Source of the DNA: an uncultured Pelagibacteraceae bacterium
GTDB taxonomy: Bacteria > Pseudomonadota > Alphaproteobacteria > Pelagibacterales > Pelagibacteraceae
Reading direction: 5' to 3'
Length of the DNA: 42,971 bases
Assembly (NCBI GenBank): GCA_902584915.1
Contig: CACIBQ010000005.1
Span: 1 to 42,971, forward strand
The notes under the pieces: model-generated
Database searches by the model: none
What the model was told of the DNA's origin: nothing
The model's input: the letters and a program-made list of their open reading frames with translations, nothing else
Program-made: the position numbers and the translations under genes
Part shown: in pieces, positions 1-42,971 of the stretch
How positions within the stretch are numbered: the first letter of the stretch is position 1
Layout: every line of letters starts with the position of its first letter

Positions 1-277
1 CTTTAGTAATACCCGCGTTATTAATAAGCACATCTATCTTGTCTTCTAAATGTGAATTGCATTTATCGATAAACACTTCTAATTCATCGTGGGCAGAAAT
101 ATCTTGTTTGATAGTAATTAAATTTTGATGCTTATTTTTTAATTCTTCTAATTTTTTTTCGTTAGTTCCTGTAACTATAAGTTTTGCTTTTAAAGATATC
201 AATGTATCAACAATTGAGCCACCTATACCGCCAGTTGCACCTGTTAAAATTATATTTTTATTTTCTAAATTAATCAT
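1..277 (-). CDS. fabG: 3-oxoacyl-ACP reductase FabG (N-terminal part, cut by window edge)
   Basis: The first 92 residues of a short-chain dehydrogenase are visible. They begin MINLENKNIILTGATGGIGG, where TGATGGIG is the glycine-rich NADP-binding loop of the Rossmann fold. The NNAG motif typical of classical SDRs lies close to the window edge. In fatty acid synthesis FabG reduces 3-oxoacyl-ACP to 3-hydroxyacyl-ACP in the cytoplasm. The start codon overlaps the stop of the upstream fabD (ATGA arrangement), so the two are very likely cotranscribed and translationally coupled. The fabD partner makes FabG much likelier than another SDR. The catalytic Tyr-x-x-x-Lys lies outside the window. Confidence 0.88.
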   Translation of the reverse strand, partial: MINLENKNIILTGATGGIGGSIVDTLISLKAKLIVTGTNEKKLEELKNKHQNLITIKQDISAHDELEVFIDKCNSHLEDKIDVLINNAGITK

Positions 278-1200
278 TTATCAATATCTTGAATATCCTC
301 AAGTGTATCAATATTCAATACCTTTACTTCTTTATTTATCCTCTTAATTAAACCAGATAACACTTTGCCTGGCCCTATTTCCACAAATGTACTAGTTCCT
401 TTGGAAATCATATATTCTACACTTTCTCTCCATCTGACTGGGCTCTCAATTTGTTTAATTAATAATTGTTTAATTTCATCAATATTTTCATATTCTTCAG
501 CGGTAACATTTGAAACTACTCTATACTTTGGGCTTTCTAATTTTTGATCATTTATAATTTTTTTCATTTTTATAGTTGCTGATCTCATTAATTCACAATG
601 AAACGGTGCGCTTACTGGAAGTTTAATATTTTTTATTTTTTTTTCTTTTAATAATAAAGCAAACTTATCTAACTCAGTATTTTTACCACTTAAAATTAAT
701 TGACCATTTGAATTGTCGTTTGCAAGAAAACATCTAATAAATTTAAAATTTTCTTCAATTAAATTTTTAATTTCTTGGGTTTGGATACCTAGCACAGCTA
801 ACATGCCTCCTTCTCCTAAAGGAACGGCAGATTGCATTGATTCACCTCTATTTTTTAATAACACCAACCCTTGCTCTAATGACATCACATTTGCAGTAGT
901 TAAAGCAGTATACTCACCTAAAGAATGTCCAGCAAAAAAATTAATTTTATTTTGAAAAAAATTAGTTTCTTTTTTTAAAATTTCACAAATAACATGTCCG
1001 ATTAAATATATGGCTGGTTGCGTAAAAGTTGTTTGATTTAATTTTTCTTGAGGACCGTTTAGAATTAAATCACTTATTTTATAGCCCAATATTTCATCAG
1101 CATTTTTAAATATGTTTTTAACAAATTCAAATTTATTATATAAATCGGATCCCATGCCTAATTTTTGTGATCCTTGTCCAGGGAAAACTACTGAAATCAT
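274..1200 (-). CDS. fabD: malonyl-CoA:ACP transacylase FabD
   Basis: This enzyme transfers malonyl from CoA to acyl carrier protein, supplying the extender unit for fatty acid synthesis. The 308 residues match the family length. The N-terminal GQGSQ motif is at about residues 8-12. The nucleophile elbow GHSLGEY places the catalytic serine at Ser93, and His201 in APFHCELM is the second catalytic residue. A C-terminal VEIGPGKVL motif is also typical. The gene is followed directly by fabG with overlapping stop and start. It is divergent from rpsF across a 70-base spacer. Confidence 0.96.
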   Translation of the reverse strand: MISVVFPGQGSQKLGMGSDLYNKFEFVKNIFKNADEILGYKISDLILNGPQEKLNQTTFTQPAIYLIGHVICEILKKETNFFQNKINFFAGHSLGEYTALTTANVMSLEQGLVLLKNRGESMQSAVPLGEGGMLAVLGIQTQEIKNLIEENFKFIRCFLANDNSNGQLILSGKNTELDKFALLLKEKKIKNIKLPVSAPFHCELMRSATIKMKKIINDQKLESPKYRVVSNVTAEEYENIDEIKQLLIKQIESPVRWRESVEYMISKGTSTFVEIGPGKVLSGLIKRINKEVKVLNIDTLEDIQDIDK

Positions 1201-1270
1201 TATAATTTTTTAATAATTTTTAAGTTGTAATTAAAAATTTATAATAGTATATCCTGTTTTTTTTTAAACT
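1201..1270 (+). promoter_or_regulatory. divergent intergenic region fabD / rpsF with a weak promoter candidate
   Basis: This 70-base, almost purely A/T spacer separates the minus-strand fab genes from the ribosomal protein operon. A possible sigma70-like promoter for rpsF is TTGTAA at 1225-1230 and TATATC at 1248-1253, with a 17-base spacer. A perfect TATAAT at 1240-1245 lacks a clear -35 at the right distance. In DNA this AT-rich such matches occur easily by chance, so the call is tentative. Confidence 0.3.
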
Positions 1271-1630
1271 ATGAATTTTTATGAACATACAATTATTGCT
1301 AGACAAGACGTAAGTCCTGCTCAGCTTAAACAAGTTGAAGATAAATATAAAAAAATTATTGAAAATAATGAAGGAAACTTATTAAAAACTGAAAAATGGG
1401 GATTAATGAATTTATCCTACTTGATTAAAAAGAACAAAAAAGGAAATTATATTCACTTTAAAATTGAGGGTAACGGTAAAACTATTTCAGAGTTAGAGAA
1501 AAATGAAAAAATAGATAAAAATTTACTCAGATATTTAACGATTAGAGTAAAAAAGATTGATTTAGAAACAAATTATTTTGATAAAAAAAATGAAGAAAAA
1601 GAAAATAAATTTAGTAAAGAAGTTGCATAA
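1271..1630 (+). CDS. rpsF: 30S ribosomal protein bS6
   Basis: bS6 binds the central domain of 16S rRNA in the small subunit as a complex with bS18. The 119-residue protein starts MNFYEHTIIARQDVSPAQL. It has the family's conserved GLMNLSYLIKKNKKGNYIHFKIEG stretch in two parts (W-G-L-x-x-L-x-Y-x-I and K-G-x-Y), followed by a charged C-terminal tail rich in K and E. It heads the classical rpsF-rpsR-rplI-dnaB order, and rpsR starts 9 bases after its stop. No Shine-Dalgarno sequence is evident before the ATG, as for many genes in this window. Confidence 0.96.
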   Translation: MNFYEHTIIARQDVSPAQLKQVEDKYKKIIENNEGNLLKTEKWGLMNLSYLIKKNKKGNYIHFKIEGNGKTISELEKNEKIDKNLLRYLTIRVKKIDLETNYFDKKNEEKENKFSKEVA

Positions 1631-1639
1631 TAATTAAGT

Positions 1640-1909
1640 ATGAAAAAAAAAAAATTTAAAAGAAGCCCAAGTCAGAATAACTTTGCTAAATTAAGTATAT
1701 TTCAAAATCAAAAATTTAAATTTAAAAAAAAATGTCCACTATCTGGAAAAGGTGCTCCAAAAATAGATTATAAAAATATAAAATTATTAAAAAAATATAC
1801 ATCTGAAAATGGTAAAATTTTACCTTCCAGAATTACATCGGTTAGTCTTAAAAAACAAAGAGAGTTATCTTTATCAATTAAAAGGGCAAGAAATTTAGCA
1901 TTAATATAA
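1640..1909 (+). CDS. rpsR: 30S ribosomal protein bS18
   Basis: This 89-residue basic protein is a small-subunit component that pairs with bS6. It has a lysine-rich N-terminus, then the core [20 protein letters not shown], and the signature RITSV followed by [10 protein letters not shown] at the C-terminus. These match the conserved RNA-binding end of bS18. The position between rpsF and the rplI reading frame is the standard bacterial order, which supports the call. Confidence 0.96.
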
Positions 1910-1917
1910 TTAAAGAT

Positions 1918-2375
1918 ATGAAAGTTGTATTATTAGAAAATTTAAGAAAATTAGGTAGCATTGGAGAAACAATTAATGTTAAAGAGGATATGCAAGAAAT
2001 TTTCTTATACCACAAAAAAAAGCATTATTTGCTTCAGAGCAAAATCTAAAAGAAGTTGAAAAAATAAAATCAGATTTAAACAAAAAAGATCAGGAAAAAA
2101 AGAAAGCTGCTAAAGAAATTGCTGATAAACTGAAAAATAAAACTTTTGAAGTAAAAAAGCTAGTTACTGAAAATAAAGAATTATATGGATCTGTAAAACC
2201 AACTGAAATCTCAAAGATATTAAAAGAAAAGGCAAATGTTGAACTAAGCTCTTCATTAATTCAACCAGTTAAAGAAATTAAAACTGTTGGTGAATTTAAA
2301 GTAATATTAAATTTACACTCAGAGATAGAGTCATTTATTAAAATTAAAGTAGTACCTGAAGAGCTTATAAAATAG
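1918..2375 (+). pseudogene. rplI: 50S ribosomal protein bL9 with an apparent one-base deletion (frameshift)
   Basis: Both halves of a bL9 protein are clear but lie in different frames. From ATG 1918 the first 22 codons read MKVVLLENLRKLGSIGETINVK, matching the bL9 N-terminus. At about 1984-1986 the frame breaks. The expected Val-Lys-Asp-Gly-Tyr-Ala-Arg-Asn-Phe-Leu-Ile-Pro continues only in the next frame, from GGA at 1986 (GYARNFLIPQKKALFASEQN), to the stop at 2373-2375. Restoring one base after 1985 gives a normal 152-residue bL9. As written, the first frame ends at 2047-2049 after 43 codons. The downstream part keeps the long helical linker and the C-terminal domain with no other damage, so the lesion is either very recent or a sequence error. 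Confidence 0.9.
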
Positions 2376-2442
2376 TTATACATTTTTTTCCCCATACTGA
2401 TTATAAGTTGTGATGTGATTAAAACTAAATTATCTTTTAGTC

Positions 2443-3855
2443 ATGGAAAAACTAAATTTAGTTAAATCAACTTTCGATCAACTCCCAAATAATATAGAAG
2501 CTGAGCAAGCAGTTCTAGGCTCTATCTTGGTATCCAATGAAATTTTTGACGATGTTTCTCCCATAGTAAATAGTAAAAACTTTTTTGATCCAATGCATCA
2601 AAAAATTTTTTCAGCCATAGAAAAACTTATATTTAGTGGTATGTTAGCAAATCCTATAACTTTAAAAAATTTTTTTGAAAATGAGAAAGATGATTTAAAT
2701 ATTCCTGACTATTTAATTAAAATCACAAAGTTTTCATCATCATCCAGACAAACAATAGAGTATTCAAAATTAATTTATGATTTGTTTGTTAAAAGGGAAT
2801 TAATTAAAATTTCTGAAAATTTATCTTATACTGCAAAATCAAACGATTTAGATAAAGATGGTAAAACTATAATCGAAGATACAGAAAAAACTTTATTTGA
2901 TTTAGCAGAAAAAGGAAATTTTAATTCATCATTAATGAAATTTGACGAAGCTATGAAACAAACTATTGAAATGGCTTCAAATGCATACAAAAACGACGAA
3001 GGAATTGTAGGAGTCCCAACTGGTCTTACCGATCTAGATGGTAGACTTGGCGGTTTACATAAATCTGATTTAGTAATAATAGCTGGAAGACCTTCAATGG
3101 GTAAAACTGCATTGGCTACTAATATAGCATTCAACGCTGCTATAAAAATACAAGAAAGTGGAAAAAAATCTTGTATTGCATTTTTCTCTTTAGAAATGTC
3201 TTCTGAACAATTGTCCACGAGAATCATCGCTGAACAATCTAGAATAAAATCTCATGATATAAGAAGAGGTAAAATTTCTGAGGAACAATTTGACAAATTT
3301 ATTGAAACATCAAAAAATATTTCTGAACTACCGTTATATATTGATGAGACACCTGCAATATCAATAGCTGCTCTAAGTAATAGAGCTAGGAGAATAAAAA
3401 GACTTTTTGGTTTAGATTTAGTTGTTATTGACTACATTCAGCTTATGAGGGCTAATTTTGCAAGAGAAGGAAGAGTCCAAGAAATTTCAGAAATTACCCA
3501 AGGACTTAAAGCATTAGCTAAAGAACTAAGCGTTCCGGTTCTTGCTTTATCTCAGCTATCAAGAGCAGTAGAGTCAAGAGATGATAAAAAACCTCTACTT
3601 TCTGATTTAAGAGAATCAGGATCAATTGAACAAGATGCAGATGTTGTAATGTTCGTCTTCAGAGAAGCATATTATTTAAAAAATAAAGAACCAAGACCTG
3701 CAACTGTTGAACACGCCGAATGGCAAGCTAAAATGAATGAAATTTCTCATTTAGCTGAACTTCTCATTCTCAAACAAAGGCATGGTCCAACTGGTACTAT
3801 ATTGCTTGAATTTGAAGAGATGTTTACCAAATTTAAAGATCTTCAAAATTCATAA
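2443..3855 (+). CDS. dnaB: replicative DNA helicase DnaB
   Basis: This hexameric 5'-3' helicase unwinds DNA at the replication fork and loads primase. The 470-residue length is normal. The N-terminal primase-interacting domain begins at LPNNIEAEQAVLGSIL (about residues 14-29). The RecA-like domain carries Walker A GRPSMGKT at residues 215-222. A Walker B-like segment LVVIDYIQLM is near 327-336, and the DLRESGSIEQDAD motif with a later KQRHGPTG motif follows. No intein is present. It lies 67 bases after rplI, completing the usual rpsF-rpsR-rplI-dnaB cluster. Confidence 0.97.
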   Translation: MEKLNLVKSTFDQLPNNIEAEQAVLGSILVSNEIFDDVSPIVNSKNFFDPMHQKIFSAIEKLIFSGMLANPITLKNFFENEKDDLNIPDYLIKITKFSSSSRQTIEYSKLIYDLFVKRELIKISENLSYTAKSNDLDKDGKTIIEDTEKTLFDLAEKGNFNSSLMKFDEAMKQTIEMASNAYKNDEGIVGVPTGLTDLDGRLGGLHKSDLVIIAGRPSMGKTALATNIAFNAAIKIQESGKKSCIAFFSLEMSSEQLSTRIIAEQSRIKSHDIRRGKISEEQFDKFIETSKNISELPLYIDETPAISIAALSNRARRIKRLFGLDLVVIDYIQLMRANFAREGRVQEISEITQGLKALAKELSVPVLALSQLSRAVESRDDKKPLLSDLRESGSIEQDADVVMFVFREAYYLKNKEPRPATVEHAEWQAKMNEISHLAELLILKQRHGPTGTILLEFEEMFTKFKDLQNS

Positions 3856-3880
3856 TTATAATTATATAAGCTAATTAGTA

Positions 3881-6259
3881 ATGTTGGCTGAAATTTACAA
3901 AAAAAATATTATTGAAAAACCCAAATTTGTATTTTTTTTACTAATTTCTTTTTTATTAATATTTTCTTACTATTCTAAAGACTTTCGATTAGACGCTTCA
4001 TCTGAAACTCTTCTAATAGAAGGTGATCCAGATTTAAAATATTTGAATGAAATAAATCAAAGATATGGTTCCAAAGAATTTTTAGTATTAACTTATACTC
4101 CAAATGAAAAAATTACTTCTGAAAGTTCAGTAAACAATTTACTTAGTTTAAAATATAAAATACAAAGTTTGGACTGGACTCATAATGTAATAACAATTTT
4201 AGATATTCCACTATTAAATACCAAAGACGAAACATTAAATGAAAAACTCCAGAACTTTAGTACTCTTAAAAGTGAAGGAGTAAATAGAGAACAAGGTTTT
4301 GAAGAAATATTAAATAGTCCTGTATTTAGAAACTTTATAGTTAGTGAAGACGGAAAAACCACAGGCATAATTGTTTATCTTAAAAAAAAAGAAATTGAAC
4401 CAAAGTTTAAAAATAAAAAAGAAAAAGATATTTATAGAGATAAAATTAAAAAGAAAAATCATGAAAATATTTTAGAAATTAGAAAAGTAATTCATGGATA
4501 TCAAAATATAGGAAAAATACATTTGGGAGGAATACCCATGATTGCTGATGACATGATGACTTTTATCAAAAATGATATTCTTGTTTTTGGTATTGGTGTT
4601 TTATTATTCATTATAGCAACTTTGTGGTTTGTTTTTAGAAAGATAATTTGGATTACTGTTCCAATCTCAAGCTGTCTTTTATCAGTTATAATTATAACAG
4701 GATTATTAGGTATCCTTGGTTGGAAAGTAACTGTTATTTCATCTAACTTTATCGCTCTGATGTTAATATTAACTATGGCAATGAATATTCATATGAGTAC
4801 TAGATTTTTACAATTAAAAAAAAATAACCCAAACTTAAAAAAAAATGAATTAATATTAATGACTAGCAGAAAGATGGTTTGGCCAATTGTTTATACTGTC
4901 TTAACAACAATTTGTGCTTTTCTATCTTTAATATTTAGCGAAATAAAACCAATCATAGATTTTGGATGGATGATGACTTTGGGTCTTCTTTCTTCATTTG
5001 TGGTAACTTTTACTTTACTTCCAACACTATTAAATTTTTTAGGTGATGATAAGATTTCTATACAAGAAAATCAAAGATCAAACTTAACTTTATATTTAGG
5101 AAATTTTACTTCTAATAATAAAAATATAATTTTTTTTATTACTATAATTGTTATTTTTTTAAGCATCTTTGGCATAAGCAAGCTTGAGGTTGAAAATAGT
5201 TTCATAAATTATTTTAAAAAAAATACCGAAATTTATAAAGGAATGAAGCTTATAGATGATAAGTTGGGAGGCACTACACCTCTTGATGTAATAATAAAAT
5301 TTCCAAAAACAGAAGATGACAATTCTAACAGTGAAAATGATGATTGGGATGATCTGGATGAAAAAGGTGATGAAAAATATTGGTTTACAAAAGATAAAAT
5401 AGAAAAAATTGATAAAGTTCATAAATATTTAGAAACTTTGCCTGCAGTTGGAAAGGTTTTGTCTTTTTCTTCAATTGTAGAAGTTGCAACAAAACTAAAT
5501 AATAATAAACCTCTTGGCACTTTAGAAATGGGCGTACTTTACTCAAAAGTACCTGACTCAATTAAAAAAGAAATAGTAGATCCATATATCTCAATAAAAG
5601 ACTCGGAGGCAAGAATTAATCTAAGAATAAAAGATTCTAAACCAGATTTAAGAAGAAATGAATTAATTAATAAAATTAATTTTGATTTAGAAAATAAACT
5701 TGGGTTTAAAAAAGATGAGTTTAAACTTGCTGGTGTTTTAATTTTGTTTAATAACCTGCTTCAAAGTTTATTTAAATCACAAATATTAACACTTGGTTTT
5801 GTAATGATAGGTATTTTTGCAATGTTTTTTATTTTGTTCAGAAATATTAAACTTTCTCTAATCGGTGTGGTGCCTAATTTCATAGCAGCTTTTTTTATAT
5901 TAGGAATTATAGGTATTCTAAATATTCCTTTGGACATGATGACTATAACTATTGCCGCTATTACGATAGGTATAGCTGTAGATAATAGTATTCACTACAT
6001 TTACAGATTTAAAGAAGAATTTAATAAAATTAAAAATTATGAAAAAACAGTTGCTTATTGTCATTCAACTGTTGGTATCGCTATATTAAATACTTCAATT
6101 ACCATAGTTTTTGGTTTTTCAATATTAGTTTTCTCAAACTTTATTCCTACGATTTATTTCGGTGTGTTTACTGGGGTTGCAATGTTGCTCGCAATGATAT
6201 CTGTTCTAACTTTATTGCCTGCTCTATTAATTAAATTTAAACCTTTTGTATTAAATTAA
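3881..6259 (+). CDS. RND superfamily (MMPL-type) exporter
   Basis: This 792-residue inner-membrane protein has the two-fold RND/MMPL layout: one N-terminal membrane helix (about 17-34), a soluble domain, a bundle of helices (about 228-390), a second lone helix (about 415-437), a second soluble domain and a C-terminal helix bundle (about 635-790). The segment DMMTITIAAITIGIAVDNSIHYIYR, interrupted here for length, resembles the conserved RND helix-4 motif with Gly-Ile-Ala-Val-Asp. Relatives move lipids, hopanoids or other hydrophobic cargo using proton flow; the cargo here is unknown. A very acidic stretch around residues 477-505, rich in D, E and N, sits in the second periplasmic domain. The next gene starts 3 bases after the stop, suggesting an operon with cvpA and purF. 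Confidence 0.85.
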   Translation: MLAEIYKKNIIEKPKFVFFLLISFLLIFSYYSKDFRLDASSETLLIEGDPDLKYLNEINQRYGSKEFLVLTYTPNEKITSESSVNNLLSLKYKIQSLDWTHNVITILDIPLLNTKDETLNEKLQNFSTLKSEGVNREQGFEEILNSPVFRNFIVSEDGKTTGIIVYLKKKEIEPKFKNKKEKDIYRDKIKKKNHENILEIRKVIHGYQNIGKIHLGGIPMIADDMMTFIKNDILVFGIGVLLFIIATLWFVFRKIIWITVPISSCLLSVIIITGLLGILGWKVTVISSNFIALMLILTMAMNIHMSTRFLQLKKNNPNLKKNELILMTSRKMVWPIVYTVLTTICAFLSLIFSEIKPIIDFGWMMTLGLLSSFVVTFTLLPTLLNFLGDDKISIQENQRSNLTLYLGNFTSNNKNIIFFITIIVIFLSIFGISKLEVENSFINYFKKNTEIYKGMKLIDDKLGGTTPLDVIIKFPKTEDDNSNSENDDWDDLDEKGDEKYWFTKDKIEKIDKVHKYLETLPAVGKVLSFSSIVEVATKLNNNKPLGTLEMGVLYSKVPDSIKKEIVDPYISIKDSEARINLRIKDSKPDLRRNELINKINFDLENKLGFKKDEFKLAGVLILFNNLLQSLFKSQILTLGFVMIGIFAMFFILFRNIKLSLIGVVPNFIAAFFILGIIGILNIPLDMMTITIAAITIGIAVDNSIHYIYRFKEEFNKIKNYEKTVAYCHSTVGIAILNTSITIVFGFSILVFSNFIPTIYFGVFTGVAMLLAMISVLTLLPALLIKFKPFVLN

Positions 6260-6262
6260 AAT

Positions 6263-6805
6263 ATGGAAATATTTTTAGATTTAATTAAAAAAATTTCTTC
6301 ATTTGATATCATTTACTTTATCATAACAATTTTATCTTTAATTAAATGTTATAAAAAGGGATTTGTTTTAAGTATATTATCTGCCTCTAAATGGCTACTT
6401 GCATATGTAATAACGCTAATTTTGTTTCCTAAAACAAAACCATACGTAGAAAGTATAATCGATAATGAGTATGTTTTAGATATAACACTTGGAGTATGTT
6501 TATTTATAGTAGTTATATTTATTATATTGTTAATTAACAAAGGAATCAGTAAAGCCGTGACATATACTGGTATAGGTGGATTAGATAAAATTTTTGGCTT
6601 CTTCTTCGGTTTCATTAGAGCTTATGTTATTTCAGTATGTATATTTGCAACCATAGATATTATTTATAATTCAAATAAATGGCCAATTGACCTCGAGACT
6701 TCTTTCACCTTTGAATTAGTTGAAAAAGGAAGTAACTATCTTATAAAAGAATTTCCAGACAAAAAAGAATACGAAGATGCTAAAGAAAAAGTTCAAGAAT
6801 TATAG
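6263..6805 (+). CDS. cvpA: CvpA family membrane protein
   Basis: This 180-residue protein has about four hydrophobic helices (around 14-30, 36-56, 73-93 and 112-135). It carries the CvpA-like signature of a glycine-rich loop, IGGLDKIFGFFFGFIRAYVI, followed by a helix. In Escherichia coli cvpA also lies directly before purF and is linked to colicin V production and envelope stress; its molecular role is unsettled. Here its 3' end overlaps purF by 29 bases. The neighbourhood is the strongest support for the name. The C-terminal 40 residues are charged and likely cytoplasmic. Confidence 0.8.
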   Translation: MEIFLDLIKKISSFDIIYFIITILSLIKCYKKGFVLSILSASKWLLAYVITLILFPKTKPYVESIIDNEYVLDITLGVCLFIVVIFIILLINKGISKAVTYTGIGGLDKIFGFFFGFIRAYVISVCIFATIDIIYNSNKWPIDLETSFTFELVEKGSNYLIKEFPDKKEYEDAKEKVQEL

Positions 6806-8240
6806 TCCAAAAATAAAAGAGGAGTGTGGAGTATTTGGAATAAGTAATTACGACGATGCTTCTGCATTAACTGCTCTAGGACTGCATGCTCTTCAACATA
6901 GAGGCCAGGAAGGATGTGGTATAGTTTCTTTTGATGAAAAAAAATATTATTCTGAAAAAAGATATGGTTTGGTTGGTGATAACTTTAACAAGGAAAAAGT
7001 ATTAAAAAAATTACCTGGAAAATTTGCAATAGGACATAATAGATATAGTACGACAGGAGGTACTACACTCAGGAATATTCAACCTTTTTTTGCAGATACT
7101 AATGCGGGAGGTATAGGAGTAGCTCATAATGGGAATCTTACAAATGCATTAACAATTAGAAAAAAATTAGTAAAAGAAGGAGCTATATTTTATTCTACAT
7201 CTGATACAGAAGTACTAATTCAATTAATCGCTAAATCAAAAAGATCTGAAACTATTGATAAAGTAATTGATGCAATTTTTCAAATACAGGGAGGATATGC
7301 TCTTGTAATGCTTGCTCAAAACAAACTTATAGGAGCAAGAGACCCTTTGGGTATAAGACCTTTGGTAATTGGTAAAATAAAAAATTCATATGTAATTGCT
7401 TCTGAAACTTGCGCTCTAGATATTATTGGCGCAAAATTTTTAAGAGAGGTTGAAAATGGTGAAGTTATAGTTATTGAAAATGACAAACTTAAAAGTATAA
7501 AACCATTTCCACCTAAAAAACCTAGACCTTGTGTATTTGAGTATATTTATTTTTCAAGGCCTGACAGTATTTTAAATGGTAAGACAACATACGAATTTAG
7601 AAAAAAATTTGGCGAACAGTTAGCAACCGAAGATGATATTAAGGCAGATCTTGTGGTACCTGTGCCAGACTCAGGAAATGCTGCAGCTTTAGGTTATAGC
7701 CAAAAAACTAAAATAAATTTTGATTTAGGGTTAATAAGAAATCATTATGTTGGTCGAACATTTATAGAACCTGCTCAAAAAATTAGAAGTTTAGGTGTTA
7801 AACTTAAACTCAACGCAAATAAGAGTTCTATAAAAAATAAAAAAATTATTTTAATCGATGACTCTCTAGTTCGAGGAACAACATCGCATAAAATAGTTAA
7901 GATGCTTTATGATGCTGGAGCAAAAGAAATACATGTAAGAATAGCAAGTCCTGAAATCAAATATCCTGATTTTTATGGTGTTGATATGCCTACAAGTAAA
8001 GAACTCCTAGCTGCAAATAAATCAGTTGATGAAATATGTGATTATATTGGTGCTAATTCTTTGAAATTTTTATCTATTGATGGATTATATAAAGCTATGG
8101 GATTTGAAAAAAGAAATAGCACTTACCCTCAGCTAACAGATCATTATTTTACAGGCGATTATCCTATTGAAATTATTGATGAATTAGGTGACAATAAAAT
8201 AACACAATTGTCATTATTGAGCGTGGGATCAAATAATTAG
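6777..8240 (+). CDS. purF: amidophosphoribosyltransferase PurF
   Basis: PurF catalyses the first committed step of purine synthesis, making 5-phosphoribosylamine from PRPP and glutamine. The sequence has an N-terminal Ntn glutamine amidotransferase domain. Cys17 in EECGVFGI would become the N-terminal nucleophile after removal of a 16-residue propeptide. The motifs HRGQEGCGI, GHNRYSTTG and NGNLTN follow. The C-terminal phosphoribosyltransferase domain has the PRPP loop IDDSLVRGTT. The 487-residue length is typical. The start at 6777 lies inside the cvpA 3' end, giving the propeptide length expected for the family. Confidence 0.97.
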   Translation: MLKKKFKNYSPKIKEECGVFGISNYDDASALTALGLHALQHRGQEGCGIVSFDEKKYYSEKRYGLVGDNFNKEKVLKKLPGKFAIGHNRYSTTGGTTLRNIQPFFADTNAGGIGVAHNGNLTNALTIRKKLVKEGAIFYSTSDTEVLIQLIAKSKRSETIDKVIDAIFQIQGGYALVMLAQNKLIGARDPLGIRPLVIGKIKNSYVIASETCALDIIGAKFLREVENGEVIVIENDKLKSIKPFPPKKPRPCVFEYIYFSRPDSILNGKTTYEFRKKFGEQLATEDDIKADLVVPVPDSGNAAALGYSQKTKINFDLGLIRNHYVGRTFIEPAQKIRSLGVKLKLNANKSSIKNKKIILIDDSLVRGTTSHKIVKMLYDAGAKEIHVRIASPEIKYPDFYGVDMPTSKELLAANKSVDEICDYIGANSLKFLSIDGLYKAMGFEKRNSTYPQLTDHYFTGDYPIEIIDELGDNKITQLSLLSVGSNN

Positions 8241-8242
8241 CT

Positions 8243-8800
8243 ATGAAAAAAGTTAGCTTTACAGAAATGAAAAATGGAACAAAAGAAGATTATCTTCTTT
8301 TAGAAAAACATGAAAAAGATTTTGAAAGAAAAACTGCGGACAGAATATTAAAATTTATGTCTAGTCTTAATAGTACTCTTGAAGGTTATCAAATTTCAAG
8401 ATTAGAACATTCTTTACAAACAGCAACAAGAGCTTTCAAGAATGGGGAAAGTGAAGAAATGGTTGTCGCTGCTTTATTGCATGATATCGGAGATGAGTTT
8501 GCGCCGATGAATCATTCTCAATATGCTGCTGCAGTATTAAGACCTTATGTTTCTGAAAAAACCCATTGGATTATTGAAAAACATGGTTTATTTCAAACTT
8601 ACTATACCGCAGACCATCTAGGTGGTGATAAAAATGCAAGAGAAAAATATAAAGATCATAAATATTATAAAGATACTATAAATTTTTGTGAAAAATATGA
8701 CCAATCATCATTTGACCCAAATTATAAGTCGATGTCCTTAGAAGAATTTGAGCCAATGGTAAGAAATATTTTTTCAAGAAAACCTTTCTATCATCATTAA
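8243..8800 (+). CDS. HD-domain protein with a dinuclear-metal ligand set (possible HD oxygenase or phosphohydrolase)
   Basis: The 185-residue protein is an HD-fold metalloenzyme. A full set of six potential metal ligands is visible: His56 (RLEHSLQ), His80-Asp81 (LLHDIGD), His91 (MNHSQ), His114 (EKHG) and Asp153 (KYDQ). The H-HD-H-H-D pattern is that of dinuclear HD enzymes. The LEHSLQTA and AALLHDIG segments, with 24 residues between His56 and His80, closely resemble the diiron oxygenase PhnZ as I recall it. The Tyr and Glu used by PhnZ for substrate and iron capping, 10 and 7 residues before the first ligand, are Leu and Tyr here, so the substrate should differ. The gene starts 2 bases after purF, and its 3' end overlaps bmt by 4 bases on the other strand. 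The function is not established. Confidence 0.7.
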   Translation: MKKVSFTEMKNGTKEDYLLLEKHEKDFERKTADRILKFMSSLNSTLEGYQISRLEHSLQTATRAFKNGESEEMVVAALLHDIGDEFAPMNHSQYAAAVLRPYVSEKTHWIIEKHGLFQTYYTADHLGGDKNAREKYKDHKYYKDTINFCEKYDQSSFDPNYKSMSLEEFEPMVRNIFSRKPFYHH

Positions 8801-9855
8801 GCTTTTCCTCTGTAATCCTTTATATGCTTTGGAATACGTTTATTTTTTCCAAACATGTAATGATTGTCCATTTTTTCTCTATATTTGCTGGCAGGAACTG
8901 TTAGTCCGACTGCTTCGGCAACTTCTCTTATTAACATTGGGTTTGCTCCGCAGCATACACCTAAATAATTTATTCCTAAATCATAAGCTTCCTTTGCAAA
9001 TTGTCCAATTTCATATCTGCTACACTGCATCGGATCTAAGGCTGTGGGAAAAGTAGTTTCATGAGGAGTAGGACAACTGCATCCATTTTTATCCGGTAAA
9101 TTAAAAAAAGTAGGATGAGCTTTGGTTGTTCTATAAGTAATGGGCAATCCCGCTACATGGCATTTTAAGGATTTTCTAATCTCTTTAAGATAAGGAAGCA
9201 TTGTATTAGGCCCTCTATGACAATTCATTCCTACTACATCACCTCCCTGTTGCTCTAATTCTTTACAGGTATCAAGTATAGAAATTCCATCTCTCATGAT
9301 ATTTTGTCCATAAGGAGCTATTGTAATAACAGATGGAAGTCCACTTTCTTTCATTACTTTTAAAGCTGTATATGCTTCCTCAGCATAATAAAAAGTCTCA
9401 CCAATTAAAATATCCGCTCCTTCGTCTACTGCCCAACCAACCATTTCTCTAAACATTTTTTCAACTTCCAGCTGGGAATTTTTATCATCTTGATTCCAAA
9501 TATTTGAATTTGAAATATTTCCAGCCATTAAGTTTTTTTTTTTACCTATATGATTTGTTGCGACTTTTTTTGCAATTTTTAGTGCTGCTCTATTTAATGG
9601 TTCGAGTAATTCTTCTTTTCCAATTACTCTCATTTTTTCTCTATGGCCGTTGTAAGTAAAAGCTTGTACAATATCTGAACCTGCGTGTTGAAATTCTTTA
9701 TGTAAGTTTTCTAGTATTTCTGGATGATCCAATGATACCATTGGTACAAATTCACCAGACGCCATGTAGCCTCTTTTCTCTATTTCAAATAAAAAACCTT
9801 CGGCACAAATAACTGGTCCTTTATCTAATCTTTCTTTTAAACTTTCTTTACTCAT
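8797..9855 (-). CDS. bmt: betaine-homocysteine S-methyltransferase
   Basis: This zinc enzyme transfers a methyl group from glycine betaine, or a related donor, to homocysteine, giving methionine and dimethylglycine. The 352 residues form the homocysteine-methyltransferase TIM barrel. The three zinc-ligand cysteines are visible: Cys212 in GMNCHRG and Cys301-Cys302 in GVCCGANP. The N-terminal segment GPVICAEGFLFEIEKRGY is close to the barrel start of BHMT-like enzymes. It has one of the few strong ribosome binding sites in the window (AAAGGAGGAG, about 4 bases before ATG). Its leader holds a SAM-II and a SAM-V riboswitch, as expected for a gene repressed when S-adenosylmethionine is plentiful. 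A dimethylsulfoniopropionate or other methyl donor cannot be excluded. Confidence 0.93.
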   Translation of the reverse strand: MSKESLKERLDKGPVICAEGFLFEIEKRGYMASGEFVPMVSLDHPEILENLHKEFQHAGSDIVQAFTYNGHREKMRVIGKEELLEPLNRAALKIAKKVATNHIGKKKNLMAGNISNSNIWNQDDKNSQLEVEKMFREMVGWAVDEGADILIGETFYYAEEAYTALKVMKESGLPSVITIAPYGQNIMRDGISILDTCKELEQQGGDVVGMNCHRGPNTMLPYLKEIRKSLKCHVAGLPITYRTTKAHPTFFNLPDKNGCSCPTPHETTFPTALDPMQCSRYEIGQFAKEAYDLGINYLGVCCGANPMLIREVAEAVGLTVPASKYREKMDNHYMFGKNKRIPKHIKDYRGKA

Positions 9856-9893
9856 TTTCTCCTCCTTTTCAAATAAGAGGAGAAGAAGCTCAT
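9852..9893 (-). other. candidate 13-codon leader reading frame overlapping the bmt start
   Basis: An ATG at 9893-9891 opens a 13-codon frame (MSFFSSYLKRRRK) whose TGA stop at 9854-9852 overlaps the bmt ATG at 9855-9853. The frame stays open upstream through TTG at 9911 and ATA/ATC at 9920/9923. The last two lie 7 to 10 bases after the AAGGAG of the SAM-V element. If translated, it would couple translation to bmt and pass ribosomes through the anti-Shine-Dalgarno segment. No good Shine-Dalgarno precedes the ATG, so translation is speculative. Confidence 0.2.
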
Positions 9894-9935
9894 ATATATA
9901 AATGAGGGCAAATAAAGTATGATGCCTCTTCTCCT
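9856..9935 (-). promoter_or_regulatory. SAM-V expression platform: competing helices around the bmt ribosome binding site
   Basis: Two helices that exclude each other can be drawn. In the ON form AGGAGAAGAGGC (9935-9924) pairs with GCTTCTTCTCCT (9889-9878), 12 pairs with one G-U. In the OFF form TTCTCCTCTT (9884-9875) pairs with AGGAGGAGAA (9866-9857), 10 pairs with one G-U. The OFF helix buries the Shine-Dalgarno sequence of bmt. The first strand overlaps the AAGG that SAM-V would use in its ligand-bound pseudoknot. Ligand binding would therefore free the anti-Shine-Dalgarno strand and shut translation. The pairings are read from sequence; the mechanism is inference. Confidence 0.6.
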
Positions 9936-9970
9936 TTTTAGTGCTTTAGCAAAATGCAAGGTGCACAATA
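9931..9970 (-). ncRNA. SAM-V riboswitch aptamer
   Basis: The transcript segment contains CACCTTGCATTTTGCTAAAGC followed by AAAAAGGAG, the core I know for SAM-V riboswitches of marine alphaproteobacteria. A pseudoknot can be drawn: GTGC (9966-9963) with GCAC (9944-9941), and CCTT (9961-9958) with AAGG (9936-9933). It shares the GCTAAA element with SAM-II just upstream, as expected because the two classes have similar binding cores. Unusually, the AAGGAG is about 75 bases from the bmt ATG rather than serving as its ribosome binding site. Confidence 0.85.
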
Positions 9971-10002
9971 TGGTCAAATCACCCGGTTTTTTTTATTTTG
10001 AT

Positions 10003-10031
10003 AAAAAAAAACCACCTACTAACGCGGTGGT
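10003..10031 (-). terminator. intrinsic terminator between SAM-II and SAM-V
   Basis: ACCACC (10031-10026) pairs perfectly with GGTGGT (10016-10011) around a 9-base loop and is followed by eight T residues (10010-10003). It begins 8 bases after the SAM-II element, so SAM binding would act on transcription before RNA polymerase reaches SAM-V. The GC-rich stem stands out in this AT-rich DNA. Confidence 0.85.
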
Positions 10032-10038
10032 CGATTTT

Positions 10039-10088
10039 CGCTTTAGCAGGTTTTATATAGCGCCTGCAATTTGATATAAATCAGCGCT
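10039..10088 (-). ncRNA. SAM-II riboswitch aptamer
   Basis: The sequence fits the SAM-II consensus (GCGCTGATTTA, then ATTGCAGGCGCT, then CCTGCTAAAGCG). The H-type pseudoknot is complete: stem 1 is AGCGC (10088-10084) with GCGCT (10063-10059), and stem 2 is GCAGG (10067-10063) with CCTGC (10050-10046). These share G10063, so one end pair gives way. The A-rich third loop and the TAAAG after stem 2 are also present. It is the first control element of the bmt leader, directly followed by a terminator, and sits immediately after a promoter candidate whose start would coincide with its 5' end. Confidence 0.92.
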
Positions 10089-10116
10089 TGTTATTAAAGT
10101 ATCACAATATTAAATA
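10088..10116 (+). promoter_or_regulatory. candidate divergent promoter for the thioredoxin-domain gene
   Basis: TTGTTA at 10088-10093 and TAAATA at 10111-10116 are spaced by 17 bases on the plus strand and would serve the gene starting at 10136. They interleave with the bmt promoter on the other strand. The -10 match is weak and could be chance in AT-rich DNA. Confidence 0.25.
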
Positions 10117-10123
10117 CTTTCAA
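10096..10123 (-). promoter_or_regulatory. candidate promoter for the bmt leader
   Basis: A -35 TTGAAA (10123-10118) and a -10 TACTTT (10101-10096) are separated by 16 bases. Transcription would start near 10089, exactly at the 5' end of the SAM-II pseudoknot. That independent agreement makes it more credible than a motif match alone. It lies between the SAM-II element and the divergent gene starting at 10136. Confidence 0.5.
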
Positions 10124-10135
10124 TTAATTAAATTT

Positions 10136-12073
10136 ATGGAAAATCAATTAAAAAATGAACTTAGTCCTTATCTTAAACAGCATAAAGATAACCCTGTTAG
10201 CTGGCTTCCATGGAAAAAGGAAAGTTTAGAAAAAGCAAAAAGTGAAAAAAAACCAATATTTCTAAGTGTTGGATATGCAAGTTGTCATTGGTGTCATGTA
10301 ATGGCTCACGAAAGTTTTGAAGATATAGAAACGGCTAAAATAATGAATGAAAAATTCATAAATATAAAAGTCGATAGAGAAGAAAGACCTGACCTTGATT
10401 TTATATTTCAAAAAAGTTTAGCTATATTAACAGGCGCACAAGGTGGTTGGCCACTTTCAATGTTCTTGGATGAAAATGCTGTTCCATTTACAGGTGGAAC
10501 TTATTTCCCACCAAAGGAATTACATGGAAGACCTAGTTTTACAAATATTTTAGAAAATGTCTCAAAAGTATACCAAGAAAATAGAAGTAAGATTCTAAAT
10601 CAAGCAGATCAAATGAAAATGGTTTTTAAAGAACTTAATAAAAAAAATGCTGTTCTAAAACAAGACTTAGAACCCTATGTAGAAAAAATAATAAATTATG
10701 CAGATGATGTTAATGGTGGCTTTAAAGGGGCACCTAAATTTCCACAGTTTTATATTTTTGATACAATTTTACATTTTTTCAAAAAAATAAAAAATAAAAA
10801 ATATTTAGCAGTTGTTGAAAAATTACTTTTGAGCATTTCGTCTAGAGGAATATATGATCATTTAGAAGGTGGAATATCAAGATACACTGTTGATGAAAAA
10901 TGGATTATCCCTCATTTTGAAAAAATGCTTTACGATAACATCCAATATGTGAATTTGTTAAATAATTACCTTAATCAAAAAGAGAATAACTATTTAAAAA
11001 ATAAATTGAAGCAAACAATTAATTTTATTAATTCTGAGTTTGTTACAAAAAATAATTTACTTGGATCTGCCTATGATGCTGATAGTGATGGTATTGAAGG
11101 AAAATATTATATTTGGACATATAAAGAATTAAATGAGCTATTGGGAAATAACTTAGAATTATTTAAAAAAAAATATCAAATATCTGAACAAGGAAATTTC
11201 GAAGGATCAAATATTTTAGTTGAGAATTTAGATATAAATTATAGTGACGATAACATTCTTAAACTTGAAAAAAAACTCTTAGAAAATAGAAAAAAAAGAA
11301 ACAAGCCATTTTTTGATGATAAATCACAAACTGATCTTAATTCTTTTTGGACATATGTTACTTTTTATTCATCAATACTATTAGACGATGAGAATTTATA
11401 TAAAGACTGTTATAAAAAATTTAATAATCTCTCTCAATTATATGAAAATAAAATCTTTCATTGTTACGATGGCAACAGAGAAATAGATGTTTTCTTAGAA
11501 GATTACGTTTATTTTTGTTTATTATTATTAACTATTTATGAATTTAAAAATGACAAATCATCATTAAAAAAATGCGAAAGTTTGATGAATGAAGCATGGA
11601 ATAATTTTTTCAATATAAATGAAAATGTCCTGCAAAAAAATAAGATTCGATTTAACGATCTTTTTGTAGAACCTATTGACCTAAATGACAACAATATACC
11701 AAACGGAAATAGTATTTATTTATTTATTTGCAATAAATTATTTAATATTTCAGGAGATAAAAAATGGAATGAAAAAATAAATACATTATCTAAATCTTTT
11801 CATTCGCATATAAATACTAATTTTTCTCAAATGTTTAGCTACATTAAAATTTTAGATATTTGCGAGGAAAATATTACTATTACAGTTAATTCAAAAAACC
11901 CTGAAACTACTAATAAAATCAAAAAATTAGCCGTTAAAAATTTTATAGATAAAGCTACAATTATATATAAAGAGGATGGTATCGAAGATTATTTTATAAT
12001 TTGTAAAAAACAAACATGCTCACATAAATTAAAAAACTTAGATGAACTAGAAAATTATTTAAAAAATTTATAG
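10136..12073 (+). CDS. thioredoxin-domain protein of the YyaL / DUF255 family
   Basis: From the ATG at 10136 the protein has 645 residues and starts MENQLKNELSPYLKQHKDNP, the conserved opening of the YyaL/spermatogenesis-associated 20 family. A thioredoxin-like domain follows with Cys50-His-Trp-Cys53 in ASCHWCHVMAHESF. The GGWPLSMFLDENAVPFTGGTY and SRGIYDHLEGGISRYTVDE segments, quoted in part as GGWPLSMFL and DHLEGGISRY, come next. The rest resembles an (alpha/alpha)6 glycosidase-like fold. An in-frame TTG at 10088 would add 16 residues, but it lies on the bmt promoter and lacks family similarity, so I chose the ATG. The biochemical role of this family is not settled; a redox or carbohydrate-related role is possible. 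Confidence 0.85.
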   Translation: MENQLKNELSPYLKQHKDNPVSWLPWKKESLEKAKSEKKPIFLSVGYASCHWCHVMAHESFEDIETAKIMNEKFINIKVDREERPDLDFIFQKSLAILTGAQGGWPLSMFLDENAVPFTGGTYFPPKELHGRPSFTNILENVSKVYQENRSKILNQADQMKMVFKELNKKNAVLKQDLEPYVEKIINYADDVNGGFKGAPKFPQFYIFDTILHFFKKIKNKKYLAVVEKLLLSISSRGIYDHLEGGISRYTVDEKWIIPHFEKMLYDNIQYVNLLNNYLNQKENNYLKNKLKQTINFINSEFVTKNNLLGSAYDADSDGIEGKYYIWTYKELNELLGNNLELFKKKYQISEQGNFEGSNILVENLDINYSDDNILKLEKKLLENRKKRNKPFFDDKSQTDLNSFWTYVTFYSSILLDDENLYKDCYKKFNNLSQLYENKIFHCYDGNREIDVFLEDYVYFCLLLLTIYEFKNDKSSLKKCESLMNEAWNNFFNINENVLQKNKIRFNDLFVEPIDLNDNNIPNGNSIYLFICNKLFNISGDKKWNEKINTLSKSFHSHINTNFSQMFSYIKILDICEENITITVNSKNPETTNKIKKLAVKNFIDKATIIYKEDGIEDYFIICKKQTCSHKLKNLDELENYLKNL

Positions 12074-12113
12074 TGTTGCAATAAACTTAAAAAGTACTCA
12101 AGAAAAGGATAAA

Positions 12114-12992
12114 ATGTTTAAAAATCTTTCTAATCAACAAAAAGGTTCATATATGGCTTTTGTAGCAGTTATGTTTATTACTCCAGACTCATTATTAATA
12201 AGACTGTCTAATATAGAAACTTGGGGAATGTTATTTTACAGAGGGGCTATACCTTTTGTGGTAGTTTTAATTGGACTATTATTTTTTTATAAAAATAATT
12301 TTTTAAAAGCATTATTAGGTATAGGCATTCCAGGAATATTTTATATAGTAAGCTTCGCTACTTGCAATATTACATTCTTATTATCTATACAAAATACTAA
12401 CGTTGCTAATACTTTGGTAATGATTGCTTTAGCCCCTATGCTTTCAGCTATATTAGGAGCAATATTTTTAAAGGAATCAACAGATAAAAAAACCTGGCTA
12501 GCTATAATTGTAACATTTACCGCATGTGTATACATTTTTCATGACTCGCTTAAATTAGGTAATTTTTATGGAGATTTGCTAGGCTTTGCTACAGCATTTG
12601 GATTAGCTTGTAACGCAACACTAGCTAGATATGCAAAGAATAAAGATCTAGTACCTTCGGCTGTAATAGGAAAGTTGTGTGTGGCAATCTTTGCTTTCTT
12701 TTTTGTTGAAAATTTTGAATTATTAGGAAATGATTTAATTTATGTTCCTTTAATGTGTGTAATGTGTGTTGCTATACCTTTTGTTTTAGTAACTATTGCG
12801 CCAAGATTTATTACCGGAGCTGAGGTAAATTTATTTTTTTTATTAGAGACAATACTTGGGCCTATTTGGGTATGGATGATAATTAAAGAGCAACCTTCAC
12901 CGGAAACTATCTTGGGGGGAATTGTTATTATTATAACAATCGCAATTCACTCTTTCCTGGCCATTAAAAAAACACAATTAAAATCTACGTAG
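12114..12992 (+). CDS. DMT superfamily permease with EamA domains
   Basis: The 292-residue protein has about ten hydrophobic helices in two repeated halves of five, as in drug/metabolite transporters with two EamA domains. The segment AIFLKESTDKKTWLAIIVTFTACVYI, quoted here in part as FLKESTDKKTWLAI, matches the conserved end of the first EamA repeat, and the IKEQPSPETILGG segment matches the same position in the second. It sits 40 bases after the thioredoxin-domain gene and 20 bases before an MFS permease on the same strand. A fair ribosome site, AAAAGGA, precedes the ATG. The substrate is unknown. Confidence 0.85.
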   Translation: MFKNLSNQQKGSYMAFVAVMFITPDSLLIRLSNIETWGMLFYRGAIPFVVVLIGLLFFYKNNFLKALLGIGIPGIFYIVSFATCNITFLLSIQNTNVANTLVMIALAPMLSAILGAIFLKESTDKKTWLAIIVTFTACVYIFHDSLKLGNFYGDLLGFATAFGLACNATLARYAKNKDLVPSAVIGKLCVAIFAFFFVENFELLGNDLIYVPLMCVMCVAIPFVLVTIAPRFITGAEVNLFFLLETILGPIWVWMIIKEQPSPETILGGIVIIITIAIHSFLAIKKTQLKST

Positions 12993-13012
12993 CGTCCAAA
13001 ATAAATTTTTAA

Positions 13013-14329
13013 ATGCAAAAAGAAGTAAAAAAATCGTGGGCACTGTTTCTTGGAATAGGAATTATGATGATAGCTCATGGTCTTCAAATGCAGATTATGG
13101 GTATTAGATCTGTTTTGGAAAATTTTAGTATTCTAACAACAGGAATTATTATGTCAGGATATTTTGTTGGATACTTTATAGGCTCTAAAACGACACCAAA
13201 CTTAGTTCAAAAGGTAGGACATATAAGAGTATTTGCTGCTTTCGCATCACTTGCATCACTCAGTGCTTTAGTTGCTGTTGCATATATAAATCCATTTATG
13301 TGGATTATAAGCAGATTTATCACTGGTATCAGTATAGTTAGTTGTTTCGTAGTTGCAGAGAGTTGGTTAAATGATAGAGCAACAAATAAAAATAGAGGCC
13401 AGCTTTTATCTACCTACATGATAGTAATGTTTTTTGGATTAGCTATTGGTATGCTTTTATTGAATGTTAGCGAACCTAAAGCATATGAACCATTTATTTT
13501 AGTTTCAATTTTATTATCATTAGCATTAGTTCCAATTCTTTTAACAAAAAGACCTGCTCCAAAATTTAAAAAAATTGGAACTATAAGTATTAAGGAATTG
13601 TATGATATTTCTCCATTAGGAACTTTAAGTTCTTTTGCAACAGGATTAATACACGCTGCATTCTTTTCTCTTATTTCAGTATATGCTACTAAAGCTAATT
13701 TTACCCTTTTAGAAACTTCAATACTTTTATTTATTTCTACAATTGCTGGAGCATTCGGCCAAGGTCCAATTGGATATTTTTCAGATATATATGACAGAAG
13801 AAAAGTCATAGTTATTACTACATTTGCTAGCGCAGCTTTAGCTTTCTTTTCAATATTATCATCTAATGATCCAATAGAAAATATTTATTGGATGAATGAG
13901 TTTGATTTTAAAAAAATTATATTTTTCTTATTTGTAGGCCTTTATACATCTTTATGTTTACCGTTATTTTCTCTCAACCTTGCTCATACAAATGATTATG
14001 TTCCAAAAGAAAAATTTGTTGCAGCGGGTGGTGGACTTCAATTAATTTTTGGCATAGGGGCAATAAGCGGTCCAATTATTTGTTCTTTATTTATAGAATG
14101 GTTCGGACTTAATGGTTTTTTTATTTTTTTAATAATTGCTCATATATTTATTGGAGTTTTTGGCTTGTATAGAATGAAAGTTAGAGAGACTGTTGAAAAT
14201 CCAGACTCGTCATTTACTCCAGTACCAGCAACAATTACTCCAGCTGGTTTAGAATTAGACCCTGATACACCCGAAACTTTTGATAACAATCAAACTCAAC
14301 AAAACTCTGATATAAAAAATTCTATCTAA
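13013..14329 (+). CDS. major facilitator superfamily permease
   Basis: This 438-residue inner-membrane protein has about twelve helices. The MFS loop 2-3 motif is degenerate, but after helix 8 the segment GYFSDIYDRRKVIV is a clear G-x-x-x-D-x-x-x-R-R-K MFS signature. Its N-terminal half (MIAHGLQMQIMGIR, then GYFVGYFIGSK) resembles the YcaD-like group. The last 45 residues form a polar, proline- and threonine-rich cytoplasmic tail. The 3' end overlaps the small DUF465-like gene on the minus strand by 8 bases. The substrate cannot be inferred. Confidence 0.85.
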   Translation: MQKEVKKSWALFLGIGIMMIAHGLQMQIMGIRSVLENFSILTTGIIMSGYFVGYFIGSKTTPNLVQKVGHIRVFAAFASLASLSALVAVAYINPFMWIISRFITGISIVSCFVVAESWLNDRATNKNRGQLLSTYMIVMFFGLAIGMLLLNVSEPKAYEPFILVSILLSLALVPILLTKRPAPKFKKIGTISIKELYDISPLGTLSSFATGLIHAAFFSLISVYATKANFTLLETSILLFISTIAGAFGQGPIGYFSDIYDRRKVIVITTFASAALAFFSILSSNDPIENIYWMNEFDFKKIIFFLFVGLYTSLCLPLFSLNLAHTNDYVPKEKFVAAGGGLQLIFGIGAISGPIICSLFIEWFGLNGFFIFLIIAHIFIGVFGLYRMKVRETVENPDSSFTPVPATITPAGLELDPDTPETFDNNQTQQNSDIKNSI

Positions 14330-14489
14330 GAAAATTAATTCTATCTTTTATAAATAATTTTTCTTTCTTCAACATTCTAAGCTCAGTCCATGAAGAAGAT
14401 GCTCTATCGTTTAATCTTGTTTTTATGAGTTTTTTTATTTCAGTCTCTATTTTTTTGTGTTTTTTAATTAATTTCTTTAATTTTGACAC
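14322..14489 (-). CDS. DUF465 (YdcH-like) small helical protein
   Basis: The stretch between the MFS gene and aceE encodes a 55-residue protein on the minus strand from a GTG start at 14489. It reads MSKLKKLIKKHKKIETEIKK, continues through SSSWTELRMLKKEKLFIKD and ends at TAG 14324-14322. The pattern of K-H-x-x-I-E-x-E-I-K-x-L followed by L-x-x-L-K-K-E-K-L-x-I-K-D-x-I is the signature of the DUF465/YdcH family, short antiparallel coiled coils common in proteobacteria with no established function. An in-frame stop at 14501-14499 limits the start to GTG or an ATT just upstream. The last 8 bases overlap the convergent MFS gene. The non-ATG start and small size explain why it is easily missed. Confidence 0.75.
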   Translation of the reverse strand: MSKLKKLIKKHKKIETEIKKLIKTRLNDRASSSWTELRMLKKEKLFIKDRINFLR

Positions 14490-14589
14490 AACAGTAATTT
14501 ATCATAATTAAAATAAAATTGTAAAAAATTAATTTATAATTTTTAATTCTTAATCTTAATGAAAATGCTATAAATACATTAAATTTTTT

Positions 14590-17244
14590 ATGAGCACTGA
14601 GAATATTGTTAATAAAATTAATAAATTAGACGCGCAAGAGTTGAATGAATGGATTGAGTCGCTTGATTCGGTAATTCAAAATCATGGTAGAGAAGCTGCA
14701 AAAATAATTTTAGAGTCTTTAGAAAAAAGAGCTAAAGAACTAAGAGTAGTATATTCATCTCTACCCTATTCTCCCTATAGAAATACAATCTCTCAATTTG
14801 ATCAAGGTATTTATCCAGGTGATCTTGAAATTGAGGAAAAAATTACTGCAATTCTAAGATGGAATGCTTTGGTTATGGTTATGAAAGCTAACCAGAATTA
14901 CGGTGGATTAGGAGGTCATATTGCAAGCTACGCATCATGTGCGGAAATATTTGAAACAGGGTTTAACCACTTCTTTAAAGGTGGAAAGGACGGAGATTTA
15001 ATTTTCTATCAATCACAATGTGCGACTGGCGTTTATGCAAGAGCATTTCTTGAGGGAAGATTGTCACTAAATCAATTAAATAATTATAGAATGGAAACTA
15101 AAGAGCAAGGATTGTCCTCTTATTGTCATCCATATTTAATGAAAGATTTCTGGTGTTTTACCACAGCTTCGATGGGTATTGGTTTAGTAAATGCTATCTA
15201 TCAAGCAAGATTTATAAAATATTTAAAAAATAGAAATCTTATTAAAACTGAAAAATATGTCTGGGGTATTTTTGGTGATGGAGAAATGGATGAACCCGAA
15301 AGTTTAGCTGGACTATCTATAGCCTCTAGAGAAAATCTTGATAATTTGACTTTTATAATCAACTGTAACCTTCAGCGATTGGATGGACCTGTAAGAGGAA
15401 ATGGACAAATTATTCAAGAATTAGAAACATTGTTCAAAGCGGCGGGGTGGAATGTAATAAAAGTACTATGGGGTTCTGAATGGGATAAAATATTTAGAGA
15501 AGATAAAAATAATTTATTGTTAAAAAAGTTTGCTGAAACAGTAGATGGAAAATATCAAACTCTCGGAGCTAGAGATGGAGCATATAACTTAAAAAATTTC
15601 TTTGCTGAAGATCCTGAAATTTTAAAACTTGTATCATCGATGAGTGATGTAGAAATAGAAAGCTTAAAAAGAGGAGGTCATGACTTTAAAAAATTATATT
15701 CAGCTTTTGATGCTGCAAAAAAAACTATTGGAAAACCAACAGTGATACTAGCAAAAACTAAAAAAGGATATGGTATGGGGAAAGCTGGTGAATCAAAAAT
15801 GACTAACCACCAACAGAAATCGCTTAATATCGATGCACTTAAAGAATTTAGAGATAGATTAGAATTAGATATCTCAGATAATCAATTGGAAAAGTTAGAT
15901 TTTTATAAACCTGAAAAAAATTCTAAAGAATTAAATTATTTGAGAAAAAAAAGAGAAAATTTAGGCGGATTTATACCGCAAAGAAAATATGAAAAAATTT
16001 CTATAAAAATACCTGATTTAAAAAATCACTCAAAATTCTTATTTGAAAAAAGTGATAGAGAATATTCAACTACAACAGGGCTAATAAGAAGTTTAAGTGC
16101 AATGTTAAAAGATAAAGAATTGGGCCCAAAAATTGTTCCAATTGTTGCTGATGAAGCTAGGACTTTTGGAATGGCAAATTTATTTAATCAAATAGGAATA
16201 TATTCTCCCCAAGGTCAACTTTATGAACCTGAAGACTCAAACTCTTTGCTAAGTTACAAAGAATCAAAATCTGGACAATTATTAGAAGAAGGTATCAATG
16301 AAGCAGGCGCCATATCTTCATGGCTTGCGGCCGCAACTTCTTACAGCAGTCATAATTTACCGATGATTCCTTTTTACATTTTCTACTCAATGTTTGGGTT
16401 TCAAAGAATAGGAGATTTAATTTGGGCAGCTGCCGATCAAATGCCTCGAGGTTTTTTAATTGGTGCGACTTCTGGAAGAACATCGCTTGCTGGTGAAGGA
16501 CTTCAACATCAAGATGGTCAAAGTCAAATTTTTGCAGCAACTATCCCAAATTTAAAATCTTATGATCCTTGTTTTGCAAATGAACTAGCAATTATTTTTG
16601 ATGAAGGAATGAGAAGAATGATGACCGAATGCAGAGATGAGTTTTATTATTTAACAGTGACAAATGAAAAATATTCGCATCCAGCAATAAATTTAGATAA
16701 AAAAGAAGGAATAATTAAAGGTGGTTATCTCTTTAAAGATAATACTATTGATGGACTAAATGTTAATTTATTGGGCTCAGGTACAATATTTAGAGAGTGC
16801 ATTGCTGCATCAGAAATATTAAAAAATGAATATAATATTGGTGCCAGACTTTATAGTATCACAAGTTACTCAGAATTAGAGAAAGAAGCTAGATCAATAA
16901 AAAGAAAAAATATGCTTGATCCATCAAATAAAAAGCAAAGTTACATGGAAAACTTAATAGACAATAAAGATCCAATTATTGCTACATCTGATTATGTTAG
17001 AGCTTATTCACAACTTATTTCTAGTTATTTAAAAAATAAATTTACAGCATTAGGTACGGATGGTTTTGGAAGAAGTGATACTAGAGTAAATTTAAGAGAT
17101 TTCTTTGAAGTAGATAGTCCACACATAGTTTTAAGTACTATATATTCTTTATATGAAGAGGGAAAAGTTTCAGTAGAAATGGTAAAAAAAGTAATTAAGA
17201 AATATAATTTCAAAACAAATAGCGATGATCCTTGGAAAATATAA
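14590..17244 (+). CDS. aceE: pyruvate dehydrogenase E1 component, homodimeric type
   Basis: AceE decarboxylates pyruvate with thiamine diphosphate and passes the acetyl group to the lipoyl E2 component. The 884-residue length is close to the 887 of the Escherichia coli enzyme. The thiamine diphosphate motif GDGEMDEPE (about residues 232-240) is present. GYGMGKAGESKMTNHQQK corresponds to the mobile loop carrying the catalytic histidine, and the C-terminal TDGFGRSDTR motif follows. No aceF or lpd is adjacent, so the rest of the complex is encoded elsewhere. It is flanked by about 100 bases of AT-rich DNA upstream and 193 downstream. Confidence 0.96.
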   Translation: MSTENIVNKINKLDAQELNEWIESLDSVIQNHGREAAKIILESLEKRAKELRVVYSSLPYSPYRNTISQFDQGIYPGDLEIEEKITAILRWNALVMVMKANQNYGGLGGHIASYASCAEIFETGFNHFFKGGKDGDLIFYQSQCATGVYARAFLEGRLSLNQLNNYRMETKEQGLSSYCHPYLMKDFWCFTTASMGIGLVNAIYQARFIKYLKNRNLIKTEKYVWGIFGDGEMDEPESLAGLSIASRENLDNLTFIINCNLQRLDGPVRGNGQIIQELETLFKAAGWNVIKVLWGSEWDKIFREDKNNLLLKKFAETVDGKYQTLGARDGAYNLKNFFAEDPEILKLVSSMSDVEIESLKRGGHDFKKLYSAFDAAKKTIGKPTVILAKTKKGYGMGKAGESKMTNHQQKSLNIDALKEFRDRLELDISDNQLEKLDFYKPEKNSKELNYLRKKRENLGGFIPQRKYEKISIKIPDLKNHSKFLFEKSDREYSTTTGLIRSLSAMLKDKELGPKIVPIVADEARTFGMANLFNQIGIYSPQGQLYEPEDSNSLLSYKESKSGQLLEEGINEAGAISSWLAAATSYSSHNLPMIPFYIFYSMFGFQRIGDLIWAAADQMPRGFLIGATSGRTSLAGEGLQHQDGQSQIFAATIPNLKSYDPCFANELAIIFDEGMRRMMTECRDEFYYLTVTNEKYSHPAINLDKKEGIIKGGYLFKDNTIDGLNVNLLGSGTIFRECIAASEILKNEYNIGARLYSITSYSELEKEARSIKRKNMLDPSNKKQSYMENLIDNKDPIIATSDYVRAYSQLISSYLKNKFTALGTDGFGRSDTRVNLRDFFEVDSPHIVLSTIYSLYEEGKVSVEMVKKVIKKYNFKTNSDDPWKI

Positions 17245-17383
17245 TTAATTATTCCTTCAAAGGACTTTCCAAAAAATCAAAGATAATAGTAAATTAAGTA
17301 ATATTTATTATACTTAAGAAAATAACAAAAAACAATTTCTGGTTGAACCCATAATAATTGCTAAATAATTTTAAAACCTTTAC

Positions 17384-17412
17384 TTGAAAAGAAACTAATT
17401 CTTTGATGATAT
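17384..17412 (+). promoter_or_regulatory. candidate promoter in the 193-base spacer after aceE
   Basis: TTGAAA (17384-17389) and TGATAT (17407-17412) are separated by 17 bases and lie 26 bases before the coiled-coil gene at 17438. Nothing else recognisable is seen in 17245-17437: no tRNA, no strong hairpin with a T tract and no reading frame of note. Confidence 0.35.
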
Positions 17413-17437
17413 ATTTAGTTATAAAAAACATAAAACT

Positions 17438-18151
17438 ATGTCGAAAACGAAAAGAAAAACTAAAATTAAATCTGAAACTAAAATTTCTATTTTTGGTTCG
17501 TCAACTATAAAAAAAGCATATAGCAATTTTAAAAAAACTCAGGAACAAAAGAAAATTAAAGAAATAAAACTAAAAAAACTTGCAGAAAATAATCAATTGT
17601 TGAAGGATAGAAAAGAATTACGAAACTGGGAAGAAAGACTAGGTAAAGAAAGCACAAAATTAAAATTTAAAGAGGAAGAACTTAAACTTAAAGAAAAAGA
17701 ATTAAAAATTAAGGAAGAGCAACAAAAAGTTGAAAACAAAAGATTAGTGAAAAAAGATGAAGATTTAGGGCTGATTGATAAAGATTTAAGATTAAAAGAG
17801 AAAGAGTTAAAAGTTAAAGCCGAGGAGCAGTTTAGAAAAGATATTGACCTAAAAGCTCGTGAGGAAGAGCAAAATAAGAAGGAATTAAAAGAAAAGAGAA
17901 AAAAAGAAAAATTTTTAAAAGAAATTATGATCCAGGAAGAAGAGAAAAAGAAAATCGAAACTATGAAATTAAAAGAATGGGAAGAACAATTTGATAGAGA
18001 ACAAAAAATGAAAGAGAGAAGAGAAATTCTTAAAGATGAAAGATTAAGGCAACGTGAATTAAATGCTTTAAATTCTCAAGATGCTGATTTGAGTAATGAG
18101 TTAAGTTCAAAATTAGAAACTTTAGACGTAGACAAATCATCCGAACATTAA
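17438..18151 (+). CDS. highly charged coiled-coil protein of unknown function
   Basis: This 237-residue protein has no recognisable domain. Residues about 25-215 are almost all K, E, L, R, Q and D with very few breaks and read as one long continuous helix or coiled coil. A repeat is visible within it: ELKLKEKELKIKEEQ near residue 83 and DLRLKEKELKVKAEEQ about 35 residues later. The N-terminus is basic (MSKTKRKTKIKSETKISIFG) and the C-terminus more acidic and serine-rich. There is no signal peptide or membrane helix, so it is probably cytoplasmic. The next small gene begins 3 bases after its stop. The even codon use supports real coding, but a function cannot be named. Confidence 0.65.
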   Translation: MSKTKRKTKIKSETKISIFGSSTIKKAYSNFKKTQEQKKIKEIKLKKLAENNQLLKDRKELRNWEERLGKESTKLKFKEEELKLKEKELKIKEEQQKVENKRLVKKDEDLGLIDKDLRLKEKELKVKAEEQFRKDIDLKAREEEQNKKELKEKRKKEKFLKEIMIQEEEKKKIETMKLKEWEEQFDREQKMKERREILKDERLRQRELNALNSQDADLSNELSSKLETLDVDKSSEH

Positions 18152-18154
18152 AAT

Positions 18155-18382
18155 TTGAACAAAGAAAATTCAGCTAAACTGTGGAAAGTTATTCAGGAAG
18201 CTGGTGATTATCTCGATGGACACTTGCCTGGTCACCCAAATCATCCTAATGGAAGAAATCCATATGCTCACATTGCTATTTGTGTAAAAAGCAAGTTTAA
18301 CGCAAGTTATAAAGATATACCTGATAATAAGTTTGATGAGGTTTTAAAATATATTGAATTTTTAAAACAAAATCCAAGCTAG
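18155..18382 (+). CDS. small protein resembling the ORF6C / phage-antirepressor C-terminal region
   Basis: The 75-residue frame uses a TTG start at 18155, the only usual start codon available, just 3 bases after the coiled-coil gene. It reads LWKVIQEAGDYLDGHLPGHP, then HPNGRNPYAHIAICVKSKF and NASYKDIPDNKFDEVLKYIE. The last part, with a helix, then S-Y-K-D-I-P-x-x-x-F-D-E-x-L-x-Y-I, resembles the C-terminal ORF6C-type segment seen in phage antirepressors as I recall it. The His/Pro/Asn-rich middle is unusual. There are no phage genes nearby, so it is more likely a host protein sharing this small domain. Convergent with the amidinotransferase, it ends immediately before that gene's stop codon. 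Confidence 0.6.
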   Translation: MNKENSAKLWKVIQEAGDYLDGHLPGHPNHPNGRNPYAHIAICVKSKFNASYKDIPDNKFDEVLKYIEFLKQNPS

Positions 18383-19495
18383 TTATTGTCTTGGAAAATA
18401 ATCTTTTAAATCTCCTTCTCTATAGACATCAGCTGTGCAACAATGGAGTCCACCCCCAAATGCGTAGGCATCTCTAAGTTCTACGGATACAACTTCCATA
18501 CCTAGTTTATCCAATTGATCAGCTTGATAAACTTCACTTTTTTCAACGCATACTGTCTTTTGATCTAAAACTAATACATTCATTGATAACCATACTGACG
18601 AATAACAGAGTGGTGGTGGTGAATTATGTGCAGGCTGCGCAGAGTCCACTATCTTCCATCCATTATCTTCAAATAATTTTCTTTGTTCTTTTGGTAATCT
18701 TCTTTGTGGGTTATTAATAATTAAACCTTCTTTAATTGGTGTAAAAGTTGCATCAATATGTATTGGGTAAGGATCTCCTGGAAAATTAACTGCATGAACT
18801 CTATGGTCCTTGTAATGCCTTTTAATCCAATCAATGCCTTTTAAATTAGTAGTAAATCCGTGTTGTACTACTAAATCTTTACCAAATCTTAAAATATCAG
18901 CCGCATCAAAAAGAGGCTCTTCTTCTGTAGTTACAAAAAATTTTTTTTCTGTCCATTCTAATCTTTTTTGGGATCCAATTTTATCAGATAAATAATCTTT
19001 TCTATAATCAGCATCAGTTAATCTTGGTTTTGGAGCAGCTTCATGTTTCATATTAGGATCTTCGTTATAATATTTTTTTAATAAAGGTCTGTAGCAAAGA
19101 TATTCAAACCATCTACATCTGTAACTCATTGTTGCTTCTAAAATTTCATTTCCAATAGTCAGAAGAACATCTCTAGGAGGCATACATCCAAACATTGTTT
19201 TAGATTTCCAATCAGGTGTTGAGGTTGGTTGATTAAAATCAATTGGTGTAGGTCTGTCTACTTTAATCCCCCGGTTTTCTAAAATATATGAAAAGTTATC
19301 TAACAGCTCATTTGCTTTATCAATAGAATCTTTAGTTCTAGGCCCGTACTTTCCTCTCATATCAGAATCTTCTGGGACTTTTGCATCTAACGCTGGTTCT
19401 GGTGCTGGAATACAAGTTCCATCTGCTCTCCCAACGATAACATGTTTTAAAGGATCCCATTCGTTCCAGCTGTTTACTTTTACTCTTTTAGACAT
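18383..19495 (-). CDS. glycine amidinotransferase-like enzyme (AGAT/StrB family)
   Basis: Enzymes of this family move an amidino group from arginine to glycine or other amines through a covalent cysteine intermediate. The 370 residues align well by eye with the catalytic core of human AGAT. FDAADILRFGKD carries Asp197 (human Asp254), HIDATFTPI carries His246 (human His303), and GGGLHCCTADVYREG carries the nucleophile Cys352 (human Cys407). The N-terminus VNSWNEWDPLKHVIVGRADG is also typical. It starts immediately after the creatinase stop, so the two are almost certainly made together. Streptomycin-type inosamine-phosphate amidinotransferases share the fold, so the acceptor amine is not certain. 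A second cysteine, Cys353, replaces the Trp of human AGAT. Confidence 0.85.
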   Translation of the reverse strand: MSKRVKVNSWNEWDPLKHVIVGRADGTCIPAPEPALDAKVPEDSDMRGKYGPRTKDSIDKANELLDNFSYILENRGIKVDRPTPIDFNQPTSTPDWKSKTMFGCMPPRDVLLTIGNEILEATMSYRCRWFEYLCYRPLLKKYYNEDPNMKHEAAPKPRLTDADYRKDYLSDKIGSQKRLEWTEKKFFVTTEEEPLFDAADILRFGKDLVVQHGFTTNLKGIDWIKRHYKDHRVHAVNFPGDPYPIHIDATFTPIKEGLIINNPQRRLPKEQRKLFEDNGWKIVDSAQPAHNSPPPLCYSSVWLSMNVLVLDQKTVCVEKSEVYQADQLDKLGMEVVSVELRDAYAFGGGLHCCTADVYREGDLKDYFPRQ

Positions 19496-20713
19496 CTAAC
19501 TTTTAATTATATTATTTTCAGGACCAAACGGGAATTTGCTAATATTTTCAGCACTTTTATCAGTAATAACTAAAATATCATGCTCTCTATAGCCTCCTGC
19601 TCCTGGTTTGCCTTCAGGAATCATTATCATTGGTTCCATTGATATAACCATATTTTTTTCTAACACAGTGTCAATATCTTCTCTAAGTTCCAAACCAGCC
19701 TCTCTTCCATAGAAGTGTGAGAGCATTCCGAAAGAGTGCCCATAACCAAATGTTCTATATTGTAGATATCCAAGTTGAGCAAATAAATCATTTAATTCCT
19801 CACAAATTTCAGAACATTTAATTCCAGGCTTGATTAATTCCAGGCCTCTTCTATGAACTTTTACATTTGCCTCCCAAGCTTTTAGAGAGTTGTCATCTAC
19901 TTCTTCAACAAATAATGTTCTTTCTAAAGCTGTATAATACCCAGATATCATTGGAAAAGTATTTAGTGACAATATATCTCCCTTTTTTAAGGATCTGTTT
20001 GTTTTTGGGTTGTGTGCTCCATCAGTATTTATTCCTGATTGGAACCACACCCATGTATCCATGTACTCAGCATTAGGATAGGTTTTTACAATTTCTCGCT
20101 CCATTCTGTCTCTTCCAGCAATAGCAATTTCAATTTCTGTTTGACCTGGTCTTATATTTTTTACTATTTCCTCTGCTCCTAAATCTGCGATTCTTGCTCC
20201 ATTTTTAATAATTTCTATTTCTTCGTCAGATTTAATCATTCGCAATTTCATTAAGTAATTTGCGATATCTATAAATATTGAATCAGAAAAAATAGAATTT
20301 AACTTATCCTTAATATCAAGTGTTACATGATCATTTTCTATACCTATTTTTTTTGGAGGTTCATCTCTACCAATAATTGATACAATTGCTTTTAAATAAT
20401 TATCTCTTTTCCAGTCTGTATAAATTACATTATCGCAATGCGATCTTCTCCACGGCTGACTTGCATCAATATTTGCTGAAATTGTTACTATTTTTGTCTG
20501 TGTAACTAGACATCCATATGGCCTACCAAAAGAACAATAAATAAAACCAGTATAATAAGCTATATTGTGCATTGAAGTAAGTAATGTCATGTCTATACCT
20601 TGATCTGACATTATTGTTCTTAACTTTGATAATCTATTTTGGTATTCCTTATCTGTGAATGGTAATTTTACTTTTTCTCCATTCTTCAAATCGAAAAAAT
20701 CTGGTCTTTGCAT
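19496..20713 (-). CDS. creatinase (creatine amidinohydrolase)
   Basis: Creatinase hydrolyses creatine to sarcosine and urea using a pita-bread fold without metal. The 405-residue protein looks very close to Pseudomonas creatinase along its whole length as I recall that sequence. Shared blocks include CSFGRPYG, ISANIDASQPWRR, VIYTDWKRDNY, FQSGINTDGAHNP, GYYTALERTLF, YRTFGYGHSFG and PGAGGYREHDIL. The catalytic His234 and substrate-binding Glu264 and Glu360 match His232, Glu262 and Glu358 with a constant offset of two. General M24 aminopeptidases would show metal ligands instead, which argues against a peptidase. It lies between a DMT permease (6-base gap) and the amidinotransferase (no gap), in one operon. 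Confidence 0.9.
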   Translation of the reverse strand: MQRPDFFDLKNGEKVKLPFTDKEYQNRLSKLRTIMSDQGIDMTLLTSMHNIAYYTGFIYCSFGRPYGCLVTQTKIVTISANIDASQPWRRSHCDNVIYTDWKRDNYLKAIVSIIGRDEPPKKIGIENDHVTLDIKDKLNSIFSDSIFIDIANYLMKLRMIKSDEEIEIIKNGARIADLGAEEIVKNIRPGQTEIEIAIAGRDRMEREIVKTYPNAEYMDTWVWFQSGINTDGAHNPKTNRSLKKGDILSLNTFPMISGYYTALERTLFVEEVDDNSLKAWEANVKVHRRGLELIKPGIKCSEICEELNDLFAQLGYLQYRTFGYGHSFGMLSHFYGREAGLELREDIDTVLEKNMVISMEPMIMIPEGKPGAGGYREHDILVITDKSAENISKFPFGPENNIIKS

Positions 20714-20719
20714 AATAAT

Positions 20720-21625
20720 TTAATTGAGTCCAATAAATCTTCTGTTTGTTCTAATTATTAAACTATAATAGATAATAGAAATAAATATAAAAAATCCACC
20801 TATAACTGTACCTTGACTTGGGATTTCATTAATTCCTAAAATTGGAATCCAGACCCAAAAAATTCCTCCAATTACTTCTGTTAAAGATAAAAGAGTAAGT
20901 TCAGCGGCAGGGATATTTTTTGATCCAATTGAATATAAAATTAACCCTAGACAAACTAATGTTCCGTGGGTTGCAAATAAAGCCTGATTTTTTCCATTAG
21001 ATAAAAAGTTAAGATCATTCATAATGATCATTACTGCCGAAAAAACACAACAAAATAAACCAGCAATTGCAACTGTTGTAAATTTTGGTGTATCTTTCTT
21101 CCATCGTAAAGTTACAGAAAAAACAGAAAAACCAACGGAAGATGCGATTCCAAAAACTAAACCTGTAAAAGTATTTTTTCCCGTATTATCAAATGACATT
21201 ATTAAAATACCAATTGATGCAATAGCAATTGCAATCCAAACATTTAAAGAAATATTTTCTTTTAAAAACAAAAAGCCAAGCAATGCTGTGATAAATGGCA
21301 TAGCCGCCAGACATAACAAGGTTACTGCGGCAGTAGTGTTGGTTATAGAATAAATAAATGTAATCATTGCTATTCCCAATCCAACTCCTCCTATTGCGCC
21401 AGAAGCTCCAATTTTAGTATAATTTTTTATAAATTCTTTTCCTTCTTCCAGATACAAATACAAATTTAAGATTAAAAATATTACAACTCCTCTAGTGAAT
21501 AAATACTGCCAAGGAACTTGTTGAGCTTCATCAATATGTCTAACTACATAAGGTCCAAATGACCAAAATAAGCCAGCTATTAAAACTACTGGAATTGAAA
21601 TTTTAGGATCTTTTATATCAAGCAT
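20720..21625 (-). CDS. DMT superfamily permease with EamA domains, in the creatinase operon
   Basis: This 301-residue membrane protein has about ten helices in two EamA repeats. The end of the first repeat, FLFLKENISLNVWIAIAIAS, and the matching segment at the end of the second repeat, INEIPSQGTVIGG, are typical. It is the first gene of the operon with creatinase and the amidinotransferase, so moving creatine, another guanidino compound or a product such as urea or sarcosine is plausible. The family cannot be assigned a substrate by sequence. It is only distantly similar to the DMT permease at 12114. Confidence 0.85.
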   Translation of the reverse strand: MLDIKDPKISIPVVLIAGLFWSFGPYVVRHIDEAQQVPWQYLFTRGVVIFLILNLYLYLEEGKEFIKNYTKIGASGAIGGVGLGIAMITFIYSITNTTAAVTLLCLAAMPFITALLGFLFLKENISLNVWIAIAIASIGILIMSFDNTGKNTFTGLVFGIASSVGFSVFSVTLRWKKDTPKFTTVAIAGLFCCVFSAVMIIMNDLNFLSNGKNQALFATHGTLVCLGLILYSIGSKNIPAAELTLLSLTEVIGGIFWVWIPILGINEIPSQGTVIGGFFIFISIIYYSLIIRTNRRFIGLN

Positions 21626-21676
21626 GCCAATTTCTATTATTTATTATTTTTTTTAACAACAAAATTTAATTTAAAT

Positions 21677-22918
21677 TTAAAAGAAATTAATACCAAAAGT
21701 TGTATGACAATCAATAAGATCGCCTTTTTTAAAGACACTTCGACCATTATTAAGCTGTCCCCAGACATTTGAGTTAGCCAAGGGTTTAATCTTATATGAC
21801 TCTTGTCCTTTTAAAATCTCAAATTCAGTATTTCCCTTATTGGAAATTTTAATTTTTCCTTTAATAAATCTTGTAAAATCTTTTCTTTTCTTAAAATTAT
21901 TTTTTAGTTTTGCTTTTATTGGAACAAATCCTGAATAACCAATAGAATTAAATATAAATGGTAAAACAAAAAATCTAAAACATGCAGCTGTTGAAACAGG
22001 ATTACCTGGCAAACCAAAAAAAGCAGTTCCAGGTTTTAATTTTGAAAATAAAATTGGTTTTCCCGGTCTTATCTTAACATTTTTGAAATAACCTTTGCCT
22101 TTAAATTTGTTAATTATTCTTGGTACATAATCATATTTTCCAGCAGAAACCGCTCCGATTGTAATTAATATATCAACTTTGTGTTTTATATTTTTATTTA
22201 ATTCATCTAAAAATTTTTTTTCATCCCTATCTCTTAATATTCCTTTTTCTTTTATATCTAATGGAAGTATTTTTGAAAAAGTTTTTATGTAACTACCATT
22301 TGAATTTCTTACTTTCCAATAAGGTATTTTTTCTTTATTTGTGATTTCGTTTCCTGTTGCAAAAAAAACTATTTTAAGTTTTTTTTTAACTTTTATATTT
22401 TTAATTCCAAGTGTCTTTAAAACTAAAATATCTGATGCTTTGATAATTTCTCCTTTTTTTAAAACTAATTGTCCTTTTTTAATATCACTGCCAGCAAATC
22501 TAAGGTTACTAAATTTATGGACTCTTCTATCAATTAATAAATATTTAATGTTTTTTTTAACAGTTACTTTTGATTTTTCATAAGGAATTATTGTGTTAAA
22601 TGGTTTTTTTATTATTGCTCCAGTCATTACTTCTACACAAGAAAATTTAAATTTTTTTTTTGTATGTGGATTGTCTCCAGCTGCAATTGTTTTTATAATC
22701 TTTAATTTTATTTTATTATTTTTGCTTGCTTTGTCGCTTTCGCTCGAATTTATAGCAAAGCCATCTAGTGCTGTATTATCTGCTGCTGGATAATTAAATT
22801 TACTGTAAACATTTTCAGAACAAACTCTATTTAAAGAATCTGTAGATAGAATAATTTCTGATTTAGTTGAAAGTTTAGATCTAATAAGTTTATTCAATGC
22901 TTTTTTATATGAAATCAT
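21677..22918 (-). CDS. moeA: molybdopterin molybdenumtransferase MoeA
   Basis: MoeA inserts molybdate into adenylated molybdopterin, a late step of molybdenum cofactor synthesis. The 413 residues show the family motifs: NYPAADNTALDGFAI near the N-terminus, the central MPT-binding segment ITIGAVSAGKYDYVP (usual form T-G-G-x-S-x-G-x-x-D) and FFGLPGNPVSTAACF. The sequence is unusually lysine-rich, in line with the local A/T bias. The start overlaps the 3' end of mobA by 14 bases. A molybdoenzyme partner is expected, and fdhD and formate dehydrogenase-type genes lie close by on the other strand. Confidence 0.92.
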   Translation of the reverse strand: MISYKKALNKLIRSKLSTKSEIILSTDSLNRVCSENVYSKFNYPAADNTALDGFAINSSESDKASKNNKIKLKIIKTIAAGDNPHTKKKFKFSCVEVMTGAIIKKPFNTIIPYEKSKVTVKKNIKYLLIDRRVHKFSNLRFAGSDIKKGQLVLKKGEIIKASDILVLKTLGIKNIKVKKKLKIVFFATGNEITNKEKIPYWKVRNSNGSYIKTFSKILPLDIKEKGILRDRDEKKFLDELNKNIKHKVDILITIGAVSAGKYDYVPRIINKFKGKGYFKNVKIRPGKPILFSKLKPGTAFFGLPGNPVSTAACFRFFVLPFIFNSIGYSGFVPIKAKLKNNFKKRKDFTRFIKGKIKISNKGNTEFEILKGQESYKIKPLANSNVWGQLNNGRSVFKKGDLIDCHTTFGINFF

Positions 22919-23525
22919 TTTTTTTATAAATTTTTTTTGCTAATTCTAAATCTTCTTTTGTATTAATATTTAGAAATTCATTTTTATTTTGAACATCTTT
23001 TTCAATAAAACTACAACCTATTTTATCTGCCCATAGATCAACTTTTCTAAAATTATTGTTCAAATCATCTTCTAAAGTTTTCTCTAGACTAGTAGACCAC
23101 ATTCCAAAGATATTGTGCCGTTGTTTTTTTTCTTTAATAAAATAAATTTTTTCTTCTGCCAAATTTATTTTTTCAAACATTTTTTTAATTATTATTCTAT
23201 TAAAAAACGGTGTATCGCAGGGGAAAGTTATTATCCATTTATATTTATTCTTATAAGAATTTGCATACTTTATTGCTGACAAAACTCCTGCTAATGGTCC
23301 TAAATATCCTTCAATGCAGTCCTTAATTATTTTTATTTTTTTATTTTCTATTTTTAAATTACTATCGTTTGAGACAATCAATATTTTAGGAAAATATGAC
23401 TCTATTTTATTTATTACATGTTCGATTAATTTATTGTTTGCTAGCTTTGACAAAGATTTATTGCTTCCAAATCTAGAGGATTTTCCACCAGCAAGTATTA
23501 CTCCTAAAACATTGTGCTCTTTCAT
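22905..23525 (-). CDS. mobA: molybdenum cofactor guanylyltransferase MobA
   Basis: MobA joins GMP to molybdopterin to make the bis-MGD cofactor used by formate dehydrogenases and related enzymes. The 206-residue protein has the N-terminal nucleotide-binding motif VILAGGKSSRFGSNKSL, an FPCDTPFF metal-binding segment and a GPLAGVLSAIKYA segment. It is the first gene of the mobA-moeA pair and is divergent from the SufU-like gene across 44 bases. Its presence implies that a bis-MGD enzyme is or was used. Confidence 0.9.
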   Translation of the reverse strand: MKEHNVLGVILAGGKSSRFGSNKSLSKLANNKLIEHVINKIESYFPKILIVSNDSNLKIENKKIKIIKDCIEGYLGPLAGVLSAIKYANSYKNKYKWIITFPCDTPFFNRIIIKKMFEKINLAEEKIYFIKEKKQRHNIFGMWSTSLEKTLEDDLNNNFRKVDLWADKIGCSFIEKDVQNKNEFLNINTKEDLELAKKIYKKNDFI

Positions 23526-23569
23526 TAAAAGAAATATAAATCAAATAATTTTTTAATTAAAGTTTATAA

Positions 23570-23968
23570 ATGGATATTGAAATTTTAAATATTGCAGCAA
23601 ATACAAAAAACAATAAGAAAATTAAAAATTTTACACATAAGTCAAAAAATAAAAATCCATTATGTGGTGATGAAGTGGAAATTAGTTTAATAGTAAAAAA
23701 TCAAAAAATTTCAGATATTGGATATGAAGGTAAATCTTGTATTTATTGTCAAGCTTCAGCAAGTCTGCTATCAAAAGTATCGGTTAATAAATCACTAAAA
23801 AAAATTAATGAATTATCAAACTTTGTGGGCAAATTTTTTCAAAATACTAACCAAGAATTTACAAAAGAATGGAAACAGCTTGATAAACTTTTTAAAAAAA
23901 AAAATATTTCAAGGAAAGAATGCATTCTATTGCCTTTTAAAACATTGGCAAAAGCTTTAAAATCTTAA
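23570..23968 (+). CDS. SufU/NifU-like iron-sulfur scaffold protein
   Basis: The 132-residue protein has the NifU N-terminal/SufU fold signature. The three conserved cysteines lie in NPLCGDEVEI (Cys32), GKSCIYCQASASLLSK (Cys57, with an extra Cys60) and RKECILLPFKTL near the C-terminus. Such proteins hold or transfer sulfur and iron during Fe-S cluster assembly. The context, just before an HPP membrane protein, fdhD and a formate dehydrogenase-type Fe-S subunit, suggests a role in maturing that enzyme. It could instead act in general Fe-S assembly. Confidence 0.8.
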   Translation: MDIEILNIAANTKNNKKIKNFTHKSKNKNPLCGDEVEISLIVKNQKISDIGYEGKSCIYCQASASLLSKVSVNKSLKKINELSNFVGKFFQNTNQEFTKEWKQLDKLFKKKNISRKECILLPFKTLAKALKS

Positions 23969-23969
23969 A

Positions 23970-24434
23970 ATGAAAAAAGATAATTTAATTAAATCTTCAT
24001 TGGCAGCTTTGTTTTCAGCTATAACTATTGGAGCATTAACTTATCTAACTTACAAAACTACATTTGGATTGTTTTTAATTGCATCTTTTGGTTCATCAAT
24101 GGTTTTATTATATGGTTATCCCGAAAGTCCATTTGCTCAACCAAAGAATATATTTTTTGGTCATCTTTTAACTTCTCTTGTTGGTATTATGATATCAAAC
24201 TTAGTTCCATTGCCAATTTTTATTACAATTCCAATTGCTGTTGGATTAGGTGTCGGTTTAATGATTTTGTTTAATGTTACACATCCACCAGCTGGCGGTA
24301 ATCCAATAATTGTTATAATTGGAAGTGTGTCCTTAGATTATTTAATTAATCCTATTATTACTGGTTCAATTATTGTCTTAATATTTGGTATAGTAATAAA
24401 TAAATTTGTTTTAAAAAAAAATTACCCAAAATAA
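23970..24434 (+). CDS. HPP family membrane protein
   Basis: This 154-residue protein has four to five hydrophobic helices and the eponymous motif NVTHPPAGGNPIIV near residues 107-120. The conserved segment GYPESPFAQPKNIFFGHLL comes before it. HPP proteins are small integral membrane proteins; some have been linked to nitrite transport, but a role here is unknown. It begins 1 base after the SufU-like gene and ends 1 base before fdhD, so it belongs to the formate dehydrogenase accessory operon. A transport role for formate or molybdate is only a guess. Confidence 0.8.
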   Translation: MKKDNLIKSSLAALFSAITIGALTYLTYKTTFGLFLIASFGSSMVLLYGYPESPFAQPKNIFFGHLLTSLVGIMISNLVPLPIFITIPIAVGLGVGLMILFNVTHPPAGGNPIIVIIGSVSLDYLINPIITGSIIVLIFGIVINKFVLKKNYPK

Positions 24435-24435
24435 T

Positions 24436-25278
24436 ATGGATATAAAATATAACATTTCAAAATTAAAAAACTCTAAAATAGAAGAACTAAAAGACTCTGT
24501 ATCTGTTGAAGAACCTTTAGAGATGCGTCTAAAATATAAAAAAAATAATAAATGGGAAATTAATAATATATCTATAACTATGAGAACACCTGGTAATGAC
24601 GAAGATTTGATTAGAGGTTTTTTATATAACGAAAAAATTATAGAAAATATGAGTGAAATAGATGCGATTGAACACAAAGGCGATGTATCAGGAGACTATA
24701 ATTTACAAAATATAATTGAAGCAACTATCAACAAAACTAATAATTTAGACATAGGTAAATTAAAAAGAAATTTTGTAACTAACTCATCTTGTGGTGTTTG
24801 TGGTAAAACTTCTTTAGAATCTATTGAAGTAATTCAAACAAAAAAAATGGATCTATCTTATCCTCAAATAAAAGAAGAAATTATTTTACAATCTCCAAAA
24901 TTATTGGTTAATCAGCAGTCAGAATTTGCAAAAACAGGAGGCATACATGCAAGTGCATTGATTGATGAAAATGGAAAAATTATTGCAACTCGTGAAGATG
25001 TGGGTCGTCATAATGCTTTGGACAAATTAACAGGTTATACGATAACAAATAATCTTCTAAATCCTAAAAAACAATTTATTGCATGTTCTGGAAGGTTAAA
25101 TTTTGAATTAGTACAAAAAGGAGTAATGGCAAAAATTGGGGTTATGGCAGGTGTAGGTGCGCCCACGAGTCTCGCTATAGATCTTGCAAAACGTTTTGAC
25201 ATAACTCTACTCGGTTTTGTAAAAGAAAGTGGTTTTAATATTTATTGTAATAAAAATAGAATAAAATTAAGTAGCTAA
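24436..25278 (+). CDS. fdhD: formate dehydrogenase accessory sulfurtransferase FdhD
   Basis: FdhD passes sulfur from a cysteine desulfurase to the molybdenum centre of formate dehydrogenase and is needed for its activity. The 280-residue protein carries the conserved cysteine pair Cys119 and Cys122 in SSCGVCGK. The segments MRTPGNDEDLIRGFL and TREDVGRHNALDK match the family's cofactor-binding regions. It is followed after 12 bases by the formate dehydrogenase-type subunit. Together with mobA and moeA it indicates a Mo-dependent formate dehydrogenase. Confidence 0.93.
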   Translation: MDIKYNISKLKNSKIEELKDSVSVEEPLEMRLKYKKNNKWEINNISITMRTPGNDEDLIRGFLYNEKIIENMSEIDAIEHKGDVSGDYNLQNIIEATINKTNNLDIGKLKRNFVTNSSCGVCGKTSLESIEVIQTKKMDLSYPQIKEEIILQSPKLLVNQQSEFAKTGGIHASALIDENGKIIATREDVGRHNALDKLTGYTITNNLLNPKKQFIACSGRLNFELVQKGVMAKIGVMAGVGAPTSLAIDLAKRFDITLLGFVKESGFNIYCNKNRIKLSS

Positions 25279-25290
25279 ATTTAAAAAATT

Positions 25291-26454
25291 ATGTCGAAAA
25301 ATATAAGTAATTTATCTGGAAGAATAGGTCTTAAAAATAACTTGTTTCAAAAATTATCTGAAAGATCTCTAAAATCAAAAAATGATTCAGGAATAAAAGA
25401 AATTGCAGATGAATATAAAATGGGTGTTTCTACAATTCATGGAGCAGAAAGTTTTTATGAATTTTTAAGACCTGCTCACAGAGAAAAGAAAGCATTTGTT
25501 TGTAACGGTAGTGCATGTATGTGTGCTGGTACCCAAGAATCTTTAAAAAAAAAATTAAAAGAAAAATTGGGTGAGAATAAAGTTGGTGAAATGTTTTGTT
25601 TAGGACATTGTTACGAAAATCATGCTTTTCATTACAATGGTGAAAACTACGCTGGTAATGATATAAATCAAATAGATAAAATTATTAAAGGAGAAAATAT
25701 TCCACAAGAAAAATATTTTTCGAAGAGTTTTGCAAAAACAAGCTTTTTGATGGACGATAAACTGTCTAGTCTTGATCAATTTAAAGATAACTTAAATAAA
25801 TTTTTAAAAACTGATAAAAAAGAAATTATAAATTCTTTGCTTTCATCTAATTTAACTGGAAGAGGTGGTGCTGGATTTCCAACAGGTATGAAATGGGATT
25901 TCTGCAGTAAAGCTAATTCACAGAAAAAGTATGTAGTGTGTAATGCCGACGAAGGAGACTCGGGAGCATTTTCTGATAGATATTTATTAGAAGATCAACC
26001 TTTAAAAGTTTTATTTGGAATGATTATTTGTGGTTACGTAATCGATAGTGATGAAGGGGTGCTTTATATTAGAGGAGAATATCCAAAATCAATAGAAGCA
26101 ATTAACGGAAGTATAAACTCTTTAAAAGAAGCAGGATTGTTAGGTGAAAAAATATTAGGTACAGATTTTTCTTTTGATTTAAACATATGTATAGGTCAAG
26201 GAGCTTACATATGTGGAGAAGAAACAGCATTAATTGCTTCTATCGAAGGAAGAAGAGCAGAAGTAGATGTTAGACCACCATTTCCAGTAACAGAAGGATT
26301 ATATAAAAAACCAACTGTTGTAAATAATGTTGAAACTTTGGCTGCTGCCAGTGGAATATTACTAAATGGACCTGAAAAATTTTCTGCAATAGGAAATAAA
26401 AAATCTGCAGGAACAAAACTTGGAAAGAAGCACATATTTCAAAAAGAGTATTAA
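25291..26454 (+). CDS. truncated NuoE-NuoF fusion, formate dehydrogenase FdsG/FdsB type
   Basis: The frame encodes 387 residues. Residues 1 to about 130 are a NuoE/FdsG-like [2Fe-2S] domain with Cys71-x4-Cys76 and Cys103-x3-Cys107. From about residue 145 it is NuoF/FdsB-like, with GRGGAGFPTGMKW (FMN/NADH loop), NADEGDSGAFSDR, and GQGAYICGEETAL. After NNVETLAAA it runs to SAGTKL and then ends in an unrelated GKKHIFQKEY. A complete protein would continue about 170-190 residues with an SLBB domain and a four-cysteine [4Fe-4S] domain. The catalytic molybdenum subunit (FdsA/FdhF) that would follow is absent. The MATE gene starts 3 bases on. A deletion joining fdsB to the sequence before the MATE gene is the simplest reading. 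It is probably not functional as a full formate dehydrogenase. Confidence 0.8.
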   Translation: MSKNISNLSGRIGLKNNLFQKLSERSLKSKNDSGIKEIADEYKMGVSTIHGAESFYEFLRPAHREKKAFVCNGSACMCAGTQESLKKKLKEKLGENKVGEMFCLGHCYENHAFHYNGENYAGNDINQIDKIIKGENIPQEKYFSKSFAKTSFLMDDKLSSLDQFKDNLNKFLKTDKKEIINSLLSSNLTGRGGAGFPTGMKWDFCSKANSQKKYVVCNADEGDSGAFSDRYLLEDQPLKVLFGMIICGYVIDSDEGVLYIRGEYPKSIEAINGSINSLKEAGLLGEKILGTDFSFDLNICIGQGAYICGEETALIASIEGRRAEVDVRPPFPVTEGLYKKPTVVNNVETLAAASGILLNGPEKFSAIGNKKSAGTKLGKKHIFQKEY

Positions 26455-26457
26455 AAT

Positions 26458-27813
26458 ATGGATTTATTAAAAGAAAATATTCCTAAACTAGTTAAGAGAC
26501 TTGCTATACCTGCTAGTATAGGAACGTTATTTCAAACATTATACAATATTGTTGATACATTTTATGCTGGAAAAATATCTCCAGAAGCTTTATCAGCTTT
26601 AGGTAAATCATTTCCAATTTATTTTATAATAATAGCCGCTTCCATAGGTGTTACAGTGGCCGGAACATCCTTGATTGGAAATAGCATTGGAGAAAAAAAT
26701 GAAAAAAATACTTTATATTATTTCACGCATATAATTATTTATGGAATTTTTATTTCAATCCTCATTTCAGCATTTGGTTTAAATTATTCAGAAAACATAT
26801 TTTATATTATGGGGTCAACCAAAGAAGTTGTTGATTTGGGTCTTGAATATACAAATATTATTTTTTATGGTTCAATAATTTTTATTTCAGTTGTTTCACT
26901 AAACTCATTGCTGCACGCTGAAGGTGATACCAAAACTTATAGGAATGTTTTAATTTTATCTTTTTTTCTTAATATAATCTTAAACCCTATATTAATTTTT
27001 GGCTTTATGTTTATACCAGCAATGGGCGTTAAAGGCATAGGTATTTCAACTTTAATATCTCAATTAGTTTGTTTTATAATAATTTTTAAAAAAATATTAT
27101 CTAACAATAGAATTAAACTTCTGACTAAAGAATATTATTTATTTAAACTTACATATTTTAAAAATATTTTTTTTCAGTCTATGCCAATAATTATTTCAAT
27201 TTGTGCTTATTCGTTTGCTAGTGGAATTGTATTTACATATGTTGGTCAAGAAGGTGAATATGCAACAGCTGGATACGGTGCAGCATCTAGGTTTGAACAA
27301 ATTTTATTTTTACCTGTCCTAGGGATTAATACTGCTATAATTTCAATAATTGCTCAAAATTATGGAGCTATGAAATTTAATAGAATAAGAGAAACTTTTT
27401 TTACAGCAATAAAATATGCACTTTCAATTATGATATTTGCTGCATTTTTTGTTTTTCTATCGGCTGGTATTGTCACAAGTTTATTTTCAAATAATCCTGA
27501 TGTTATTGACTATGGTTCAAGATATTTAAGAATTTCTGCAATAGTTCTTCCGGCATATCCATTATTTTTTATATCTAACGGTTTCTTTATGGCCTTAAAA
27601 AAAGCTGAAAATGCTATGATTTCAAATATGATACGAAATTTATTATTGCCAATAACTGTTTTTTATTTGGCGGTTTATTTATCTGCTGATTTTAATACTT
27701 TTTTTTGGATTTGGGTATTCTTCAACTGGTCTTACTCATTAATATATCTATTAATTGTACTTTATTATTTAAGAAATCATCTAGATAAACCTAGAGCTGT
27801 CTTTAATCCATGA
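26458..27813 (+). CDS. MATE family efflux transporter
   Basis: This 451-residue protein has twelve predicted helices in two halves. Its start, IPKLVKRLAIPASIGTLFQT, and the following NIVDTFYAGKISPEALSALG are typical of MATE Na+- or H+-driven exporters in the DinF/NorM superfamily. The second half starts near FFQSMPIIISICAYSFASG. It begins 3 bases after the truncated formate dehydrogenase subunit, and its 3' end overlaps soxG by 33 bases on the other strand. Its placement suggests it lies next to a deletion or insertion edge. The cargo is unknown. Confidence 0.88.
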   Translation: MDLLKENIPKLVKRLAIPASIGTLFQTLYNIVDTFYAGKISPEALSALGKSFPIYFIIIAASIGVTVAGTSLIGNSIGEKNEKNTLYYFTHIIIYGIFISILISAFGLNYSENIFYIMGSTKEVVDLGLEYTNIIFYGSIIFISVVSLNSLLHAEGDTKTYRNVLILSFFLNIILNPILIFGFMFIPAMGVKGIGISTLISQLVCFIIIFKKILSNNRIKLLTKEYYLFKLTYFKNIFFQSMPIIISICAYSFASGIVFTYVGQEGEYATAGYGAASRFEQILFLPVLGINTAIISIIAQNYGAMKFNRIRETFFTAIKYALSIMIFAAFFVFLSAGIVTSLFSNNPDVIDYGSRYLRISAIVLPAYPLFFISNGFFMALKKAENAMISNMIRNLLLPITVFYLAVYLSADFNTFFWIWVFFNWSYSLIYLLIVLYYLRNHLDKPRAVFNP

Positions 27814-28341
27814 CCAAAGATGATTTGAAAAAGATCTTCTAACAAATAAATTTAAATCATTAATATTTTTATTATGTATAATTACATCAATATGATTAAG
27901 CAAAGTTTGAGTCACAGAGCCTTTAGTTTTTTTAAACTCATTAAAATTAAATGGACAGCCTGAAGCTAATAATTCAAAAACTTTTTTACCTTTTAAGTTA
28001 ATCATTATCCAATGATCACTTACGTTAGTGACTGAACCAATTTTAGCTTTAGATATTTCATTAAACAATTTATTTTCTAAAATATTTATATTATTTAAAT
28101 CAATTTTATTATTTGAATAGAGCAGCCATTCATCTGGGCCCAGCCATAGAATGTTTAAATTTTCATTTCCAGACGATGTATTAGATTCTGTTGGTGGAAT
28201 TATAGACAATTCTTTTCCAATTTTAGTTATAAAATCTCTACTTTTTCCTCTTAAGTTTATTTTAAGAATAGGTTCAACTTCTGAAATTTTTATTTCAGAA
28301 TATTCTTTTGTATCCATAATTGGAGAATTAAAATTAAGCAT
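27781..28341 (-). CDS. soxG: sarcosine oxidase gamma subunit
   Basis: SoxG is the small subunit of heterotetrameric sarcosine oxidase and has a fold related to the aminomethyltransferase family. The 186-residue protein has the pattern LNILWLGPDEWLLYS, then GSVTNVSDHWIMINLKG, and GSVTQTLLNHIDVIIH, which are characteristic. Its start overlaps the soxA stop by 8 bases. It is the last gene of the soxBDAG operon, and its 3' end overlaps the MATE gene by 33 bases. Confidence 0.85.
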   Translation of the reverse strand: MLNFNSPIMDTKEYSEIKISEVEPILKINLRGKSRDFITKIGKELSIIPPTESNTSSGNENLNILWLGPDEWLLYSNNKIDLNNINILENKLFNEISKAKIGSVTNVSDHWIMINLKGKKVFELLASGCPFNFNEFKKTKGSVTQTLLNHIDVIIHNKNINDLNLFVRRSFSNHLWSWIKDSSRFI

Positions 28342-31339
28342 TTAACCTCTTATTTTCTTTATCTAAAAAAACTGTATCAGTAATAGTTACACTAATATTT
28401 TTGTCTTTCATTGGAACAAACATTTTTTGACCCTTCAATTTTTTACCATTTTTTACTACAGCAAGAGCAATAGATTTATTTAAATTTGGACTATAATAAC
28501 TAGAGGTAACGTGACCAAGCATTTCAACAGGTTGACTGTTTGTTTCAGAAACTATTTGTGCCCCTTCTTCTAAAATTTCATTTGGATCATCTGTTAATAA
28601 TCCTACCAACTGTTTTCTATCTTCTCTAATTGTATCACTTCTATATAAAGATCTTTTACCAATAAAATCATATTTCTTTTTATTAATTATCCAATCCATC
28701 TGTAAATCTACAGGAGTCATTGTTCCATCAGTGTCTTGTCCAGCAATTATAAATCCTTTTTCAGCTCTAAGGAGGTGCATCGTTTCAGTCCCATAAGGTG
28801 TAATATTAAATTCTTTACCAGCTTCGAAACATTTTTCCCAAACAGATTTAGCATATGATGATTGAATATTAATTTCATAGCTGTGTTCACCGGTGAAACT
28901 GATTCTCATTACTCTACATTTGATATTATCTATTAATGCATTTTTGAAAGACATATGTGGAAATTCTTTGTCTGATAAATCTAAATCTGGAATTATTTTA
29001 GTAAGAATTCTTTTTGAATTTGGTCCACAAATGCTAACAGTCCCATAATGATCTGTGACTGAAGTTAAATAGACATCTAATTCAGGCCATTCCGTTTGTA
29101 GATAATCTTCCATTTTAGAAAGTACATTTGCTGCACCACCAGTTGTAGTAGTCATTAAGTAATGATTTTCACTTAATCTCGTAGTGACACCATCATCGTA
29201 TACCATTCCATCTTCATTGAGCATAAGTCCATATCTACATTTTCCTATTTCAAGTTTTGACCATGCATTTGTATAAATTCTATTTAAAAATTCAGATGCA
29301 TCACTTCCTTGAATATCTATTTTTCCAAGAGTAGATGCGTCTAAGATACCAGCGCTGTCTCTGGCCGCTTTACTTTCTCTTTGTACAGCTTCATGCATAT
29401 TTTCATTGCCTATTGGATAGTACCAGGCTCTCTTCCATTGTCCGACATTTTCAAATTCAGCTTTATTTTCTACATGCCATTCATGTATTGGTGTTTTTCT
29501 TGTAGTATCAAAAAATTCACCAACGTTTCTTCCAACAATCGTCCCGAATGTTAATGGAGTGTAAGGAGGCCTAAATGTAGTTGTACCCAATTCACCCATT
29601 TTAACACCAGCGGTTTCAGCTATAATTCCAAGTGCATGCATGTTAGATAATTTTCCTTGATCAGTAGCCATGCCAGTTGTTGTGTATCTTTTCACGTGCT
29701 CAATTGATTTAAAACCTTCTCTTAAAGCTAATTTTACATCATTAGCAGTAGAATCGTTTTGAAAATCTAAAAATTGTTTAGTTTTTCCCAATGGTTTATC
29801 TGATGGAAGTAGCCAAATATTTTTTTTGTCAATTTCTTTTGAGGAAATAATTTCTAAATTTTCATAATCGTTATTATTAATTTTTAAAAATTTGTTTGTT
29901 AAATTAACTGAATTTTTTATTACATCATCAAGCTCAAAATCACCATTACAAGATCCGATACTTATTTGGTCTAGCTCTGATTTATCTGGTAAAAAAACAT
30001 TATCAACATCTCTGAATTTAAGTTTACCACCAGACTGAGTAAATAAATGTACTCTTGGCGTCCAACCACCTGAAATACCCAGACAATCACATTTTTCTTT
30101 TATTTTTTTTCCTATAACAGTAGTAGCATCGTCAGACAATTTCATAAATTCAATAGAATTGATTTTTTTGTAACCGCTTGTATTAACAACTGAAGATTTC
30201 CAATAAATTTTAATACCTAATTTTTCAGCTTGTTTAACTATTAACGAATTAGTTTTATTTCTTATATCAATTACTGAATTAACAATTACACCACTATTGT
30301 TTAAAGAGATGGCAGTTTCATAAGCTGAATCATTATTTGTAAATAAAGATATTTTTTGTCCACATTTAACCCCGTAGTAATCTATGTACTTTTTGATCGA
30401 AGATGAAAGCATAATGCCAGGTCTATCATTATTGCTAAAAATCAATGGTCTTTCCATAGCTCCTGTAGCTATAATTACTTTTTTTGCCCTGATTTTCCAA
30501 AGTCTTTGACGAATTTTATCTCTTTTTTCATTTAAATCTAAATGATCAGTTAAATTTTCTCTAGCTAAAAGATAATTGTAGCTATGATAAGCAGCTAATG
30601 ATGTTCTTGTTTTTATAGTTAAATTTTTAAGTGAATTTAAAGTTTCAATTTCTTTTCTTAACCAATCGTTTGAATAAAAACTATTTATTTTAAAACATTC
30701 ATTTTTTTGGAAAAGAGTAGTTCCACCTAAGTTGTTTTTATCATCTATTAATACAGTATTTAAATTACTTTTAGCTGCTACTTTTGCGGCCATTATTCCA
30801 GATATACCTCCTCCAACAACTAAAACATCGCAGTGTAAATATCTATGATCATAAATATCTTTGTCCGGTTCTGTAGGTGATTTACCTAGACCTGCAGATT
30901 TTCTTATAAAGTATTCATATAATTTCCAAAAATTAGCAGGCCACATGAATGTTTTATAGTAGAAAGCCGCTGGTATAAGAGGAGAGAAAAAATTGTTTAC
31001 AGCTCCTATATCAAAATTAACACTTGGCCAGCAGTTTTGACTTGACGCTTCTAAACCTTCATATAATTCAATTTCAGTTGCTCTTGTATTAGGTTCTGTG
31101 ATTGAAGCATCATTTCCAACTTGTACGATTGCATTAGGCTCTTCAGAACCACATGCCATTATCCCTCTTGGACGATGATATTTAAAGCTTCTTCCCACAA
31201 GGTGAATATTATTTGCCAATAAAGCTGATGCCAAGGTATCACCTTTAAAACCATACAGTGTTTTCCCATCAAACTTAAAAGATATTTTAGTTGTTTGATC
31301 AATAAACTTATTATTTGTTATTCTTAAATTTTTACTCAT
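28334..31339 (-). CDS. soxA: sarcosine oxidase alpha subunit
   Basis: This 1001-residue subunit binds NAD+ and carries the tetrahydrofolate-binding half of the enzyme. The N-terminal ferredoxin-like segment FKGDTLASALLANNIHLVGR is followed by an NAD(P)-binding domain, VVGGGISGIMAAKVAA (about residues 176-191). A central linker follows, then from about residue 600 an aminomethyltransferase-like (GcvT) domain with ARDSAGILDASTLGKIDIQG and GEHSYEIN. The heterotetramer oxidises sarcosine to glycine and passes the methyl-derived carbon to tetrahydrofolate as 5,10-methylene-THF. It starts 1 base after the soxD stop. Length and domain order are normal. Confidence 0.95.
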   Translation of the reverse strand: MSKNLRITNNKFIDQTTKISFKFDGKTLYGFKGDTLASALLANNIHLVGRSFKYHRPRGIMACGSEEPNAIVQVGNDASITEPNTRATEIELYEGLEASSQNCWPSVNFDIGAVNNFFSPLIPAAFYYKTFMWPANFWKLYEYFIRKSAGLGKSPTEPDKDIYDHRYLHCDVLVVGGGISGIMAAKVAAKSNLNTVLIDDKNNLGGTTLFQKNECFKINSFYSNDWLRKEIETLNSLKNLTIKTRTSLAAYHSYNYLLARENLTDHLDLNEKRDKIRQRLWKIRAKKVIIATGAMERPLIFSNNDRPGIMLSSSIKKYIDYYGVKCGQKISLFTNNDSAYETAISLNNSGVIVNSVIDIRNKTNSLIVKQAEKLGIKIYWKSSVVNTSGYKKINSIEFMKLSDDATTVIGKKIKEKCDCLGISGGWTPRVHLFTQSGGKLKFRDVDNVFLPDKSELDQISIGSCNGDFELDDVIKNSVNLTNKFLKINNNDYENLEIISSKEIDKKNIWLLPSDKPLGKTKQFLDFQNDSTANDVKLALREGFKSIEHVKRYTTTGMATDQGKLSNMHALGIIAETAGVKMGELGTTTFRPPYTPLTFGTIVGRNVGEFFDTTRKTPIHEWHVENKAEFENVGQWKRAWYYPIGNENMHEAVQRESKAARDSAGILDASTLGKIDIQGSDASEFLNRIYTNAWSKLEIGKCRYGLMLNEDGMVYDDGVTTRLSENHYLMTTTTGGAANVLSKMEDYLQTEWPELDVYLTSVTDHYGTVSICGPNSKRILTKIIPDLDLSDKEFPHMSFKNALIDNIKCRVMRISFTGEHSYEINIQSSYAKSVWEKCFEAGKEFNITPYGTETMHLLRAEKGFIIAGQDTDGTMTPVDLQMDWIINKKKYDFIGKRSLYRSDTIREDRKQLVGLLTDDPNEILEEGAQIVSETNSQPVEMLGHVTSSYYSPNLNKSIALAVVKNGKKLKGQKMFVPMKDKNISVTITDTVFLDKENKRLNA

Positions 31340-31340
31340 T

Positions 31341-31616
31341 TTATTTTATTGGAGGTTTTTCCCCCATTTTGTAAACAGCATGAATTTTATCATTTGAAGT
31401 ATCTCTAACCATATTAAACCATTTTCTACATCCGTGAGCATGATTCCATCTTTCAAACTGAACACCTTTAATATTCTTTCTCATAAATAGGAATTCTGCC
31501 CATTGATCATCACTTAATTCTGTTGGTTGCTTTGGTCTTACAATATGAGCTTCTCCACCAGCTGAAAATTCACTTTGGTCTCTTTCACCACAATATGGAC
31601 AATTAATTAAAAACAT
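31341..31616 (-). CDS. soxD: sarcosine oxidase delta subunit
   Basis: This 91-residue zinc-binding subunit has Cys6 and Cys9 in NCPYCGERD and His59, His61 and Cys63 in NHAHGCRKWF. These match the known zinc site of the heterotetrameric enzyme. GGEAHIVRP and the tyrosine/tryptophan-rich middle are also typical. The start codon overlaps the soxB stop by one base, so translation is coupled. Confidence 0.95.
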   Translation of the reverse strand: MFLINCPYCGERDQSEFSAGGEAHIVRPKQPTELSDDQWAEFLFMRKNIKGVQFERWNHAHGCRKWFNMVRDTSNDKIHAVYKMGEKPPIK

Positions 31617-32878
31617 TAGTGTGCTACAGCAGCTGCTCCATGTTCATCAACAAGATCACCACTTACAAATCTATTAATATTAAAATCTGCATTTAGTTTA
31701 TGAGGATCATCGTTAGCAATAGTGTGTGCAAATAAATCGCCTGATCCTGGTGTAGCTTTAAATCCACCAGTACCCCAGCCGCAATTAAAATATAATCCTT
31801 TAATATGTGTTTTACTGATTATTGGACTAGCATCTGGGCAAATATCTACAATTCCTCCCCATTGTCTTAACATTTTCATTCTACTAAAAATAGGGTAGAG
31901 CTCCAATATAGCTTTTAAAGTTCCTTCAACAACATTATGACTTCCTCTTTGAGTATATGAAACATAAGCATCTGTTCCAGCTCCAATAACTAATTCTCCT
32001 TTATCAGATTGACTTACATATGCATGAACTGCATTAGACATAACAACTGTATCTATAATTGGTTTGACAGGTTCAGATACTAATGCTTGCAAAGGTTTAC
32101 TTTCAAGTGGTAATTTTAAATCAACCATATTTGCAATAACACTTGAATGTCCAGCAGCAACAACTCCAATTTTTTTTGTTTTTATAAATCCTTTTGTTGT
32201 TTCAATACCTTCAACACTATCACCAATCCTTTTTATTCCTTTTACTTCACAATTTTGAATAATATCCACACCCATAGCATCTGCTCCGCGTGCATAACCC
32301 CATGCAACAGCATCGTGTCTTGCGGTTCCAGCTCTTTTTTGTAAAGTTCCACCTAAAACTGGATATCTGATATTTGGAGATGTATTAATTATTGGGCAAA
32401 ATTTTTTAACTTCTTCTGTATTTAGGTAAACTGCATCGATACCATTTAATCTATTTGCGTGAGTTCTTCTTTTTAAATCTCTTACGTCTTGTAAATTATG
32501 AGCTAAGTTCATAACGCCTCTTTGACTGAACATGACATTATAATTAAGCTCTTGTGATAAACCTTCCCATATTTTTAATGCATGGTCATATAATCCAGCA
32601 CTAGCATCCCATAAATAGTTTGATCTAATTATTGTTGTATTTCTTCCTGTATTACCTCCGCCAATCCATCCTTTTTCGACTACTGCAATATTTGTCATAT
32701 TGTGCTTTTTTGCCAAATAATATGCTGTAGCAAGACCGTGACCACCACCACCAATTATAATTGCATCATACTCTTTTTTAGGCTCTGGATCTCTCCACGC
32801 ACGTTGCCAGTTTTCATGATAACTAAAAGCATTTTTTATTAACGAGAATATTGAGTATTTGTTTTTCATAATTTGCAC
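31616..32878 (-). CDS. soxB: sarcosine oxidase beta subunit
   Basis: The beta subunit carries non-covalent FAD and covalent FMN and holds the sarcosine oxidation site. The 420-residue protein has the FAD-binding motif [17 protein letters not shown] at about residues 39-55. His188 in [18 protein letters not shown] corresponds to the covalent FMN histidine. A C-terminal [17 protein letters not shown] matches the flavin-binding motif. It is the first gene of soxBDAG. A start at the second methionine (Met4) is also possible. The upstream spacer of 62 bases separates it from tRNA-Ser on the other strand and contains a 14-base palindrome. Confidence 0.95.
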
Positions 32879-32895
32879 AAAATTACTTGATTAAT

Positions 32896-32909
32896 ATTGA
32901 ATATTCAAT
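32896..32909. promoter_or_regulatory. perfect 14-bp palindrome between soxB and tRNA-Ser
   Basis: ATTGAATATTCAAT is a perfect inverted repeat in the 62-base divergent spacer, 18 bases from the soxB start. It could be an operator for a dimeric regulator of soxBDAG, or part of a promoter (TTGAAT). The low-complexity A/T context means chance is quite possible. Confidence 0.25.
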
Positions 32910-32940
32910 GATTTCAAGTTACACACTTAGTATCTTAAAA

Positions 32941-33034
32941 GGTGAGGTGGGTGAGCTGGTTTAAACCAGGAGTTTGCTAAACTTCCGTACGTTATAATGA
33001 CGTACCGAGGGTTCGAATCCCTCCCTCACCGCCA
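32941..33034 (+). tRNA. tRNA-Ser (anticodon GCT)
   Basis: The 94-base gene folds as a serine tRNA. The acceptor stem is GGTGAGG with CCTCACC, followed by discriminator G and an encoded CCA at 33032-33034. The anticodon GCT is at 32976-32978 in loop TTGCTAA. A long variable arm, built on GTACGT with ACGTAC, identifies a class II tRNA. The T arm has GGTTCGAATCC. It reads AGC and AGT codons. The 3' CCA abuts the stop codon of the convergent transglycosylase gene with no gap. A TAGTAT 9 bases upstream may be its -10. Confidence 0.97.
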
Positions 33035-35257
33035 TTAATATAAGGGATCATTTTTAAAGAAATTTTTAAGTTTTATAGGTTTTTGTTCTAAAATATATCT
33101 ATAGACGTTATAATTTTCTAGAACTCTTTGAACATAATTTCTAGTTTCTTCAAATTTTATAAGTTCTATCCAATTTACATAATCAACTTGATTTTTTTGA
33201 GGATTTTTATTTATTTTTTTCCAATACCTAACTCTTTTGGGTCCAGCATTGTAAGCTGCTATTGCAAATGGATATGAGCCGTCGTACTCCAAAATCAATC
33301 CAGCTATGTAATGTGAGCCAAGGTTTATATTATATTCCGGATCAGTAGTTAATCTTGATTTAGAGTAAGGAAGCTTTGCTTGCTTTGCTACCACTTTAGC
33401 CGTGTAAGGCATTAACTGCATAAGTCCTTTAGCTCCAGCCCAACTATTAGCACTCAGGTCAAATTCGCTTTCTTGTCTAATTATAGATAAAATAAAAGCT
33501 GGTTCAGGAATTTTCCTTCCATTAATTAATTTTGGCGTACTTATAATTGGATAATTATATTTATTATGAAATCTTTTTTCATAAGATGCTATTTTTGAAA
33601 TTTGAATTGCAAAATCATATCTTCCAATTTCTGTAGCTAATTTTGCTGATAAAACTTCTGATCCTGTTGATATATTTTCTAAAGCTATATGTCTTAAAAT
33701 ATGTTTTGTGTATTTATCCTTATCAATTTCATCAAGCAGATATATAATTTTAACTAATTCACTTGTATTAAATTTTTCTATTGTACTCTTATCTATATTC
33801 ATTAAACCGCTTAATTCAAATGTCTCATTAGGATAAACTTTCATATGAGATAATTGACCGTAGTATGTAGTTAAATATTTTGCACCTTCCTTAAACCATT
33901 TAATAGCCTTTTCTTTATTACCTAACTTTTCGTAAGTCTTTCCAAGCCAATAAGCACCTCTTGCCATACTAATTGGATAAGAAACATTTTCATAAAAATT
34001 TAAAAAATGATCTTCAGCTAAAAGTGGATCATTAAGAAAACTTAAAGATATCCATCCACTCATCCATTCAGCTGATGCATATTCAGGACCTTCGGTTAAA
34101 GCATGGTTGCTTGAAATCTTATAAGCTAATTCATACTTTTTTTTGTAAATTAGAGATCTTGATATTATTTCTCTTTCTTTCCACCATTTATCTGGCCTAA
34201 CTAAATAATCTTTAGTGTTTTTTATCTTAATCAATATTTCAACAGAGCTGTCAACTCTTCCTCTTTTTCTTCTCCATTTTAATCTATCAAAATTTAATCC
34301 AGCATCATTTTTGTATTTATTAGGAACTTTGCTTATTGCTAAATCTACCCCATAAGATTTACTCATTAATAATTGTCTTGCTGTGTATAAAAGTTGTTCA
34401 TCTTTAGGCAAATATCTCAACATTCTTTTAAGATCCCAGTTTTTACCTTCCCAAGCAAGATGGTCAGCTCTTTTAATATAATCATCTGTATTTAAATATT
34501 TTTTAAATTTTTTTCTAAAATGTCTTAAATCATTTTTTGTTAAATCTGCAGTTATCCATCCCGACTTGATTAATGATATACCTTTTTCAACTTGATTAAT
34601 TTTAATCAAACTTTCACCTAACATCATTTTTCCAAAACCGCTTAATGGTTCATTTCCATTAAACCAATTAATAATTTGATTATGTGAAAGTTTACTAGAT
34701 ACTAATTTATGTTCTGCTAAATATTGAATTCTACTAATCCTAGGATAATTATTATTTTTTTTAATAAAATTATTATATTCATTAAAAGTTGCTTGGTTCC
34801 CAGTTGTAAGTAAGTGTTTCCATTGAATAAAATTATAAATTGATTTATCTTTTGCCTTCCAGGCTTCTTTAAGAGCATCATACCATTTTGCCTTTTCCAT
34901 TAAGCTTATGGCTTTTTTTGCTCTTGCAACATCTTTCTTTGAATAAAATTTTGATTTTTTAGGCGGTTTGATTTTAGAGACAACTATAGGCTTAGGCAAT
35001 GGCAGTATTACACCATTCACCTTTTTTTTAACTGTGGTTAATTTTTTTTTTTCTTCATCTTTTTCAGATAAATTTTTCTTTTTAACTAAAACTGGCTTTT
35101 TTTTAGGCAATAAATAATTAATTTCATTTAATTCAATATCAGATTTATTCACCAAAGGTTTGTTTTTGGGGATAATTAACTCTGTAGCAGTCGATAAATT
35201 AAAATAATTTAAAATAATGATGTTAATTAATATTAATTTTATTATTCTAAGGTTCAT
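33035..35257 (-). CDS. soluble lytic murein transglycosylase (Slt family)
   Basis: This enzyme cleaves peptidoglycan between MurNAc and GlcNAc in the periplasm, forming 1,6-anhydro ends. The 740-residue protein starts with a hydrophobic signal-like segment (about residues 7-24). A charged, lysine/proline-rich region follows, then a long superhelical alpha-domain of about 450 residues. The C-terminal SLT domain has IIRQESEFDLSANSWAGAKG with the catalytic Glu in RQESEF, then GLMQLMP and AAYNAGPKRVRYW. The length and layout match Slt70-like enzymes. Divergent from dapA by 39 bases. Confidence 0.92.
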   Translation of the reverse strand: MNLRIIKLILINIIILNYFNLSTATELIIPKNKPLVNKSDIELNEINYLLPKKKPVLVKKKNLSEKDEEKKKLTTVKKKVNGVILPLPKPIVVSKIKPPKKSKFYSKKDVARAKKAISLMEKAKWYDALKEAWKAKDKSIYNFIQWKHLLTTGNQATFNEYNNFIKKNNNYPRISRIQYLAEHKLVSSKLSHNQIINWFNGNEPLSGFGKMMLGESLIKINQVEKGISLIKSGWITADLTKNDLRHFRKKFKKYLNTDDYIKRADHLAWEGKNWDLKRMLRYLPKDEQLLYTARQLLMSKSYGVDLAISKVPNKYKNDAGLNFDRLKWRRKRGRVDSSVEILIKIKNTKDYLVRPDKWWKEREIISRSLIYKKKYELAYKISSNHALTEGPEYASAEWMSGWISLSFLNDPLLAEDHFLNFYENVSYPISMARGAYWLGKTYEKLGNKEKAIKWFKEGAKYLTTYYGQLSHMKVYPNETFELSGLMNIDKSTIEKFNTSELVKIIYLLDEIDKDKYTKHILRHIALENISTGSEVLSAKLATEIGRYDFAIQISKIASYEKRFHNKYNYPIISTPKLINGRKIPEPAFILSIIRQESEFDLSANSWAGAKGLMQLMPYTAKVVAKQAKLPYSKSRLTTDPEYNINLGSHYIAGLILEYDGSYPFAIAAYNAGPKRVRYWKKINKNPQKNQVDYVNWIELIKFEETRNYVQRVLENYNVYRYILEQKPIKLKNFFKNDPLY

Positions 35258-35296
35258 ATTTTTTTAATGAATCAACAAAATATGTTATAAGGATTT

Positions 35297-36178
35297 ATGT
35301 TTAAAGGATCAAATGTAGCACTAATAACCCCATTCAAGAATAATAAAGTTGATGAGGAAAAATACATTAAAATAATCAATTTTCACATTGAAAATGGTAC
35401 TAATGGCCTTGTTCCATGCGGAACAACAGGAGAGTCACCAACTTTATCTCATGAAGAGCATGAAAAATTAATTGAAATTTGCATAAAAGAATCAAATGGA
35501 AAACTTCCTGTTATTGCGGGTACAGGTTCTAATTCTACAAAAGAAGCAGTCTCTTTAACAATGCATGCAGAAAAAGCTGGTGCAGATGCAGCTCTTGTAG
35601 TTACACCTTATTATAATAAACCGACACAGGAAGGCTTGTATCAACATTATAAAGCTATTAATGATAATTGTGGAATACCAATAATTATTTATAATATTCC
35701 ATCTAGATCAGTAATTGATATGTCGGTAGAAACAATGGCAAAACTTTTTGAATTAAAAAATATAATCGGAGTTAAGGATGCAACAGGTGATTTAAATCGT
35801 GTAGATCAACAAAAATCTAAAATGGGAGAAGAGTTTATTCAATTAACAGGAAATGATGATAATGCTTTTGAATTTAATAAAAGAGGGGGAGTAGGTTCGA
35901 TAAGTGTAACTGCAAACATAGCTCCAAAATTATGTTCTGATTTTCAGAAATTTTCTAAATCTTCAAACGCAAATGAAATTAAGGAAGCTGAAAGATTAGA
36001 TGAAATACTTCAACCATTACATAAATCATTATTTATAGAAAGCAATCCTTCACCAGTAAAATATGTTGCAAAATTAATGGGCCTTTGTGATGATGTAGTA
36101 AGGCTTCCTTTAGTTAATTGCACAAAGGAAACAAAAAAAATTTTAGAAGAAGTTTCGAAAAAAGCTAAATTAATTTAA
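35297..36178 (+). CDS. dapA: 4-hydroxy-tetrahydrodipicolinate synthase
   Basis: DapA condenses pyruvate with aspartate semialdehyde in lysine and diaminopimelate synthesis. The 293-residue TIM barrel has GTTGESPTLS, VVTPYYNKPTQEGLYQHY, the tyrosine in IIYNIPSRS and the Schiff-base lysine in GVKDATGD. The length is normal. It starts a long plus-strand operon; smpB follows after 3 bases. A reasonable ribosome site, AAGGA, is just before the ATG. Confidence 0.96.
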   Translation: MFKGSNVALITPFKNNKVDEEKYIKIINFHIENGTNGLVPCGTTGESPTLSHEEHEKLIEICIKESNGKLPVIAGTGSNSTKEAVSLTMHAEKAGADAALVVTPYYNKPTQEGLYQHYKAINDNCGIPIIIYNIPSRSVIDMSVETMAKLFELKNIIGVKDATGDLNRVDQQKSKMGEEFIQLTGNDDNAFEFNKRGGVGSISVTANIAPKLCSDFQKFSKSSNANEIKEAERLDEILQPLHKSLFIESNPSPVKYVAKLMGLCDDVVRLPLVNCTKETKKILEEVSKKAKLI

Positions 36179-36181
36179 TTA

Positions 36182-36652
36182 ATGACTTTAAAAAAAAGAA
36201 ATGGTTTAAAAATCATTTGTTTAAATAGAAAGGCTAGTTTTAATTATTTTTTTAGTGATTTATTAGAAGCTGGAATTGTTCTTAAAGGATCAGAAATAAA
36301 ATCTGTAAGATCTGGAAAGGTAAATATTGGAGATTCTTATGGTATAGAAAAAGATGGTGAAATATATTTAATTAATTCTCACATACCGATTTACAAAGAA
36401 GCCAGCTATTCAAATCACAATCCTTATGAAGAAAGAAAATTATTACTTAACAAACGAGAAATAAACAAATTAATTGGAAAGATTAACAAAGAAGGATTCA
36501 CAATTGTTCCCACAAAAATGTATTTTAAAAAGGGAAAAGCAAAAATAGAAATTGCAGTTGCAAAAGGAAAAAAGAATTTTGATAAGCGTCAGACTAAAAA
36601 AACTAGAGATTGGAATCGTGATAAAGCAAGATATTTCAGAAAAACAAGCTAA
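36182..36652 (+). CDS. smpB: SsrA-binding protein SmpB
   Basis: SmpB binds tmRNA and brings it to stalled ribosomes for trans-translation. The 156-residue basic protein has [20 protein letters not shown], the [15 protein letters not shown] segment and the C-terminal [20 protein letters not shown], quoted in part as [17 protein letters not shown], which is diagnostic. The usual folK/dapA context fits. No tmRNA gene is seen in the window. Confidence 0.95.
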
Positions 36653-37145
36653 TTTTGTTTATTTATCAATTGGTTCTAATTTAGGCGATAGATTAACTAA
36701 TATAGAATCAACTAAAAAATTATTAATACTAAATGAAATTTTCATACAAGATTCTTCAAGTTATTACGAAACACCATCATGGCCAAATAGAAATTTTCCT
36801 AAATTTTATAACGTAATTTTAAAAGTTAAAGTAGATATGTCATTAATAGGTCTTTTCAAAGTTGTTAAAAATATTGAAAAGAAAGTTGGAAGAAAAAAAT
36901 CATTAAAGAATCATCCCAGAATATGCGATATTGATATTATCGATTTTAAGGGCATAAATCTCAAAACTGAATTTAATGGTCAAGAAATTGAAGCTCCACA
37001 CCCTAAAATGCATAAGAGAAATTTTGTTATTTTTCCGCTTTATGAACTTAATAAAAACTGGATTCATCCTAAAACAAAGGTCAAAATTAATCATATAATC
37101 AATCAATTTAAAGGTCAGGAGCTATCTGACATTAGAATTGTATAA
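36618..37145 (+). CDS. folK: 2-amino-4-hydroxy-6-hydroxymethyldihydropteridine pyrophosphokinase
   Basis: HPPK transfers pyrophosphate from ATP to the pterin in folate synthesis. The conserved core starts at [17 protein letters not shown], followed by [20 protein letters not shown] and [13 protein letters not shown] with the acidic metal-binding pair Asp-x-Asp, and [19 protein letters not shown]. The start is uncertain. A frame extending to ATG 36552 gives an implausible N-terminal extension inside smpB. I prefer GTG 36618, which gives a 175-residue protein overlapping smpB by 35 bases. An ATT at 36633 is a further option. It is the third gene of the dapA run. Confidence 0.88.
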
Positions 37146-37166
37146 AATAAGTGATATAATATATTT

Positions 37167-38912
37167 ATGTTAAAATCAGATGATTTAATAAATAAAGTTA
37201 AAGTTTATAATAAGTTCCTAAATCCAGAAACTTTAACAAAAGCTTATAATTTTGCATTAAAAGCTCACGAAAAACAAAAAAGAGACGAAGGTTCTCCTTA
37301 TATTATCCATCCTGTTGCTGTAGCAAATATTTTAACAGAATTAAAATTAGATAGTGCAACAATAGCGACCGGTCTCCTTCATGATACTATTGAAGATACT
37401 CATGCAACATACCAAACTATCAAAGAAGAATTTGGTTTAGAAGTTGCAGATTTAGTTGACGGCGTTACAAAAATTTCTGAATTTGAAAATCAAGCTATAT
37501 CAAATTCAAAAGCTGAAAATTTTAGGAAGCTAATTTTGGCAACATCAAAAGATATTAGGGTCCTTCTTGTTAAACTTGCTGACAGATTGCACAATATGAG
37601 AACAATTAAATTTATTACAGATAATGAGAAACAAGTACGCAAGGCAAAAGAAACAATGGAAATATACGCTCCTTTAGCCGACCGAATGGGAATGAATAGA
37701 ATAAGAGATGAACTAGAAGATCTTTCATTTCAGGTATTAAATTCTGAAGCAAGAGAATTAATTAAAAAAAGACTTGATGAAATAAAAGAGAACAGAACAA
37801 CTAGCATTAATAATGTATCTAATGAATTTACCGATGTATTAAATCAGAATGCTCTAGAATCTCAAATTATAGGAAGAGAAAAAACACCTTTTTCAATTTG
37901 GAGAAAAGTACAAAAAAAAAGAGTCTCACTAGAGCAAATTACTGACATTATAGGTTTTAGAATAATATTAAATTCCATCGATGATTGTTATAAAGCTTTG
38001 GGTGTTTTGCACTCAAAATATAATTGTATACCAGGCAAATTCAAAGACTACATCTCTTCACCAAAAATAAACAATTATCAGTCTATACATACAGCAATTA
38101 TTGGTCCAAATAAAAGACCAATAGAAATTCAAATCAGAACAAAGCCAATGCACGATTTTGCCGAAAGAGGTATAGCATCTCACTGGAAATATAAATCATC
38201 AGAAAAATTCAATTCATTAACATGGAAAGAATATGATTGGTTGAAAGATCTAGTTGAAATTATTGAAAAAAATGAAAACCCAGAACATTATTTTGAATAC
38301 ACAAAATTACAAATGTTCCAAGAAAATGTTTTCTGTTTTACTCCTAAGGGAATGATTATAAAATTACCTAAACATGCAACCCCAATTGATTTTTCATATG
38401 CAGTTCATACTAAAATAGGAGATGCCGCTATCGGTTGTGAAATTAATGGAAAAGAAAGCCCGCTACAAAGTATTTTAGTTAACGGAGATGTAGTCAAAAT
38501 AAAAACTTCAAAAAAAGCCTCTCCATCATTGCACTGGTTAACATCAACTACAACAGGTAAAGCTAGAGCTGCAATTAGAAGATATTGGCAATACAGAGAT
38601 GACAACAAGCCTGTTAAATCTAAACAATATAATACTACTTTGTGGATCTCTCTTCCTGACATTCCTGGTCAATTAGGTGACGTAACAACTCTTATAGGTC
38701 AAAATAAAATGAATATTTCCAGTGTAGAAATGGTAGAAAAAACAAAAAATACAATAAACTTTAGATTTAATTTAATAATTAATGATCTGAAAAACTTTAC
38801 AAATCTGATTAGTGAGTTAAAACAAAAAGAATTAAAATTCAAAATTATAAGACATAAAAATAAAAAATATGCTTTCTTTAAAAAACTCTTTAGCGGTTTT
38901 AAGAAAAACTGA
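37167..38912 (+). CDS. relA/spoT: bifunctional (p)ppGpp synthetase/hydrolase
   Basis: This enzyme makes and degrades the alarmone (p)ppGpp. The HD hydrolase domain (about 25-180) has GLLHDTIEDT and LVKLADRLHNMRT. The synthetase domain (about 225-345) has ITDIIGFRIIL and INNYQSIHTAIIGP. A TGS domain (about 385-445) has FCFTPKGMIIKLPKHATPID, and an ACT-like domain is at the C-terminus (SLPDIPGQLGDVTTLIGQNK). At 581 residues it is shorter than typical 700-plus-residue long RSH proteins; the region between TGS and ACT is reduced, probably part of the streamlined style. Its 3' end overlaps pyrE by 44 bases. Confidence 0.93.
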   Translation: MLKSDDLINKVKVYNKFLNPETLTKAYNFALKAHEKQKRDEGSPYIIHPVAVANILTELKLDSATIATGLLHDTIEDTHATYQTIKEEFGLEVADLVDGVTKISEFENQAISNSKAENFRKLILATSKDIRVLLVKLADRLHNMRTIKFITDNEKQVRKAKETMEIYAPLADRMGMNRIRDELEDLSFQVLNSEARELIKKRLDEIKENRTTSINNVSNEFTDVLNQNALESQIIGREKTPFSIWRKVQKKRVSLEQITDIIGFRIILNSIDDCYKALGVLHSKYNCIPGKFKDYISSPKINNYQSIHTAIIGPNKRPIEIQIRTKPMHDFAERGIASHWKYKSSEKFNSLTWKEYDWLKDLVEIIEKNENPEHYFEYTKLQMFQENVFCFTPKGMIIKLPKHATPIDFSYAVHTKIGDAAIGCEINGKESPLQSILVNGDVVKIKTSKKASPSLHWLTSTTTGKARAAIRRYWQYRDDNKPVKSKQYNTTLWISLPDIPGQLGDVTTLIGQNKMNISSVEMVEKTKNTINFRFNLIINDLKNFTNLISELKQKELKFKIIRHKNKKYAFFKKLFSGFKKN

Positions 38913-39456
38913 GGCACTTAAAGAAGGACATTTCATACTTTCTTCAGGATTGCATTCATCAAAATATATTCAGTGTGCTAAATTATTAAGTTTTCCTAAA
39001 CATGCAGAAAAAATTTGCAAATCTCTAGCTTCTAAAATTAAAAGAAATTTTAAAAATATTGACATGATTCTAGCTCCTGCTGTTGGCGGAATAGTTATAG
39101 GATATGAAATGGGTAGATTGCTTAAAAAAGAATCTATTTTTTGCGAAAGAGTAAAAGGAAAATTTCGTTTAAGAAGAGGCTTCAATATTAGACCCAGATC
39201 AAAAATATTAATTGTTGAAGATGTTATAACAACAGGAAAATCAAGTCTTGAATGTGTTAATTTAATAAAAAAATCAAAAGCTACATTAGTTGGTTTTGCA
39301 TGTCTAATTGATAGGTCTAATAAAAAACAACTCAAAATTAAGAAAAAAATTATTTCCCAAGTTAAACTTGAAATACCAACGTATAATAAAAATAATATTC
39401 CTTCTTATTTAAAAACTATACCTATTACTTCACCAGGTAGTAGAAGAATTAAATGA
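38869..39456 (+). CDS. pyrE: orotate phosphoribosyltransferase
   Basis: PyrE makes orotidine 5'-phosphate from orotate and PRPP in pyrimidine synthesis. The 195-residue protein has FILSSGLHSSKYIQCAKLL at the start, MILAPAVGGIVIGYEMGR in the middle and the PRPP loop ILIVEDVITTGKSS. The start at 38869 overlaps the relA/spoT end by 44 bases and gives the expected N-terminus. The stop overlaps the pdxJ start (ATGA). Confidence 0.95.
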   Translation: MLSLKNSLAVLRKTEALKEGHFILSSGLHSSKYIQCAKLLSFPKHAEKICKSLASKIKRNFKNIDMILAPAVGGIVIGYEMGRLLKKESIFCERVKGKFRLRRGFNIRPRSKILIVEDVITTGKSSLECVNLIKKSKATLVGFACLIDRSNKKQLKIKKKIISQVKLEIPTYNKNNIPSYLKTIPITSPGSRRIK

Positions 39457-40175
39457 TAAAACTTGGTGTTAATATAGATCATATCGCAACTGTTAGAAAT
39501 GCAAGGGGGGAAGATCACCCTTATCCTTATCTTATGGCTAAATACTCAATGGACAGTGGCGCTAACTCTATTACAATTCATTTAAGAGAAGATAGACGGC
39601 ATATTAATGATAAAGATTTAAAAATAATTTCTTCTTTAAAAAAAGTACCTTTAAATCTTGAAATCTCATCAAATCCAAAAATGATAAAATTAGCCATTAA
39701 ATTTAAACCTAATTATGTCTGTATAGTTCCAGAAAAAAGACAGGAAATAACTACCGAAGGAGGACTAAACTTAATAAAAAATAAAAAAAAAATTAAATTT
39801 GCAGTTAATAAATTAAATAGTTCAAGTATTAGAACAAGTCTTTTTATTAACCCATCAATTAAAGATATCAAACTTTCCAAAAATATTGGAGCCAAATGTG
39901 TAGAAATTCATACTGGAAAAATTTCCAATCTAGTAAAAAAAAATAAAAAATATCATAAAGAATTTTTAAATATAAAAAAATGTTCTATTTATGCCAATTC
40001 TATAGGTTTAGAAGTTCATGCTGGACATGGCTTAGATTATAAAACTACTAAAATTTTAAAAAAAATAAAGCAAATTAAAGAATATAATATTGGCCATTTT
40101 ATAATTGGAGAATCAATAAAATATGGTTTAAGGAACGTTATTAAAAAATTTAAAACAATTTTAAATAAAAATTAA
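39453..40175 (+). CDS. pdxJ: pyridoxine 5'-phosphate synthase PdxJ
   Basis: PdxJ forms pyridoxine 5'-phosphate from deoxyxylulose phosphate and 3-amino-2-oxopropyl phosphate (DXP-dependent vitamin B6 route). The 240-residue TIM barrel opens with LGVNIDHIATVRNARG, followed by GANSITIHLREDRRHI, VCIVPEKRQEITTEGG and VHAGHGLDY, all conserved. It overlaps pyrE by 4 bases and is followed immediately by acpS, an order common in proteobacteria. Confidence 0.96.
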   Translation: MIKLGVNIDHIATVRNARGEDHPYPYLMAKYSMDSGANSITIHLREDRRHINDKDLKIISSLKKVPLNLEISSNPKMIKLAIKFKPNYVCIVPEKRQEITTEGGLNLIKNKKKIKFAVNKLNSSSIRTSLFINPSIKDIKLSKNIGAKCVEIHTGKISNLVKKNKKYHKEFLNIKKCSIYANSIGLEVHAGHGLDYKTTKILKKIKQIKEYNIGHFIIGESIKYGLRNVIKKFKTILNKN

Positions 40176-40562
40176 ATGTCAATTATTGGTATTGGAGTAG
40201 ATATTGTAAAAAATAATAGATTGAAAAAATTAATAAAAAATAAGCTTTTTTTAGAGAGAATATTTACATATCAGGAACAAAAATCATCATCTACACTGAA
40301 AAATAAACTTAATTATTACTCAAAAAGATTTGCAGCAAAAGAAGCGTTTTCTAAAGCTACAGGCCTAGGCATTTCAAAAAATCTTCATTTTAAAAATATT
40401 GAAATAAAAAATGATAAAAAAGGACGACCTTCAATTAGCCTTAATCCAGTTACAAGCAAATACTTAAAAAAAAAATTTAAAGTTAAATCATTTAAAACTA
40501 ATCTATCAATATCTGATGAAAAGAATTATTCTGTAGCTTACGTAATAATAGAAAAATTATGA
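40176..40562 (+). CDS. acpS: holo-acyl carrier protein synthase
   Basis: AcpS attaches 4'-phosphopantetheine from CoA to acyl carrier protein. The 128-residue protein has the Mg-binding motif IGIGVDIVKNNRL with Asp9, and the FAAKEAFSKATGLGI motif with the second acidic ligand. It starts directly after the pdxJ stop and overlaps lepB by 4 bases. Confidence 0.94.
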   Translation: MSIIGIGVDIVKNNRLKKLIKNKLFLERIFTYQEQKSSSTLKNKLNYYSKRFAAKEAFSKATGLGISKNLHFKNIEIKNDKKGRPSISLNPVTSKYLKKKFKVKSFKTNLSISDEKNYSVAYVIIEKL

Positions 40563-41293
40563 TAAAAAAAAATGTAATAATTGATAATATCAAAACTCTT
40601 ATATATGCATTGATAATAGCAATTATTTTAAGATCATTACTTATACAGCCTTTTTATATTCCTTCATCATCAATGGAATCAAACCTTTTAGTTGGAGATA
40701 GATTATTTGTTACTAAGTATTCGTATGGTTACAGCAAACATTCATTTCCTTTTAGTCCACCAATTTTTAGTGGTAGAATTTTCGATAATAGTCCTAATAG
40801 AGGTGATATAGTAGTATTTAAGACTCCATCTGATAATAGAACTGATTATATAAAAAGATTGATAGGTCTTCCCGGTGATACAATTCAATTTATTGATGGA
40901 AATCTTTATATCAATAATAATCAGGTTTTAAGGACACTGATAAATGATAAACAAATTCTTTATTGCGGAAGCCAAAAAATTTCAGTTTCAACACATCAAG
41001 AAAAACTGCCCAATAACAAATCATATATTGTTTCATATAGAAATGATGTTTCATTTCAAAACTCTGATAAATATTTTGTTCCAGAAAACTATTATTTTTT
41101 TTTAGGAGATAATAGAGATTGTTCAAAGGATAGTAGATTTTTATCTGAAGTTGGATACGTTCATAAAGATAATTTAGTAGGTAAAGCGCAATTATTATTT
41201 TTTTCATCCAACAGTAGAGAAGGTAGTATTTTTCAAATATGGAAGTGGCCAAATATTATTAGATATGACAGATTTTTTAAAAGTTTAAATTAA
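40559..41293 (+). CDS. lepB: signal peptidase I
   Basis: LepB removes signal peptides from exported proteins at the outer face of the inner membrane. The 244-residue protein has one N-terminal membrane helix (about 10-28). The catalytic Ser38 is in PSSSMESNLLVGD, the catalytic Lys99 is in DYIKRLIGLPGD, and the C-terminal box FFLGDNRDCSKDSRF is present. There is only one clear transmembrane segment, as in many non-enteric LepB. The stop codon overlaps the rnc start by one base. Confidence 0.94.
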   Translation: MIKKNVIIDNIKTLIYALIIAIILRSLLIQPFYIPSSSMESNLLVGDRLFVTKYSYGYSKHSFPFSPPIFSGRIFDNSPNRGDIVVFKTPSDNRTDYIKRLIGLPGDTIQFIDGNLYINNNQVLRTLINDKQILYCGSQKISVSTHQEKLPNNKSYIVSYRNDVSFQNSDKYFVPENYYFFLGDNRDCSKDSRFLSEVGYVHKDNLVGKAQLLFFSSNSREGSIFQIWKWPNIIRYDRFFKSLN

Positions 41294-41970
41294 TGAAAAA
41301 AATTATAAATAAACTAGAACATAATTTAGGTTTTAAAATTAACAAAGTAGAACTTTATAATAAAGCTGTTACTCATAAAAGTGCTGATAAAAATAACAAT
41401 TATGAAAAGCTAGAATTTTTGGGTGATAGAGTTTTGGGTTTATGTATATCTAAAACATTACTTGAAACTTTCCCAGATCAAAAAGAAGGAATTTTAGACA
41501 AAAAATTAGCTTCTTTAGTTAATAAAAATAAATGTTATGAAATTGGTAAAGAACTTCAGTTAGATACTTTAATTAAAATCGGCAATTTAAGATTAAAAAA
41601 AAATATTATAGAAAAGAAAATTATTTCAGACTCTTGTGAGGCATTAATAGGTGCAATTTATTTAGATAAGGGTTTAGATTTTGTTGAAAAATTTATATTA
41701 AAAAACTGGGATAAACATATTTATGATAAAAATATAAACATAATCGATGCTAAAACTAAGTTGCAAGAATATTCGCTAAAAAGATTTAAATTATTACCAA
41801 TTTATAAATTTGTTTCAAATACTGGCCCAAAACACAAACCAAACTTTAAGGTTGCAGTTAAATTAAAAGATACAAGCTTTGTTGAAGCTGATGGGTCTTC
41901 TAAAAAATTAGCACAACAAGCTGCGGCTACAAAATTATTAAATATTTTGGAAAATAAAAATGAAATTTGA
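41293..41970 (+). CDS. rnc: ribonuclease III
   Basis: RNase III cuts double-stranded RNA and processes rRNA precursors. The 225-residue protein has the signature EKLEFLGDRVLGLCIS (about residues 36-51) with the catalytic acidic residues, the second acidic patch SDSCEALIGAIYLD, and a C-terminal dsRNA-binding domain (DAKTKLQEYSLKR to KKLAQQAAATKLL). It overlaps recO by 11 bases. The era gene, often found between rnc and recO, is not here. Confidence 0.94.
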   Translation: MKKIINKLEHNLGFKINKVELYNKAVTHKSADKNNNYEKLEFLGDRVLGLCISKTLLETFPDQKEGILDKKLASLVNKNKCYEIGKELQLDTLIKIGNLRLKKNIIEKKIISDSCEALIGAIYLDKGLDFVEKFILKNWDKHIYDKNINIIDAKTKLQEYSLKRFKLLPIYKFVSNTGPKHKPNFKVAVKLKDTSFVEADGSSKKLAQQAAATKLLNILENKNEI

Positions 41971-42634
41971 GGATGAAGGTTTTTTATTAAGCAAAAATAA
42001 ATACAACGAAAATTCAGTTATTGCTGAATTTTTCACAAAAAATAATGGTAAAGTTTCTGGTATTATTTTTGGAGCAACTTCAGCAAAAATTAAAAATTTC
42101 TTATTAATAGGCAATCATTTTAATATTCAATTTAATTCAAAAAATCAAAATAAAGCTGGATATTTTAAAACAGAAATTGAAAAGATTTTTACCCCACATT
42201 TCTTAGATGATAAAATTAAACTTAATTGTATTTTATATTCATTAAATTTAATTAAGATTCTTACCGTAGAAAATCAATCAAATAAAAAAATTTATAATCA
42301 ATTGTTTAAACTGTTTGAACTTCTTAATCGTGAGGACTGGATAAAAACATTTATTTTTTGGGAATTGGAAGTTATCAAACTAGTAGGCTACGATATTGAT
42401 TTTAATGATTACATTGATCAAAAAAAAATAAAAATTGATGACCCATATGTAAAATCCATCGATGGTTCAAAAAAAATACCAGTATTTTTGCTTAAAAAAA
42501 ATAATTCTATAATTAATTATGAAGTCCTCAAAGATGGATTAAAAATTGTTGGAGATTTTTTAAATAAAACTATTTTGATACCTAACAATATAAATTTTCC
42601 TTTATCAAGAATTGAATTTTTAAAATCAATTTAA
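41960..42634 (+). CDS. recO: DNA repair protein RecO
   Basis: RecO works with RecR (and RecF) to load RecA at gaps. The 224-residue protein has the N-terminal OB fold starting FEDEGFLLSKNKYNENSVIA, then KVSGIIFGATSAKIKNFLLIG, followed by a helical domain. The zinc cysteines present in some RecO proteins are not seen. It starts inside the end of rnc and its 3' end overlaps hemB by 4 bases on the other strand. The family is divergent, so the identification rests on the N-terminal pattern plus the rnc context. Confidence 0.85.
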   Translation: MKFEDEGFLLSKNKYNENSVIAEFFTKNNGKVSGIIFGATSAKIKNFLLIGNHFNIQFNSKNQNKAGYFKTEIEKIFTPHFLDDKIKLNCILYSLNLIKILTVENQSNKKIYNQLFKLFELLNREDWIKTFIFWELEVIKLVGYDIDFNDYIDQKKIKIDDPYVKSIDGSKKIPVFLLKKNNSIINYEVLKDGLKIVGDFLNKTILIPNNINFPLSRIEFLKSI

Positions 42635-42971
42635 TCTATCTTTTTTGCAATTTCATTTGCAAAATAAGTAACGATCGCACTAGCACCAGCTCGTTTAAAT
42701 GAAATTAAACTTTCAATAATTGCATTACTATTTATAATTTTATTTTGAATTCCTTTTTTAATTAAAGAATATTCACCTGATACCTGATATGCAAAAACAG
42801 GTATTTTAAATTTATTTTTTATAGATCTTATTATATCTAGGTAAGGCATACCAGGTTTTACCATTACTATATCTGCACCTTCTTTTATGTCTAATGCAAC
42901 TTCTCTGATAGCTTCGTCAGAATTAGAAAAATCCATTTGGTAACTTTTTTTGTTACCCTTAAGACTAGATT
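42631..42971 (-). CDS. hemB: delta-aminolevulinic acid dehydratase HemB (C-terminal part, cut by window edge)
   Basis: HemB joins two 5-aminolevulinate molecules to porphobilinogen in heme synthesis. The last 112 residues are visible and continue in frame to the window edge through GNKKSYQMDFSNSDEAIREV, so the methionine at 42936 is internal and not the start. The Schiff-base lysine lies in VMVKPGMPYLDII, and PVFAYQVSGEYS and FKRAGASAIVTYF follow. All are conserved near the HemB C-terminus. Confidence 0.95.
   Translation of the reverse strand, partial: SSLKGNKKSYQMDFSNSDEAIREVALDIKEGADIVMVKPGMPYLDIIRSIKNKFKIPVFAYQVSGEYSLIKKGIQNKIINSNAIIESLISFKRAGASAIVTYFANEIAKKID

Follow-up and report, generated by a model that had tools for sequence, protein, structure and literature searches.

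A three-strand relay to a second Shine-Dalgarno sequence probably forms the translational stage of a tandem SAM-II/SAM-V leader before bmt in SAR11

Tandem SAM-II/SAM-V riboswitches have been described in Pelagibacter. The bhmT gene of P. ubique is listed as preceded by such a pair in PMC2704228, and excerpts of PMC9481103 give a total of 149 tandems; in the original 120, a terminator stem always follows SAM-II and access to the ribosome site is always governed by SAM-V. The P2a helix of SAM-V is known as well, and it contains the probable Shine-Dalgarno (SD) sequence in at least 86% of SAM-V (PMC6061858), with the motif typically lying at most 10 nt from the start codon (PMC2704228). In their excerpts, the papers on the published bhmT tandem (PMC2704228, PMC9481103, PMC11508383) take the GGAG of SAM-V as the SD that SAM occludes and do not describe a relay to a second SD. 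Nor was such a relay seen in titles, abstract beginnings or passages among the literature matches listed.

We analysed a window of 42,971 nt from an uncultured Pelagibacteraceae bacterium (contig CACIBQ010000005.1), in which the leader of bmt is a 268-nt region on the minus strand (10123-9856; Table 1). The bmt product is 77% identical to the HTCC1062 protein. Along the leader, a SAM-II-type pseudoknot is followed by a terminator and its T run, then by the SAM-V aptamer and finally by about 80 nt with two alternative folds. The window is a relative of the published bhmT tandem, with the same aptamers, order and terminator before an orthologous gene, which agrees with the statement in the original prediction that this tandem was already described in Pelagibacter (PMC2704228, PMC9481103). 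Because the tandem, the terminator and the role of SAM-V are published, a two-stage switch is in itself nothing new; the novelty lies in the relay. The original prediction contained the observation and the relay; it lacked the antiterminator, the conservation, the layout in HTCC1062 and the upstream ORFs of relatives. Elsewhere in the window, positions 32941-33031 (+) hold a 91-base tRNA (53.5 bits), probably with a long variable arm.

Table 1. Coordinates of bmt and of the elements read in its leader.
Feature	Position	Strand	Basis or remark
Candidate promoter TTGAAA-N19-TTTAAT	10093..10123	(-)	10/12 match, looser search; ends 4-5 nt before SAM-II P1
SAM-II-type pseudoknot	10040..10088	(-)	sequence; RF01726 20.6 bits, below gathering
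Antiterminator, CCUGCUAAAGCG (10050-10039) with CGCGUUAGUAGG (10026-10015)	10015..10050	(-)	11/12 pairs, covariation
Intrinsic terminator, 6-pair stem and T run	10003..10031	(-)	sequence and scan
SAM-V aptamer	9928..9993	(-)	RF01826, 68.4 bits
Tail strand T (GGAGAAGAGGC-A-UCAUA)	9918..9934	(-)	SD position of ordinary SAM-V leaders; here anti-anti-SD
Anti-SD strand X	9875..9894	(-)	9894-9879 pairs T (helix A); 9883-9875 pairs SD2 (helix B)
SD2, second, probable true SD of bmt	9858..9866	(-)	GGAGGAG 9865-9859, in helix B
bmt/bhmT	8797..9855	(-)	PF02574, homocysteine S-methyltransferase family

The predicted SAM-II pseudoknot was recognised by inspection beside the HTCC1062 element, not by a statistic: P1 pairs AGCGC with GCGCU (10088-10084:10063-10059), P2 pairs GCAG with CUGC (10067-10064:10049-10046), and the conserved strand UGCUAAAGC is present, reaching 10040. 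All parts of this H-type pseudoknot are there, though the RF01726 match (10093-10033) scores 20.6 bits against a gathering threshold of 44 and a SAM_alpha match (10097-10022) scores 22.0 bits against 36. The published HTCC1062 SAM-II likewise gave no SAM-II match at E<=1. The terminator expected after SAM-II has the stem ACCACC/GGUGGU (10031-10011) and nine consecutive T, counting the last stem base; the scan found one terminator compared with 0.2 expected. The promoter placed at the 5' end of SAM-II is the weakest item: the looser search returned it, whereas the strict scan gave none on the minus strand of the leader. This candidate draws its support from the group level, where the best promoter score upstream of SAM-II averages 9.43 over 67 leaders compared with 8.25 (sd 0.78) after shuffling.

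SAM-II and the terminator share an antiterminator, a helix that CCUGCUAAAGCG of SAM-II can form with the loop and the 3' arm of the terminator; it is mutually exclusive with both SAM-II P2 and the terminator. Among 34 distinct types, which represent 70 of 78 leaders (8 were dropped for want of a terminator match), 347 of 408 cells are paired compared with 321.7 (sd 4.49) in shuffles, a count that scores bulged types at 8/12 and keeps at least one mispicked type (L030). Pairing as high as the real one occurred in 0 of 5000 partner shuffles, in a test where related types are not independent. Whole blocks are exchanged between types, for example AAAGCG:CGCUUU and AAAUAG:CUAUUU. The MFE fold of HTCC1062 RNA 1-110 includes the antiterminator helix, with 12 pairs. 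In excerpts of PMC11508383, the linker C68-C110 silences SAM-II in a manner that is not fully explained. The antiterminator helix could explain this silent SAM-II in the published long HTCC1062 RNA, and a published puzzle thereby becomes a testable antiterminator prediction.

The SAM-V core is the same aptamer as that of RF01826 (PMC6061858): the match at 9993-9928 reaches 68.4 bits, above the gathering threshold of 41, and the CC and GG positions of P2a are there. Placed in the window by sequence, P2a would join C9973 C9972 to G9934 G9933. Similar to the estimate in the original prediction, GGAG lies 75 nt from the bmt ATG, and the typical spacing of at most 10 nt is not seen here; since this distance is not obligatory, the spacing marks a SAM-V variant. 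In usual SAM-V the SD is inside P2a (PMC6061858), whereas the window has a distant GGAG and a second SD ahead of the ATG. That ordinary SAM-V carries the ribosome site itself, as stated in the original prediction, is borne out by that source and by our family and order searches, in which the gene start lies 4-8 nt past GGAG in 38 of 41 SAM-V loci (among them L083, which we checked and found to precede a metY-type O-acetylhomoserine sulfhydrylase). The other three are L108, which has a like start where the contig ends, bhmT of HTCC1062 (L102), which has the relay, and L106, with no gene behind. At L106:1400-1620, a SAM-II/SAM-V leader with an anti-SD but without SD2 or a long ORF behind it is an apparent relic of bmt loss.

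Downstream of the aptamer, the anti-SD strand X has two partners. Helix A joins T (9934-9918) to UAUGAGCUUCUUCUCC (9894-9879) with 16 pairs and one bulge; it belongs to the MFE fold (-25.0), in which SD2 is free. Forcing the first two tail Gs to remain unpaired redirects the anti-SD to SD2 (-23.4), and helix B forms between 9883-9875 and 9866-9858. Both exclusive helices of the original prediction are present on a common strand, but the sizes given there need revision: the 12-pair helix has 16 pairs and a bulge, and the 10-pair helix has nine in the constrained fold, or ten counting the next pair. Helix B covers SD2, whose GGAG sits 6 nt ahead of the bmt ATG, and the claim that one helix buries the ribosome site holds. 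Nascent folds modelled for the window have helix A fully formed before transcription reaches SD2; the 77-nt MFE briefly buries SD2, and the final fold frees it again. By eye, a possible third helix was also seen between the 3' part of the tail and CCCUC in the loop.

Riboswitches that act on translation through anti-SD and anti-anti-SD strands are well known, TPP thiM being an example. As in these, one strand in the window can pair either upstream or with the SD, and we find two exclusive helices with one common strand, one of them burying the SD. Unlike the thiM type, the upstream partner in the window is the aptamer's own SD position, coupled via two pseudoknot pairs.

Pairing of both helices is conserved. 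We used 38 relay leaders (35 distinct) taken from the list of GGAG-ATG distances, leaving out L012, whose contig begins inside the relay, and L074 and L078-L080. Proximal helix A is paired in 310 of 315 cells (98%) and helix B in 272 of 280 (97%; 35 distinct leaders), counts that are anchored on GGAG and CTCC and lean slightly to pairing because X is anchored by motif. Registers slid by one to three positions gave 64-85% for helix A and 58-84% for helix B. For each helix, one of 5000 partner shuffles reached the real pairing (means 304.2 for A and 266.6 for B), a test inflated by kinship. Variation in the proximal helices is mostly of the G-U type and mostly at a single position. At pair 7 of T-X-S, the three strands change together, with G-C-G in 8 of the 35 leaders, A-U-A in 21 and mixed combinations in 6.

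The distal half of helix A is a more independent test, because it is not tied to the SD sequence. There, 21 of 26 clusters have a native partner that beats those of other clusters (p 1.7e-4), with a mean of -6.41 compared with -4.28 kcal/mol for swapped partners. Coarser clusters gave 18 of 23 (p 5.5e-4); four loose clusters were uninformative (p 0.63). In L197, from another genus, an 11-pair distal stem is kept with a different sequence. The compensatory changes by which the original prediction could be judged are thus seen across the 38 leaders, in that pairing is kept and distal stems differ yet are paired in most clusters, with few proximal events and with a distal stem no better than swaps in 5 of the 26 clusters (L028, L064, L066, L059 and HTCC1062). 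A MAFFT/RNAalifold consensus of the 38 relay regions, in which T and X were misaligned, did not recover helix A and gave six helix B-like pairs.

We modelled the effect of SAM solely by holding the two tail Gs unpaired. With this constraint the probability that SD2 is open, P(SD2 open), falls in 38 of 38 leaders, from a median of 0.361 to 0.0002. The median fall is about 2,500-fold (10^3.40), compared with about 2-fold (10^0.26) in 570 controls in which the middle was shuffled and both ends were kept; 3 of these 570 matched the real median and 217 the weakest real case. At 37°C, P(SD2 open) is at most 0.01 in 37 of 38 leaders with GG held, and L024 retains 0.195. Holding two loop bases instead of GG had no effect on SD2. 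The response has the same direction in all 24 leaders of genera g4 and g9, a set of 10 bmt and 13 metY-like leaders from g4 and one bmt leader from g9 that includes many close relatives.

In these models, the two folds are near balance in most leaders. Without SAM, the number of leaders (out of 38) with a P(SD2 open) of at least 0.2 is 25 at 37°C, 14 at 20°C and 11 at 12°C, and the median is 0.121 at 20°C and 0.053 at 12°C; in bmt leaders of g4, P(SD2 open) is only 0.009-0.064. The unconstrained MFE fold leaves SD2 free (at most 2/8 paired) in 24 of 38. Since the modelled open fraction falls with temperature, the order of synthesis probably matters, and the ON state may depend on the sequence of folding steps or on a ribosome.

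Judged from its sequence, the relay is not peculiar to the window, and HTCC1062 has the same layout. A bmt protein scan with one genome per species (84,980 species) found 298 relatives, and we retained the best 80; as best matches, the loci do not amount to a census. Together with 20 further loci and the window, these 80 make 101 rows (93 different sequences, some of the 20 repeating loci). The leaders fall mainly into two length classes, with 3-10 nt (direct) or 64-75 nt (relay) from GGAG to ATG. The 101 rows comprise 48 relay, 37 direct, 11 without a recognised SAM-V and 5 other leaders. This count includes L027, L046, L048 and L076 from the 80, in which no start was found and which stand outside the 38-leader analyses; L032, L033, L035, L036, L039, L040 and L042 (27-28 nt) are classed as direct on an in-frame ATG 9-10 nt after GGAG. 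On a quick protein tree of the 101 rows (LG+G4, 27 of 90 inner branches weak), at least nine changes between relay and direct are counted once the 16 rows of the two remaining classes are excluded, so the platform seems to have been gained, lost or exchanged repeatedly in bmt evolution.

A second relay gene groups with O-acetylhomoserine sulfhydrylases (metY type), and we call it metY-like. Its 31 loci comprise 13 with the relay layout and 18 direct ones, and in the 13 relay leaders the controlled SD serves a small ORF overlapping the metY-like start, not that gene itself. The g4 loci (L152-L154, L165, L167, L168, L170, L171, L176, L179-L182) carry the SAM-V relay and, behind it, a short first ORF. 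A second ORF of 14-15 codons (like MNETIRETIRGKING) comes next; it is conserved, and its stop codon overlaps the start of the metY-like gene. These tiny ORFs form a chain and are perhaps coupled.

Other arrangements were noticed along the way. In L069 and L075 (also L201 and L202), a 45- or 48-codon ORF with its ATG 3 nt after the SAM-V GGAG ends just inside bmt, and the bmt ATG is 127-136 nt from GGAG. Upstream of the bmt match in L074, L078, L079 and L080, which are SAR86-named loci and one other, a SAM-V/SAM-II-like core (GTGATTTGATCC...GCTAAAACGGAAA) that the tail motif we used had missed is followed by a GGAAA:UUUCC hairpin. L199 and L200 (genus g2) have bmt with seemingly only SAM-II and a terminator, and GGAG directly after the T run. 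Near or past the end of bmt, L009 has two sub-threshold alpha_tmRNA matches (2495-2609 and 3276-3341), perhaps a two-piece tmRNA.

Taken together, we consider it likely that the leader is a two-stage OFF switch for SAM, acting on transcription by SAM-II and on translation by a three-strand relay. In the first stage, SAM would hold the CUGCUAAAGC strand in the SAM-II pseudoknot and the terminator would form; without SAM, this strand would form the antiterminator with the loop and the 3' arm of the terminator, and the polymerase would read on. In the second stage, without SAM, the SAM-V tail (GGAG...) would pair with X in the long helix before SD2 is transcribed, leaving SD2 open. With SAM, the SAM-V pseudoknot would capture two tail Gs in P2a, X would leave the tail and pair with SD2, and bmt would be untranslated. 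P2a, with its two base pairs, would have to act before the 16-pair helix forms. The SAM-V aptamer, the terminator, the antiterminator and the two relay helices with their conservation are read from sequence and comparison; that SAM binding flips the folds, in which direction and to what extent in the cell, is what we infer from them. Conservation and covariation across leaders argue for the idea, already in the original prediction, that the ligand signal is relayed via an anti-SD strand, an exchange that SAM would drive. We also count in favour of the two-stage switch that HTCC1062 bhmT is induced under sulfur limitation, with mRNA up 33.8-fold and protein up 3.6-fold (PMC5069961).

In HTCC1062 (G026), homology and the published intergenic limits place the bhmT start 69 nt after the SAM-V GGAG. 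According to three oligos in PMC11508383, the published 'full-length' RNA 1-177 ends at ...GGAGAAAAGAGGCCTATG and stops before the anti-SD, so both anti-SD and SD2 are absent from it. The AUG at its end is out of frame with bhmT and 58 nt upstream. The best-studied tandem SAM riboswitch thus gets a ribosome site other than that in the probed RNA. Another SAM-V of HTCC1062 (57.6 bits) lies just downstream of bhmT (L205:14-78 (-), which is G026:C1:1126163-1126227); a separate count gave four SAM-V matches in this genome.

HTCC1062 also has an upstream ORF, with its ATG at +11 from GGAG, 23 codons and a stop 14 nt inside bhmT. Such ORFs bear on the strongest rival, itself unlikely, in which SAM-V occludes its own GGAG serving a short ORF and translation of this ORF through the anti-SD opens SD2; the ORF would stop near the bmt start and the helices would be a barrier melted by the ribosome. 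Of the 38 relay leaders, 13 have a start codon (11 ATG, 2 TTG) at a distance of 4-12 nt past the GGAG of SAM-V, and 13 of these 13 ORFs, HTCC1062 included, cross the anti-SD. In all 10 bmt leaders of g4 examined, an ATG at +6 opens an ORF of 20-21 codons that overlaps the start of bmt; the end of the g4 peptide (RFHLSPV) is largely conserved, in a genus where an RNA-only relay is weakly ON, and the same stretch also lies over the helices. The other 25 relay leaders, the window among them, have no such start codon, and the window has ATA where four close relatives have ATG. Among the 13 metY-like leaders of g4, two have a first ORF of just 2 and 4 codons, yet helix B and the GG effect stay. We tested the upstream ORF as a general mechanism and keep it as a real rival or add-on where such ORFs exist, a strong one in g4. 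In our reading, the RNA exchange is the core that the leaders have in common, and some lineages have added the ORFs to it.

Slightly less probable still is that the 30S subunit binds at the GGAG of SAM-V when SAM is low and is passed on from there to the distant AUG. There is precedent in Sinorhizobium meliloti metA, whose start reportedly depends on an SD located 74 nt upstream, within the SAM-II riboswitch (PMC9373788). In that system a SAM aptamer likewise controls a start far past its SD, but excerpts of the paper propose 30S loading at the riboswitch SD and do not describe an anti-SD exchange with a second SD. Against such standby loading in SAR11, all 38 relay leaders have a second SD at 4-7 nt from the ATG, and the pairing of tail and anti-SD covaries in a distal stem that standby loading does not need. 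Least probable, and to our minds improbable, is that SAM acts at termination only, the downstream helices being a constitutive hairpin that serves RNA stability or a basal level of expression: terminator and antiterminator could switch alone and the ligand effect on the relay is a predicted one, but such a hairpin needs neither two alternative partners of one strand, near balance in relatives, nor a link to the two Gs bound by SAM-V.

It is tempting to speculate more broadly, at about even confidence, that SAM-V of SAR11 is a modular trigger in which capture through two base pairs in a pseudoknot starts a three-strand exchange and the anti-SD moves from the retired SD of the aptamer to a second SD. 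The platform would have come and gone repeatedly in bmt and would also stand before the metY-like gene, sometimes with tiny coupled ORFs, and the P. ubique tandem would have been probed without its real expression platform. If our reading of the two-stage switch holds, the leader is a compact natural three-strand relay whose output is decided by two bases. MetE and MetH are absent from SAR11, and bmt is thought to link glycine betaine use with methionine synthesis (PMC12478193); because of this presumed coupling, control of bmt matters for sulfur and carbon use in the ocean.
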